52,016 nt of DNA from an uncultured Bacteroidales bacterium (GTDB lineage Bacteria > Bacteroidota > Bacteroidia > Bacteroidales > FEN-979): NCBI GenBank assembly GCA_903916595.1, contig CAIWXI010000141.1, positions 1 through 52,016 on the forward strand, in the 5' to 3' direction. This document shows, piece after piece, positions 1 through 52,016 of this stretch. Numbering within the stretch: position 1 is the stretch's first letter; each line of letters opens with the position of its first letter. Position numbers and translations under genes: made by a program. The notes below the pieces were generated by a model. That model did no database searches. It had not been told where the DNA came from and saw only the letters and a list, made by a program, of their open reading frames with translations.

Positions 1-136
1 ATCGTACATCGTACATCGTACATCGTACATCGTACATCGTACATCGTACATCGTACATCGTACATCGTACATCGTACATCGTACATCGTACATCGTACAT
101 CGTACATCGTACATCGTACATCGTACATCGTACATC
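1..136. repeat. Heptanucleotide tandem repeat, unit ATCGTAC, 19 copies
   Basis: Nineteen perfect head-to-tail copies of the 7-bp unit ATCGTAC fill positions 1-133, with three more matching bases. The tract starts at the window edge, so its true length is unknown. It ends four bases from the stop codon of the LysA-like gene at 140. The same unit occurs in the opposite orientation upstream of metK at 19018-19052. There are no spacers, so this is not a CRISPR array. Confidence 0.98.
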
Positions 137-139
137 ATT

Positions 140-1480
140 TCACTTCCAAAACCTGATCAGATCTTCCATACCTTCCCTTTCCTTCAGCAGCACGAACTCC
201 TCTCCATCATTATAATAACCAATTATCCTGGGGGCGAACCTGCTGTTAAACCTTGACCACATCGAGAAGGTATACCCCCCGGTATCATGAATAACTAAAA
301 AGTCTCCTTCCAGAATGACAGGTAAAGATACATTTTTTGCCAGAATATCTCCCGCGAAACAAAGCGGGCCGGCAAGATTCCATTGATTTGCCGCAACATC
401 TGTTTTTATATTTCCATCGTTGTCAAGCACTGTGTACTCATGCGACCAGTCTTTCTGGTTCAGGCATTCGCGCAGGAACAGATCGGCGCCTACATGGAGC
501 ATGGCTGTATTTATGGAGGGGTCCTGTTTTACGTATTCCACCCGGCTTACGGTCCAGCCCGAATTAGTGTAGGTCCAACGGCCGAATTCGGTGATCAACC
601 GGATGGCAGATGGCTGATGGCTGATATCAGATGGCTGATGGCTGAAGAGTAGCGGCGCTCTTTGTTTGAGGGCAGCAACATAGTCTTCCATAGAAACCGG
701 TTGTTTGTCGCGGAAATAGGAAACGGCGAGGCCTCCTCCTATATCGAAGGTTGTGATCTGACTGAAGCCTTTTTGCTCCATCGTGAGGCTGTTGATTTCG
801 AGCATCAGGTCGTATAGCCTGCCAGTTCCTTCTACCAGCATTTCAAGAGAAATACCCTGGGAGCCCACATGCAGGTGCACTCCGGTAAGGAAGTCATTTT
901 CCATGAATGCTTTGATCAGCTCTTGTCTTTTGGTTTTCAGCGGGATCCCGAATTTCGAATATTCCCCCGCAACACTCGACTCGAGTATGGTTCCCGTGCC
1001 GATCTGCGGGTTAATCCGTATCCCGACCGTACCTGGTTTTTCTCCATTTGTTTTTTCACCATTTCGCCATTTCGCCATTTCACCATTTATCCTCCCCAGT
1101 TCCGCGAAATTGTCGACATTCAGATGAACTCCCTGACTCAGCGCAAATGCAATCTCTTCCGCCGTCTTTACGGGTGAATCATAGACTATCATTCCCGGAT
1201 CGAAACCGGCATGAAGCGCCAGCCGGACTTCCCCCATGGAGGCCGCCTCAACTCCGCATCCCAGTTCATTGGTAAGCTGCATGATACCTGCCAGGGGACA
1301 GGCTTTTATTGCTAACCCGTGCAGGGTCTCTTTAGGGAAGCATGATTTCAGGTAAGCGATCCGTTGCTTCAGGAATGAGAGGTCGTAAAGGATTGCGGCG
1401 CTGTCTTCTTTGCGGATAAAACCTGACAGTACCGCTTTTTTGAAAACAGAAGATGTTTTTGATTGTGAAATATTTTCCAT
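140..1480 (-). CDS. LysA/ornithine-decarboxylase-family PLP-dependent decarboxylase
   Basis: This protein of about 446 residues has the layout of the fold-III decarboxylases (diaminopimelate, ornithine, carboxynorspermidine). The PLP lysine lies in AIKACP (Lys59), HVGSQG is near 204-209, the phosphate-binding FDIGGG is at 245-250, EFGR is near 298-301, and the active-site cysteine is in GPLCFAGD (Cys374). An ATG at 1480 is a better start than the in-frame TTG at 1486. The gene lies 13 bases after mqnD and is probably last in the MFS-mqnB-mqnD operon. The substrate is not certain: a canonical LysA is possible, but the context does not show lysine synthesis. Two segments are encoded by tandem repeats, an 8-bp repeat at residues 131-147 and a 7-bp repeat at 280-293. 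Both probably sit in surface loops, and copy-number changes could shift the frame. Confidence 0.8.
   Translation of the reverse strand: MENISQSKTSSVFKKAVLSGFIRKEDSAAILYDLSFLKQRIAYLKSCFPKETLHGLAIKACPLAGIMQLTNELGCGVEAASMGEVRLALHAGFDPGMIVYDSPVKTAEEIAFALSQGVHLNVDNFAELGRINGEMAKWRNGEKTNGEKPGTVGIRINPQIGTGTILESSVAGEYSKFGIPLKTKRQELIKAFMENDFLTGVHLHVGSQGISLEMLVEGTGRLYDLMLEINSLTMEQKGFSQITTFDIGGGLAVSYFRDKQPVSMEDYVAALKQRAPLLFSHQPSDISHQPSAIRLITEFGRWTYTNSGWTVSRVEYVKQDPSINTAMLHVGADLFLRECLNQKDWSHEYTVLDNDGNIKTDVAANQWNLAGPLCFAGDILAKNVSLPVILEGDFLVIHDTGGYTFSMWSRFNSRFAPRIIGYYNDGEEFVLLKEREGMEDLIRFWK
602..643. repeat. Intragenic heptanucleotide repeat, six units of GATGGCT type
   Basis: Six 7-bp units lie in a row: GATGGCA, GATGGCT twice, GATATCA, GATGGCT twice. 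The 42 bp keep the reading frame of the LysA-like gene and encode a repetitive SHQPS-type stretch. A gain or loss of units other than in multiples of three would shift the frame. Confidence 0.92.
1042..1088. repeat. Intragenic octanucleotide repeat, unit CACCATTT/CGCCATTT
   Basis: Four clean 8-bp units (CACCATTT, CGCCATTT, CGCCATTT, CACCATTT) lie at 1057-1088, preceded by a degenerate CTCCATTT at 1042. They encode an N-G-E-K-rich stretch of the LysA-like protein. The same octamer recurs at 11140-11155, 11203-11218 and once near 20163. Confidence 0.9.
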
Positions 1481-1493
1481 AAACAAAATAAAT

Positions 1494-2294
1494 TTAAGAA
1501 ATCAGCTTCTTTTCCCGGGCTGTTTCCATAAGTATGGTTACGGCCGATGTGCCTTCTTTTCCCAGTTCAAGGGTAAACTCATTCACATAGAGGCCGATAT
1601 GTTTCATCATGACGTCTTCATTCATTTCCTGGGCATTCGTCCGTACAAAAGGCATCACATCGGGGCCGTTAAGCATAGCGTATTCCACGCTTCGGTGCAT
1701 GATACGGTTGAGTTTGTTGATGATTTCATACCCCAGGCTTTTTTTTGCAACGATACCCCCGAGTGGAATCGGGGACCGGGTGAGGCTTTCCCAGTATTCT
1801 CCCAGGTCGAGTATTTTTGTTAGTCCTTTATCGCCGTATGTGAATCTGTTCTCATGAATGATCACGCCCAGATCAACGGCATTGTTAAGCACGGCATCCT
1901 CAACCTGGCTGAACACCATAAAACGTTTCAGGGCTGCCTCGGGATAAGCAAGGCGGAAGAGAAGGTGGGCAGTAGTATATTCGCCGGGTATGGCGACCGT
2001 AAGGAAAGGGATCTCTTCATGTGAAAAATTCTTCCTGGCAATCAGCAGGGGGCCATTGCCACGGCCGAGGGCACTGCCGCTTTGCAGTAATGCATACGAT
2101 CGCTGAAGGTACAGATAGGCGTGGTAGCTTACCTTGATCATATCGGCCTGGCCTTTCAGAGCCATATTATTCAGCGTTTCCACATCTTCCATCCGGAAGT
2201 CGAATTCAAGCCCTTCGAGGTCGATCTTCCCGTGGACCAGGGCGTCGAAGATAAACGTATCGTTGGGACAGGGTGAAAATGCAAGCTGTATCAT
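1494..2294 (-). CDS. mqnD: 1,4-dihydroxy-6-naphthoate synthase (MqnD)
   Basis: MqnD converts cyclic dehypoxanthinyl futalosine to 1,4-dihydroxy-6-naphthoate, a late step of the futalosine route to menaquinone. The N-terminus carries the family hallmark SPCPNDTF (residues 7-14), followed by a periplasmic-binding-protein-like fold of the usual length (266 residues). MqnA is related but normally lacks this SPCPND start, so MqnD is preferred. The ATG at 2294 overlaps the mqnB stop codon by one base (TGATG), which indicates translational coupling. A GTG one codon upstream is less likely. The cytoplasmic product acts downstream of MqnB, MqnE and MqnC; mqnA and mqnC are not in this window. Confidence 0.92.
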   Translation of the reverse strand: MIQLAFSPCPNDTFIFDALVHGKIDLEGLEFDFRMEDVETLNNMALKGQADMIKVSYHAYLYLQRSYALLQSGSALGRGNGPLLIARKNFSHEEIPFLTVAIPGEYTTAHLLFRLAYPEAALKRFMVFSQVEDAVLNNAVDLGVIIHENRFTYGDKGLTKILDLGEYWESLTRSPIPLGGIVAKKSLGYEIINKLNRIMHRSVEYAMLNGPDVMPFVRTNAQEMNEDVMMKHIGLYVNEFTLELGKEGTSAVTILMETAREKKLIS

Positions 2295-2995
2295 CACCGG
2301 GTAGTTTTAAGCTGAGCCAGATCCCTGAGGAGGTGTTCCATGGTTTTAACCAGGTTTTTTATGGCCAGGGGGATGTCCCAGTATGACTTATCACGTTCGG
2401 CCACGTAGTTTGAAACCGAACGGATCTCAACGAAAGGTACCCCTTCGATCAGACAGGCATAGAAAAAAGAAGCGCCTTCCATGCTTTCCAGATCGGCATT
2501 GTACATCTGGTTCAGTGTGGCTATCGTTTCTTTGTGGGTGTAGATCATGTTCACCGTGACCCCTTTGGCCATGGGAAGTTTCTGTAAAGTTGCCGAAACA
2601 GGTGGTTTCCCGTTAATCAGCCATCCGCCATCATAGGGAAATGAATCAGGATCCTGAAGACCCAGGGCAAACAGTGAGAGGAAGTTTTCTTCATCTTCCA
2701 CTCCGAGCAGGCCGAAGATCTCGGCATTGATCTGGTAAACGGTTCCGATGGGGGTGTCGGGTGAATAGGCGCCGGCAATGCCTACATTCATAGCCAGGTC
2801 GTATTTCTCCCGGTTAAGCTGCCTCCCGAGGTGAAAGGCCGTATGCGCCATACCCACGCCGGTTACGAGGGTATCGATGGAATGATTCTGATAATGATAA
2901 TGCTGAAGGAAATCTCCCTCAGTACCTGTCAGCGCAAGTTTCTGTAACAGCGGACGAATCTCGGCGATGGTTGCGGCAACGATTAGTATTTTCAT
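2294..2995 (-). CDS. mqnB: Futalosine hydrolase (MqnB)
   Basis: This is a 233-residue member of the PNP/MTAN nucleosidase superfamily. Residues near the N-terminus (ILIVAATIAEI), the glycine-rich VGIAGAY region, the ESMEGASF segment (MTAN-type nucleoside-binding Met-Glu) and the SVSNYVAERDKS stretch fit futalosine hydrolase, which releases hypoxanthine from (aminodeoxy)futalosine. A plain MTA/SAH nucleosidase would also fit the fold, but direct coupling to mqnD makes MqnB far more likely. It starts at ATG 2995, 43 bases after the MFS gene, with no convincing promoter between, so it is probably co-transcribed with the transporter. Confidence 0.9.
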   Translation of the reverse strand: MKILIVAATIAEIRPLLQKLALTGTEGDFLQHYHYQNHSIDTLVTGVGMAHTAFHLGRQLNREKYDLAMNVGIAGAYSPDTPIGTVYQINAEIFGLLGVEDEENFLSLFALGLQDPDSFPYDGGWLINGKPPVSATLQKLPMAKGVTVNMIYTHKETIATLNQMYNADLESMEGASFFYACLIEGVPFVEIRSVSNYVAERDKSYWDIPLAIKNLVKTMEHLLRDLAQLKTTR

Positions 2996-3038
2996 GAAGA
3001 ATGTAGTTCAGATGTTCCTCCTGAATCAGTAAAAACGC

Positions 3039-4481
3039 TTATACCGGTCTTTTATTGAAGTTTGTTCCATATTCCAGGCCGTATTTGTTCGGTCCTGTCT
3101 CATTCCTTTTCAGAAGAAATGCAAAGAAAAGGCCGAAAAATCCAAGAATGCTGAAGATCCACATACCCAGGTGGTATCCCTGGGGGTGTTCGGCGCTGGC
3201 TTTTGAAACATCATTGGCCCAGCCTATCGCGATGTTGAAACCGAATAAGCCGATGTTCTGTATCATCGTCATCAGGCCATAGGCAGTGCCAAGCTTCGAA
3301 GCCGGCGTTACCAGCGAGACCGAGGGCCACATCACAGCAGGGACCAGCGAAAATGCAATGCCCATGATGCTCATTGGGATGAGGAGGTTGATACTGGTAT
3401 ACCCCATCATCAGGTAAACGGGTATGATCAGTAAGGAACCAAACATCATCAGCAGTGATCGTTTACCTATGAAATCAGACAGCAAACCAAACAGGGGAGT
3501 GAAGATCATAGCCGAGAGAGTGAGCAAACTCGAAAGAAACCCGGCATATTCGGGGGTCACGTTATGGGCTTCCTGGAAAAATTTGATGGCGAAGGTCTGG
3601 AAGGGGAACATGGCCGAATAAAAGGTAACACACAGCATGACGATGAACCAGTAGGATTTGCTGAAGGCCATGAAGTTCAGGAAGGAGAAAACGATGATCA
3701 AAACGTAAATCACGATCTGGAGCATCAGTTCAATCTCGGCATGTAAAATGTAATTGATCGTGACGAACACAGCGGCCAGAAGGATAGCGCATGTTATTAT
3801 ACGGTTCTTCATAAATGAAAAAACGTCGGAGAGGATGACCTTGTCCTGGCCTCCGGCATGTGCCAGATTGTAATTTTTGTTCGCGTAACTGTCGATGAAA
3901 TAAAAGATCCCCAGGGTTAGAACGCTGATCACACCGGCGCCTACCGAGACCCATAGCGGATTCTGCCAGTTATTATACAGGCTGTGTCCCCAGGTCTGAG
4001 AGTTCAGAGCGAGGAAGGAACCCAGTCTGGCCACTGTAAGGTTAAGTCCGAATGCAAATGAAAGCTGTTTCCCTTTAAACCACTGAGCCACAACCGTTGT
4101 GATTGCAACGATCATGCTTTCAGCTCCCAGACCGAAAATAAGCCGGCCGGCGGCCATCAGGTAAATATTACCGCGAAGTACCGTGATGAATGCACCGAGG
4201 AAAACAAAAAGGGAAAATATCAGGGCTGCTTTCTTGGTGCCAATGCGGTCGATGATCAGTCCGCCGATAAGGACCATGATGATATTGGGGAAACTATAAA
4301 TCCCCTGCAGCAGTCCCAGGTCGCTGTCGGAAAACCCGAGTTGTGTTTTCAATGCAACCGCGAGCGGACTTATACTGTCATAGATATAATAGTTCCCGAA
4401 CATGGCCAGGCTGATAAATACAAGCACGATCCAGCGTAATGCCGCGGGTGGTTCTTTTTTAATCAATAATGTTTGCGTCAT
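3039..4481 (-). CDS. Major facilitator superfamily transporter
   Basis: This is a 480-residue polytopic inner-membrane protein with about 12 hydrophobic segments. It has the MFS loop motif between helices 2 and 3 (GLIIDRIGTKKA) and a related GLLSDFIGKRS in the second half. The overall look resembles the MFSD1-like or nitrate/oxalate-antiporter-like MFS groups, but no substrate can be read from the sequence. It starts at ATG 4481 behind a -7 element at 4521-4528 and heads an apparent operon with mqnB, mqnD and the LysA-like gene. A link to menaquinone precursor or purine movement is possible but unproven. Confidence 0.85.
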   Translation of the reverse strand: MTQTLLIKKEPPAALRWIVLVFISLAMFGNYYIYDSISPLAVALKTQLGFSDSDLGLLQGIYSFPNIIMVLIGGLIIDRIGTKKAALIFSLFVFLGAFITVLRGNIYLMAAGRLIFGLGAESMIVAITTVVAQWFKGKQLSFAFGLNLTVARLGSFLALNSQTWGHSLYNNWQNPLWVSVGAGVISVLTLGIFYFIDSYANKNYNLAHAGGQDKVILSDVFSFMKNRIITCAILLAAVFVTINYILHAEIELMLQIVIYVLIIVFSFLNFMAFSKSYWFIVMLCVTFYSAMFPFQTFAIKFFQEAHNVTPEYAGFLSSLLTLSAMIFTPLFGLLSDFIGKRSLLMMFGSLLIIPVYLMMGYTSINLLIPMSIMGIAFSLVPAVMWPSVSLVTPASKLGTAYGLMTMIQNIGLFGFNIAIGWANDVSKASAEHPQGYHLGMWIFSILGFFGLFFAFLLKRNETGPNKYGLEYGTNFNKRPV

Positions 4482-4520
4482 GATGTCTTCTTGTTTTTTT
4501 CAGGGAATATTCTTCGTTTC

Positions 4521-4528
4521 CAAAAGTA
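4521..4528 (-). promoter_or_regulatory. Bacteroidota -7 element for the MFS-mqnB-mqnD operon
   Basis: The minus strand reads TACTTTTG, matching TAnnTTTG, 40 bases upstream of the MFS start codon. No clear -33 TTTG is placed correctly, so this is a moderate-quality promoter call. Confidence 0.55.
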
Positions 4529-4579
4529 ATACAATTCATGAAATGATGGGATGTTCAGAGCTTTTATCGGGATAATTTT

Positions 4580-4588
4580 TACCTTTGC
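4580..4588 (+). promoter_or_regulatory. -7 element TACCTTTGC for the T9SS peptidase gene
   Basis: TACCTTTGC matches TAnnTTTG and would start transcription near 4593. That is downstream of the ATG at 4551 and upstream of the ATG at 4617, which supports 4617 as the real start. Confidence 0.65.
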
Positions 4589-4616
4589 GTTGGTTATTAC
4601 AAACCTTAATTTGAGT

Positions 4617-6266
4617 ATGACAGAAATAAAATCAACAGTTTATACCCTGCTTCTTATCTTTGCTTCTATTGTTGCCTACAGCCAGAGCCAGGTGGCCGGT
4701 GTTCCCCTGAGCTTCGGCCGGGCGCTGAATACCGAAACTGTAAGTACAGTTGATATACCGTCGCCTTCAGCAGCGGTGATCCTCGAAAACGAAACAGCTC
4801 ACTCCCTGGCTTATCGCTTTGCAATTAACATACCTGTAAATTTCTCCTTCACAAATTCAGGGAATACGGAACTTCTCGCCGATGGCCAGAAGGTATGGAG
4901 ACTCGCGATTCATGTTGAAGCTGCGAAATCACTGATACTGTATTTCGACCGCTTCAATTTGCCGGCCGGAGGTAAGCTCTTTGTTTATAATCAGCAGAGG
5001 ACGCAGATGTACGGAGCATACACATCGGCAAATAATAATTCAATTGGCACATTTGCCTGCCCTCTTATCGAAGGTGAGGCTTTAGTACTCGAATATAATG
5101 CTCCCTCAGGCCTTGAGCCTCCCGATTTTCATGTTTCAGAGGTGGCCTATGGTTTCAGGGGGATCTCGTCGCTGATGGGAAACAGCTCGCTCACTTCATC
5201 GGGCAAATGCGAAGTCAATGTAAATTGTTCTGAAGGGGATAACTGGCAAAACCAGAAAAGAGGTGTCGTGAAACTGATTACCAAGGACAGCCTGGGCCAT
5301 TCCTCATTTTGTTCCGGGTCTATGATCAACAATACCGGGTACAATGGCATTCCATACCTTCTCACGGCCGATCATTGCGGCCGGGCAGCCCGCGCCATCG
5401 ACATCAGCCAGTGGCTTTTCTACTTTAATTACGAGATGCCCGGCTGCACCAATACCACCCCTCGTGAGAATACCACCTTGCTTGGTGCCGTGAAGATAGC
5501 CCATGGGGGAAGCGAAATGACCGGTTCTGATTTTTTCCTGGTCCGCCTCAGCGAAAGTATCCCCGATTCACTTCATGTTTATTTTAACGGATGGAGCCGC
5601 GAGGACTATCCCAGCCCCAGCGGAACGGGAATTCATCACCCCTGGGGGGATGTAAAAAAGATCTCAACCTATACGACCCGGCTTGCAACAATAAACTGGC
5701 CCGGAAACCCGAATGCCTGCCACTGGCAGGTCTACTGGGCGCAAACGGAACATGGGCACGGGGTGACCGAGGGCGGGTCGTCGGGTTCGCCGATCTTTAA
5801 CTCCGACGGTCTGATCGCGGGAACCCTTACAGGAGGCGACTCCTCCTGTGATTCCAACTCACTGAACCTGCCCGATTATTATGGTAAATTTTCATGGCAT
5901 TGGGACCAGAACGGTAGTGATTCGGCCTGGATGCTTAAATGCTGGCTCGATCCAACGAATAGCGGGATCAAGAAATTAGGAGGATGGTCCCTCGGAATAA
6001 AAGACGTACTTCATACGGCGACCAGCCTGTACCCAAACCCTGCTCATCAGAAAGCGACTTTAAACCTTGAGAATGAAGGCCTGCCCGACGAAGGAATAAG
6101 TTTATCGCTTATCGATTTACTTGGAAATCCATGCCAGGTGCCTATTGTGGAGGAAATAGCTCATACGAGGTATAGCTTTGATTTACAGTCGCTTTCACAA
6201 GGGATGTACTTCGTCGTCGTGTCCGGAAGGAAGTACCAGAAGAGTTTTAAACTGATTAAAATGTAA
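4617..6266 (+). CDS. Secreted trypsin-like serine peptidase with T9SS sorting domain
   Basis: This is a 549-residue exported protein. Residues 1-24 form a signal peptide ending near AYSQ. The peptidase domain resembles lysyl endopeptidase: His253 in LTADHC, Asp305 in GSDFFLVRL and Ser389 in GSSGSP form the triad, with several cysteines likely in disulfides. A C-terminal T9SS type A sorting domain begins around residue 470 (LYPNPA) and ends in a lysine-rich tail. The promoter at 4580 and the signal peptide both argue for the ATG at 4617 rather than 4551. The stop codon TAA overlaps the ATG of mqnE (TAATG), an unexpected coupling of a secreted protease to a menaquinone enzyme. Cleavage specificity for lysine is inferred from overall resemblance only. 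Confidence 0.88.
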   Translation: MTEIKSTVYTLLLIFASIVAYSQSQVAGVPLSFGRALNTETVSTVDIPSPSAAVILENETAHSLAYRFAINIPVNFSFTNSGNTELLADGQKVWRLAIHVEAAKSLILYFDRFNLPAGGKLFVYNQQRTQMYGAYTSANNNSIGTFACPLIEGEALVLEYNAPSGLEPPDFHVSEVAYGFRGISSLMGNSSLTSSGKCEVNVNCSEGDNWQNQKRGVVKLITKDSLGHSSFCSGSMINNTGYNGIPYLLTADHCGRAARAIDISQWLFYFNYEMPGCTNTTPRENTTLLGAVKIAHGGSEMTGSDFFLVRLSESIPDSLHVYFNGWSREDYPSPSGTGIHHPWGDVKKISTYTTRLATINWPGNPNACHWQVYWAQTEHGHGVTEGGSSGSPIFNSDGLIAGTLTGGDSSCDSNSLNLPDYYGKFSWHWDQNGSDSAWMLKCWLDPTNSGIKKLGGWSLGIKDVLHTATSLYPNPAHQKATLNLENEGLPDEGISLSLIDLLGNPCQVPIVEEIAHTRYSFDLQSLSQGMYFVVVSGRKYQKSFKLIKM

Positions 6267-7387
6267 TGCGCTTGCCCGAATATTCAGATATCTCAGAGAT
6301 CATTCTAAAATCCCTTACTCCTGAGCTTGCTTTCGTTTCAGAGAAAGTTATCTCGGGGCAATCCCTTAGCCCCGCCGAAGGGCTTCTTTTGTTTGAGAAA
6401 GCCGAACCTGGGCTTCTCGGTTACCTGGCCGATGTGGGGAGGAAGCGAAACAATGGCGACAAGGCCTGGTTTATCAGGAACTTCCATGTGGAACCCACGA
6501 ATATTTGTGTGAATCGCTGCAGATTCTGTTCTTTTTCACATCATTTCAGCGATTCCAAATGGGAGCTTTCGGTGGATGAGATCCTCGCTAAAGTCGACCA
6601 ACAGGAGGAAACTGTTACAGAGCTTCATATTACCGGAGCTGTTCATCCGCAGAGAGACATAGAATATTATGGAGAACTTCTTAAAAAGATCAAAACCCGG
6701 CGTCCCGGCCTGCATGTAAAAGCCTATTCTGCCGTTGAGCTGGACTATATGATACGAAAAGCCGGAATGGATTATAGATCCGGGCTGAAGTACCTGAAAG
6801 ACTGCGGGCTGGATTCGGTTCCTGGAGGAGGAGCGGAGATTTTCGATGAGACAGTTCGGAAGCAGATCTGCGGTATGAAAACCGGCTCTGCCGACTGGCT
6901 GGCGATTCACAGGGCCGCACACGAACTCGGACTGCCATCAAATGCTACTATGCTCTACGGGCACATCGAAACGTATGCTCACCGTATTGACCACCTTGAA
7001 AGGCTGAGGCAACTTCAGCATGAGACCAGGGGATTCAATGCTTTTATCCCTCTCAAATTCCATAGTTCAAACAATGAGATGAAGGATATTCCCGAGGTTT
7101 CGGTAACCGAAGATATGAAGATGTATGCCGTATCGAGAATTTACCTCGACAATTTTCAACATATCAAAGCATACTGGCCTGCTCTGGGGCGTAAGATGGC
7201 CCAGGTCTCTCTCTCGTTCGGTGTGGATGATATGGACGGGACTATAAACGATTCTACCCGTATCTACTCCCTGGCAGGCGCCGAAGAACAGAGCCCCGCA
7301 ATGACTGTATCTGGTATGAAACAACTCATTGAGGAAGCAGGCCGGATAGCTGTTGAAAGGGATTCATTGTACAGGCCGGTCCTCTAA
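6266..7387 (+). CDS. mqnE: Aminofutalosine synthase, radical SAM (MqnE)
   Basis: MqnE joins 3-(1-carboxyvinyloxy)benzoate to SAM-derived adenosine to give aminofutalosine, using a [4Fe-4S] cluster. The radical SAM signature CxxxCxxC is at Cys81, Cys85 and Cys88 (CVNRCRFC). ITGAVHP, the VPGGGAE segment and the FIPLKFH stretch are typical of the MqnE/MqnC/CofH group. At 373 residues, with PTNICVNRCRFC, it is closer to MqnE than to MqnC. The start ATG shares its A with the stop of the upstream peptidase gene. Its 3' end overlaps the convergent plsC by 24 bases. Together with mqnB and mqnD this gives three futalosine genes within 6 kb. Confidence 0.9.
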   Translation: MRLPEYSDISEIILKSLTPELAFVSEKVISGQSLSPAEGLLLFEKAEPGLLGYLADVGRKRNNGDKAWFIRNFHVEPTNICVNRCRFCSFSHHFSDSKWELSVDEILAKVDQQEETVTELHITGAVHPQRDIEYYGELLKKIKTRRPGLHVKAYSAVELDYMIRKAGMDYRSGLKYLKDCGLDSVPGGGAEIFDETVRKQICGMKTGSADWLAIHRAAHELGLPSNATMLYGHIETYAHRIDHLERLRQLQHETRGFNAFIPLKFHSSNNEMKDIPEVSVTEDMKMYAVSRIYLDNFQHIKAYWPALGRKMAQVSLSFGVDDMDGTINDSTRIYSLAGAEEQSPAMTVSGMKQLIEEAGRIAVERDSLYRPVL

Positions 7388-8110
7388 TTCTTTCCTCATT
7401 ATATTGTGTACCATCAGAGTCACTTCCTTGGGGTCCATGCCTTGTATTGATGAAAATGGGATCGGAGGAAGCACCCTGGCCTCAATATGGTGGTTTTTAT
7501 TTACGAGGAATCCACCCTTTCTGATTGCCATGGAAGTACCTTTTATAACGATGGGCAGAATGGGTTTACCCGTCTCCAGCGCCAGATGAAAAGCCCCGGT
7601 TTTGAAGGTCTGCAGATTGCCGTCTTTCGACCTGGTCCCTTCGGGGAATATCATTACCGAAGTTCCCGACCTGAGCATGGCCGTGGCTTCAATCATCATC
7701 TTACGCATGCTGCTGGGTTTGCTCCGGTCGACCGGAATATAGCCGTTCAGCCACATATTCCATCCGATAAAGGGAAAATAATAAAGTGATCTCTTGGCCA
7801 CCCATTTAAAATTTTTCCAGAGCAGGAACATCACGATGATATCGGCCCCCGACTGATGGTTGGAGACCATCACATAGGTTGATTTGCTTTGAATATAGGA
7901 TCTTCCGATCACCTTGATCCGCCACATAAAATTCAGTTTCAGAACGATGTATGACCAGAGGCAGGTATACTGATGTAGTAGCACCAGTTTTTTGTCAAAC
8001 AAAATGGTGAGAAAATAAATCACGAATGATAATGGAACAAGAATGGCCGAGATGAACATGAACTCAAACCAGAAATAACAGGAAACCAGGATTTGTAAGA
8101 TCTTATTCAT
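7364..8110 (-). CDS. plsC: 1-acyl-sn-glycerol-3-phosphate acyltransferase (PlsC family)
   Basis: PlsC-type enzymes add the second acyl chain to lysophosphatidic acid at the inner membrane. This 248-residue protein has an N-terminal hydrophobic segment (about residues 10-38), the catalytic NHQSGAD (84-90, NHx4D motif), the substrate-binding FPEGTR (155-160) and a PIVIKGT segment near 186. It starts at ATG 8110, only 11 bases after the pseudouridine synthase gene, and is the last gene of a minus-strand run (PASTA, T9SS protein, rluD-like, plsC). Its last 24 bases lie inside the convergent mqnE reading frame. Other acyltransferase substrates, such as lyso-lipids, cannot be excluded. Confidence 0.88.
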   Translation of the reverse strand: MNKILQILVSCYFWFEFMFISAILVPLSFVIYFLTILFDKKLVLLHQYTCLWSYIVLKLNFMWRIKVIGRSYIQSKSTYVMVSNHQSGADIIVMFLLWKNFKWVAKRSLYYFPFIGWNMWLNGYIPVDRSKPSSMRKMMIEATAMLRSGTSVMIFPEGTRSKDGNLQTFKTGAFHLALETGKPILPIVIKGTSMAIRKGGFLVNKNHHIEARVLPPIPFSSIQGMDPKEVTLMVHNIMRKELEDRPVQ

Positions 8111-8121
8111 GTTATGATTGT

Positions 8122-9156
8122 TTATTCATCAGGGTTTTGATGAAGACTGTAGGCTCTCCATTTCGCGATTACAGAAGCCAGATCCTGTGGATAATCAGAA
8201 TCGAAATGCATGGCTTTGCCGGTAGAGGGGTGGATGAACCCCAGCGATTTTGCATGCAGGGCCTGACGAGGTAACAATTTAAAACAATTCTCCACAAACT
8301 GTTTATATTTCGTGAACGTGGTGCCTTTTAGGATTTCCCCTCCGCCATAGGTAACGTCATTAAACAGTGGGTGGCCGATATGCCTGAGATGCACCCTGAT
8401 CTGGTGTGTACGGCCCGTTTCGAGCTTGCATTCAAGCAGGCATACATAACCGAAGCGTTCAATCACCTTGTAATGCGTGATGGCTTCACGGCCCTTGGCC
8501 TCATCAGCGTAAACCGTCATCAGCAGTCGGTTTCTCGTATCCCTTCCGACATTGCCGGTAATGGTGCCTTCATCATTCTTCAGGTTTCCCCAAACCAGTG
8601 CAACATAAGTACGGTCTACCGTGTGATAGAAAAACTGCCTCGCAAGCTTGCTTTGAGCCAGTTCGTTTTTGGCAACCAGCAGAATACCCGAGGTGTCCTT
8701 GTCGATACGGTGAACCAGAAAAGGCCTCGCTTCGCCCGTGGGATCTGATTTTTGCATATGGAAAAGCAGTGCGTTCTGAAGTGTGCCGGTAAAATTGCCG
8801 TGACCTGGATGTACCACCATTCCGGCTTCCTTGTTTACCACAATAATGTCGTTATCCTCATACACCACATCCACTGGAATATCTTCAGGATAGATTTCGG
8901 TATCCCTCGGAGGATGCGCCAGGACAATAGTAATTACGTCGAGTGGCTTGACTTTGTAATTCGGTTTTACAGCCGAACCGTTAACCAGAATATTTCCCGC
9001 GTTGGCAGAATTCTGAACCCTGCTCCGCGAAATATTCTCCATCCTGGCGAAGATGTATTTGTCGATGCGCAGCTGCGCCTGTCCTTTATCCACCACAAAC
9101 CTGAAATGTTCGTACAGTTCATTGGTCTCTTCGTGAAGGTCGGGGGTTTCATTCAT
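8122..9156 (-). CDS. rluD: RluD/RluA-family 23S rRNA pseudouridine synthase
   Basis: This is a 344-residue RNA-modifying enzyme. An N-terminal S4 RNA-binding domain lies at about residues 28-80, followed by the pseudouridine synthase domain. The catalytic motif HRIDKDTSG is at 149-157, with Asp152 as the expected nucleophile. GRTHQIRVHLRHIGHP further on is the second family hallmark, with typical spacing. RluA-family members differ in target uridines. The S4 domain and length favour RluD-like modification of helix 69 of 23S rRNA, which remains an inference. It sits 19 bases after the T9SS gene. An rluD-PASTA-ddl neighbourhood is familiar in Bacteroidota. Confidence 0.88.
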   Translation of the reverse strand: MNETPDLHEETNELYEHFRFVVDKGQAQLRIDKYIFARMENISRSRVQNSANAGNILVNGSAVKPNYKVKPLDVITIVLAHPPRDTEIYPEDIPVDVVYEDNDIIVVNKEAGMVVHPGHGNFTGTLQNALLFHMQKSDPTGEARPFLVHRIDKDTSGILLVAKNELAQSKLARQFFYHTVDRTYVALVWGNLKNDEGTITGNVGRDTRNRLLMTVYADEAKGREAITHYKVIERFGYVCLLECKLETGRTHQIRVHLRHIGHPLFNDVTYGGGEILKGTTFTKYKQFVENCFKLLPRQALHAKSLGFIHPSTGKAMHFDSDYPQDLASVIAKWRAYSLHQNPDE

Positions 9157-9175
9157 GCCACAGAATTTAACCCGC

Positions 9176-11137
9176 TCAGGGGGTGATGATGATTTTCCGG
9201 TGTGCGGTCATAGCGCCATCGGGACCGGTGAGATACAGAATATAAATTCCCTGACAGAGTGATGTGAGGTCGAGGCTTGTGCTATATTTCTTCGATAGTA
9301 CTGTTTGCCCGGTGAGATTCAGCAGCTTAAGGGTATAGCCTTCGGCGGATGAGGTTCCGTGGGTGTTCAAACGGAGGTGAAGAATACCATCGCGGCAGGG
9401 ATTTGGAAACACCTGCAGTTCAGGAGTATTGGATGCCGGTTCTTCGACTCCCAGCGGGATCGGTTTCCCTACGATCGGCCTTATCATCAGCGAACCTGAA
9501 TACGCGCTCGGATACCATCTTCCCGAAGTATTATAAAAAATCTGACTGGAATGATCGTTATAACTGTCGAATCCGAGATTGAGATTGTCGGCCGTGGTTT
9601 GTATCCACCCGATGTAAATTGTTCCGCTTACCGGAAGTGGAGGAATATGGTAAGTATAGTATTTATTCAGCTGTTCGGAATACATGGGCAGGGTAAATTG
9701 ACTGTAAATGGTATCGCCGGGGGTTCCCACATCATCATTCCAAACACACAAAAAGAAATACTGTTCATTCGCGTGGTTCAGAACATTGTTGAAATACATC
9801 TGTATCGCCCTGAGTGTATCAGGTTTATTCAGATTAAAACGGTAAGCGAGCATAGACCCGGCAGGGGTCAGACCGTAGGAGGCATCCGGCGTGCCGTCGT
9901 CATATGCAAAATAATTAAACAGATTCTGATAGCCTGTGATGGTGTCACCCAATTCAGAACCCGGGCTATTGTCTTTTATGATGTGTTGCATCTTAAACAC
10001 GGCGCTGTCGGCCTGGGTAATAGGATAAAACCATGGCACTACCGGATGAAGGAAAACCGGTCCGGTTTTATAAAAAGACTGAACATTGAAATTCGGGCCT
10101 GTATAAGTCTTTGAGAACGACCCGGATGCGTTGGTAACCTTATAGGAGTAATGACAATTGTGTGTATTTGTATCCCTGTTGCTGAAGACAACCGATACCG
10201 AATCGGCCATTTCCAGCTCCGGGGCGGCAATGTACTGGGGATAAGGCATGGATTCGTAATTTCTGAGCATGCTGGGAGCCCGGTCGATGAACCGGATTTC
10301 GGGCCTCACCGTGTCGTTCATGTTTCTGCCTATGTTGAGGTACACATTGTCGATGTTCCACTGGTCGCAGTTGCTTTGCCAGGAATTCTCGGGCGGGGTG
10401 GCGAAACTCACATAATTGAAGAACTGGAAGCGGAATGTCTTTTTGAAGAACAGCTGAGTGTCTGTTATCGGGATCATGACCTGAGCGAAATACTCGCCGT
10501 TATTATAATATTGAAACGTGTCGAGCGACATACCTATGCTCGACCAGGCTCTCTTCCAGATAGCAGGAAGATGGATGGTGTCGGTTAGTATCACAGTGTC
10601 GTGTGCGGGGGCAACAAGAAAATGCAGTATCAGAGAATCATGTCTCAGTGGAAAATTTCTCGACCGGCCCTGGGGCTGGTAGAAAAAACTCAGGTACACT
10701 GAATCGGCGGCTGTTAATTTACGGGCGATAGGCGAAAATACTGAATCCAGCCTGATATAGCGGGATGTAAGGTGGTCGGCAATAAATGGCAAGGGGCCAG
10801 GCTGAGCATTGTCGTACATCCATCCGTTCTGGTCGATGGCATCAAAAGTCACAGCTCCCAGGTTCGGAGGATTTTCCGGGATGTCGGTATTGACAAAAGT
10901 ATAAGCGTCGATCCACAGACTCTCGGTTGGATAGATGCTGTCGTACGAGAAATCATCATAAAAAGGCAACCCTATAGGGAGGCTGTCAATGCCCGTTCTC
11001 AAACGACCCTGCAGCTGCATCTCCTGGTATTTCATCCGAACCAGAGGGTTAGTCTGCATTCCGGTAAGAATCTCCTGGGCCCATCCGCTGGCCGAAAGGA
11101 CCAGGAACAGTAATATAAGAAATCGCTTCATATTCAT
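9176..11137 (-). CDS. Large secreted protein with T9SS type A sorting domain, function unknown
   Basis: This 653-residue protein has an N-terminal signal peptide (residues 1-20, ending WAQ) and no recognised catalytic domain. The middle is rich in aromatic residues, Asp, Asn and Thr, as in beta-sandwich surface proteins, with a possible jelly-roll or adhesin-like fold. The C-terminal 80 residues (from LQVFPNPC, near 574) form the sorting domain used by the type IX system, so the mature protein is probably on the cell surface or released. It starts at ATG 11137, or an ATG two codons further. Two copies of the CACCATTT octamer lie immediately upstream. Co-direction with the PASTA, rluD and plsC genes suggests shared transcription. 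Confidence 0.8.
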   Translation of the reverse strand: MNMKRFLILLFLVLSASGWAQEILTGMQTNPLVRMKYQEMQLQGRLRTGIDSLPIGLPFYDDFSYDSIYPTESLWIDAYTFVNTDIPENPPNLGAVTFDAIDQNGWMYDNAQPGPLPFIADHLTSRYIRLDSVFSPIARKLTAADSVYLSFFYQPQGRSRNFPLRHDSLILHFLVAPAHDTVILTDTIHLPAIWKRAWSSIGMSLDTFQYYNNGEYFAQVMIPITDTQLFFKKTFRFQFFNYVSFATPPENSWQSNCDQWNIDNVYLNIGRNMNDTVRPEIRFIDRAPSMLRNYESMPYPQYIAAPELEMADSVSVVFSNRDTNTHNCHYSYKVTNASGSFSKTYTGPNFNVQSFYKTGPVFLHPVVPWFYPITQADSAVFKMQHIIKDNSPGSELGDTITGYQNLFNYFAYDDGTPDASYGLTPAGSMLAYRFNLNKPDTLRAIQMYFNNVLNHANEQYFFLCVWNDDVGTPGDTIYSQFTLPMYSEQLNKYYTYHIPPLPVSGTIYIGWIQTTADNLNLGFDSYNDHSSQIFYNTSGRWYPSAYSGSLMIRPIVGKPIPLGVEEPASNTPELQVFPNPCRDGILHLRLNTHGTSSAEGYTLKLLNLTGQTVLSKKYSTSLDLTSLCQGIYILYLTGPDGAMTAHRKIIITP

Positions 11138-11139
11138 TT

Positions 11140-11218
11140 CACCATTTCACCATTTATTCACGAATTGTTTATTTCTATGGTGTTCATTACGGCTTCGCCG
11201 AACACCATTTCACCATTT
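11140..11218. repeat. Two blocks of CACCATTT octamers flanking a hairpin
   Basis: Two copies of CACCATTT lie at 11140-11155 and two more at 11203-11218. Between them, ATGGTGTTC (11177-11185) pairs with GAACACCAT (11200-11208), with a small inner stem GGC/GCC. The right block overlaps the stop codon of the PASTA gene (11210-11212); the left block sits just before the T9SS gene start. There is no U-tract, so this is not a standard terminator. Confidence 0.85.
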
Positions 11219-11809
11219 AAGTAAAGAGTCCACCCCAATCGTATCCTTCTTCATCTCGCTTGCCTTCGCCCCCATCCCAACCTGCAGATCAATAACGGAA
11301 CCTTTGTCGATTCTGGTTCCCGGAGCGATGACCATATTTCTGTATAGCTGGTTCTGCACCGCATCCTCATCAAACGACTTGATAAAAATCAGTTTCCCCG
11401 GTTTCAGTCCGGCAGATTCCAGCATAGACTGGGCCTGACGTAACGAAAGATCCCTGAGGTCGGGCATCGGGGTTTTTTCAGGGATGATCGACACGATCGT
11501 AAGATACACCATACGGTTATGCTTCACTCTTGAACCGGGATAAGGGTCCTGCGAGAGAATGGCTCCTTTCGGTTTGTCGGAATCGAAAATACTGTCGTTG
11601 ATAGCGAACTTGAAATCACTGAAGCGGTCGCCCTGCGCGATATCAGAAAAAAGCTGTCCGCGGAAATCAGGGACTACAATATAATCACTGTGTTTTGTAT
11701 ACCATGATAGGGAATAAAAAGTGATCCACAGCAGAAAGGCTGTGATCCCGATGGAAATGAGGAAATGTTTAAGAAATTTTTTAGAAAATATAAAACGTAC
11801 AAATTCCAT
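11210..11809 (-). CDS. Membrane-anchored PASTA-domain protein
   Basis: This 199-residue protein has a short cytoplasmic start, one transmembrane segment (about residues 14-35) and two PASTA-like repeats outside the membrane (about 42-107 and 112-178; VVPDFRGQ, PMPDLRDLSLRQAQ and the GxxV-type ends). PASTA domains bind peptidoglycan fragments or muropeptides. There is no kinase or transpeptidase domain, so it is a stand-alone sensor or scaffold. It lies divergent from ddl, which makes the D-Ala-D-Ala precursor, an arrangement that fits a cell-wall role. Its stop codon falls inside a CACCATTT repeat, so the last few residues are repeat-derived. It starts at ATG 11809 behind a good promoter. Confidence 0.85.
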   Translation of the reverse strand: MEFVRFIFSKKFLKHFLISIGITAFLLWITFYSLSWYTKHSDYIVVPDFRGQLFSDIAQGDRFSDFKFAINDSIFDSDKPKGAILSQDPYPGSRVKHNRMVYLTIVSIIPEKTPMPDLRDLSLRQAQSMLESAGLKPGKLIFIKSFDEDAVQNQLYRNMVIAPGTRIDKGSVIDLQVGMGAKASEMKKDTIGVDSLLKW

Positions 11810-11868
11810 TCCCGCGTTTAGCTTATTAACCTGAAATAGATGTTTTTATTGTGCATTTAAAGGCCTTA

Positions 11869-11899
11869 CAAATTTACGAAAAAATGCCGTTGCCACAAA
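11869..11899 (-). promoter_or_regulatory. Promoter of the PASTA-T9SS-rluD-plsC run
   Basis: On the minus strand TTTG (11899-11896) is followed after 19 bases by TAAATTTG (11876-11869), an excellent fit to the Bacteroidota sigma-A consensus, 60 bases before the PASTA start codon. Confidence 0.75.
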
Positions 11900-11916
11900 A
11901 CTGCATAATTTTGTGT

Positions 11917-11925
11917 TATTTTTGC
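11917..11925 (+). promoter_or_regulatory. -7 element for ddl
   Basis: TATTTTTGC matches TAnnTTTGC. It places transcription initiation about 20 bases before the ATG at 11943 and rules out the upstream in-frame GTG at 11913. A TTG at 11890-11892 is a loose -33 candidate with 24-base spacing. Confidence 0.65.
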
Positions 11926-11942
11926 CTTGTAAAAAATATTAT

Positions 11943-12911
11943 ATGTACAATATTGCAATAGTGGCCGGAGGCAATTCGGGTGAATACGGGATTTCGATGA
12001 AGAGCGGAAAGCAGGTCGAACTGAACATGGACCTTGGGAAGTTCCGTCCCTTTTTAATTGAGATCAGGGGAACCAAGTGGAATTACAAGCTTGAAAGAAA
12101 GTCATTTCCCATCGATAAAAATGATTTTTCCCTGACCATTGGAAAGCGAAAAATAAAATTTGACGCTGTATTTAACGCTATTCATGGCACACCTGGAGAA
12201 GACGGCAGGCTGCAGGGGTATTTCGACATGCTTGGAATACCTTACACTTCCAGCGGTGTAACCACTTCGGCCTTGTCGTTTAATAAAACCTTCTGCAAGG
12301 ATGTGGTTTCTTGCTATGGAGCCGATATTGCCGGTCATGTTCATTTGAATAAGGGCGAGAAGGGTGCAGAGGCTGCTGTGCTGAGGAAGCTTACAATGCC
12401 TGTTTTTGTCAAACCAAACAATGGGGGTTCGAGTGTGGGGATGTCGAAGGTGAAGCATAAAAAAGACCTGAAAGCCGCACTGGAAAAAGCCTTCCATGAG
12501 GATGATGAAATTCTTGTAGAAGAGTATATCAAGGGCAGGGAGCTTACCTGCGGTGTGATCAGAATAAAGGGGAAGATCATCGCATTTCCCGTCACCGAGA
12601 TCATTTCGCAGAAGGAATTCTTTGACTATGAGGCAAAATACCAGGCAGGAATGGCCAGTGAGATTGTGCCGGCCGAAATCCCGGGAAAGGTGTCGGATGC
12701 ATGCCAGGAGATTTCCGTTAAGCTTTTCAGCAAACTTAACTGTAAAGGAATTGTGCGATTTGATTATATATTGAACAAAAAGAAGTTTTATTTCCTCGAG
12801 GTGAATACCGTGCCGGGAATTACTTCTGCAAGCATCGTCCCTAAGATGGCAAAGGCCTATGGATGGAGTTATTCTGATCTGATCACCAATCTGCTGAATG
12901 AAATAATCTGA
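11943..12911 (+). CDS. ddl: D-alanine--D-alanine ligase
   Basis: Ddl makes the D-Ala-D-Ala dipeptide of peptidoglycan precursors from ATP and two D-alanines. This 322-residue ATP-grasp enzyme has HGTPGEDG at 81-88 (the family's HG.xGE loop), the ATP-binding VKPNNGGSSVGMSK near 156-169, EEYIKGRE at 193-200, FDYEAKYQ at 227-234 (the Tyr/Lys loop; the Tyr fits D-Ala-D-Ala rather than D-Ala-D-Lac specificity) and the metal-binding EVNT at 286-289. The start is the ATG at 11943, which follows the -7 element. rdgB follows after 13 bases, probably in the same transcript. The gene is divergent from the PASTA operon. Confidence 0.95.
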   Translation: MYNIAIVAGGNSGEYGISMKSGKQVELNMDLGKFRPFLIEIRGTKWNYKLERKSFPIDKNDFSLTIGKRKIKFDAVFNAIHGTPGEDGRLQGYFDMLGIPYTSSGVTTSALSFNKTFCKDVVSCYGADIAGHVHLNKGEKGAEAAVLRKLTMPVFVKPNNGGSSVGMSKVKHKKDLKAALEKAFHEDDEILVEEYIKGRELTCGVIRIKGKIIAFPVTEIISQKEFFDYEAKYQAGMASEIVPAEIPGKVSDACQEISVKLFSKLNCKGIVRFDYILNKKKFYFLEVNTVPGITSASIVPKMAKAYGWSYSDLITNLLNEII

Positions 12912-12924
12912 TTTGATTTTTATA

Positions 12925-13506
12925 ATGGATACACTTGTTTTTGCAACGAACAATAAGCACAAACTCAGGGAGGTAAGGGAGATAACCGGAACTTTAATGA
13001 GCATAAAGAGCCTGAGTGATATTGAGCTTGATGCCGATATTCCTGAGACCCAGGAAACGATTGAAGGCAATGCCCGTCAGAAAGCCCGTTTCATTTATGA
13101 GAAAACAGGGATGGATTGCTTTGCCGATGACACAGGCCTTGAGATAGCAGCTCTTGGAGGCAGGCCGGGTGTTTATTCGGCCCGCTATGCAGGGGAGGGG
13201 TGCAGCTTTGCCGATAATGTGATAAAAATCCTGGAAGAATTACAGGGAATTGAAGACCGCAGCGCCTGTTTCCGTTGTGTGATCTGTCTGATATACAAAG
13301 GGCAGGAAGCAATATTTGAAGGCCGGGTTGATGGTGAAATCACCCTGGACCAATCGGGAGCCGAAGGTTTTGGCTATGATCCGGTATTCAGGCCTGAGAA
13401 ACAGTCACAGACGTTTGCCGAAATGCCGGCATACCTTAAAAACGGTCTGAGTCACCGCGGAAGGGCCATGCAAAAGATGCTTCAATTTCTCAGCCAGCTT
13501 CAGTAA
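12925..13506 (+). CDS. rdgB: RdgB/HAM1 non-canonical purine NTP pyrophosphatase
   Basis: RdgB hydrolyses ITP, dITP and XTP to monophosphates and keeps deaminated purines out of nucleic acids. The 193-residue protein has the N-terminal ATNNKHK (7-13), the ADDTGLE metal/catalytic motif (67-73), the FGYDPVF stretch and the C-terminal SHRGRAM (176-182), all diagnostic. The ATG at 12925 is used rather than the TTG at 12913, which would overlap no useful signal. It follows ddl closely and ends at a strong hairpin at 13511-13538. Confidence 0.95.
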   Translation: MDTLVFATNNKHKLREVREITGTLMSIKSLSDIELDADIPETQETIEGNARQKARFIYEKTGMDCFADDTGLEIAALGGRPGVYSARYAGEGCSFADNVIKILEELQGIEDRSACFRCVICLIYKGQEAIFEGRVDGEITLDQSGAEGFGYDPVFRPEKQSQTFAEMPAYLKNGLSHRGRAMQKMLQFLSQLQ

Positions 13507-13510
13507 AAAA

Positions 13511-13538
13511 AAACATCCCGGTTTTGGCCGGGATGTTT
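13511..13538. terminator. Bidirectional intrinsic terminator between rdgB and the SGNH gene
   Basis: AAACATCCCGG (13511-13521) pairs perfectly with CCGGGATGTTT (13528-13538) around a six-base loop. An A-run at 13506-13513 becomes a U-tract when read on the minus strand, so it best serves the SGNH/FadL operon and can also end the ddl-rdgB transcript. Confidence 0.9.
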
Positions 13539-13559
13539 CATTCATAAGGGATATTCTCT

Positions 13560-14891
13560 TTACGGGAATATCACACCTGGGTAATCGGTTATGTCGGCGT
13601 AGGGAATGGTACTTCCGAAACGCTGATTGATAGCATCAATAAAGCAATTGGCCGAAACTGCATTTCCTCTTGGGGTGAGATGTATCCCGTCGAGTGAGAA
13701 TGCTCCGCCTGAAACAAATTTCGATGTCATGTGAACTCCGTCCCAAACAATACCAGCCTGTGAATTAAGCGCCTTCAGCGTAGTGTTTATATCAACTACT
13801 CCGATATGACGGTTAGCGGCCATCGTGTCGATGATCGCATTATAGGCTGCAGTTGCACCTTTGATCTGCGCCAATTCAGTTTCAGTGAGAACATACACGC
13901 CAGGAATTGGATAAGGCATATGGGTAACGGCATTGATGATGCCCATACCCATGCATTTCATTGAATCCTGGGGTACACTCAGCAGAACCAGTTCGCCTTG
14001 TTTCATCTGCCTTACTTTGAAATAAGGGTGAGTGGAAGTGGGATCAGCGATTAAAAAAGGATTCGGCCCGACTACATAATGAAAGGGAAGATGATACATT
14101 GTCGTCATTGCCATGTTGATCGTGTCGGCCAAACTTTGTCTGGTAACAACCAATCCATTGTAAGGAACAGTCGTGAAGTAAGGGACGCTCGTAACTTCGG
14201 GGATATTGGCCATAACTCCGGTTGCTCCGGTTGCAAGCATGGCTCCCAGAACGTTCTTCATTGCATAATAAAACAATGGGATCGGTGTGATGGAGTCATA
14301 TGCACCGCCTGCAAGAGCGTAAGCAAGAACGTCATTGTCTCCTAATTGAATGGTAAAGAATGTGGGATGCAGTTTGGCAAATTCATCAACAACCATTCCG
14401 GTCATGCTGGTGGCAAAGCGAGTATAATAAGGATTCATGGTAGCTAAGCCGGGAACAATGAGATGGAAGGATTTTACCCCTGGAATACCAAGGTTGTTTA
14501 CTGCGTAGCCTACAGGTGCAAAGGGATCCATAGCACCCATTGAACGCATCGGAGAAAGACCAACAACACCCTGGCAGTCGACTGCGTATCCAAGCACGAA
14601 CTTGGGCTGTACTCCAAGGTATGCGGCAACGCCGTAATTACTTGTGACCATAGGCTGCACAAATGTTCCGCCTCCGGCAAGTTCCAGTTGCCCTGCAATG
14701 ATATTCGGACAGGAATTCACCTGGCCATCGTGATACAATGCACCGTCGGCATATCCTGCAACAAGCGAATTACCGACAGAGACATAGGTAGTGAAGTTTG
14801 CGCTCCCTTTATCAGCATTAAACTGGCTGATCTTACGTTCACATGAAGTGAATAGGGCGAGTGATAATATAATGAATAATAGTTTTTTCAT
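13560..14891 (-). CDS. SGNH/GDSL-family hydrolase lipoprotein
   Basis: This 443-residue protein has a lipoprotein signal peptide with lipobox LFTSC (Cys17), so it is membrane-anchored. SGNH blocks are visible: the nucleophile serine in VGNSLVAG (Ser42), LGDND in the middle with the block III Asn/Asp, and DGIHLTPRGN (401-410) holding the catalytic Asp and His. Such enzymes are esterases or lipases. It lies 18 bases downstream of a FadL-type porin gene, a pairing often seen in Bacteroidota, which suggests hydrolysis of lipid-like substrates taken up by the porin (inference). The transcript ends at the hairpin at 13511-13538. Confidence 0.85.
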   Translation of the reverse strand: MKKLLFIILSLALFTSCERKISQFNADKGSANFTTYVSVGNSLVAGYADGALYHDGQVNSCPNIIAGQLELAGGGTFVQPMVTSNYGVAAYLGVQPKFVLGYAVDCQGVVGLSPMRSMGAMDPFAPVGYAVNNLGIPGVKSFHLIVPGLATMNPYYTRFATSMTGMVVDEFAKLHPTFFTIQLGDNDVLAYALAGGAYDSITPIPLFYYAMKNVLGAMLATGATGVMANIPEVTSVPYFTTVPYNGLVVTRQSLADTINMAMTTMYHLPFHYVVGPNPFLIADPTSTHPYFKVRQMKQGELVLLSVPQDSMKCMGMGIINAVTHMPYPIPGVYVLTETELAQIKGATAAYNAIIDTMAANRHIGVVDINTTLKALNSQAGIVWDGVHMTSKFVSGGAFSLDGIHLTPRGNAVSANCFIDAINQRFGSTIPYADITDYPGVIFP

Positions 14892-14909
14892 TTCGATCAG
14901 TTTTTAAAT

Positions 14910-16133
14910 TTAGAAACTATAGGTTAAACCGATGGCCGGGATATAAAATACTGAACTGTACGTGCCCTCAAAGTTCTCGGGGCTGTATGTTCCGGTACGT
15001 TGCATCCCTATCAGATAAAGAAATGCAGCATCAATGCTGAATCCTTTAAACGGAAATACTGATAAGCCTGCAGTAAGCCCGATCTCGTTTGTGCTGGGCG
15101 TCTGAGGATTCAGGTAATCGGTTTGTACTGGTGAAGGATCATAATATCCGCCAACTCTGACAGTAACCAATGGATTGATTTTATATTGCAGACCAAGTCT
15201 CGGGATCATCCTGTTTTGGTAAAGGGCCGCAGTGGCTGTCCTGCCAAGTGAGGGCGTTTTGGTCTTGAAATCGAAAACCAATGAATCATATTGTTTCCAG
15301 AAAACATAGCAAAGGTTGATACCGATCAGGAATTTTTCATTGAATTCGTATGAAAGTCCGAAGTCAAGATTGGCAGGCAATGGTAAAGCTACTGCAACCT
15401 GAGTGTTTGGAAACTGGCCTTTTAAAGCAGCAGGAACAGTAAATGTTGCGTTTGCATTCTGTACATTCATTGTGATCTTGGAACGGTAATCAAGGCCGAT
15501 GCTCAACCCTTTTACCGGGTGAACCATTAAACCTGCATTAAATCCGAAGCCTACAGTGTTGCCTTTGATGTTCAGCTGGCTTTCGCCGGCCGTGTAATCA
15601 ATAGGCAAGGCTTTGTTCAGATCAACGCTTCCATAGGCCCATACAAGACCCACCCCGATGCCTATGATATCCTTAAATTTATAGGATATACTTGGCTGAA
15701 CGGTAATAGCCTTGAAGTTCAGGTTCTGGATCAGGAAGCGACCCTGCCAGTTGTCACCCCAGGAAAGCCTGTTCCCGTAAGGTGTGTTGATTGCAAGCCC
15801 GATACTCAGGTTGTTAGTTGCTTTGTACGAAGCATAAACATAAAATGGAGTGTTTAACTCATGTACAAGATGAGCCTGGTAATTCTCTCCTGATTCCTGG
15901 AAGGTTACCCTTGCCATGATCAGACTGGCGCCGCCTGAAAAGCTCCATTTGTCTTTTATAAAAGACATGCCGCCAGGATTATTAAATATAGTGCTTGCAT
16001 CGTACGAAAGCGATGTACCGATCAAACCCATGCCGATATTTCGCGTACTGTGCAAACTTACCTGGTAGCCTCCTCCGATGGAGGTCATTGCTGCAGAACA
16101 AAATAGCAGCAAAAGGAAAGTAATTCTCCTCAT
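14910..16133 (-). CDS. OmpP1/FadL/TodX-family outer membrane transporter
   Basis: This 407-residue outer membrane beta-barrel has a signal peptide (MRRITFLLLLFCSAAM). The mature N-terminus has the family's GGYQVSLHSTRNIGMG and SYDASTIFNNPGGMSFI (the NPAG-like plug motif), followed by alternating beta strands and a C-terminal aromatic ending in F (TYSF). FadL proteins import long-chain fatty acids and other hydrophobic compounds. The ATG at 16133 is chosen because the signal peptide starts there; the longer frame to 16187 adds an implausible extension. It is first gene of the pair with the SGNH lipoprotein. Confidence 0.88.
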   Translation of the reverse strand: MRRITFLLLLFCSAAMTSIGGGYQVSLHSTRNIGMGLIGTSLSYDASTIFNNPGGMSFIKDKWSFSGGASLIMARVTFQESGENYQAHLVHELNTPFYVYASYKATNNLSIGLAINTPYGNRLSWGDNWQGRFLIQNLNFKAITVQPSISYKFKDIIGIGVGLVWAYGSVDLNKALPIDYTAGESQLNIKGNTVGFGFNAGLMVHPVKGLSIGLDYRSKITMNVQNANATFTVPAALKGQFPNTQVAVALPLPANLDFGLSYEFNEKFLIGINLCYVFWKQYDSLVFDFKTKTPSLGRTATAALYQNRMIPRLGLQYKINPLVTVRVGGYYDPSPVQTDYLNPQTPSTNEIGLTAGLSVFPFKGFSIDAAFLYLIGMQRTGTYSPENFEGTYSSVFYIPAIGLTYSF

Positions 16134-16234
16134 GTTACAGTTGTTTTTGGTTAATACTGGGCGCAAGTTACAAAAAAAATCAAACATGAATAAAATTTAT
16201 TGATTTCCGATAAAAACTGTTAGGTGTTTTTTCT

Positions 16235-16242
16235 TATCTTTG
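16235..16242 (+). promoter_or_regulatory. -7 element TATCTTTG for the small T9SS protein
   Basis: TATCTTTG fits TAnnTTTG. It lies 30 bases upstream of ATG 16272 and downstream of the spurious in-frame ATG-like start at 16224. Confidence 0.6.
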
Positions 16243-16271
16243 TGACTGTAAATCCCAAATCCGTTAAGAAT

Positions 16272-17012
16272 ATGAAAAAGTTCTGTATATTATTGGTCAT
16301 CCTAACAATTTCGGCCTCCGGCCTTTTTGCTCAATCGCTTCAGCTGCAAACTCTTTCAGGCCAGATAATCCTTAATGGCGCAACCATCGGCCTGGATTCG
16401 ACTTTATACGACCTCACTGTAGACGTTTATACCGAGCTGAATCTGAAAAATATCTCTGGCTCATCGAATGACTATAAAGTGTTAAAGCTCACAAAAAAAC
16501 TGAAAGCCCCCCAGGAAGCAACGTTTTGTTTTGCAGGAGGGTGTTTTCCTGTTGACGATACTCTTTCCCCAACAACCTTAACACTTGGACCTGGTGAAAT
16601 AGATAATGAGTTCAGTGCACATATTTATCCTCAGGCTGCTTCAGGTTCGTCTTTAGTCTATTATAAGTTTTTTAATATAAAGAACCTCAATGATACAGTC
16701 AGTGTTTATGTACAAACAGAGATCTGGCATCTTGGGATTAATGATCAGGCCGTTACCACTGCAGAACTTGGCGTTGCATATCCAAACCCGGCCAATGAAC
16801 AACTTACGGTAGGCTATACCATGAGTGGTGCTGAAACAGCCCGACTGGTTTTACAGAATGTACTTGGAACTGCTGTTCGCGAAGAATCTCTGTCGGGCGG
16901 GAGCGGAAAGATCAGAATGAATGTTTCCGACCTGCCAGAAGGCTTATATTTCTATTCGCTTTATGCTAACGGCAAAAGCGTTTCCACCCGGAAAGTAGTT
17001 GTGAAGCATTGA
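16272..17012 (+). CDS. Small secreted protein with T9SS sorting domain
   Basis: This 246-residue protein has a signal peptide ([20 protein letters not shown], about 21 residues), a central beta-rich domain of about 140 residues with a paired-cysteine FCFAGGCF segment, and a C-terminal sorting domain from VAYPNPANE (about residue 170) to a basic end (KVVVKH). The central domain is not assigned to a catalytic family. The product is expected at the cell surface. It is transcribed alone from the 16235 promoter. A 13-copy GATGCGG/GATGCAG repeat starts three bases after its stop codon. Confidence 0.82.
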
Positions 17013-17014
17013 TT

Positions 17015-17105
17015 GATGCGGGATGCAGGATGCGGGATGCAGGATGCGGGATGCAGGATGCAGGATGCGGGATGCGGGATGCAGGATGCGGGATGCAGGA
17101 TGCGG
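17015..17105. repeat. Thirteen heptanucleotide units GATGCGG/GATGCAG
   Basis: Thirteen contiguous 7-bp units alternate irregularly between GATGCGG and GATGCAG. The tract fills the whole gap between the convergent T9SS gene (stop at 17012) and CYTH gene (stop at 17109). It has a two-variant unit pattern typical of slipped-strand expansion and has no CRISPR-like spacers. Confidence 0.98.
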
Positions 17106-17108
17106 GAT

Positions 17109-17585
17109 TTATTGTTTTTTCCAGGTTTTATAAGGATTTGAAGCGAGGCAGGAGTTATAATATCTCGGGTCTTCAGTGACTTCCTGGCTGATCCAGGAGG
17201 GAATCGGAAATGTTTCTCCCGCATGGTTCAGTTCTATTTCGGCCATGATAAGTCCTTCGTTTTCTCCTCCAAACACGTCAACTTCCCAGATTTTCTGATT
17301 GAACAGAATCCGGTACCTTATTTTTTCTACCTGTTGAGGTGAGAACAGTTCAAGCATTTCCTTTGCATCTGAGACCGGGATCTCGAACTCAAACTCCTTA
17401 CGCACTGTTTTAACCGTTGGGCCCTTTATGGTAATAAAGCCCTTGTCGCCGGCTATCCTCACCCGAACTGTTTTCCCGGGCTCATCGTTAAGATAGCCCT
17501 GCCGGTATAATTTACCGGCAGGTTTAGGTAGGTTCGACCATTTTGCGTGGTCTACTAAAAATTTGTGTTCGATCTCCAGGCCCAT
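17109..17585 (-). CDS. CYTH-domain (triphosphate tunnel metalloenzyme) protein
   Basis: This 158-residue protein begins with the diagnostic ExExK motif (EIEHK, residues 4-8) and continues with alternating charged strands ([35 protein letters not shown]) that build a triphosphate tunnel. The family includes thiamine triphosphatases, tripolyphosphatases and inorganic triphosphatases acting with Mg or Mn in the cytoplasm. Length fits the single-domain bacterial type. The exact substrate is unknown. It lies 48 bases downstream of metK on the same strand and could be co-transcribed with it. Its stop codon is three bases from a 13-copy heptamer tract. Confidence 0.85.
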
Positions 17586-17633
17586 AAGTTTATGAGATCT
17601 TGGCGGAATAACACCAGTAAATGAAAACCAGAT

Positions 17634-18980
17634 TTATTTAATACCGAATTGCTTTTTGATCTGGTCAACATAATCCAGCTTCTCCCAGGCGAAGAACTCG
17701 ACATTCTTCAGATAAACCTCTTTTCCGTTGCCGTTAACCCTTTTAGGTTTGGCGCCCTGAACCGGGTAGTAAACTTCTACTTCCCTGGAATAATGGTCGC
17801 GACCGAAATGGCCGTAAGAAGCGGTTGGAACAAATACCGGGTTCTTTAGTCCGAAGCGTTCAACAATGGCATAAGGCCTCATGTCGAACAGCTTGTTGAT
17901 CTTCTCTGCAATGGCTCCGTCATGCAGAATCTTTCCTTTTTTATCCTTGACTTTGGCTGTACCGTATGTGTTTACATAAAGGCCAACAGGCTGGGCAATA
18001 CCGATGGCGTAAGCCACCTGGATCAGAACCTGGTCGGCTACTCCTGCAGCTACCATGTTCTTGGCAATATGCCTTGCAGCATAGGCTGCAGAACGGTCCA
18101 CTTTAGAGGGGTCTTTCCCGGAAAAAGCGCCGCCGCCGTGAGCGCCATGTCCGCCGTAAGTATCCACAATGATCTTGCGTCCGGTCAACCCGGTATCCCC
18201 GTGAGGACCACCTATCACGAACTTGCCGGTGGGGTTTACGAATAATGTAATGTCCTCGCCGAAAAGTTTCTTGATCCTTCCCGGAAGCGTCTTCTTTACG
18301 CGGGGGATCAAAATACTCAGCACGTCCTGTTTGATCTTATCCTGCATGGCTTTCTCAGCAGCCTTTTCTGCTTTTGCCGATTTATCCTTAGCCTTCACAA
18401 ATTCGTCGTGCTGGGTGCTTACCACGATAGCATCTATGCGCAACGGCTTTCCGTTATCGTCGTATTCAATGGTGACCTGCGACTTGCTGTCGGGCCTCAG
18501 GTATTTCATCTGCTTTCCTTCACGGCGTATCTCGGCCAGTTCCTGTAAAAGGATATGAGACAGTTCACTCGACAAAGGCATGAAATTGTCCATTTCAAGG
18601 CAGGCATAACCAAACATCATGCCCTGGTCACCCGCACCCTGGTCTTCCTTCTTCTCGCGGACCACCCCCTGGTTGATGTCGGCCGACTGCTCATGAATTG
18701 TCGAGATCACTCCGCATGAATCACAGTCGAAACGGTATTCAGCTTTGGTATAGCCTATGTTACGAATGATTCTTCTGGCGGTTTCCTGAACATCCACCCA
18801 GCCGTTTGTTTTTACTTCTCCCCCGCAGACTACCAGTCCGGTGGTGACAAAAGTTTCGCATGCGACCTTAGATTCAGGGTCCCAGCGCAAGAATTCATCA
18901 AGCAATGCATCCGATATCTGATCGGCAACTTTATCGGGATGTCCTTCTGAAACAGACTCCGATGTGAATAAATATCCCAT
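17634..18980 (-). CDS. metK: S-adenosylmethionine synthase
   Basis: MetK makes SAM from methionine and ATP. Signature features include [15 protein letters not shown] near the N-terminus, [12 protein letters not shown] (the methionine/ATP loop) and [16 protein letters not shown]. The 448 residues exceed the roughly 384 of the E. coli enzyme. The extra length lies in a Lys/Ala-rich linker in the middle ([19 protein letters not shown]) and near the C-terminus ([11 protein letters not shown]), both plausible for Bacteroidota. It starts at ATG 18980 with a leader of about 160 bases holding a GTACGAT repeat. SAM demand from MqnE, MenG and the radical SAM enzyme is a thematic link only. Confidence 0.95.
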
Positions 18981-19017
18981 ATGTTTAGATTTATATTTTA
19001 CAATGTGTTATATATAT

Positions 19018-19052
19018 GTACGATGTACGATGTACGATGTACGATGTACGAT
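19018..19052. repeat. Five GTACGAT heptamers in the metK leader region
   Basis: Five perfect copies of GTACGAT, the reverse complement of the ATCGTAC unit at 1-136. The block lies 38 bases upstream of the metK start codon, downstream of the candidate metK -7 element, so it should be in the mRNA leader. Confidence 0.95.
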
Positions 19053-19150
19053 TAAAAGAAATGAATGGATTTGTGATTGTCGGGAGGAAATGTTGGTTTA
19101 GCATTTTTTTCCAGTGGTTGCAATCAATCAAATCTTTCCACTTCAGACGG

Positions 19151-19158
19151 CAAAATTA
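19151..19158 (-). promoter_or_regulatory. Candidate -7 element for metK
   Basis: The minus strand reads TAATTTTG (TAnnTTTG). A TTG at 19176-19174 is a loosely spaced -33 candidate (15 bases). I saw no conserved riboswitch structure in the leader. Confidence 0.45.
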
Positions 19159-19179
19159 TAAAAATTTTATTCTCAAGGA

Positions 19180-20130
19180 TTAATTTTTAGTTAATTCCTG
19201 GAAAACTTCTTCAAGCTTTTGTTCCTCTTTCTGCATCGAAAGCACCGTCAATCCCTTATCTACCGCGAATTTGAACACGGTGGCGCGGATGTCGAGACCT
19301 GTTTCCGATTCAATAAGCCAAACAGCCGATACCTGATTCTTTTCTTTAAGCTGAGCGTTCTGCCCGAAGCCAGGTACAAGAATATTCTTCACCCCGGCAA
19401 TGGAATTTATAATATGATTTTCCACTGCGGATGAGAATTCTACCCTGATCAGAGGTTTTGCAACCGTGATCTTCTGCAGGTTGCCCGTAGTATCGTCGGC
19501 CACGATCTTCCCCTTATGAATAATGACTGCCCTGTCGCAAATGGCTTCCACTTCCTGCATGATATGCGTAGACAGCATGACGGTTTTTTCTTTCCCGATC
19601 TCTTTTATAAGATGCCTGATCTCGGCCAGCTGGTTTGGATCAAGTCCCGATGTAGGCTCATCGAGGATCAGAACCTCAGGATCGTGAATCAACGCCTGGG
19701 CCAGGCCCACCCTCTGACGGTAACCCTTCGACAGGGCTCCGATCTTTTTATGCTGTTCGGGCTGAAGACCGGTAAGCGCCATAATCTCATCCACCCTCAT
19801 TTTAACAGATCCTTTAATGTGATGAGTTCCGGCAACAAAAGTCAGAAATTCCTTAACATAAAGGTCGAGGTAAAGGGGATTGTTCTCGGGAAGATATCCG
19901 ACTTTTTTCCTGACTTCAATAGACTGTTCCAGCACATCATAACCACAAACCGAAGCTTCACCTGAATTTTGAGGTATGAAACAGCTGAGTATCTTCATCA
20001 GAGTGCTCTTTCCGGCCCCATTCGGACCAAGCAGCCCAACAATCTCTCCGGGATGAATAGTAATAGATATGGAATCCAGCGCTTTCTGGGTTCCGTAGAT
20101 CTTGGAAAGATTATTGACGTGGATAGACAT
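19180..20130 (-). CDS. gldA: ABC transporter ATP-binding protein, GldA-like
   Basis: This 316-residue ABC ATPase has Walker A GPNGAGKST (35-43), a signature near LSKGYRQRVGLAQAL, Walker B LILDEPTSGLDP and the H-loop STHIMQE. The long C-terminal region and the overall sequence resemble GldA, the ATPase partner of GldF/GldG linked to gliding motility in Flavobacteria; in many non-gliding Bacteroidota it serves an unknown exporter. No permease gene is next to it. It starts at ATG 20130, behind a -7 element at 20177-20184. Without GldF and GldG in the window the GldA name is a family label rather than a proven function. Confidence 0.78.
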   Translation of the reverse strand: MSIHVNNLSKIYGTQKALDSISITIHPGEIVGLLGPNGAGKSTLMKILSCFIPQNSGEASVCGYDVLEQSIEVRKKVGYLPENNPLYLDLYVKEFLTFVAGTHHIKGSVKMRVDEIMALTGLQPEQHKKIGALSKGYRQRVGLAQALIHDPEVLILDEPTSGLDPNQLAEIRHLIKEIGKEKTVMLSTHIMQEVEAICDRAVIIHKGKIVADDTTGNLQKITVAKPLIRVEFSSAVENHIINSIAGVKNILVPGFGQNAQLKEKNQVSAVWLIESETGLDIRATVFKFAVDKGLTVLSMQKEEQKLEEVFQELTKN

Positions 20131-20138
20131 TAGATCAA

Positions 20139-20170
20139 TTTACGATTTACGATTTACGATTTCACCATTT
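20139..20170. repeat. TTTACGA heptamers joined to a CACCATTT octamer
   Basis: Three copies of TTTACGA (20139-20159) run into TTTCACCATTT, one copy of the octamer seen at 1057, 11140 and 11203. It lies in the leader of the gldA-like gene. Confidence 0.85.
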
Positions 20171-20176
20171 GCCTTG

Positions 20177-20184
20177 CAAAAGTA
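20177..20184 (-). promoter_or_regulatory. -7 element for the gldA-like gene
   Basis: The minus strand reads TACTTTTG followed by C, matching TAnnTTTG, 47 bases upstream of the start codon. No clear -33 is seen. Confidence 0.5.
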
Positions 20185-20203
20185 CAAAAAACCGGGAACA
20201 GAA

Positions 20204-20449
20204 TTATTCCGTCTTGTATAGTTTCCAGACGGCGATAAGGATTGAGAAGGAAGCCAGGGAAAAAATGATTCGCAGAAGAAACTCGGGAACCTCAAGCGTC
20301 CATAAGCGACATCCATCATATACCATATATAAAAGGAAAGTCAGAAAAATGAGAGCGCCATATGATTTTTTCTTCTGAAGCCATATGAGCAGGCCTAATA
20401 TGGCTACGGCCAGTTCGAGCAGTATTGAAATGTTTTGAATCGCGTTCAT
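20204..20449 (-). CDS. Small three-helix membrane protein of unknown function
   Basis: An 81-residue protein with three hydrophobic stretches (about residues 7-22, 29-45 and 58-76) separated by short polar loops; QKKKSYGA forms a positive-inside loop. I do not recognise a family with confidence. The ATG at 20449 gives a compact first helix; an ATG at 20485 in the same frame would add 12 residues and is possible. The gene sits between gldA and the DUF4143-type ATPase, all on the minus strand. Confidence 0.6.
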   Translation of the reverse strand: MNAIQNISILLELAVAILGLLIWLQKKKSYGALIFLTFLLYMVYDGCRLWTLEVPEFLLRIIFSLASFSILIAVWKLYKTE

Positions 20450-20516
20450 TGAACGAATTTTGGATAAATTTAAGATAAAAGGCATACTGAAAGCAAATTT
20501 TAAACAAAAAATAAAT

Positions 20517-21860
20517 TCAGCTGCCTGCGTAACGGATAAAACCTTTGAGGTGTTCAGTGATTCTGCAGGCCAGAAAGTAAGGTAGCGAAAGCATATAATA
20601 TGTCTTGCCTTTGAGGGTTTCTGCTTTGCGTATACTTACATTGCCTGCATATAGTCTGATGGCGAATGGGTGGGGGGCTTCATCAATAAACTGGTGGAGC
20701 GACCTGAGCCTGCCCGGCTCACCCGATCTGACTACCACCGGGATGATCATGCCTTCGAAGGGTATCACATAATCCACTTCGGCCGATGACTGGACTTTGC
20801 TTCTGACCCAGTAATCCAGCCTGCCAGGTTCATTCACGATACTGCTTAACAATTCCTGGCCAACGACATGCCGCAGTACCTGGCCCTCAAACATTGCATT
20901 CAGATCCATGGCAAGGATCATCTGTTTCTGGATACCTGAAAAATAAGTCACCATGCCGGTATCGGGCATCTGTAACCTTGGAAATCTGTTATTATCGGGT
21001 TTGAGAGGAGGTCGGGCTGTTACTGAAGGATAATTCAGGCTGAGCAGCATGGAGTTCTCAAGGTACCGGAATATGCCGGCCATCTCCCTGCTTCCATAAG
21101 GAACGTTTCCGAAGGCATTGAACTTTATCCTCGTGCCTGCATACATAAAGGCGTTCTGCAGCGTAATTGTAAGCAAATCCTTTTTTTTCTGCCTTAAAGC
21201 AGTCTGGCTGATATCATTAAAAAATTCCTTAAGAATACCCTCGTACACCGGTTTCAGGGAAGTCATGTTCTTAGATTGTACAAATTTCCCTACCACGGCA
21301 GGCATTCCGCCAACAAGGCTGTACTGGTGAAACAGCCCCAGGAGTTTATGGAAACCGCTTACCGGAAAAGGAACTTCACCGAATGCTTCAATGGCATCCT
21401 TACTGCCAACCGAGTTCAGGAATTCGGTAAAGGAGAATGGCCGGAGGTATAGAGAGCTGAACCCCACCGGAGCTCTGTTCAGCCGGGTAGCGCTGGATAT
21501 GATAACCTTAATTTCTGGTTTACTGCGGATGATATCCCGCGCAAGTTCTTCTATTTCATGGCTATAGCAGTTACAATCGAAAAATAACAGAGTGTTTTTA
21601 CAGCCCGGATCTTTGCCTTTGATAAAACAAAGCGTGTCGATGAAATTTCTGCCGTTCCCCGGATTCCTTAAAATATCTTTGTCTGCCGGGTTTTTCAGGT
21701 CAAGGCGGATGAACTGACTGAACTTTGTTGCCATGTTTTCTACCATGGCTGTTTTTCCGGTTTGCCTTGCCCCGTAAAGGATCAGACCCGGGCTTGAAGC
21801 ATCTTCTACCCATCGGTCGAGATGGGATGTCAGCGATCTGTTGAAATACATATCCGTCAT
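20517..21860 (-). CDS. P-loop ATPase of the AAA/DUF4143 type
   Basis: This protein of about 447 residues has an N-terminal AAA-like ATPase with Walker A GARQTGKT near residues 28-35 and a C-terminal DUF4143-like region. These proteins are common in anaerobes, often in many copies, and their function is unknown. The position expected for Walker B reads LLFFDCNC, with Cys where Glu is usual, so hydrolysis may be weak or absent. A start at ATG 21860 or 21851 fits family length better than the ATG at 21893. It is flanked by ordinary housekeeping genes and its own promoter was not found. Confidence 0.75.
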   Translation of the reverse strand: MTDMYFNRSLTSHLDRWVEDASSPGLILYGARQTGKTAMVENMATKFSQFIRLDLKNPADKDILRNPGNGRNFIDTLCFIKGKDPGCKNTLLFFDCNCYSHEIEELARDIIRSKPEIKVIISSATRLNRAPVGFSSLYLRPFSFTEFLNSVGSKDAIEAFGEVPFPVSGFHKLLGLFHQYSLVGGMPAVVGKFVQSKNMTSLKPVYEGILKEFFNDISQTALRQKKKDLLTITLQNAFMYAGTRIKFNAFGNVPYGSREMAGIFRYLENSMLLSLNYPSVTARPPLKPDNNRFPRLQMPDTGMVTYFSGIQKQMILAMDLNAMFEGQVLRHVVGQELLSSIVNEPGRLDYWVRSKVQSSAEVDYVIPFEGMIIPVVVRSGEPGRLRSLHQFIDEAPHPFAIRLYAGNVSIRKAETLKGKTYYMLSLPYFLACRITEHLKGFIRYAGS

Positions 21861-21939
21861 AAAATAGGGTATAAAGTTACAAATAAATGTCATAGAATAT
21901 GGGATAAAGACATTTTGAGTAAAATTTAAATCTAAATCA

Positions 21940-21972
21940 TTTGCCGCATCAAAAGAATATCAATATCTTTGC
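21940..21972 (+). promoter_or_regulatory. Promoter of the rplM-rpsI-rpsB-tsf operon
   Basis: TTTG (21940-21943), a 20-base spacer and TATCTTTGC (21964-21972) form an almost ideal Bacteroidota promoter about 30 bases before the rplM start codon. Confidence 0.88.
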
Positions 21973-22002
21973 ACCCATTTTTGAAAAGAAATATATTAGA
22001 AC

Positions 22003-22458
22003 ATGGATACGTTAAGTTACAAAACGATCAGCGCCAACAAGGAAACTGTTAACAAGGAATGGATGCTGGTTGATGCTGAGGGCCAGATACTTGGCCGTTT
22101 GGCATCCAAAGTCGCAAAATTGCTGAGGGGCAAAATGAAAACAAATTATACCCCGCATGTCGATTGTGGCGATAATGTGGTCATCATCAACGCCGAAAAG
22201 GTGTTGTTAACCGGAACCAAACTGGATGACAAGAACTATGTTCGTCATACCGGTTATCCCGGCGGACAGAGAATTCGAAACCCGAGGGAACTTTTTGAGA
22301 AGAAGCCTACAGAAGTTATTGAAAAAGCTGTAAAAGGCATGCTTCCGAAAAACCGTCTTGGAGCCGCTCTGTTCCGTAACCTATATGTTTACGCGGGAAC
22401 CGCGCATCTTCACCAGGCTCAGCAACCAAAAGAGATTCAACTAAGCTCAATCAAGTAA
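22003..22458 (+). CDS. rplM: 50S ribosomal protein L13
   Basis: Ribosomal protein L13, 151 residues, an early-assembly protein of the large subunit. The N-terminal WMLVDAEGQILGRLASKVAKLLRGK and the central HTGYPGGQR are typical. It is the first gene of the rplM-rpsI-rpsB-tsf operon, starting about 30 bases downstream of the -7 element. rpsI follows after one base. Confidence 0.97.
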   Translation: MDTLSYKTISANKETVNKEWMLVDAEGQILGRLASKVAKLLRGKMKTNYTPHVDCGDNVVIINAEKVLLTGTKLDDKNYVRHTGYPGGQRIRNPRELFEKKPTEVIEKAVKGMLPKNRLGAALFRNLYVYAGTAHLHQAQQPKEIQLSSIK

Positions 22459-22459
22459 T

Positions 22460-22846
22460 ATGGAAATAATCAACACAATCGGACGGAGGAAGACTGCTGT
22501 TGCACGAATCTACGTAAAAGATGGTCAGGGAAAAATTACTGTCAACGACAGGGATTACAAGGAATATTTTCCTACACCTATATTGCAGTTCAAGGTTGTT
22601 GAACCCTTTGAAGTCACTAAGACCATGGGGCAATACGATATCAAGGTCAACCTCGATGGCGGTGGCGTAAGAGGGCAGGCTGAAGCTCTTGCCCATGCAC
22701 TTTCAAGAGCCCTGGTAAAGATCAATGAAGAATACAAACCCCTTCTTAAAGCCAAGGGCTTTATGACCCGCGACCCGAGAATGGTTGAACGTAAGAAATT
22801 CGGCCAGAAGAAAGCCCGCAAAAGGTTCCAGTTCAGTAAACGCTAA
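22460..22846 (+). CDS. rpsI: 30S ribosomal protein S9
   Basis: Ribosomal protein S9, 128 residues. The N-terminal IGRRKTAVARIYV and the basic C-terminus ending KARKRFQFSKR, which reaches the P-site tRNA in the ribosome, are diagnostic. It is separated from rplM by a single base, so the pair is translationally linked. Confidence 0.97.
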   Translation: MEIINTIGRRKTAVARIYVKDGQGKITVNDRDYKEYFPTPILQFKVVEPFEVTKTMGQYDIKVNLDGGGVRGQAEALAHALSRALVKINEEYKPLLKAKGFMTRDPRMVERKKFGQKKARKRFQFSKR

Positions 22847-22873
22847 TATTTTAAGAACTCTCATTCATTTAAT

Positions 22874-23797
22874 ATGTCCAGAACAAATTTTGATTCATTA
22901 TTGGAAGCCGGTGTTCATTTCGGCCACCTTAGACGGAAGTGGAATCCTGCCATGGCTCCTTACATCTTTATGGAAAGGAATGGCATTCATATCATCGACC
23001 TGTATAAAACCATTGCCAAGATCGATGAGGCTGCCGCAGCCCTGAAACAGATTGCCAAATCGGGCAAACGTATTCTTTTTGTGGCCACCAAAAAGCAGGC
23101 CAAGGAAATCGTGGCCGAACAGGTGAAAAGGGTCAATATGCCATACGTTACCGAACGCTGGCCCGGTGGTATGCTTACTAATTTCGCAACCATCCGTAAA
23201 GCGGTCCGTAAAATGGTTTCTATTGATAAGCTGATGACCAGCCCCTCGTATAATAACCTTTCGAAAAAAGAACGCCTCACCATTACCCGTGAACGTGCAA
23301 AACTTGAGAAGAACCTCGGTTCTATCGCCGATCTCAACCGTTTGCCCGCCGCTATCTTTATCGTGGATATTCTTAAAGAACATATCGCTCTGGCCGAAGC
23401 AAAGAAACTCAACATCCCTACTTTTGCTATCGTTGATACCAATTCAGACCCGAGAAAAGTCGATTTTCCTGTCCCGGCCAATGACGATGCTTCCAAATCA
23501 ATCAGCATCATTGTCGAAACCCTTGTTAACGCCATTGAAGAAGGCCTGGTTGAGCGTAAACTAGATCGTGACAAGAAAGCTGCTGAGGATGAAAGAGGAG
23601 AGACGGAAGAGGATTTCGAAGACAGGATGAGAGATGACGAAATTGAAGAAAAAGTTGCTGGCATTAAACTGGCCATCAAAGATCATCCTGATGCTAAACT
23701 TGGGAAAATGAAAACCGGTACCGAAGGCGGCGTTCCTGAAGAGAAAAAGACTCTGAGAAAAAGGATAAACAAGCCCGTTGGCAGAACTAAAAAATAA
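22874..23797 (+). CDS. rpsB: 30S ribosomal protein S2 with C-terminal extension
   Basis: Ribosomal protein S2, 307 residues. The core of about 230 residues has LLEAGVHFGH, WNPAMAPYIF and the TKKQA and ERWPGGMLTN segments. The last 75 residues form a charged tail, first acidic (EDERGETEEDFEDR) and then basic (KKTLRKRINKPVGRTKK), longer than in E. coli (241 residues). The tail is probably disordered and its role is unknown. tsf follows after 29 bases, the classic rpsB-tsf pair. Confidence 0.97.
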   Translation: MSRTNFDSLLEAGVHFGHLRRKWNPAMAPYIFMERNGIHIIDLYKTIAKIDEAAAALKQIAKSGKRILFVATKKQAKEIVAEQVKRVNMPYVTERWPGGMLTNFATIRKAVRKMVSIDKLMTSPSYNNLSKKERLTITRERAKLEKNLGSIADLNRLPAAIFIVDILKEHIALAEAKKLNIPTFAIVDTNSDPRKVDFPVPANDDASKSISIIVETLVNAIEEGLVERKLDRDKKAAEDERGETEEDFEDRMRDDEIEEKVAGIKLAIKDHPDAKLGKMKTGTEGGVPEEKKTLRKRINKPVGRTKK

Positions 23798-23826
23798 ATA
23801 TTAATACAGCTAATCGAATTGAATTT

Positions 23827-24660
23827 ATGAATATTTCAGCATCAGAAGTAAACAAACTTCGCCAGATGACCGGAGCAGGTATGATGGATTGCAAGAAGGC
23901 ACTCCAGGAATCGGAAGGCGATTTTGATAAAGCAATAGATAACCTAAGGAAAAAAGGACAGAAAATTGCTGGCAAACGCGCTGACCGTGATGCCAACGAG
24001 GGATTTGTTGTTGCCAAAACCAACGATGACAAGACTTATGCAGCTGTTGTGATGGTGAACTGTGAAACTGATTTCGTAGGAAAGACAGAAGAATTCAAAC
24101 AGTTTGCAATGGATATTATCGAAGCAGGCGTAAAAAATAAAGTTCATACTATTGCCGAACTCATGCCCCTTTCAATTGGTGCATCAACCGTAGAATCTAA
24201 ATTGAATGATCTGCTTGGCAAAACGGGAGAAAAAATGCAGATTGCTCATTTTGAAGTAATCGAAGCTCCTGTTACAATGGCATACAACCACCATGGAAAC
24301 AGGCTTGCAACAATTCTTGGCGTAAGTCCCAAAGACGGCAAGAATGCCGAAGAAGTAGCTTACGAACTTGCCAAACAAGTCGCTGCAATGAATCCTGTGG
24401 CCATTGACCGCGATGATGTTCCCCAGAGTGTTATTGACCATGAGATTGAAATTGGCAAAGAACAGGCAAGGCAGGAAGGAAAGCCTGAAGAAATGCTCGA
24501 AAAGATCGCTACCGGGAAACTCAACAAGTTTTACAAAGACAGTACGCTTCTTAACCAGGAATATATCAAGGATAGCAAAAAAACCTGTGCCCAGTATATT
24601 GCCGACAATGATAAAAATCTCAAAGTCGCCGGATTTAAGAGACTTATGCTTGGCGCTTAA
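23827..24660 (+). CDS. tsf: Elongation factor Ts
   Basis: EF-Ts, 277 residues, the guanine nucleotide exchange factor for EF-Tu. The N-terminal UBA-like helices carry the VNKLRQMTGAGMMDCKKAL motif (residues 8-26), and CETDFVGKTEEF marks the EF-Tu-contacting core. It is last in the rplM-rpsI-rpsB-tsf operon, ending at the terminator at 24683-24720. Confidence 0.97.
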   Translation: MNISASEVNKLRQMTGAGMMDCKKALQESEGDFDKAIDNLRKKGQKIAGKRADRDANEGFVVAKTNDDKTYAAVVMVNCETDFVGKTEEFKQFAMDIIEAGVKNKVHTIAELMPLSIGASTVESKLNDLLGKTGEKMQIAHFEVIEAPVTMAYNHHGNRLATILGVSPKDGKNAEEVAYELAKQVAAMNPVAIDRDDVPQSVIDHEIEIGKEQARQEGKPEEMLEKIATGKLNKFYKDSTLLNQEYIKDSKKTCAQYIADNDKNLKVAGFKRLMLGA

Positions 24661-24682
24661 ATAATACTTTTTCATTTAATTC

Positions 24683-24720
24683 CGGGATTATCTTCACTAA
24701 TGGATAATCCCGTTTTTTTT
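24683..24720 (+). terminator. Strong intrinsic terminator after tsf, abutting menG
   Basis: CGGGATTATC (24683-24692) pairs perfectly with GATAATCCCG (24703-24712) and is followed by eight T residues (24713-24720). The menG start codon begins at 24723, two bases after the T-run. Confidence 0.92.
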
Positions 24721-24722
24721 CT

Positions 24723-25421
24723 ATGCCCCAGAAAGAATCGGTAAGAGCAATGTTCAATGAGATCTCGGGAAAGTACGATTTCCTGAATCATTTTTTATCT
24801 TTTGGTATTGACAGACTATGGCGGAAACGACTCGTTAAAGAATTGCTGAAATCAAAGCCTGAGCACGTTCTTGACCTGGCAACGGGTACCGCCGACCTGG
24901 CCATCGAACTTCACAGGCAAAGCGGGATCAGGATTACCGGAGTGGATATCTCAGAAAAAATGCTGGCCGCGGGACAGGAAAAGATCACAAAGTCAGGCCT
25001 TGCAGATTCTATTGAACTCATGCGCGGCGATGCCGAGAACCTTCAATTCCCCGACCAGACCTTTGATGCCGCGATGATTGCTTTTGGGGTCAGGAACTTC
25101 GAAGACCTCCCGCTGGGAATTTCTGAGATGAAACGGGTACTTAAGAAAGGTGGCAAAGTGATGATACTTGAATTCTCTCATCCTGCTTCTTTCCCGATTA
25201 AACAAATCTATGGATTCTATTCCCGTTTTTTTATCCCTGTCGTTGGGAAAATGATATCATCACACCCTACAGCATACCGCTACCTGCCCGATACCGTTGC
25301 TGCCTTCCCTTCAGGCAAAGCATTTCTCAACATCATGCTTCAGGCAGGGTTTGATCAATGCCGCATGATCAGCCTCTCTGGAGGAATCGCATCGATTTAC
25401 ACAGGAACCAGACCTGACTAA
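24723..25421 (+). CDS. menG: Demethylmenaquinone methyltransferase (MenG/UbiE)
   Basis: This SAM-dependent methyltransferase performs the last step of menaquinone synthesis. The 232-residue protein has VRAMFNEISGKYDFLNHFLSFG at its N-terminus, motif I VLDLATGTADLA (49-60), and the GVRNFEDLPLGISEMKRVLKKGG stretch characteristic of UbiE/MenG. It completes the menaquinone theme begun by mqnB, mqnD and mqnE. Its ATG follows a strong terminator by two bases and no promoter is visible between, so expression may depend on terminator read-through. porT follows 83 bases later, a gene order known in Bacteroidota. Confidence 0.93.
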   Translation: MPQKESVRAMFNEISGKYDFLNHFLSFGIDRLWRKRLVKELLKSKPEHVLDLATGTADLAIELHRQSGIRITGVDISEKMLAAGQEKITKSGLADSIELMRGDAENLQFPDQTFDAAMIAFGVRNFEDLPLGISEMKRVLKKGGKVMILEFSHPASFPIKQIYGFYSRFFIPVVGKMISSHPTAYRYLPDTVAAFPSGKAFLNIMLQAGFDQCRMISLSGGIASIYTGTRPD

Positions 25422-25504
25422 ACCCGGATGTTCATTCAAGACGGTTGTTACAGTAAAATAAACAACGAAAATCACCGTTATTCAAAGTTTAAGGCCTGCT
25501 TCGT

Positions 25505-26287
25505 TTGAAAGACAAAGGATTTTTCTCAATTGCCTGCATAATTATTATCCTCTTTTTCAGTATTCCTGCAAAAAGCCAGAGAAGCATCGTTATCAATATG
25601 CCCAGATACGACGAGGAACTTCTGCATTTCGGATTCGTGATTGGTGGAAATATGAGCTACCTGACAATACGGCCGATTGACGATTTCCAACACATTGTCT
25701 GGGATTCCACTTATATCCCCGATATTTTACCAATGCCAAGCGGGGCCCGGGTGATGAGCATTGAATCCCGGCCTACCCCGGGTTTCGTAATCAGCATTGT
25801 AACTGATCTGAGGCTTGGAAATCTGTTTAACCTCAGGTTTATCCCCTCTCTTAGTTTTGGCGACAGAGACATTATTTATTCGGTTATGGTTTATAGGAAA
25901 ACCGATACCACACTGATGAATATTACAAAAAAGGTGCCTTCGACCTATATTAATTTTCCTCTTGAATTTAAATATAAGGCGCTGAGATATGATAATTTCA
26001 GACCCTATCTGCTGGCAGGTATACAGTATACTCTTGACCTGGCTTCCCAGGCAAAAAAAAGAGAGCAGAGAAGCAGTGACCAGAAAATCATTAAATTTAC
26101 CCAAAACGATGTCTACCTTGAGGCCGGGGTCGGATTCGATTTCTATAACGAATGGTTCAAACTTGGCGTAGAACTGAAAATGATGTACGGGATCATGGAC
26201 ATCATCAAACGAGAACATAACATCTATACTGATCCGATTGCCAAACTGGATTCCAAAATTTTCCAGCTGAGTTTCACCTTTGAATAA
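25505..26287 (+). CDS. porT: PorT-family outer membrane protein (T9SS assembly)
   Basis: PorT is an outer-membrane beta-barrel protein required for type IX secretion. This 260-residue protein has a signal peptide (residues 1-24, ending AKSQ), then strands such as FGFVIGGNMSYLTIRP and a C-terminal FTFE ending. Length and the menG-porT gene order match the family. The start codon is TTG at 25505; no ATG precedes the signal peptide, and an upstream in-frame stop is at 25490. It is expected to support secretion of the four T9SS cargo proteins encoded in this window. Confidence 0.85.
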   Translation: MKDKGFFSIACIIIILFFSIPAKSQRSIVINMPRYDEELLHFGFVIGGNMSYLTIRPIDDFQHIVWDSTYIPDILPMPSGARVMSIESRPTPGFVISIVTDLRLGNLFNLRFIPSLSFGDRDIIYSVMVYRKTDTTLMNITKKVPSTYINFPLEFKYKALRYDNFRPYLLAGIQYTLDLASQAKKREQRSSDQKIIKFTQNDVYLEAGVGFDFYNEWFKLGVELKMMYGIMDIIKREHNIYTDPIAKLDSKIFQLSFTFE

Positions 26288-26305
26288 GCCTTTCTGCAGT
26301 TTTCT

Positions 26306-26314
26306 TATCTTTGC
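26306..26314 (+). promoter_or_regulatory. -7 element TATCTTTGC for coaD
   Basis: TATCTTTGC matches TAnnTTTGC and lies 18 bases upstream of the ATG at 26332, excluding the ATG at 26311 (which would overlap the promoter). A TTTG at 26279-26282 is a -33 candidate with a slightly long 23-base spacer. Confidence 0.7.
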
Positions 26315-26331
26315 ATCCAAATCATGTGATC

Positions 26332-26799
26332 ATGAAACGAATCGCGGTTTTTCCGGGGTCTTTTGATCCGGTTACCAAAGGTCATGAATCTATCGTAAGG
26401 CGCTCTGTGAACCTTTTCGACAAACTGATTATTGCGTTGGGGGAGAATTCTCAAAAACAATCGTATTTCAGTATGGAGCAAAGGCTTAGCTGGCTTCGTG
26501 AACTTTTTGGACAGGAAGAGAAGATTGAGATAAGCCAGTATAACGGACTGACAGTCGAATTTTGCCGGGAAAAAAAAGCAAGGTTTATTCTAAGAGGCCT
26601 GCGTACCAGCGCCGATTTTGAATTTGAACGAGGGATTGGCCAGATGAATAAAATGATGTGTCCCGATATTGAAACAGTTTTTTTGCTTTGTGAACCTGAA
26701 TATGCCTCTCTGAGTTCTTCTATAGTGAGAGACATTCTAAGGCACGGGGGTGATGTGAGCCGGTTTTTGCCGGATGGAATTACTTTATCCGATATCTGA
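26332..26799 (+). CDS. coaD: Phosphopantetheine adenylyltransferase
   Basis: CoaD forms dephospho-CoA from 4'-phosphopantetheine and ATP. The 155-residue nucleotidyltransferase has FPGSFDPVTKGH (7-18, the HxGH-like site), RGLRTSADFE (88-97) and SSSIVRD (128-134, the ISSTxxR-type motif). The start at ATG 26332 follows the promoter. The stop codon TGA at 26797-26799 is formed inside the first two units of a GATATCC tandem repeat, so the last two residues (Asp, Ile) are repeat-derived. Confidence 0.95.
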   Translation: MKRIAVFPGSFDPVTKGHESIVRRSVNLFDKLIIALGENSQKQSYFSMEQRLSWLRELFGQEEKIEISQYNGLTVEFCREKKARFILRGLRTSADFEFERGIGQMNKMMCPDIETVFLLCEPEYASLSSSIVRDILRHGGDVSRFLPDGITLSDI

Positions 26800-26818
26800 T
26801 ATCCGATATCCGATATCA
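26791..26818. repeat. Four GATATCY heptamers over the coaD stop codon
   Basis: Four 7-bp units GATATCT, GATATCC, GATATCC and GATATCA. The coaD stop codon is the TGA made by the end of the first unit and the start of the second. The units contain the palindrome GATATC. Confidence 0.93.
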
Positions 26819-26855
26819 GATAAATAAATGGCATGAATTTTGACAATAAACAAGT

Positions 26856-28259
26856 ATGAAACATATATACATTTTACTGTTTTCTTTATTTGTCGGGCTC
26901 ACTGCATTTTCCCATAATGTAACCATTAAGGGAACGGTACCAGGAGCTGAAGGGAGGTTCATTACCCTGTCGACACCCTCAGACCTGATAACAAACACGG
27001 AACAGATCCTTGGCAAGGTGAAAATAGACTCTGCCGGTAAATTCAGCCTGCAGGCAAATATCGATAAAACCATAGCTTGTGAGCTGTCTGTAGATTTCCA
27101 TACCGGCGGTTTTTTTATTGAGCCTGGCAAAACCTATCTGATCCGAATCGCCCCGTATAATTATAACGACATTAAAGAACTCAATCCGTTTATTAATTCC
27201 ACTAACCTCCAGATAGAAATCTTAAACCTGCCCAGCGATGATATCAATTTTGTTGTGGCTGCTTTCAATGGCGTTTATAATACTTTTCTTGTCGAAAACT
27301 TCAATGCCCTTTATCGTGACCATAATAAAGCATTAGTCGACACTCTGAAAACAAAAATCAAATCTGAGATTGGCGAGCCTTCAGATGAATATGTTAAAAA
27401 TTACATTGATTATAAGCTGGCTAACGTAATTCAGCTTACCCAGTCGATGAACCAGGCCATGATAGGCCATACATACTTCACAACGAAACCTATACTCTAC
27501 AGAAATGTAGAGTACATGGATTTTTTCAATGCCTGTTTTTCGAAGTATATCTACGTTACTTCAAGGATACTTAAAAAGAATGATTATCATATCCTGCTTT
27601 CAAGCCAGGAACCATACGCGGTCCTGATGAAAGCCCTTGAATCAGATTCAATACTCAAACCAGAGAAACTCAGGGAATTGGTTCTTTTAAAAGGACTGAT
27701 GGACATGTATTATACCGTTCCGGATGATCAGAAAAAGATCATCATCGTTCTAAATACTATTGAACAAACCGGCAAAGATCAGCAAAACCGGCTTATTGCA
27801 TCCAATATCAGGAAGGTACTGACTAACCTTCAGCCCGGCACTCCCGCGCCTCTGTTTCAGCTGAGAAATAAAGAAAACAACGGTTCTGTCAAGCTTGACT
27901 CACTCAGGGGAAAGATTGTGGTTCTTGTTTTCTGGACCTCATCCTGCGTGGGGTGTACGAATGAGATGGATCTTATTAAACCAATTGCCGATAAATATAA
28001 AGGGAAAGTTGTTTTCGTCGGTATCTCATCAGAATATTCATTGACAAGAATGCGATATTATGTTACTCTGAAGAAAGACTGGGACTGGACATTCCTTCAT
28101 ATCGGCGACCAGATCGATGTGCTTAAGGCATACGATGTTCGCTCATTGCCGTTGTTTGTTATAATAGACAAAGAAGGCAATATCTTTAAGTATCCGGCCG
28201 ACCCACCGGGTAACGGACTGGAAAATTCAATTGAACAATTAGTACAATTATCGAAATAA
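26856..28259 (+). CDS. TlpA-like thioredoxin-fold exported protein
   Basis: This 467-residue protein has a signal peptide (residues 1-19), a middle domain of about 300 residues of unknown type (DUF4369-like N-terminal region with strands such as VTIKGTVPGAEG) and a C-terminal thioredoxin/TlpA domain from about residue 330. The redox-active motif is Cys364-Val-Gly-Cys367 (WTSSCVGC), followed by SLPLFVIIDKEG, the cis-proline loop. Periplasmic roles in cysteine reduction or cytochrome maturation are typical of the family. It is located between coaD and secA with no link of function that I can see. Confidence 0.82.
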   Translation: MKHIYILLFSLFVGLTAFSHNVTIKGTVPGAEGRFITLSTPSDLITNTEQILGKVKIDSAGKFSLQANIDKTIACELSVDFHTGGFFIEPGKTYLIRIAPYNYNDIKELNPFINSTNLQIEILNLPSDDINFVVAAFNGVYNTFLVENFNALYRDHNKALVDTLKTKIKSEIGEPSDEYVKNYIDYKLANVIQLTQSMNQAMIGHTYFTTKPILYRNVEYMDFFNACFSKYIYVTSRILKKNDYHILLSSQEPYAVLMKALESDSILKPEKLRELVLLKGLMDMYYTVPDDQKKIIIVLNTIEQTGKDQQNRLIASNIRKVLTNLQPGTPAPLFQLRNKENNGSVKLDSLRGKIVVLVFWTSSCVGCTNEMDLIKPIADKYKGKVVFVGISSEYSLTRMRYYVTLKKDWDWTFLHIGDQIDVLKAYDVRSLPLFVIIDKEGNIFKYPADPPGNGLENSIEQLVQLSK

Positions 28260-28292
28260 AATTGCCGCTGAAATACCGGCAAACACTAAACT

Positions 28293-31200
28293 ATGCTTGA
28301 TATTTTTAAGAAATTTCTCGGAAATAAATCCGATCGTGATATTAAAGGGATTAATCCCCAGGTTGTGGTAGCGCTTGAATTCGGAAAAGCTCTCAGTGAG
28401 ATCAGTAATGATGAGCTTAGGGCAAAGACCCTTGAATTCCGACAGCGTATTCAGGACAGGATCTCGGCTAAACAACAGGAGATATCGGAACTTCGTTTAA
28501 ATATCAATTCCGACGACATTCCCATCGATGCAAAAGAAAATCTGTATAAGGAACTCGATAAACTGGCAAAAGATGAGTATGACCTTATTCAGGAAGAACT
28601 TAAATCGATACTTCCCGAAGCGTTCGGGGTAATCAAGGAAACCGCCTTCAGGTTCGTTAAAAACGAATCGGTAGATGTTACAGCCACCGAAATGGACCGT
28701 GATCTTGCTACCCGCCGAACCAGCATTGAGATCGTGGGAGATATCGCGAGGTACAAAACCTCGTGGATCGCGGGCGGCAATCTGATTCGCTGGGATATGA
28801 TACATTACGATACCCAGCTTATTGGCGGAGTCGTACTGCATGAGGGGAAGATAGCCGAAATGGCAACCGGTGAAGGAAAAACCCTGGTCGCTACATTGCC
28901 AATTTATCTTAATGCATTATCCGGACGGGGTGTTCACATTGTTACGGTAAACGATTATCTGGCAAAACGTGACTCGGAATGGATGGGTACTTTGTTTGAG
29001 TTCCATGGATTAAAGGTAGACTGTATCGACAAACATGAACCAAACTCCAATGCCAGGAGAAATGCGTATAATGCGGATGTCACATACGGAACCAATAACG
29101 AATTCGGCTTCGATTACCTACGTGATAACATGACAAGTAATCCCGAAGAAATGGTTCAACGCCCTCATAATTACGCTATTGTTGATGAGGTTGACTCCGT
29201 TCTTATCGATGATGCGCGTACTCCTCTCATTATCTCGGGGCCTACCCCTAAGGGCGAGAATCAGCTGTTCGAACACCTTAAACCTCAGGTCATAAAGCTT
29301 TACAATGCCCAGAGAAACCTCGTGACAAAACTGCTTGCGGAGGCAAAACAGCTTACATCCGACCCGAATAATGCAGAGAATATGAAAAAAGCGGGGGAAC
29401 AGCTGTTACGTTCCCACCACGGACTTCCAAAAAACAAAGCCAATATAAAGTTCCTGAGTGAACAGGGCATGAGAGCCCTGATGCAAAAAACAGAGAATTT
29501 CTATCTGCAGGAACAGGCAAAAAATATGCATATTATCAATGATGAACTGTTTTTCGTTATTGATGAAAAGAATAATACTATTGAGCTGTCAGAGAAAGGG
29601 ATAGACCTTCTTACCGAATCATACGAGGATTCCTCTTTTTATATCTTACCAGATATAGGCGCAGTGATAGCCGATCTGGAACGCTCAGGATTGTCAGACC
29701 AGGAGAAACTCGAGAAGAAGGATGCGCTGATGCTCGACTATTCGATAAAATCAGAAAGGGTACATACCGTAAATCAGCTGATTAAAGCATATGCCCTGTT
29801 TGAGAAGGATGTGGAATACGTGGTGATGGACAACAAGGTAAAGATCGTTGACGAGCAGACCGGCCGTATTCTGGAAGGTCGCAGGTATTCCGATGGTCTG
29901 CATCAGGCCATTGAAGCCAAGGAAAGTGTGAAGGTGGAAGCCGCCACGCAGACCTATGCCACCATCACTCTCCAGAACTACTTCAGGATGTATAAAAAAC
30001 TTGCCGGTATGACCGGTACTGCTGAAACGGAAGCAGGTGAGTTTTGGGATATTTACAAACTCGATGTGGTTGTGATACCCACGAACCGAAAGGTGATACG
30101 CGATGACCGCGAAGACCTGGTCTACAAAACCAAGAGGGAGAAGTTCAATGCCGTGATCCAGGAGATCGTTGATCTGACGCAGAAAGGAAGACCGGTACTT
30201 GTAGGTACTACTTCTGTCGAGACTTCGGAACTGCTTAGCCGCATGCTGAAACGGGTTAATATTCCGCATAACGTACTGAATGCGAAATTACATGCCAGGG
30301 AAGCCGATATTGTTGCCGAAGCCGGTCAGTCAGGAACTGTGACCATCGCCACCAACATGGCTGGCCGTGGTACTGATATCAAGCTGGGTTCGGGTGTGAA
30401 ACAAGCCGGTGGCCTTGCCATTATTGGTACCGAACGCCATGAGTCACGCCGCGTCGACAGACAGCTCAGAGGCCGTTCAGGCCGCCAGGGCGATCCCGGA
30501 AGTTCCCAGTTCTTTGTTTGTCTCGAAGATGACCTGATGCGTATGTTCGGCTCGGAACGTATCGCCAGGATCATGGATAGCCTGGGTATCAAAGAAGGCG
30601 AAGTGATTCAGCATTCCATGATCACCAAATCCATCGAACGAGCCCAGAAAAAAGTCGAGGAAAACAATTTTGGAATCCGTAAACGCCTGCTGGAATATGA
30701 TGATGTGATGAACATCCAGCGTGAAGCCATTTACAAGAAAAGGCACCATGCTCTGTTTGGCGACCGTCTTGCCGTTGATATCGCCAATATGATGTACGAC
30801 GTGTGCGAAACGATTGTACTGGATCACCATGATGACAATGATTTTGAAGGATTCAAATTTGACCTGATCAAGGAATTCGCGGCTGAACCGCCAATGAATC
30901 TTCAGAATTTCGAGAAAGCCAATGCTTCCGAGGTGTCGGGTTCCCTCTTCGACCATATCTATAAACGTTATAAACATAAGGGAGAGAATATAGCAATAAA
31001 GACTTTCCCGGTGATTAAAGATGTACTTGAAAATGAACCCAGGTACGAGAATATCGTAATCCCCGTCACCGACGGACTAAAGACCATGCAGGTTGTGACG
31101 AATCTGCGCAAAGCCTTTGACGACAAAGGAAAGGAAGTAGTTCTGTCGATCGAAAAAGGTGTTGTTCTTTCGATGATCGACAATGCATGGAAGGAACATC

Positions 31201-31577
31201 TCCGCGAAATGGACGACCTGAAACAATCGGTACAGAATGCTGCATACGAGCAAAAAGATCCTTTGCTGATTTATAAATTCGAATCCTTTGAACTGTTTAA
31301 AGCCATGGTTCAGCGGACTAATAAAGAGATTCTTTCTTTTCTTATCAAGGCGGATGTTCCGATCCAGGTTGAAAACGTGAAAGAGGCTCAGCAACCCAGG
31401 AAAACCGACCGTGCCCGTTTAAAAGAAGAACGTTCCGACCTGCTTTCACAGGCGAATACAGACACCCAGGACAAGTCGCACCCTCAACCGGTTAAAGTCG
31501 AGAAAAAAGTGGGCAGGAACGACCCATGTCCATGCGGGAGCGGGAAAAAGTTTAAGAATTGTCATGGGGCGGGGTAG
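28293..31577 (+). CDS. secA: Preprotein translocase ATPase SecA
   Basis: SecA drives post-translational protein export through SecYEG. The 1094-residue protein has the DEAD-like motor with ATGEGKT (GEGKT at 193-197), [16 protein letters not shown], the [14 protein letters not shown] segment and the [14 protein letters not shown] motif, and a C-terminal zinc-binding tail ([16 protein letters not shown]) that contacts SecB or ribosomes. It is longer than E. coli SecA (901) because of insertions in the motor, a known feature of Bacteroidota SecA. Its stop codon TAG lies against an octamer repeat that begins at 31577. Confidence 0.97.
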
Positions 31578-31674
31578 GAATGAAGGATTGAAGGATTGAA
31601 GGAATTAAGGAATGAAGGATTGATTTATTTTTTACATTCAGACCTTCAGGCCTTCAGACCTTCATTCCTTAATT
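31577..31674. repeat. GGAATGAA/GGATTGAA octamers and inverted counterparts after secA
   Basis: Six 8-bp units lie at 31577-31624 (GGAATGAA, GGATTGAA twice, GGAATTAA, GGAATGAA, GGATTGAT), and four TTCAGACC/TTCATTCC units lie at 31637-31668. The 16 bases 31603-31618 are a perfect reverse complement of 31659-31674, giving a stem with a 40-base loop between secA and pyrH. The TTCATTCC unit recurs over the cutC stop codon at 46255-46286. Confidence 0.93.
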
Positions 31675-31696
31675 AAATAATACAAAACAAACAGGT

Positions 31697-32401
31697 ATGA
31701 AACTAAATCGAATTCTCCTCAAACTCTCCGGCGAAGCCCTTGAAGGCAAACAGGGTTACGGAATTGATCCCGAGCGTCTTCATGATTATGCCGAGGAAAT
31801 AAAAGCCGCTGCAGATAAGGGCTTGCAGATTGCTATCGTCATAGGAGGAGGCAATATTTTCAGAGGTATGCAAGGCACAAAAGGTGGTGTGGGTCGTGTG
31901 CAGGGCGATTATATGGGGATGCTCGCAACAGTGATCAACAGTATGGCTTTGCAGAATGCATTGGAAAACCTGGGAGTGAAGGTGAAACATCTCGGAGGGT
32001 TAGCTATTGATCCTTTATGTGAAAAAATGAGCCGCGAAAAAGCGATCTGTTATCTTGATGAAGGCTATATCGTGATGATCAGTGGAGGGACGGGTAATCC
32101 TTATTTTACAACTGATTCAGCCTCGGCACTGAGAGCTGTCGAGATCCAGGCCGATGCAATTCTCAAAGGAACCAGAGTAGACGGCGTATATACCGCAGAT
32201 CCGGAAAAAGATAAAAAAGCTAAGAAATATGAAACACTAAGCTTCGATGAAGCGTATGAAAAAAACCTGAAGATTATGGACCTTACCGCATTCACATTAT
32301 GCAGGGAGAACGATATTCCGGTCATCGTCTTTAATATGAATATTAAAGGCAACCTGCTGAAACTGGTCCAGGGAAAGAAGACAGGAACCATCGTACAATA
32401 A
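31697..32401 (+). CDS. pyrH: UMP kinase
   Basis: PyrH phosphorylates UMP to UDP. This 234-residue amino-acid-kinase-fold enzyme has KLSGEAL near the N-terminus, IGGGNIFRG, the GMLATVINSMALQ region and FTTDSASALRAVEIQAD, all family hallmarks. frr follows 36 bases later; pyrH-frr is a conserved pair. The region between secA and pyrH contains the octamer inverted repeat described above, and no clean promoter is visible, so pyrH may be read from secA. Confidence 0.96.
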   Translation: MKLNRILLKLSGEALEGKQGYGIDPERLHDYAEEIKAAADKGLQIAIVIGGGNIFRGMQGTKGGVGRVQGDYMGMLATVINSMALQNALENLGVKVKHLGGLAIDPLCEKMSREKAICYLDEGYIVMISGGTGNPYFTTDSASALRAVEIQADAILKGTRVDGVYTADPEKDKKAKKYETLSFDEAYEKNLKIMDLTAFTLCRENDIPVIVFNMNIKGNLLKLVQGKKTGTIVQ

Positions 32402-32436
32402 TGATATTTTCGAATTGAATTCAAAAGATTTGAACT

Positions 32437-33000
32437 ATGAACGAAGAATTAGAGTTCACGCTCGAAGAAGCTGAAGAAGGCATGCAAAATGCCTTGCACC
32501 ATCTTGAAAAAGAGATACAGAAGCTACGTGCCGGGAAAGCAAGTCCGCAAATGCTTGATGGGGTCAAAATTGATTATTACGGTGTTATAACTTCCATTGA
32601 CCAGACCGCTAACATAAGCTCCCCTGATGCGCGTCAGATCATCGTTCAGCCATGGGATAAAAGCGTATTGAGCCTCATCGAAAAAGCAATCCAGGCAGCC
32701 AACCTGGGTTTCAACCCGAAAAATGAAGGGGAAATACTACGCATCGTTGTTCCGCCGCTTACCGAGGAACGCCGTCGCGACCTGGTTAAAAAAGCCAAAG
32801 CAGAAGCCGAAAATGCAAAGATCAGTATCCGCAACATCCGTCGTAATGCCAATGAAACAGCCAAACAGCTGAAAAAAGACGGCACTCCCGAAGACGAGGT
32901 TGAAAAGCTGGAAGTTGATATCCAAAAAATTACCGATGATTATATTACCAAAGTCGATAAGATCCTTGAGGTCAAGGAAAAGGATATCATGACCGTGTAA
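32437..33000 (+). CDS. frr: Ribosome recycling factor
   Basis: RRF, 187 residues, splits post-termination ribosomes together with EF-G. The N-terminal half carries HLEKEIQKLRAGKASPQML, and the C-terminus has the VPPLTEERRRDLVKKAK and SIRNIRRNANE segments that form the three-helix bundle. It is convergent with the Crp/Fnr-like gene, 11 bases from it. No hairpin terminator is visible in that short gap. Confidence 0.97.
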   Translation: MNEELEFTLEEAEEGMQNALHHLEKEIQKLRAGKASPQMLDGVKIDYYGVITSIDQTANISSPDARQIIVQPWDKSVLSLIEKAIQAANLGFNPKNEGEILRIVVPPLTEERRRDLVKKAKAEAENAKISIRNIRRNANETAKQLKKDGTPEDEVEKLEVDIQKITDDYITKVDKILEVKEKDIMTV

Positions 33001-33011
33001 ATCCTTATAGG

Positions 33012-33713
33012 CTAACCGTGCTTGCTTATCTTTTGCAGGCGTTCAGGATCATTAAGCAGTATTTTTTTTCCTTCCACCTTGATCAGGCCTTCGTTGTGAA
33101 ATTTCCTCAGGGTATGGATCACATTCTCTTTGGAACAACCTGCAAATTCTGCAAACTCCTGCCGCGACAGGGAAAGAACAAACTCGTTACTCATATAAAT
33201 ATTCTGGGAGAGAAAAAGAAGGATGTCTGCAATCCGGCCATTTACCTGCTTGTGGGCAAGGCTGATAAAGTTGAAGATTGAACTGCGGAAGACATCCGTG
33301 ATAAACTGTAGCATTTTGAACAAATACAAGGTGTTTCCCAAGGCGATCCGGGTCAAAATACCCACATCAATAGTACAACCTTCACAATCTTCAATGGCGC
33401 AGACCGAGAACAGGTTGAATTCGGCATTCACCAGGTTTGCACCTCCAATCAGAGCCGGGGCCTTATTGATGGAAAGAATGAGGTTCTTTCCGTTCTCATC
33501 CTCATAGTTAAATTTAATAATACCTTTTCTTAGGAAAAGGAAGTGGGTAGATTTGGCTCCCTGCTTTAAAATAACTTCCCCTTTTTTATACCGGAGCTGA
33601 ACCGATTTCGCACGGAGTTTCTCAAATTCCTCCTTTTGAATGTACTGGCAGCTGATTGTCTTGAAAAGACAATCTTCACAGTCAAAATAGCGCTGGTGAT
33701 TGATCTGGGTCAT
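33012..33713 (-). CDS. Crp/Fnr-family regulator with N-terminal cysteine cluster
   Basis: A 233-residue transcription factor with an N-terminal cyclic-nucleotide-like beta-roll and a C-terminal winged helix (LSRQEFAEFAGCSKENVIHTLRK region). The N-terminus has Cys12-x2-Cys15-x6-Cys22 and three more cysteines in CAIEDCEGC (105, 110, 113). FNR-type oxygen sensors hold a 4Fe-4S cluster with a C-x2-C-x5-C set plus a distal cysteine, so a redox or oxygen sensing role is plausible but unproven; spacing differs by one residue. The start at ATG 33713 fits a -7 element at 33727-33734; the ATG at 33746 lies upstream of it. It is divergent from the metal-cofactor-like operon. Confidence 0.8.
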   Translation of the reverse strand: MTQINHQRYFDCEDCLFKTISCQYIQKEEFEKLRAKSVQLRYKKGEVILKQGAKSTHFLFLRKGIIKFNYEDENGKNLILSINKAPALIGGANLVNAEFNLFSVCAIEDCEGCTIDVGILTRIALGNTLYLFKMLQFITDVFRSSIFNFISLAHKQVNGRIADILLFLSQNIYMSNEFVLSLSRQEFAEFAGCSKENVIHTLRKFHNEGLIKVEGKKILLNDPERLQKISKHG

Positions 33714-33726
33714 TCGATGTTTTTTA

Positions 33727-33755
33727 CAAAAGTAATGGGTTTTCATATATCAAAA
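33727..33755 (-). promoter_or_regulatory. Promoter of the Crp/Fnr-like gene with overlapping imperfect palindrome
   Basis: The minus strand reads TACTTTTG at 33734-33727 (TAnnTTTG), with TTTG at 33754-33751 (short 16-base spacer). The TTTTCATATATCAAAA imperfect palindrome at 33740-33755 lies in the spacer and could be an autoregulatory operator. Confidence 0.5.
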
Positions 33756-33847
33756 GGTGAAATAATACATCTTTTTAAATGTAACACATCAGGTAAAAGA
33801 AGACTTTCTTTCAGTGCTGTGTATAATATTGTGAATGAGCCCGCCTG

Positions 33848-33856
33848 TACCTTTGC
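33848..33856 (+). promoter_or_regulatory. -7 element for the ABC-GTPase-NifS-FeS operon
   Basis: TACCTTTGC fits TAnnTTTGC and lies 40 bases before the ATG at 33896. A TTG at 33829-33831 is a -33 candidate with a short spacer. Confidence 0.55.
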
Positions 33857-33895
33857 TGCTGAAAATTTCATTTACATTTTAATAAAACCTGATTC

Positions 33896-34699
33896 ATGGA
33901 AATTAGAACCATTGGCGTAATGGGGGGATGCGGAAAAACCGGTGAACCCGAAAAAGTTGAACGTTTTGAATTGAAAATGGGCGACATTATCAGTATCGTT
34001 GGCCCAACCGGTTGTGGGAAAACCACTCTGATCAATGATATTGAACTGTTCGCGAACCGAAATACTCCTTCAAACCGTCTTGTTTTAATTAACGGGGAAC
34101 CTATTTCCGACGACTTTACCTTTGATCCAAGGAAACATCCGATTGCCCTGATTTCGCAACACACGAATTTCCTTTCTGACCTTCCCGTGGGCGAATTCCT
34201 GAAGATACATTCTAAAGTAAGGGGTGGTGACAATCCTGAACGGCTGATTGGCGAAACCCTTGAATTTGCTAACCAGCTTACGGGCGAAGCCATCATAGTC
34301 ACTACTGGAATGACGGAACTTTCGGGAGGACAAACGCGCTCCTTGCTGATTGCCGACGCGGTGATCATCGGAAATTCACCGATTATCCTCCTGGATGAAA
34401 TCGAGAACGCCGGTATTCACAGGACCAAAGCTCTTGAACTGCTGAAACAGTATAACAAGATTTTTGTCTTCGTGACCCATGATCCGCATATCGCGCTGCT
34501 GTCGGACTTCAGGATCATCATGAGGAACGGGTCTATGGAAAAGCTTATCTGTACCAACCAGGAAGAGCGCAGAGTAGCCGGTAATCTTGGGAAAATTGAC
34601 AATCTGATGCTGAACTTCCGTGGCCTTATACGGAGCGGACAGGAAATCTCGGAACGCATGATGACTGAACAAATGGAAATATTGAACCAAACAACGTAA
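33896..34699 (+). CDS. Soluble ABC-type ATPase, metal-cofactor operon
   Basis: This 267-residue ABC ATPase has Walker A GPTGCGKTT (36-44), Q-loop Gln88, signature LSGGQ (142-146), Walker B ILLDEIEN with Asp167-Glu168, and H-loop His195. A second glycine-rich GGCGKTG near residues 10-16 looks like a degenerate P-loop copy. No permease gene accompanies it, so it resembles soluble cofactor-assembly ATPases (SufC, AtwA type) more than a transporter. It starts the four-gene operon and ends three bases before the GTPase gene. The specific partner is unknown. Confidence 0.78.
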   Translation: MEIRTIGVMGGCGKTGEPEKVERFELKMGDIISIVGPTGCGKTTLINDIELFANRNTPSNRLVLINGEPISDDFTFDPRKHPIALISQHTNFLSDLPVGEFLKIHSKVRGGDNPERLIGETLEFANQLTGEAIIVTTGMTELSGGQTRSLLIADAVIIGNSPIILLDEIENAGIHRTKALELLKQYNKIFVFVTHDPHIALLSDFRIIMRNGSMEKLICTNQEERRVAGNLGKIDNLMLNFRGLIRSGQEISERMMTEQMEILNQTT

Positions 34700-34702
34700 T
34701 AT

Positions 34703-35404
34703 ATGAAGCTTATAATATTTGCCGGTCCCCCCACCTGCGGGAAAACCACGGTCATCAGACAGGTCATCAGAAGAATGTTAAAAAAAGGACACAAACCCGC
34801 TTATCTGAAAATAGATGTGCTGTATGCCGATGAAGATAAGATCATCGGCGCGGAGTTCAATATACCGGCAAGAAAACTATATTCCGGTGAGCTCTGCCCC
34901 GACCACTGCAATGTAGTGGTGATGGATGAAGCTGTTGAATGGGCTGAGAAATCAGGCAGTGATTTTCTTTTTGTAGAAACAGCAGGATTATGTCTGCGCT
35001 GTTCGCCTTACATCGAGAATTCACTTGGTGTGGTTGTTTTGGAAGCAACGAGCGGTATGAATCTTCCGTATAAGATCGGGCCTATGCTTACCCTGGCCGA
35101 TATTGCCGTGATCACTAAGATCGACCTGATTTCCCAGGCCGAAAGGGAGGTGTTTCGTTATAGGGTCATTGAAGCCGCGAAGGAGATCACGGTTGTGGAA
35201 AGCAATGCATTGTACGGAATCGGCATCGATCCCATTATTAGACATATTGAAAGGTCCAGTGAGATCGAACAGCCCATGTTTTTGCGGGGGAACCCTCCTG
35301 TCGGGACCTGCACGATCTGCGTGGGCAAGAAAGAAATAGGGGCAAAGAACCATTTCGGGGTTTTGCGCACTTTGGAGCATGATCTGTTTTATATCGGTGA
35401 ATGA
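34703..35404 (+). CDS. HypB/UreG/CooC-like P-loop GTPase with metal-binding cysteines
   Basis: This 233-residue SIMIBI-class GTPase has a P-loop GPPTCGKTT (8-16), a switch-type VETAGLCLRC (91-100) and TKID (138-141) for guanine recognition. Several cysteines and a histidine look like metal ligands: Cys65, His68 and Cys69 in ELCPDHC, Cys97 and Cys100, and Cys203 and Cys206 in CTIC. HypB and UreG insert nickel and CooC serves CO dehydrogenase; this protein is similar in type but not clearly any of these. It overlaps the next gene by four bases (ATGA), strongly suggesting coupled translation. Confidence 0.78.
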   Translation: MKLIIFAGPPTCGKTTVIRQVIRRMLKKGHKPAYLKIDVLYADEDKIIGAEFNIPARKLYSGELCPDHCNVVVMDEAVEWAEKSGSDFLFVETAGLCLRCSPYIENSLGVVVLEATSGMNLPYKIGPMLTLADIAVITKIDLISQAEREVFRYRVIEAAKEITVVESNALYGIGIDPIIRHIERSSEIEQPMFLRGNPPVGTCTICVGKKEIGAKNHFGVLRTLEHDLFYIGE

Positions 35405-36579
35405 TGACTTTGATGACTGATCCCGGGCAGAGCATATATCTCGACAACGCGGCGACAACTCCTATAGATCCGCTGGTTTCCGATGCAATTCAGGCTGCAG
35501 GAAAGGAATACTATGGAAATGCTTCCAGCCTTCATTCTGTCGGGGCCCAGGCGCATGAGGTCCTCGAACAGTCAAGGGAAAGACTGGCGTCTCTGCTTGG
35601 CGCTATGCCATCGGAGATCGTTTTTACCGGCAGCGGAACAGAATCCAATAATCTGGCATTAAAAGGAGTCGCGTTTGCCAATGCACACAGAGGAAGGCAT
35701 ATCATCGTTTCAGCCATCGAACACGATTGCATATTAAGAGCAGCCAGATGGCTGGAGAGACAGGGCTTTTTCGTTACCTATCTGCCTGTAGATAACGAGG
35801 GCCTGATTGAAATGTCATCCCTTGAAAAGGCTATGACCGATAAAACCATTCTCGTTTCAATGATGCATGTCAATAACGAGATTGGGACCATAGAACCGGT
35901 TGAAGAGATTGGGAAATTATGCAGAAAGCGGAATGTATATTTCCATTCCGATGCCTGCCAGTCGTTTGGCAAAATCCCCTTGAATGTCGATAAAATGCAG
36001 GCGGGGCTGCTTACTGTGAATGCACATAAACTTCACGGGCCCAAAGGTGTCGGAGCATTATATATCAGATCGGGTGTGGCTGTTGAACCCTTGCTTCACG
36101 GGGGCGGACAGGAAAAAGGAATACGCTCATCCACCGAGAACATACCAGGAATCATCGGGTTTGTGAAGGCCGCCGAAATAGCATGCAGTCAAATGGAGTC
36201 GGAGATGAGGCGGGTCACTGAACTGAGGGAGCAGATCATCAGCAGGCTATATCAGGAAATTGAAGGAGTATATCTCAATGGTTCGCGTACATACAGAATT
36301 CCTCATAACATTAATTTCTGCATCGAAGGGATGGAAGGAGAGGGGATACGGCTGCAGCTGCTGCTCGATGATGCCGGGGTATGTGTCTCAACCGGTTCGG
36401 CCTGTTCGTCGAACGACGGGGGCAATCCTTCACACGTTCTCCAGGCCATCGGGCTTGATCCTTTTCAGGCAAGAGGAGGAATCAGGCTGAGTCTTGGGAG
36501 GTTTACCACGCGAAAACAAGTCGATGATTTCCTGACTATTATTACAGAAAAGGTGAAACAACTTAACCCCATTTTTTAA
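35401..36579 (+). CDS. NifS/IscS-type cysteine desulfurase
   Basis: This 392-residue class V aminotransferase-fold enzyme takes sulfur from cysteine for Fe-S or other sulfur-containing cofactors. PLP lysine Lys210 is in NAHKLHGPKG, with the SIEHDC-like HDC segment, SDACQSFGK, and the catalytic cysteine Cys335 in STGSACSSN. It differs from a housekeeping IscS mainly by its place in this operon, where it probably supplies sulfur to the ABC/GTPase/Fe-S-protein set. Its ATG overlaps the GTPase stop (ATGA). Confidence 0.88.
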   Translation: MMTLMTDPGQSIYLDNAATTPIDPLVSDAIQAAGKEYYGNASSLHSVGAQAHEVLEQSRERLASLLGAMPSEIVFTGSGTESNNLALKGVAFANAHRGRHIIVSAIEHDCILRAARWLERQGFFVTYLPVDNEGLIEMSSLEKAMTDKTILVSMMHVNNEIGTIEPVEEIGKLCRKRNVYFHSDACQSFGKIPLNVDKMQAGLLTVNAHKLHGPKGVGALYIRSGVAVEPLLHGGGQEKGIRSSTENIPGIIGFVKAAEIACSQMESEMRRVTELREQIISRLYQEIEGVYLNGSRTYRIPHNINFCIEGMEGEGIRLQLLLDDAGVCVSTGSACSSNDGGNPSHVLQAIGLDPFQARGGIRLSLGRFTTRKQVDDFLTIITEKVKQLNPIF

Positions 36580-36603
36580 ATACAAACAATTAAAACCATA
36601 GCT

Positions 36604-37293
36604 ATGTTCAAAGAAAGCAACCTTCAGTTAGATGTAGTTCAGACCCTTCCGGGCCTGGATTGCGGCGCTTGCGGATTCCGTACATGTACACTCTTTGGTG
36701 ACCACCTGGCAAGGACCCCCGACGACATCAAACTTTGTATCCATATCCAAAACAAAAAAAACCAGGTCTCAGATCCCGTGGCATGCCTCAGCTGTCACCA
36801 CACAGGCCTGGGAGAGAAACTTGGCTGGAAAGATAACCTCAAACGCGAATTTGATTTTGTGCTTGATTCATTTGACAATGAACCCGGCCCCAGGGAAACC
36901 ATTCTTCCTTATAACCCGGCCCTGGTGAAAGATCTGGGAGTGAAAAAGGATGATATCATGATAGGCCGCCCGATGGGGATGTCGTGCGGATGCCCGGTGA
37001 CTCATTGCGGCATTGTTACAAGTGTTGATGCCCGCAACGGTGTGATCAACTGGTGCGTTACCGGTCCGCTGAAGCCTCGTTTGCAAGGCTTTATTGATAT
37101 TGGATACTACGTGGCCCAGGGTTATGAAGGCCTCATCAAAGAGACCAATGTTGAGATCAAGCTGGGTTTACGTTATTGGTTCATGCCACGCCGCTGCATG
37201 CTGCAGTGGAGGCATAGCGGACTAGTAAACGCGGTTACAAAGCTAAAAGACGGAGGGTACAAAGTAAGGATCGAAGGTTTGTTTATTGGTTGA
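36604..37293 (+). CDS. Cysteine-rich Fe-S protein with N-terminal 4Fe-4S domain
   Basis: This 229-residue protein starts with a 4Fe-4S domain of the PF04060 kind: Cys20, Cys23, Cys28 and Cys45 in LDCGACGFRTC...C, as found in RnfB and the CO dehydrogenase/acetyl-CoA synthase system. Then come Cys61 and Cys64 (CLSC), Cys128, Cys130 and Cys135 (CGCPVTHC), Cys151 and Cys198. The C-terminal half is not assigned. It may be the scaffold or target of the preceding desulfurase, ATPase and GTPase. The stop codon TGA at 37291-37293 lies inside a 9-bp tandem repeat. Confidence 0.75.
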   Translation: MFKESNLQLDVVQTLPGLDCGACGFRTCTLFGDHLARTPDDIKLCIHIQNKKNQVSDPVACLSCHHTGLGEKLGWKDNLKREFDFVLDSFDNEPGPRETILPYNPALVKDLGVKKDDIMIGRPMGMSCGCPVTHCGIVTSVDARNGVINWCVTGPLKPRLQGFIDIGYYVAQGYEGLIKETNVEIKLGLRYWFMPRRCMLQWRHSGLVNAVTKLKDGGYKVRIEGLFIG

Positions 37294-37320
37294 TTGGGTT
37301 GATTGGGTTGATTCGGTTCG
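37288..37320. repeat. Nine-bp repeat GGTTGATTG over the Fe-S gene stop codon
   Basis: Three and a half units with a 9-bp period (GGTTGATTG twice, GGTTGATTC, then GGTTCG). The TGA of the Fe-S protein gene is inside the first unit. Confidence 0.88.
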
Positions 37321-37423
37321 CCCGGGATTGAAAATTTACAAAAAACGAAAGGTAAAAGCGCAAGTTTTTCCGTTTCCGGTTGTCAAATAAGAAAACCTAA
37401 TGTTAAACCAATAATTTTTGACG

Positions 37424-37846
37424 ATGAAAACGATGATCAGAAGAATCCTGCCTTTAGGCCTTTTACTAGTGTTTGCAGTGTATGGTTATTCCCAGAATAG
37501 CTCGACAGCTGCTGTTTCAAAAGAAACTCAAACTACCCAGACAGCCGCTTCATGCGGTAAATTTGTCGACAAGAATGCCGATGGCATTTGCGACAATCAC
37601 CAGAACAAAGCCCAGTGCAAGGGAAACGGTGATTGCTGTGGCAAAGGAATGCAGCATGGCAAGGGAAACTGCCAGGGTAAACAGATGCAGGACTGCAAAA
37701 AGAGCTGCAGCGGCGGTCATGCCAAAGCAGGCTGCGGAACAGCCAGTGCTGGTTGCGGCAAAGGCAATCCTACTCCGGGCAACTGCCCCAATAAAGGAAC
37801 CTCAGGTCAGGCTGCTCCTGATAAAACCACAACTCCATCTAAGTAA
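37424..37846 (+). CDS. Secreted cysteine-rich protein with an EF-hand-like loop
   Basis: This 140-residue protein has a signal peptide (about residues 1-24, ending YGYSQ). The mature part has 11 cysteines, a calcium-loop-like FVDKNADGICDNH and many Gly, Lys and His residues, for example CKGNGDCCGKGMQHGKG, suitable for binding metal ions. It is directly upstream of an ECF sigma factor, an anti-sigma factor and a Spy-like sensor, so it could be a periplasmic metal buffer or the output of that circuit (inference). The start is ATG 37424; an in-frame TTG at 37418 is less likely. A hairpin terminator follows. Confidence 0.72.
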   Translation: MKTMIRRILPLGLLLVFAVYGYSQNSSTAAVSKETQTTQTAASCGKFVDKNADGICDNHQNKAQCKGNGDCCGKGMQHGKGNCQGKQMQDCKKSCSGGHAKAGCGTASAGCGKGNPTPGNCPNKGTSGQAAPDKTTTPSK

Positions 37847-37860
37847 TACAGGCAATCTTT

Positions 37861-37896
37861 GGTCAGGCTGAATTTCATAAGAAATTTAGCCTGACC
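37861..37896 (+). terminator. Terminator-like hairpin between the cysteine-rich gene and the ECF sigma gene
   Basis: GGTCAGGCTGAATTTC (37861-37876) pairs with GAAATTTAGCCTGACC (37881-37896), a 16-bp stem with one G-U pair and loop ATAA, then a T-rich stretch. GACCTTTGC at the end of the hairpin is one base off a -7 element for the sigma factor. Confidence 0.8.
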
Positions 37897-37921
37897 TTTG
37901 CTTTATTATTACCACCAGCGA

Positions 37922-38500
37922 ATGACTGATGCCGAACTGATCTTGGGAATACTACGGCGTGACCGCCAGGCTTTTCAGTACCTTCTTGATACATATCAGA
38001 AACAGGTGGTCAAAACAGCGTACTATTTTACAGGGAATATGGAAGATGCAGAAGACCTTTCACAGGATATTTTCCTCGAGATCATAGCTTCGGCAGCCTC
38101 CTTCCGCCATTCGGCCAGCCTTTCGACCTGGATTTACCGGATCACCGTAAACCGTTCGCTCAACCAGATTAAGAAAAATAAACGCAGAGACATTTTTCAA
38201 CGACTGGGCACTTTGTTTCAGGTTAAGACCAACGGAAAACATGTTTCAATGGAACCCGCGGGTTATATAACAAATACAGAGGATGATGAAAGAAGGCAAC
38301 TTCTCAATCATGCCATCAATACCCTCCCCGAAAATCAAAGAATCGCCTTCGTGCTCTGCAAATACGAGGAACTGCCTTACAAGGAGATCTGTGAAGTGAT
38401 GAACCTGAGCCTGCCATCAGTCGAGTCGCTCATCCACCGTGCTAAAATAAATCTTCAGAATAAATTATCGGTTCACTTTCCCGAATTAAAAAAGAACTGA
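37922..38500 (+). CDS. ECF-type RNA polymerase sigma factor
   Basis: A 192-residue sigma factor. Region 2 runs from about residue 13 to 85 with AEDLSQDIFLEI and the DNA-opening segment, and region 4 from about 130 to 182 with LPYKEICEVMNLSLPSVESLIHR. Size and lack of regions 1 and 3 place it in the ECF group. The ATG at 37922 follows a TTG frame start at 37898 that lies in the terminator. The anti-sigma gene follows after two bases, so the two are translationally coupled, as is common. Confidence 0.88.
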   Translation: MTDAELILGILRRDRQAFQYLLDTYQKQVVKTAYYFTGNMEDAEDLSQDIFLEIIASAASFRHSASLSTWIYRITVNRSLNQIKKNKRRDIFQRLGTLFQVKTNGKHVSMEPAGYITNTEDDERRQLLNHAINTLPENQRIAFVLCKYEELPYKEICEVMNLSLPSVESLIHRAKINLQNKLSVHFPELKKN

Positions 38501-38502
38501 AC

Positions 38503-38949
38503 ATGGACTGCACTTTTATTAAAAACAACCTTTTCGCCCTGACCGAAAAACAGCTTCCGGCCACTGAACTGGCCCTTGCAAAAGAACATATTGCAGGATG
38601 CGCCGCCTGCTCTGTTTATGTTACTTCCTTCTCTTCAATCATGGAAGTAATTGAAAAAGACAGGAAAACCGAACCCAATCCTTTTCTGGCTACCAGGATA
38701 TTTCAGAAAATGGAATCTCAGGGAGCTGTGGCCAATCATAATATTTTTCTTCGTATACCGCGGGTACTTCAGCCAGCGATTGCCGTGGCGCTGATTCTGC
38801 TTGCAGTCCTTACCGGTTTTTTTGCCGGTAAGCAGGGTAAGCAGCTTAGCCAGGTTCCGGCATATGAAAAAAAATTAAATGAAATGAAAGCGCAAATGTT
38901 CATTTCAGAGCTGAACGACGAAGACAAAACAGTGGAATTGTACAAATAA
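38503..38949 (+). CDS. Anti-sigma factor with zinc-finger-like N-terminus
   Basis: This 148-residue membrane protein has a cytoplasmic zf-HC2-like domain (His29, Cys33 and Cys36 in HIAGCAAC, plus Cys3) that holds ECF sigma factors. One transmembrane helix spans about residues 90-108, followed by a short outside tail (about 40 residues). It should bind the sigma factor encoded just before it. The following Spy-like gene fits a sensor that releases it. Confidence 0.82.
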   Translation: MDCTFIKNNLFALTEKQLPATELALAKEHIAGCAACSVYVTSFSSIMEVIEKDRKTEPNPFLATRIFQKMESQGAVANHNIFLRIPRVLQPAIAVALILLAVLTGFFAGKQGKQLSQVPAYEKKLNEMKAQMFISELNDEDKTVELYK

Positions 38950-38958
38950 TATTTAGCT

Positions 38959-39501
38959 ATGAATTACTTTAACAAAAACCGGGTTGTTTTCTGGATCATG
39001 ATCCTGATGATCGTGATCAATATATCGGCCTTTACAAGCTTTTTCATTTATTACAGGCCAGGCAAACCAGTAGTTGCCGATACGCTAAGTTGCGGCGGGA
39101 GCTGCCGGTTCCTCAACGATCAGCTTTCTTTGAACACCGATCAGGCGGGTAAGGTTTCGGAAATAAATAAACAATTCAGGGATCAGTCTGAGCCTGTTGT
39201 TTTGGAGATAAAAAGCATCCGGACAGCTCTGCTTGCCGAACTGGCATCAGAAAAACCAGATACGGCCAGTCTCAACCGGTATACCGACCGTATCGGGGAG
39301 TTACAGAAAAAATTACAGAGGGCCGCGGTAGTGCAGTTCCAGCAACTTAAACAGGTATGTACACCTGACCAATGCCTGAAGCTGTCGGCAATCTACTCTG
39401 AACTTTATGGTTGTGAAAAAATGAATCAGGATAAGGGAATGCGCATGCAGCACAGGTTTGGAGGCGGGCAGGAGAATAAAGAATGCAAAAAAAATCGCTG
39501 A
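38959..39501 (+). CDS. Membrane-anchored Spy/CpxP/CnrX-like periplasmic sensor
   Basis: This 180-residue protein has an N-terminal transmembrane anchor (about residues 9-31) and an outside helical domain. Helices such as NDQLSLNTDQAGKVSEINKQF and the ELQKKLQRAAVVQFQQLKQ stretch resemble the heavy-metal-sensing Spy/CpxP/CnrX group. Cysteines 45, 49, 134, 139 and 152 (CGGSC, CTPDQC, YGC) could bind metal or form disulfides. It lies nine bases after the anti-sigma gene and is likely the sensor of a three-part sigma circuit. The inducer is unknown. Confidence 0.72.
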   Translation: MNYFNKNRVVFWIMILMIVINISAFTSFFIYYRPGKPVVADTLSCGGSCRFLNDQLSLNTDQAGKVSEINKQFRDQSEPVVLEIKSIRTALLAELASEKPDTASLNRYTDRIGELQKKLQRAAVVQFQQLKQVCTPDQCLKLSAIYSELYGCEKMNQDKGMRMQHRFGGGQENKECKKNR

Positions 39502-39533
39502 CCAGACCTAACAAATTATTCAGTTCGATTAGT

Positions 39534-39542
39534 TACTTTTGC
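39534..39542 (+). promoter_or_regulatory. -7 element for the beta-propeller-like T9SS gene
   Basis: TACTTTTGC matches TAnnTTTGC, 21 bases before the ATG at 39564. No clear -33 is seen. Confidence 0.6.
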
Positions 39543-39563
39543 AGCCGCCCTTAACCGTCTCTC

Positions 39564-40889
39564 ATGAAATCAGGATTTTCTTTATTTATTATTTCAGTTT
39601 GTTCTTTTACCCTGGTCTCCATTCATGCCCCGGCCCGGTCATCAGGATTTGTAAAGCAGGTTCTGATTGCCAACTCGGGGAAGTTTGAATATACGCCTCC
39701 ATACAATGATTTTGTTACACTTCAGTCGTATAATCCGCAGATTGAACAGGTATATTATTTCAATACAATTTTTACCCAGTCGGTACAATCTATTCTGATC
39801 TGCGGGCATGTCGCTTTTATCGCAGCCCAGGATTCCATCGTTAAATACAACCTGAATACCCTTCAGCGAATGGCGGCCGTTGCTGATTCGGGTTTGAACC
39901 GCATGGCCGTCTACAACGGAAAACTGCTCGTTTCAAAGCAATATCCGGTGAGCCGGTATTTTCTTGAAGTTCTCGACACGGCAAACCTTGGCCTTATTGC
40001 CCGGGTAAGTGGCCTTTCAGGTGATTGCGGGGGTATCTGTGCAATAAATGATACTGTTTATGTCGCCGTAAACGGCGGATGGATGGGAACCGATGGCAAA
40101 CTTGCCATCATTGATCCCATGTCGTGGATCCTACAGACAGAAGTGAACTTTGGCCCTGTCGCTATAGGTATATGGGACCTGTATGTTCATAACGGCAGTA
40201 TCTTTTCGGTGAACAAGTCGCCGTATGGAGTCATTGACGCCGGCAGCGTCACTGCATTTAACCCCTTGAACCGCGGTTTTACAAACGTTTTAATTCCGGC
40301 GAGGGTTGCTGCCGGCTCAGGCATTAAAGACGACCTTCTTTACCTTGGCATAAACTACGGCATAGGTTCTTTTAACATGAACACTCTGGCCATGGTTAAC
40401 CCCCAAATAGTTCGGGATCCGGGTTCTTCAGTATTCAATTATATTCTCTCTTCGGCGGTTGATACTTCAGACAACAGAATTTATACCAACATAGGCGATT
40501 ACGCAACACCAGGATACTGCCTGGTGACTTCACTCAATGGTGATTCACTTACTTCCTTTCCTACAGGGATTTCGTCAGATGCAGTAGCTGTTGATGCACG
40601 CGCTTATCCGGTGGGCATCACCGACAATTCTGCTATGGATCGGTCGGTAAGACTGTATCCGAATCCGGTTCATGACAAGCTTAGGGTCAGTCTCTCATCA
40701 AATGTCACGGTCACATCGGTAAAGATCATTGATGTGAGCGGAAGAGTATTGATTAACCTGAAAGGGGGAACTATATCAGGTTCTGACTTTGAAGTAGAAG
40801 TGAGCTCATTGAACCCGGGCCTGTACTATCTTGCAATTGAGACCAGCGGGGCAAGGATCGTCAGGTCGTTTGCAGTTGCAGCGCCCTAA
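39564..40889 (+). CDS. Secreted beta-propeller-like protein with T9SS sorting domain
   Basis: This 441-residue exported protein has a signal peptide of about 25 residues and repeated blade-like segments (VKYNLNTLQRM, LAIIDPMSW, VTAFNPLNRG, GSFNMNTLAMV) that resemble YncE/DUF5074 beta-propellers. A C-terminal sorting domain starts near VRLYPNPVHDK (about residue 370). Propellers of this sort bind ligands or proteins at the cell surface. It overlaps the convergent GH20 gene by four bases. Confidence 0.78.
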   Translation: MKSGFSLFIISVCSFTLVSIHAPARSSGFVKQVLIANSGKFEYTPPYNDFVTLQSYNPQIEQVYYFNTIFTQSVQSILICGHVAFIAAQDSIVKYNLNTLQRMAAVADSGLNRMAVYNGKLLVSKQYPVSRYFLEVLDTANLGLIARVSGLSGDCGGICAINDTVYVAVNGGWMGTDGKLAIIDPMSWILQTEVNFGPVAIGIWDLYVHNGSIFSVNKSPYGVIDAGSVTAFNPLNRGFTNVLIPARVAAGSGIKDDLLYLGINYGIGSFNMNTLAMVNPQIVRDPGSSVFNYILSSAVDTSDNRIYTNIGDYATPGYCLVTSLNGDSLTSFPTGISSDAVAVDARAYPVGITDNSAMDRSVRLYPNPVHDKLRVSLSSNVTVTSVKIIDVSGRVLINLKGGTISGSDFEVEVSSLNPGLYYLAIETSGARIVRSFAVAAP

Positions 40890-43246
40890 TAAACCACGAT
40901 TTCATCTGCAAAAATCCAGCTGGGCTGTCCTGCCCCTTCATGCCAGGCTGGGCATACACCATAATTTTTCGCCGTAACTTTAAGATATCTAGCCGGTGTG
41001 GACGGGAAAGGCTGTATAAAAGGCTGAATAAACACCTGTTCCTCCTTTGGAGATACCGTATTCAGAACCTGGTTCACTGAATGCCATTTCTTACCATCAG
41101 ACGATAGTGAACATTCAACGTATTTCGGAAGAAAGATCCAGGCCTTTTGGTTTTGCAGCATAGTAAGCATAACGGAGGTCACCGGGGTCTCTTTTCCGAA
41201 GTCAATAATAATATCAATGTCATTGCCAAGATACCCCTGCCACAATCCGTCGTGGTGATCTGTGCTGCCTCTGAGGCCGTCGATCAGGGCGGTTTCACCT
41301 CCTGCAGGGTATCTTTCAGACCAATTGGTTTTATATGCGATCTTTTTACCGACGCCAAGATGGTGCAGAAAACTCCGTTCAATGACCTTCTCTTTCAGCT
41401 CCCCGTTAACAAACAACCCGGCCTTAATAACAGCATTACCACTAACTTCAAAAGGATCTGTATATACTGCGGATTTCATGTTGGGCTCATTCCCGTTAAG
41501 CGTATAATAAATAGGAATGCCGGGTTGTTCAGATGATAAAATGAACTTCACCATGCCTGTTTTATGATCGGGCAGGGTATTGATATCAGCCTTGAATGAG
41601 CCTCGTGAATAATTTATTTTCAAGTAGTCAAGCTTCTTTAAATGTGGGTTGAGCCTGATCCTGAACTCACTGAAATTCCGCTTTGCCTTTGGAGACCAGT
41701 CCACTTCGGCCAGCGCTATCATCCTGGGCAGAGCCATGTACTGAGCCTGGCTTACAGTAGGGATGAATTCGGTCCAAACATTCCCCTGGGCCCCGAGGAT
41801 GTGTTTTTGTTCTTCTGAATTAAGTTCTTGCGGAACAGGTTCGTAAGAGTATACTTTTTTGAGGGTAAGGAACCCGCCTATGGCTTTTGGCTCTGTAGCA
41901 GGATTTGCCTGGTAACGATCAAAATAGCAATAATCGCCGGGCGTCATAATGGCATCGTGGCCCTGCCTTGCTGCAGCAATCCCGCCTTCCACCCCACGCC
42001 ACGACATCACGGTTGCTTCGGGAGCGATACCTCCGTCGAGGATTTCATCCCAGCCAATCATCCTGCGATCCTTTGAGAGAATGAACTTCTCGATGCGTTT
42101 CACGAAATAACTCTGAAGCTCATTTTCGTCTTTCAGTCCTTCGGCTTTGATACGGGCCTGGCACTTAGTGCAGGCTTTCCAGTTCGTTTTATCGGCCTCG
42201 TCACCGCCAATATGAATGTATTTAGAAGGGAACAGAGCCATGACCTCGGTAAGTACATCCTGCAGAAAAGTAAAGACCGAATCATTGCCGGCGCAGAGAA
42301 TATCAGTATTGGGCCAGTATGACCCGGGAGGCACCGTTACCAGATTGCCTTTGCATGATAAGTGAGGATAAGCAGCGAGTACCTCAACCGAATGGGCGGG
42401 CATTTCAATTTCAGGGATAATTGTCACATACTGACGGGCCGCGTAATTAACAATCTCTTTTATCTCATCCTGGGTGTAGAAACCGCCGTAAGTTGCAGTT
42501 TCACCTGGCTTCTGAGGTTCACGTTTGTTCCACGGATCATTCTCGCGGTCAACATGCCATGCCCCTATGCTTGTAAGCTTCGGATATTTTTTAATCTCGA
42601 TCCGCCATCCATTGTCATCGGTAAGATGCCAGTGAAACACATTCATCTTGTACATGGCGATCAGGTCGATGTATTGTTTGATGAATTCCTTGGGGAAGAA
42701 GTGGCGGGATACGTCGAGATGCATACCCCGGTATGGAAACCTGGGATAGTCTCTGATCTCGATGCAGGGAACCAGATACTGAAGATTTGCCGTGCCGGTA
42801 TTCGCTGTGTAGACCTCAGGAGGGAGAAGCTGTATGAGGCTCTGAAGCCCGTAAAAAAGACCGGCCCCCTTGCTTGCTTCAATCATAATCCTTTGAGGGG
42901 TGATGTTCATGACATAACCTTCGGGCGGGAGATTCCCCTTCGTGCTAAGTTTAAAAAAAACCGCGTTAGAAACCGGTTTGATGTCTTTAGGCGCATCGGC
43001 CAGCTTTATGCCTTTCAAGCCTGCATTTTCGAGCAGGCTCACCAGCATCCCAGCAGTGATCGCGGCTTCAGAATCAACCGATTCAACATAAACGGCGGTC
43101 TTCCCGTTGATCCCGAACCACCCCGTTTTGAGTTTTAATGATACAGGTTTGGGGATGATGTTGATCTCAGATTGTGTTAGCGCTGATGCATGATTGCACC
43201 ACAGTATACCAACAAGGGTAAGAAGAGCGAGCGATCTTTTTAGCAT
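40886..43246 (-). CDS. Beta-N-acetylhexosaminidase, GH20
   Basis: This 786-residue exported glycosidase removes terminal GlcNAc or GalNAc. After a signal peptide (about residues 1-22) comes a GH20b domain (to about 165), the catalytic barrel with HWHLTDDNGW (205-214) and the acid/base pair Asp349-Glu350 in HIGGDEADK, then a C-terminal region with strands typical of an F5/8-type (discoidin) carbohydrate-binding domain. The start is ATG 43246; the frame extends to a TTG at 43276 without gain. It is co-transcribed with the upstream kinase-like gene, which could phosphorylate the released N-acetylhexosamine. Confidence 0.92.
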   Translation of the reverse strand: MLKRSLALLTLVGILWCNHASALTQSEINIIPKPVSLKLKTGWFGINGKTAVYVESVDSEAAITAGMLVSLLENAGLKGIKLADAPKDIKPVSNAVFFKLSTKGNLPPEGYVMNITPQRIMIEASKGAGLFYGLQSLIQLLPPEVYTANTGTANLQYLVPCIEIRDYPRFPYRGMHLDVSRHFFPKEFIKQYIDLIAMYKMNVFHWHLTDDNGWRIEIKKYPKLTSIGAWHVDRENDPWNKREPQKPGETATYGGFYTQDEIKEIVNYAARQYVTIIPEIEMPAHSVEVLAAYPHLSCKGNLVTVPPGSYWPNTDILCAGNDSVFTFLQDVLTEVMALFPSKYIHIGGDEADKTNWKACTKCQARIKAEGLKDENELQSYFVKRIEKFILSKDRRMIGWDEILDGGIAPEATVMSWRGVEGGIAAARQGHDAIMTPGDYCYFDRYQANPATEPKAIGGFLTLKKVYSYEPVPQELNSEEQKHILGAQGNVWTEFIPTVSQAQYMALPRMIALAEVDWSPKAKRNFSEFRIRLNPHLKKLDYLKINYSRGSFKADINTLPDHKTGMVKFILSSEQPGIPIYYTLNGNEPNMKSAVYTDPFEVSGNAVIKAGLFVNGELKEKVIERSFLHHLGVGKKIAYKTNWSERYPAGGETALIDGLRGSTDHHDGLWQGYLGNDIDIIIDFGKETPVTSVMLTMLQNQKAWIFLPKYVECSLSSDGKKWHSVNQVLNTVSPKEEQVFIQPFIQPFPSTPARYLKVTAKNYGVCPAWHEGAGQPSWIFADEIVVY

Positions 43247-43266
43247 ATAAATGTTTTTCGAAAAGT

Positions 43267-44358
43267 TTAAGTGCAAAGATCAGAAATAATTGCTTCCATT
43301 GCGGCCGTATTTTCTTCCATACTGTGAACTAGTTTAAGCTGGGCCCTGGCTCTTTGCAGGTTGTGCCCCGGGAAGTGGGTCTTATAGTAGGTGTCGCCGG
43401 CCAGGTAATCGGTAAGGAACCTCAACCCGATAATATAAGTCATGAATCGGGCCGAGAAAGCGAGATGCAATATTTCAGTCTCCGTAAGGAATTCACCTGC
43501 TGTTTCGATGAATCCTTTGCTGTATGCGGCGAACAGATCCAGGTCGATGTCCACCTTACGCAGATCGGCCTCATCCTCGGCTCCGGTGTTAGTCCCGGTC
43601 CTGATGGCATCGCCGAAGTCGTACAGCACATAGCCTGGCATCACCGTATCGAGGTCAACAATGCAGACTGCCTTGTCGTTCCGGTCAAAGAGGATATTGT
43701 TGAATTTGGTGTCGTTATGTGTGACTCTTAGAGGGATCTCCCCTGAGCGGCCCAGCCTGAGAATAGTGTGCATCTCATCCGCCCTTTCTTCAATAAACCG
43801 TATTTCGTAATGAGTTTCAGCCACTCTTTTGCAGGGATCATCGGCACAGACTTTGCGAAAGGCAGCAAGTCTCGTTTCGATATTGTGAAAATCCCTTAGA
43901 GTTTCTGCCAGATGGCCGGCATCCATATCGGAAGTCAGACTAAGGAACAAGCCAAAGGCTTTCCCGCCTTCATAAGCCAGTTCCGGACCGGGCACCAGGT
44001 CATAGCTCCTGCTGCCTTCGATGAAATTGAACATCCTCCAGTAGTTCCCGTCTTTATCCTTAAAGAAAAACAAACCGTTCCTGGTCGGGATGAGGTTTAG
44101 GCCCACAAACCCGGGACTGGCCGTGCTTGACTGTAGTTTATTTGAGACATGCCTGGTTACTTGCATGATGTTATCAGTAAGCATTGGAACATCGGTAAAG
44201 ATCCTGTGATTTATCCGCTGAAGCAGGTATTCAGGCGATCGGGCAGTAGCTGAAGTGATACGGTATGAATCGTTTATATGACCTGAACCGGTTCGTTCAA
44301 TCCCGGCAGGCTGTCCCTGGATCATAAACTCAGACAGGATATCAGTTAGTTCAATCAT
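43267..44358 (-). CDS. APH-fold sugar kinase, N-acetylhexosamine 1-kinase-like
   Basis: This 363-residue aminoglycoside-phosphotransferase-fold enzyme has GSGHINDSY (24-32, nucleotide loop), LLQRINHRIF, catalytic HND at 214-216 in VTHNDTKFNN and the metal-binding VDLDT at 234-238. It resembles N-acetylhexosamine 1-kinases (NahK) that make GlcNAc-1-phosphate or GalNAc-1-phosphate. It precedes the GH20 gene by 20 bases in one operon, a logical pairing: the hydrolase frees the sugar and the kinase traps it. Exact sugar preference is unknown. Confidence 0.8.
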   Translation of the reverse strand: MIELTDILSEFMIQGQPAGIERTGSGHINDSYRITSATARSPEYLLQRINHRIFTDVPMLTDNIMQVTRHVSNKLQSSTASPGFVGLNLIPTRNGLFFFKDKDGNYWRMFNFIEGSRSYDLVPGPELAYEGGKAFGLFLSLTSDMDAGHLAETLRDFHNIETRLAAFRKVCADDPCKRVAETHYEIRFIEERADEMHTILRLGRSGEIPLRVTHNDTKFNNILFDRNDKAVCIVDLDTVMPGYVLYDFGDAIRTGTNTGAEDEADLRKVDIDLDLFAAYSKGFIETAGEFLTETEILHLAFSARFMTYIIGLRFLTDYLAGDTYYKTHFPGHNLQRARAQLKLVHSMEENTAAMEAIISDLCT

Positions 44359-44406
44359 TTTTGGTTTGAAGGATGGTGTAAATTAATAATAAGATGATTA
44401 CAAAAG

Positions 44407-44436
44407 CAAATATAAACTGAATCTGTGTTTAAACAA
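44407..44436 (-). promoter_or_regulatory. Promoter of the kinase-hexosaminidase operon
   Basis: The minus strand has TTG (44436-44434), a 19-base spacer and TATATTTG (44414-44407), a good Bacteroidota promoter, 48 bases before the ATG at 44358. Confidence 0.72.
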
Positions 44437-44507
44437 TCGAGGTCAGGTCTAATGGCGGTCATTTCATTGATTTTGAGACCGGGAGAACCAAAAACAAAAG
44501 AATGACG

Positions 44508-44515
44508 TATATTTG
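44508..44515 (+). promoter_or_regulatory. -7 element of the truncated PAS gene
   Basis: TATATTTG at 44508-44515 matches TAnnTTTG, 47 bases before the ATG at 44563. The rest of the 204-base gap 44359-44562 holds only this and the divergent kinase promoter. Confidence 0.55.
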
Positions 44516-44562
44516 TTAAATCTGCAAAGAAGCAATAACATAATGCCGGGCAGAAGTTGATC

Positions 44563-45066
44563 ATGAAAGATACCCATACCAAATCAGCTTCTGAAACCCT
44601 TCGCGAAAAGGCCGAAGACTTGCTGAAAAAAAAGCCGGTCAGCCAGTCAACCCACCAACTCCTCAATTCCTTAGATGCCGAGACATTGAAACTCATCCAC
44701 GAGCTGGAGGTACATCAGTTTGAACTGGAGCTGCAAAACGAAGATCTCCTGAAGTCAAGGTATGCGGCTCACGCTGCCGCCGAAAAATATACTGCATTAT
44801 ACGATTTAGCACCAAGCGGTTATTTTACACTTTCAATTGATGGAACGATTCTCGAATTAAACCCGAGCGGGGCAGCGATGCTTGGAAAGAATCGCCCTAA
44901 TTTAAAGGCCAGCCGGTTTGGTTTTTTTATTTCTGATGACACAAGACCGGTATTTAATCTATTTCTTGATAAGGTATTCAGTAATAAGTCCAAAGAAACC
45001 TGCGAGGTGACCTTGCTTACCAAGAGCAACTTACTAATTTATAATGTTTGTAGCTGCGGAGAATAA
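44563..45066 (+). pseudogene. Truncated PAS-domain sensor (probable histidine kinase remnant)
   Basis: This 167-residue reading frame has a helical N-terminal region and one PAS domain (ALYDLAPSGYFTLSIDGTILELNPSGAAMLG) that then stops. Relatives continue through more PAS domains into a histidine kinase. The frame ends with an off-family NVCSCGE directly after EVTLLTKSNLLIY, which suggests the 3' part was lost when the Fic gene arrived. It keeps a -7 element, so it may be transcribed, but a sensor lacking its output domain probably does not signal. A real short PAS protein is the alternative. Confidence 0.72.
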
Positions 45067-45084
45067 TGCGTATATTTGACGCAT
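45047..45084 (+). promoter_or_regulatory. Fic promoter with operator-like palindrome over the -7 element
   Basis: TTTG (45047-45050), a 20-base spacer and TATATTTG (45071-45078) form a near-ideal promoter. ATGCGT (45066-45071) and ACGCAT (45079-45084) flank the -7 element as a perfect inverted repeat with a 7-base centre, as expected for a repressor operator. It runs into the ATG at 45097. Confidence 0.7.
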
Positions 45085-45096
45085 AAAGTGCGGAGT

Positions 45097-46203
45097 ATGG
45101 ACAAATACATACATCAACTTAAGAGTTGGCCTCAGTTTAACTGGAATAATGATGATCTGCTTTGTCTGCTTGGAAAAGTTCGTAACAGGCAGGGGAAGTT
45201 GGTTGGCCGGATGGAAGCGCTTGGCTTTAATCTGAGAAAAGAGGCCGTTCTGGAAACAATTACACTGGATATTCTAAAATCGACGGAAATAGAAGGAGAA
45301 GTGTTAAATCCCGATCAGGTTCGGTCTTCATTAGCCCGACGATTAGGAATGGACATTTCGGGTTTGGTTCCGTCTGACAGGAACGTGGAAGGAATAGTTG
45401 ATTTAATGTTCGATGCTACTCAGGATTATGATAAACCCCTGACTTCAGATAGATTGTTTGACTGGCATTCCTCACTGTTCCCAATAGGTAAAAACGGGAT
45501 TTCCCGAATCACTATCGGCGCCTGGCGAAAAGACTCTGCTGGACCGATGCAGGTAGTATCCGGTGCAATTGGAAAAGAAAAAGTACACTTTCAGGCTCCG
45601 GATGCAACAAGACTTGAAAGTGAAATGATTGCATTCATTAACTGGTTTAATAAGGACGAAAACCTTGATCCGGTAATAAAAGCCGGTGTCGCTCATCTCT
45701 GGTTTGTAAGTATTCATCCATTTGATGATGGAAATGGAAGAATGGCACGCGCTTTGGCCGACATGTTACTGGCAAGGGCTGATGGCAGTCCTCAACGTTA
45801 CTACAGTATGTCGGCTCAAATCAGACTGGAACGAAAAGGGTATTATGACATCCTTGAAAAAACGCAACAAGGAAATCTTGATATTACTGATTGGCTGAAA
45901 TGGTTTCTGAATTGTTTATTGAATGCGCTTAACTCGACTGAGACTATTCTCGCTAAGGTCCTTCTGAAGGCAAAATTTTGGAATTTACATGCTGAAACAG
46001 CATTGAATGACAGGCAAAAACTAATGCTCAATAAGCTTTTAGATGGTTTCGCAGGGAAACTGACAACTTCAAAATGGGCGAAAATTACGAAGTGTTCAGC
46101 CGATAGCGCACTACGTGATATTCAGGATTTAATAAACAAAGGGATATTACGTAAGGAGACTTCGGGCGGAAGAAGCACAAATTATGAATTCACAATTAAA
46201 TAG
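45097..46203 (+). CDS. Fic-domain protein with N-terminal inhibitory motif
   Basis: This 368-residue protein has a DUF4172-like N-terminal domain and a Fic domain with HPFDDGNGRMAR (207-218), the full active-site motif for AMP transfer to target hydroxyls. An inhibitory-helix motif STEIEG (62-67; [S/T]xxxE[G/N]) in the same chain marks a self-inhibited class II Fic. The C-terminus (about 300-368) looks like a winged helix and could bind DNA. It starts at ATG 45097, after its own promoter. The palindrome over the promoter and the winged helix together suggest autoregulation. The target of AMPylation is unknown, and there is no separate antitoxin gene. Confidence 0.88.
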   Translation: MDKYIHQLKSWPQFNWNNDDLLCLLGKVRNRQGKLVGRMEALGFNLRKEAVLETITLDILKSTEIEGEVLNPDQVRSSLARRLGMDISGLVPSDRNVEGIVDLMFDATQDYDKPLTSDRLFDWHSSLFPIGKNGISRITIGAWRKDSAGPMQVVSGAIGKEKVHFQAPDATRLESEMIAFINWFNKDENLDPVIKAGVAHLWFVSIHPFDDGNGRMARALADMLLARADGSPQRYYSMSAQIRLERKGYYDILEKTQQGNLDITDWLKWFLNCLLNALNSTETILAKVLLKAKFWNLHAETALNDRQKLMLNKLLDGFAGKLTTSKWAKITKCSADSALRDIQDLINKGILRKETSGGRSTNYEFTIK

Positions 46204-46254
46204 TATGAAAAAGTCAGATTAGTTTGATTAATTCATAGATGTTAATCAGCGATA

Positions 46255-46286
46255 TTCATTCCTTCAATCCTTCATTCCTTCCTTCA
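46255..46286. repeat. TTCATTCC octamers over the cutC stop codon
   Basis: Four 8-bp units (TTCATTCC, TTCAATCC, TTCATTCC, TTCCTTCA) lie at the 3' end of cutC, whose stop codon is at 46264-46266. The unit is the same as at 31661-31668 after secA. Confidence 0.88.
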
Positions 46287-47016
46287 TTATCTCACCCGCC
46301 TTCCTTATCCTTACCGCATCCACAACCTCACACCCGTATTCCGAAAAGTCGGGTTTTCCCATTTTAACATTATCCCTGATAAATTTCATTGAACTGGGAA
46401 CTTTTTTTGTCAGGTACATGTGAAATTCAGAAGCCCCTGTCAAATCAATAGCCTCACGCAGATTGTGTTCCTTTATGCCATGTCCGGGCATAATGATGAT
46501 GCGGCCGGCAGCCCGGGAAATAAGTTCACTGATCAAAGGGGCTCCGAGCAGGGCACTGTCGCTTTGTCCTGAAGTGAGTACCCTGTCGATACCCAGAGAG
46601 ATAAGGTCGTCGATAGCTTTGAAAGGATCGGCGGTCATATCGAAAGCCCGGTGGCAGGTGACCTGCATGGGACGGGCAAGTTCAATAAGCTGTCGCATGC
46701 GGGCTACGTCGATTGAACCATCAGGGGTAAGTATCCCGAAAACAACACCGTCGGCCCCCAGATCCTTTGCCATTACGATATCATGTTTCATGATCTCAAA
46801 TTCATCATCGGAATAAAGGAAATCGGCTCCCCTGGGGCGTATCATCACCATGATAGGGATATGCAGCTTCTGCCTGGCAAACTGTATCGCCCCGGCGCTG
46901 GGGGTACACCCGCCTTCCATCATGTTCTCGCAGAGTTCCACGCGCTGAGCGCCGCCGGCTTGTGCGTTAATCGCCGAGACGGCAGAATTCACGCAGGCTT
47001 CAAGTAGTTTTGTCAT
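46264..47016 (-). CDS. cutC: CutC family protein
   Basis: This 250-residue TIM-barrel protein has the CutC N-terminus (LEACVNSAVSAINAQAGGA, RVELCENMMEGGCTPS) and the VMIRPRGADFLYSDDE stretch. CutC was linked to copper tolerance in E. coli, but its role and copper binding are debated. The gene is last in a minus-strand run after the radical SAM gene (30-base gap). Its last residues (EIMKEGMKD) are partly encoded by the TTCATTCC repeat. Confidence 0.88.
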   Translation of the reverse strand: MTKLLEACVNSAVSAINAQAGGAQRVELCENMMEGGCTPSAGAIQFARQKLHIPIMVMIRPRGADFLYSDDEFEIMKHDIVMAKDLGADGVVFGILTPDGSIDVARMRQLIELARPMQVTCHRAFDMTADPFKAIDDLISLGIDRVLTSGQSDSALLGAPLISELISRAAGRIIIMPGHGIKEHNLREAIDLTGASEFHMYLTKKVPSSMKFIRDNVKMGKPDFSEYGCEVVDAVRIRKAGEIMKEGMKD

Positions 47017-47046
47017 ATGTTGAACATGTTAAAATAAGTTTCCAGT

Positions 47047-48036
47047 CTACCACCATCTGCTGAGTCCCATCCCTTCGGTACAGTTTGTGCAGATGCCGAT
47101 TGTTTTTCTTGTTTTTAATATTTGATGGCGGAAGGCATCGTACTCTTTGCTCTTCCATATTCCTTTGAAATCCTTTGCCTGATATTCTCCCATCTGGTGA
47201 AGTGCATCCTTGTCGAAACAGCAGGGAACCACACGGCCGTCCCAGGTAATTACACAACTACTCCACATGCGGAAACAATGCCCCGGCAAAGTGTTTTTTA
47301 TCCTGTATCTCCCACGGCCTGCATATCTTGAATATTTTCCATTATTGGGCATCAGCGGATTGCCATTGCTGAAATCATTGAACTGGGCCGACTTGAGCTC
47401 AACCTTATCGCCTCCCCATTCCAGGCCTTTTCTGCGGATTTCGCTCAGCTGGTGCTGGTTTGATTTCAATACCAGGAACTGTATGATGATTTCGGGGGTT
47501 TTGCTGCCGGCCGACTTCCTTGCCTTGGCAAGATTCCGGATGCCTTCCGTCACGGTATTCAAAGATCCTCCGACCCGGTATGATTCATAGGCAATCTGAT
47601 CAGTGCCGTCGACTGAAATGATCAGGCGGTTAAGGCCAGATGCCACCGTGGCTTCGGCATTCTTTTTGTCGAGAAAGTGCCCGTTGGTTGATGAACTCAC
47701 AAAGATCCCTTTTGAACGGGCATACGAAACGAGGTCAGTGAAATCAGGGTTCAGATAGGGTTCACCCTGGAAATACAGAGTAAGCCAGGCGAGTTGAGGG
47801 CTAAGCTCATCAACAAGGGAACGGAACAGGGGAGGGTCGATGAATCCTGAAGGCCGGCTGAGTTCTTTCATCCCGCTTGGGCATTCGGGACAGTGAAGGT
47901 TGCAGCGGTTTGCAGGTTCAATGGAGACGGCAGCGGGCATGCCAAAATGAACCACATGCCGGAAAATACGCGATAAAAGATATCCGCAAACAAGCTGAAA
48001 AAAATTAAAGATCCGCGGTAATGTGAAAAGGTTCAA
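47047..48036 (-). CDS. Radical SAM/SPASM-domain enzyme
   Basis: This 329-residue enzyme has the radical SAM motif CNLHCPEC (Cys45, Cys49, Cys52), an FQGEPYLNP stretch for SAM binding and a SPASM-type C-terminus with cysteines in CFRMWSSCVITWDGRVVPCC and ICTNC, which carry extra 4Fe-4S clusters. SPASM enzymes often modify peptides, but no precursor peptide gene is next to it. The start is a TTG at 48036, 11 bases after the preceding stop; the next Met (GMPAAVSIEP) would delete an N-terminal segment seen in similar proteins. The substrate is unknown. Confidence 0.82.
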   Translation of the reverse strand: MNLFTLPRIFNFFQLVCGYLLSRIFRHVVHFGMPAAVSIEPANRCNLHCPECPSGMKELSRPSGFIDPPLFRSLVDELSPQLAWLTLYFQGEPYLNPDFTDLVSYARSKGIFVSSSTNGHFLDKKNAEATVASGLNRLIISVDGTDQIAYESYRVGGSLNTVTEGIRNLAKARKSAGSKTPEIIIQFLVLKSNQHQLSEIRRKGLEWGGDKVELKSAQFNDFSNGNPLMPNNGKYSRYAGRGRYRIKNTLPGHCFRMWSSCVITWDGRVVPCCFDKDALHQMGEYQAKDFKGIWKSKEYDAFRHQILKTRKTIGICTNCTEGMGLSRWW

Positions 48037-48047
48037 GGCAGCAGATT

Positions 48048-48368
48048 TTATTCAGCCTCTTCTTCGATGCCTTCCGGCTCCGGAACATGATAGTGGTGCT
48101 TCTCTTTCTTTTTCTTTTTGTGCTTTGCAACGAAGTCCCTGCCCAGTGTAATAAACTTGCCGACCACCGTTGTAGTTGTACTTACTTCATCAATGAGTGT
48201 TCCCATCAGGTTGCGGAACGTAAGTAAGCGAACCAGGTTCTGGTAATTGAACTTGATTCCTTCTTCCCTGCGGGAAATCTCCATTTGCAGTTTTTCCTTT
48301 TCCCGATGCAGATCTTTGAGTGACTCAATCTGGTTCAGCCTTACTTTATATGGTTCATTAGTTCTCAT
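48048..48368 (-). CDS. Small coiled-coil protein with basic tail, unknown function
   Basis: This protein of about 106 residues has a predicted helical region (NQIESLKDLHREKEKLQMEIS) and a lysine/glutamate-rich tail (KHKKKKKEKHHYH). I do not recognise a family. The ATG at 48368 (or 48374) overlaps the holin-like gene upstream by 11-17 bases, so they are co-expressed. It belongs to a set of three small genes with YtxH- and holin-like proteins. Confidence 0.62.
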   Translation of the reverse strand: MRTNEPYKVRLNQIESLKDLHREKEKLQMEISRREEGIKFNYQNLVRLLTFRNLMGTLIDEVSTTTTVVGKFITLGRDFVAKHKKKKKEKHHYHVPEPEGIEEEAE

Positions 48369-48720
48369 CGTCATCCTCCATTATTATTTTTGCAAGACGT
48401 TTTATCATCGGATTGATGAACAATTGATGCCGCAACCAGTATATTAACATTCCGACGACAAAATAAAAAGCCACAACAATGAGAGCACCCACCGAAGTGG
48501 GTCCGACTTCTTCGCCATACCAGAATACAAAGGCAAAAGAGATAAATAAAAGCAGGAAATTGGCCAGTATAAAAAAGATTACCGAGATCAGCAGGTATGA
48601 AGCGAGTTTGGCGATCTTTTCGGTGAAAACAAGTTTGATGTAGTCGATCCTCAGGTTGATATAGTCCTTCACGTTTTCGGTGAGCGAACTTACATTATCG
48701 GATATGCGGTTTGGTTCCAT
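48358..48720 (-). CDS. Holin-X-like membrane protein (phage-holin family/DUF1469)
   Basis: This 120-residue protein has two hydrophobic helices (about residues 42-64 and 74-97) between a helical N-terminus and a charged end (EDDDEN). Similar proteins (PF07332) stand with YtxH proteins in many bacteria and are thought to support envelope stress, not phage lysis. It lies 30 bases after the YtxH gene in the same run. No phage genes are near. Confidence 0.7.
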   Translation of the reverse strand: MEPNRISDNVSSLTENVKDYINLRIDYIKLVFTEKIAKLASYLLISVIFFILANFLLLFISFAFVFWYGEEVGPTSVGALIVVAFYFVVGMLIYWLRHQLFINPMIKRLAKIIMEDDDEN

Positions 48721-48750
48721 GATAAATTTAGTTTAGTTTTCTGAAAACAA

Positions 48751-49002
48751 TCAGGCGGCTGGCGTTGCTTCGCGGCCTGAAGCTTCAGCCTCTTCATCTG
48801 TATTTTCAGATGAAAGAATCTCTTTAAGTTCTTCAAAGCTGGCAGGAAAGCCATCTTCTAGCTTGTCGGCAATTTCGAGAAACTTGTCCTTGAGTTTTTT
48901 TCTTGTTTTGGATCCTTTTTCAGGAGCAATCAGCATGCCAATGCCGATACCCAGGGCAAGCCCGGCAATTGCAGCAATCAGGATGTTTGACCTACCAGCC
49001 AT
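48751..49002 (-). CDS. YtxH-domain stress protein
   Basis: This 83-residue protein begins with a glycine-rich membrane helix (ILIAAIAGLALGIGIGMLIAP), followed by KTRKKLKDKFLEIADKLE, the basic helix of the YtxH domain, and an acidic tail. YtxH proteins are small membrane proteins induced by general stress in Gram-positive bacteria; function is unknown. It is 22 bases after the AI-2E-type gene. Confidence 0.8.
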   Translation of the reverse strand: MAGRSNILIAAIAGLALGIGIGMLIAPEKGSKTRKKLKDKFLEIADKLEDGFPASFEELKEILSSENTDEEAEASGREATPAA

Positions 49003-49024
49003 AGGTGTAGTTTTAGTACCGGGT

Positions 49025-50122
49025 TTAATATTTCATTTCTTTTATGAGCCTGAAGTTACTGAGAAATTCAGTAGCTACAATTTTAAGAAAGCCGTATGCA
49101 GGAACGGCCACGATCATCGCGGGAATGCCTCCCATACCTGCGGCGGCGATTACCACAAGAAAAATCTCAACCGGGTGGGCTTGTACACTCTTTCCCTGAA
49201 TGAAAGGCTGAAAAACATTGTTGTCAACGGCCTGAACAACCAGCATAGCGATCGCGATTTTTAATGCCATAGGTCCAACCTGGTCGTAATTGCCTGAACT
49301 GATAACTCCTGTAATTCCAAGCAATACTCCGGTGATGACTGCAATAATTCCGCCGATGTAGGGAATGATGATAATAATTCCTGCAAAAAAGGCGATCACC
49401 AATGCCCCCTGCACCCCAACGATGAGCAGGGCGATAGAATAGGTTAGTATATTCGCCATTACCTGAATGATCAGTCCGATGAAATACCTGGATAAGAGTT
49501 TCTTGCTTCGGACCATGATATTTTTTGTCTGTTCTTCATATTTCTGCGGAATGATCAGAAGCATCAGTTTTGGCATCATGGTAACATCGTAAAGGAAGAA
49601 AAACGAGAGGAACAGGATAGAAAACAGGTTAAAGAAAAAGGAGCCGGTAAAAGAAATAAGCGACGACAGAACATTTGAAAAAACGTTGAAGTCGATCAGC
49701 TTCAGAATCATTTCTTTAAGCGAAGATTCAATGGTAGCGCCTTTGGGTATTATTCCATATTGAAGGATGACCGATTGAAGCCATTGAATCTGGGGCTGAA
49801 AGTATAGCGCCAGTTTTTGAGTGTCGATTTGGGATATCATACTGGCTTCACGCAGAACCAGTGGAATAAAAAATGAAAACAGTCCGAACATTATAATCAT
49901 CATCAGGGTCAGTGTGATAGCCACACTAAGCCCGTGAGGAAACCGAACCTTTCCGATTTTTATTTTTCTAAAAAGCTCAACCAGAGGAGTACCTACAATA
50001 GATATCACCATGGCTACAATGATGAAAATAACGATCTCAGAGAAATACCAGATCAGGAAGCCGATTGCACCGATGATCAGCAGGATGAAAAACAGCTTGT
50101 AACGGTTATACAAATCCGACAT
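49025..50122 (-). CDS. AI-2E family transporter
   Basis: This 365-residue inner-membrane protein has about eight transmembrane helices and the conserved central and C-terminal segments of the AI-2E (UPF0118) family (LISFTGSFFFNLFSILFLSF, IPYIGGIIAVITGVLLG, QAVDNNVFQPFIQG). Members export or exchange small molecules and ions (for example Na+/H+ antiport); AI-2 transport itself is unproven. It starts at ATG 50122, near a promoter at 50137-50167 that overlaps the end of the transposase gene. It heads the run YtxH, holin-like, coiled-coil, radical SAM, cutC. Confidence 0.85.
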   Translation of the reverse strand: MSDLYNRYKLFFILLIIGAIGFLIWYFSEIVIFIIVAMVISIVGTPLVELFRKIKIGKVRFPHGLSVAITLTLMMIIMFGLFSFFIPLVLREASMISQIDTQKLALYFQPQIQWLQSVILQYGIIPKGATIESSLKEMILKLIDFNVFSNVLSSLISFTGSFFFNLFSILFLSFFFLYDVTMMPKLMLLIIPQKYEEQTKNIMVRSKKLLSRYFIGLIIQVMANILTYSIALLIVGVQGALVIAFFAGIIIIIPYIGGIIAVITGVLLGITGVISSGNYDQVGPMALKIAIAMLVVQAVDNNVFQPFIQGKSVQAHPVEIFLVVIAAAGMGGIPAMIVAVPAYGFLKIVATEFLSNFRLIKEMKY

Positions 50123-50136
50123 TGAAGTTTTTTCTA

Positions 50137-50167
50137 CAAACCTAATGGTTTTTTACCGGAAAGTCAA
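50137..50167 (-). promoter_or_regulatory. Promoter of the AI-2E operon inside the transposase 3' end
   Basis: The minus strand has TTG (50167-50165), a 20-base spacer and TAGGTTTG (50144-50137). The -33 base lies in the coding end of the IS200-like gene. Confidence 0.65.
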
Positions 50168-50573
50168 GAGAAAAATATGCAGCAACTTCATCTTTATAAG
50201 TCCGGTTGGCATGAAGCCGTTCCTGGCTCAGTATGTAATTCTTTGCGCCCGGCAGATTTCCTTCGCTTACCGATGCAGCATAGTATTCTTTGTCCCAGCT
50301 GAATCGTTTTACGGTAAGTTCTTTCGATTTTATCCACTGTGAAGCTTCAGAGCGCAGCTCCTTTACGATAGTTTCCAGGCTTTGTTCACTTCTGAGCCTC
50401 ACCAGACAGTGAATGTGGTCGATCCAACAGTTAATCACGCCCAGTTCAATGTTTCTCTTTACCGCCGCGGCTTGCAGGTGATCGAGGAATTCCTGCCGCG
50501 AGCCATTTGAAAACAAGGTATGCCGGCCTCTGATCCCCCACACGGCATGTACCCAAATCTTGGTTTGTGTCAT
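50142..50573 (-). CDS. tnpA: IS200/Y1-type transposase (HUH family)
   Basis: This 143-residue single-domain protein has the HUH metal motif as His53-Ile-His55 (HIHCLV) and a catalytic-tyrosine candidate Tyr113 in KNYILSQE. It begins like other IS200/RAYT proteins (TKIWVHAVWGIRGRH). No TnpB gene or hairpin ends are obvious nearby, so it may be a solitary IS200-like element or a domesticated RAYT-type protein. It lies between cyoE (57 bases upstream) and AI-2E. Confidence 0.82.
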   Translation of the reverse strand: MTQTKIWVHAVWGIRGRHTLFSNGSRQEFLDHLQAAAVKRNIELGVINCWIDHIHCLVRLRSEQSLETIVKELRSEASQWIKSKELTVKRFSWDKEYYAASVSEGNLPGAKNYILSQERLHANRTYKDEVAAYFSLDFPVKNH

Positions 50574-50630
50574 ACGTTTTTTATACTTAATCCGCCATCC
50601 GCCAAAAAGTGATACAAAAAACGCAGAAAA

Positions 50631-51479
50631 TTATAATTTATCGATGATCAGAAAAGCAAACACTATGAAAATGTACAGGTTACCGATCAGGAAAATCAGC
50701 CTGAAACTGATACTTCGGGCGATGAACAGCTGATAACCGATGAACAGAACAACAAAAAAGTTGACTGACGCAAGCAGATATCTCAGATTGACAACATGAA
50801 CCATGATGAACCAGGAAAAATACAGAGTGATGACCGATGCAGCGAGGAGCCAGGCCAGGATGGTAAGTTTCATCATCACAGGCGAGAAGGTATCGGAAAG
50901 TACAGGAAACCCTGCTTTTTTATATTCATCCTGGTGTTTCAGCGCGATGAGCCAGAAATGAGGCATCTGCCAGATAAAAATGAATACCGAAAGGAACACT
51001 GCAACGGGATCATTGGGTTTGCCTCCGGCTGCAATCCATCCCATCAGGATTGGGATTACTCCGGTGAGCGCTCCGGGGATTACGGCAAAGGCGGTTTTTC
51101 TTTTTAACAGAGTGTATACACCGTTGTACCAGAGTACATTGAAAATTCCCAGGGAGAAAAGCATAAGACTGCCTTCCAGGATGAGAACGATAAAACCGGA
51201 GATAAGAAAAATGTTGGCTGTCCTGAGGCCGTCGGAAGTAGTCAGCTGCCTGGAAGGGATCGGTCTTGACCTTGTCCTTTCCATCTTTTCATCAAACTCC
51301 CATTCCTGGTATTGGTTCAGGGCCGAGGCTCCCGCTGCAAGCAGAAAAATACCAATCATAGGCCACAAAAGCGAAACCGGCACCCCGCCTGCACAGATTA
51401 CCGCTGAAGCCAGTGCAGAACAGCTCACTGCAATAGTAACCCCCGGACGGATCAGCTGGATGTAAGGACGTAACGACAA
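50631..51479 (-). CDS. cyoE: Protoheme IX farnesyltransferase (heme O synthase)
   Basis: This 282-residue UbiA-family membrane protein adds farnesyl to heme B to give heme O for terminal oxidases. The prenyl-diphosphate site is NQYQEWEFDEKMERTRSRP (Asn55 to Arg70 region), and GWIAAGG and PHFWLIALKHQDEYKKAGFPVL are family motifs. The start is a TTG at 51479; no ATG is available before the first helix. It lies 20 bases after coxB, so the two are one operon. Confidence 0.9.
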   Translation of the reverse strand: MSLRPYIQLIRPGVTIAVSCSALASAVICAGGVPVSLLWPMIGIFLLAAGASALNQYQEWEFDEKMERTRSRPIPSRQLTTSDGLRTANIFLISGFIVLILEGSLMLFSLGIFNVLWYNGVYTLLKRKTAFAVIPGALTGVIPILMGWIAAGGKPNDPVAVFLSVFIFIWQMPHFWLIALKHQDEYKKAGFPVLSDTFSPVMMKLTILAWLLAASVITLYFSWFIMVHVVNLRYLLASVNFFVVLFIGYQLFIARSISFRLIFLIGNLYIFIVFAFLIIDKL

Positions 51480-51499
51480 ATACCTGAAGCTAAGGATTG

Positions 51500-52016
51500 T
51501 TATTTGATTGACTTGAGATAATCGATGATTTTGCTGACTTCATCATCGCTGATAATGCCTTTATAGGATTTCATTACCCCTTTTGGAAGGCCTTTTACCA
51601 GATCTTTGTCAGGTTCGTAAATACTGGTCCTGATATAGGCCTCATCGACGGTTACGGCATGTTCTTTCCCATCGGTTATCACGACACTTTCTTTACCGTA
51701 CAGGCCTTTGAATGATGTGCTTACAAGTTTGGAGCCGTCAATGGAATGGCAGCCTGTGCAGGCATTCTTTTTTATTACTGAAAGACCTTCCGGCTCGATA
51801 CCCTTTTTAGGAAGGGCATTGATCCATGCCAGGTATTCTGCATCAGACACAACTTTTATCTTGGCTTCCATGTATGAATGGTTCATGCCACAGTACTCGG
51901 CGCAAAGTACAAAGTATTCACCAGCTAAAGTGGGTATAAACCACATCTGGTTTGTTTTCCCCGGAACGCAGTCTTCCTTCTGACGGAATGCAGGTACATA
52001 AAAACTATGAATGACA
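51500..52016 (-). CDS. coxB: Cytochrome c oxidase subunit II (CoxB), partial, with C-terminal cytochrome c domain
   Basis: The visible part (about 170 residues) runs off the window's end at 52016, so the N-terminal transmembrane part is missing. The CuA domain shows VIHSFYVPAFRQKE with the first His ligand and CAEYCGMNH with the Cys-x3-Cys, His and downstream Met ligands. It is fused to a C-terminal cytochrome c-like domain with heme motif CTGCH, a caa3-type arrangement. Subunits I, III and others should lie outside. cyoE follows in the same operon. Confidence 0.88.
   Translation of the reverse strand, partial: VIHSFYVPAFRQKEDCVPGKTNQMWFIPTLAGEYFVLCAEYCGMNHSYMEAKIKVVSDAEYLAWINALPKKGIEPEGLSVIKKNACTGCHSIDGSKLVSTSFKGLYGKESVVITDGKEHAVTVDEAYIRTSIYEPDKDLVKGLPKGVMKSYKGIISDDEVSKIIDYLKSIK

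Follow-up and report, generated by a model that had tools for sequence, protein, structure and literature searches.

A CnrYXH-like ECF sigma factor module carrying a gene for a cysteine-rich, putatively exported protein in an uncultured Bacteroidales bacterium

Among described systems, the locus reported here most resembles CnrYXH/NccYXH, the cobalt- and nickel-sensing systems of Cupriavidus, with which it has in common an ECF sigma factor, a membrane anti-sigma factor and, adjacent to them, a periplasmic sensor that is anchored in the membrane and has the same fold. The fold and the LTxxQ-like motifs of the sensor are also found in ZraP, Spy and CpxP; these are soluble periplasmic proteins, whereas the sensor of this module has a membrane-type N-terminal helix and is encoded together with a sigma/anti-sigma pair. 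A further comparison is offered by the bacterial metallothioneins, which are small and Cys-rich. The additional protein of the locus (referred to below as CYS) is likewise small and rich in cysteine, and no fold is confidently predicted for it without a ligand, but it differs from the metallothioneins in having a predicted signal peptide and an EF-hand-like loop and in showing no Pfam similarity at threshold. The mechanism of CnrYXH is treated in PMC7689651, and other ECF systems of the Bacteroidota in PMC9723704 and PMC9308784. No description of a trio consisting of sigma factor, anti-sigma factor and Metal_resist protein was found in the literature searched, which had few subscription papers. 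Although the CnrYXH-like layout is known, CYS, the promoter and a conserved thiol in the sensor make the present module a variant of it. In comparison with CnrYXH, the mapped metal ligands of CnrX are absent and a conserved Cys is found in their place, the anti-sigma factor mostly starts with an H-x3-C-x2-C motif that we take to be ZAS-like, the operon contains no efflux pump, and an apparently exported Cys-rich protein has been added behind the module promoter.

Layout and surroundings of the module

The window, by which we mean the whole stretch of 52,016 nucleotides that was analysed (contig CAIWXI010000141.1 of assembly GCA_903916595.1), contains at positions 37424–39501 four open reading frames in tight succession, encoding CYS, the ECF sigma factor, the anti-sigma factor and the sensor (Table 1). 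A first-pass annotation made from the sequence had grouped these genes into one set, and all four are indeed present and close-packed on a single strand.

Table 1. Positions in the window of the module genes and associated sequence features
Feature	Position	Strand	Remarks
Promoter-like element, ECF-type, GCAAGTTTT-N13-GTCAAA	37360..37387	+	36 bp 5' of CYS start codon
CYS, Cys-rich protein of 140 aa with 11 Cys, putatively exported	37424..37846	+	no confident AlphaFold2 fold
EF-hand-like 12-residue loop DKNADGICDNHQ	37568..37603	+	CYS residues 49-60
CYS–sigma intergenic hairpin, T-rich tail	37861..37896	+	probable partial terminator
ECF sigma factor (SIG)	37922..38500	+	Pfam, NCBIfam, starts of relatives
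Anti-sigma factor (ASF), H-x3-C-x2-C N-terminus, one hydrophobic segment	38503..38949	+	Pfam, NCBIfam, alignment
Sensor (SEN), membrane-anchored, periplasmic, Metal_resist / CnrX-ZraP-Spy fold	38959..39501	+	Pfam, model, profile
Sensor Cys134 codon, second LTxxQ-like motif	39358..39360	+	alignment of sensors

The sigma factor matches Sigma70_r2 and r4_2 and scores above the cut-off of TIGR02937, which identifies it as a member of the ECF group. Its start at 37922 is more likely than a TTG at 37898, because its relatives begin with MT[DE]..EL. The anti-sigma factor has a zf-HC2 score of 18.8 bits, below the gathering score of 22.2 (E 0.0018), and contains the H-x3-C-x2-C motif, which was observed in 17 of 21 aligned sequences; as the other four are without that N-terminus, the protein is best conserved at EPNPFxxTR and in its membrane segment.

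Directly 3' of the module, at 39564–40889, the window encodes a T9SS-sorted secreted protein (with a type IX sorting tail). On the other side, at 33896–37293, genes for an ABC-type ATPase, a CobW/HypB-like GTPase, a NifS-like cysteine desulfurase and a 4Fe-4S protein follow each other in series, divergent from a Crp/Fnr regulator; this row of genes adjoins the module in the same-genus genome G002 as well and also, up to the limit of the contig, in G001. Both neighbours were considered as parts of the operon and rejected, since they rarely recur while the four genes stay together: among 28 module loci the T9SS-sorted protein is a neighbour in just three (elsewhere only in two same-genus genomes), Fe-S proteins are found in three and NifS/class V proteins in eight. 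A search of Rfam across window positions 33000–40900 gave no match.

Association of CYS with the sigma factor, its promoter-like element and a hairpin

Relatives of the sensor were detected in 55 of 100 genomes (E up to 0.001) and those of CYS in 32 of 100 (E up to 0.01), with the genome of the window included in both counts. The first-pass annotation held that its proposal would fall if the Cys-rich gene were unlinked to the sigma module elsewhere. In the family to which the window belongs the linkage is kept: CYS lies directly 5' of sigma in 32 of the 34 modules for which sequence upstream of sigma was available, the surroundings of these modules differ, and the order CYS-sigma-anti-sigma-sensor is recurrent. 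The 32 include L078, although its sigma reading frame was called too long; the two family modules without CYS are those of G033:C164 and G014. The count leaves aside three loci where the contig stops before sigma (L259, L260 and L268), a relic (L120), a decayed module (L123), and a distant paralogous module without CYS in the window's own genome (L132).

Elsewhere in the order, outside this family, CYS was observed in one of 10 modules (G088). When GTDB genomes were scanned using the alignment of sigma factors, 548 sigma relatives were found; in the best 80 of these, which come from Bacteroidota, Ignavibacteria, Chlorobi, KSB1 and a small number of other groups, a sensor relative is located downstream in 77 loci and CYS is present in 11, family members included. 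Judging from these sequences, the sigma/anti-sigma/sensor trio without CYS is widespread in the Bacteroidota and their relatives.

Upstream of CYS, all 24 of the CYS loci inspected contain the element GCAAGTTTT-N13-GTCWAW, which we assume to be an ECF promoter; it is exact in 23 of them, has a mismatch in one, and is placed 27–40 bp before the ATG. The copy listed in Table 1 is the sole site with up to two mismatches in the window. As the pattern was derived from the CYS loci themselves, its independent test is a search for sites across genomes. In 61 genomes (the window's own included) 46 exact sites were found, as against 7 for a reversed-pattern control, and 32 of the 46 are associated with a module, counting that of G027 where CYS stands alone on its contig. 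An additional 15 genomes have 19 exact sites, of which 16 match a module in position. This co-occurrence suggests that the element is used by the sigma factor of the module.

At loci without CYS the element lies about 45–90 bp 5' of sigma, and a second copy is often found between the genes for sigma and anti-sigma. Of the best 80 loci of the GTDB scan, 35 possess the element upstream, either exact or with a single mismatch (the distant site of L162 excluded); among the 80, the 11 with CYS have it 505–594 bp 5' of the sigma match, ahead of CYS. Because the element precedes sigma where CYS is absent and CYS where it is present, CYS was apparently inserted between promoter and sigma, mainly in one Bacteroidales family. 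L153 retains CYS together with a second promoter site. In L150–L152, L154–L158, L160 and L161, which have no CYS, the promoter occurs twice (up to two mismatches), before sigma and between sigma and anti-sigma.

The other 14 of the 46 exact sites are away from a module. Five mark decayed or vanished modules (G000:C31, G004, G007, G017:C54 and G028:C77, those of G004 and G007 judged from their neighbourhood), one precedes a solitary CYS (G028:C231), and two (G005 and G006) are 114 bp ahead of a DUF2202 gene. The G000:C31 site belongs to a decayed second module of the window's own genome (L113, 7656–7989), in which an exact promoter and a sigma fragment lie beside an SQR-like gene and no CYS, anti-sigma or sensor was seen. 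An exact site without a clear gene behind it is also present in this genome (L114, 7245 of G000:C166), and a site much like it precedes a DUF2202 lipoprotein-like gene in two relatives. Five other sites were found in G012, G028:C231 (a second site), G029:C34, G033:C164 (a divergent site) and G047. Those of G012 and G029 precede small Cys-containing proteins, presumably HYC-like, of which that of G029 has no NCBIfam match; single sites of this kind may be due to chance, as the control pattern gave seven sites in the same 61 genomes. DUF2202 was considered as a regular target of the sigma factor and could be retained only in part. The gene was found in 6 of the 27 genomes of the family; in three (G016, G022 and G025) it is no more than about 5 kb from a module, and the copy in the window's genome has no promoter site within three mismatches upstream; no paper on DUF2202 was found in the literature searched.

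Between CYS and sigma the window can form a hairpin of 16 pairs, followed by TTTGCTTTAT, with a z of -6.6 relative to shuffled sequences, shuffling being the only control used. The 85 bases 3' of CYS have a z below -2 in 18 of 26 CYS loci, with stem sequences that are unrelated, and in 11 of these 18 the next nine bases contain five or more T. The value of -2 is not reached in the remaining eight (L064, L075, L076, L079, L044, L051, L124 and L078). The hairpin is probably a partial terminator, making CYS the main product, with read-through into sigma presumed. Since the promoter-like element is located just before CYS and the hairpin after it, CYS is the head gene and the probable main output of what would be a self-regulated circuit.

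The CYS protein and the sensor

The N-terminal signal of CYS ends, as judged by eye, in YSQ, the Gln of which is invariant in 23 aligned sequences (the window's included), and the protein is thus predicted to be exported. The signal is followed by a Thr/Gln/Ala linker, the loop listed in Table 1 and a Cys/Gly/Lys-rich tail. The number of cysteines in the relatives varies from 4 to 13. In the same 23 sequences Asp49 and Cys56 of the loop are invariant, Gly54 and Asp57 are present in at least 90%, and two such loops were seen by eye in 17, often together with a tail of the GNCCGxGxQHRHG type. The first-pass annotation had described the loop as EF-hand-like. The 12-residue pattern is present, but none of the EF-hand models scores above threshold against the 23 proteins: with E up to 1, EF-hand_5 matches four (best 0.17), EF-hand_1 two (best 0.028) and EF-hand_6 one, and the window's own CYS matches none. 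Hence, EF-hand-like should be understood as a statement at the level of a motif. No Pfam or NCBIfam family matches CYS up to E 0.1, its AlphaFold2 model is unusable (pLDDT 44), and the only relative of solved structure is one sequence with E 0.84; the protein is probably disordered.

The sensor exceeds the threshold for PF13801 (Metal_resist; 31.2 bits against a gathering threshold of 29.2, E 2.6e-7). In its AlphaFold2 model (mean pLDDT 77, pTM 0.55) a membrane-type N-terminal helix is followed by a helical hairpin domain. The best Foldseek rows for this model are ZraP, STV and CnrX, with CpxP and NccX lower, at a probability of 1.0 yet with E values of only 0.017 and up, and in VIA-align ZraP (Z 11.6) and CnrX (9.5–10.8) appear amid unrelated helical rows at Z of about 10. 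A profile of 35 diverse sensors searched against the PDB gave STV (2.6e-9), Spy (1.1e-7), ZraP (9.8e-7), NccX (1.9e-6) and CnrX (3e-5), and this sequence profile is a firmer basis than the structure match for the kinship of the sensor with CnrX, NccX, ZraP and Spy.

The metal ligands of CnrX (His42, His46, Glu63, His119 and Met123) were mapped through the HMMER alignment with NccX. HVFEM of NccX aligns with QFQQL of the window, so that the positions of CnrX His119 and Met123 are occupied by Gln126 and Leu130, and His42, His46 and Glu63 fall on Cys49, Asn53 and Asn70. By this alignment the window's sensor retains no mapped ligand, while column 126 is a His in 44 of the 68 sensors from other families. 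According to PMC7689651, signalling by CnrX needs Met123, and its change to Cys abolishes the nickel response.

All 27 sensors of an alignment comprising 26 from the window's family and the one from G088 have Cys134, as do 56 of the 68 others. After residue 45, each of the 27 has two to six cysteines; among the 68, one is present in 50, none in eight and at least two in 10, of which one (L153) has CYS and nine do not. The sensor of G033:C164, which is among the 27, has at least two cysteines, yet no CYS gene accompanies it. Extra cysteines in the sensor and CYS thus appear mostly to go together. The first-pass annotation had noted that the sensor has cysteines of its own, and this is borne out; as for the resemblance it saw to the CnrYXH and ZraP type, the layout and the fold agree, whereas the metal chemistry does not, the mapped CnrX ligands being lost and Cys134 nearly invariant.

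A possible circuit and the signal to which it responds

On the basis of the gene order, the conserved promoter-like element, the hairpin, the sensor family and the conserved Cys, all of which are observed, we infer the pairing of sigma and promoter, a release step, termination and feedback, as well as export of CYS, its binding of metal and the choice of metal. We consider it somewhat probable that the module is a self-regulated envelope-stress circuit with an exported Cys-rich output, in which the stress is thiophilic and most likely due to a soft metal. At rest, the ECF sigma factor would be held by the membrane anti-sigma factor. The periplasmic sensor of CnrX/Spy fold would respond through thiol chemistry, at Cys134 and the clade-specific cysteines, to a thiophilic stress such as Cu(I), and the freed sigma factor would then transcribe from the promoter-like element. 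CYS would be made first and exported by means of its signal peptide to the outside of the inner membrane, where this Cys-rich and probably disordered protein would bind the metal. The DxNxDGxCD loop may serve to hold Ca2+ or to assist folding of the protein. The hairpin 3' of CYS would stop a share of the transcripts and, as we propose, much CYS would therefore be produced with little new sigma, anti-sigma and sensor. Once the stressor was bound by CYS, the circuit would be turned off. The analysis thereby names a promoter, a target and a sensor residue as candidates for a trio that occurs across the Bacteroidota, Chlorobi and Ignavibacteria. If the proposed circuit is correct, it illustrates how a CnrX-like sensor can exchange His/Met for thiol chemistry and be coupled to a Cys-rich protein that acts as an exported sponge.

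That the signal is copper or another soft metal is a guess; we place metal first, and thiol or sulfur stress, its main rival, second. The first-pass annotation had proposed copper or zinc as the metal, either of which may be correct. A soft metal is favoured by the sensor family, the abundance of cysteines and the distant loop proteins described below. Metal-efflux genes were found neither within the operon nor following any of the three exact promoter sites in the window's genome. The lack of one in the operon speaks against the proposed circuit, as do the missing CnrX ligands, the variable number of cysteines in CYS, the sulfur/thiol genes next to many modules, the sensors that have two or more cysteines but no CYS, and the eight loci in which the hairpin is not significant. 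The link with copper rests on distant proteins that mainly share the loop motif. A search of the phylum for loop proteins gave matches in 21 of 395 genomes, the window's own included, and the 19 other loci (L280–L298) encode small, exported-looking proteins with one to several FVDxDGDGICD copies of the CYS loop, often before an uncharacterised outer-membrane-like protein. In contrast to CYS, these proteins mostly have fewer cysteines, adjoin an outer-membrane-like protein or copper genes, and are not preceded by the module promoter within two mismatches. Genes of copper or heavy-metal type adjoin four of the 19 loci by family scan, viz. a copper-resistance multicopper oxidase above the cut-off of TIGR01480 with a response regulator below cut-offs (L297), a Cu-oxidase_3 protein (L295), a heavy-metal-type kinase with a score below cut-off (L287), and a Cu-ATPase-like start below cut-off together with an LTXXQ protein (L290). 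Three more (L291, L293 and L294) have copper-like neighbours by likeness and not by scan, and many of the remaining 12 adjoin the uncharacterised outer-membrane-like protein.

It is possible, though rather unlikely, that the module is instead a reactive-sulfur or thiol-redox circuit, in which Cys134 would undergo oxidation or persulfidation on exposure to sulfide, polysulfide or oxidants, with CYS acting as an exported thiol buffer or sulfur trap. The conserved Cys of the sensor in place of the CnrX metal site is in keeping with this, and sulfur/thiol genes (NifS or class-V desulfurase, CysK, DsrC, DsrE2, SQR-like, TauE, thioredoxin, thioredoxin reductase, QmoC and ArsF/G) were found in 18 of 28 module loci, all 52 kb being used for the window, whereas 3 of the 20 control stretches (20 kb each, same family) have them. 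However, this excess is biased toward the modules, because the query families were picked from the module loci, and several of the loci have inherited gene order in common. Further, the promoter was seen before such a gene only once (the thioredoxin of G004, at a site without module genes), and the sensor family and some of the distant loop proteins point to metals.

An unlikely, more particular possibility is that the module is a thiol-sensing relative of CnrYXH, placed among sulfur-metabolism genes, with CYS as both the main product and the feedback ligand, an exported, extracytoplasmic metallothionein-like buffer competing with the sensor cysteines at an output ratio set by the hairpin. If this were true, soft-metal and sulfide chemistry would meet in these bacteria.

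It appears quite unlikely that the circuit serves general envelope stress or misfolding in the manner of Spy/CpxP, with CYS binding clients or lying at the surface and its cysteines being of no particular significance. Spy and CpxP do have the fold of the sensor, and in some modules (such as that of G014, without CYS, and L155, L156 and L167–L169) a second sensor-like protein follows it, but the Cys-rich CYS and the extra sensor cysteines mostly co-occur, and CYS, unlike Spy, has no confident fold. Although CYS is absent from most modules outside the family, as indicated by both surveys above, members of the family keep it next to sigma in varied surroundings and behind a common promoter, which makes it extremely improbable that CYS is a chance neighbour unrelated to the sigma module.

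In one of the 32 linked modules (L077, 9959–10321 of G022:C54), CYS is apparently frameshifted in its second loop, and the rest of the module is seemingly intact.
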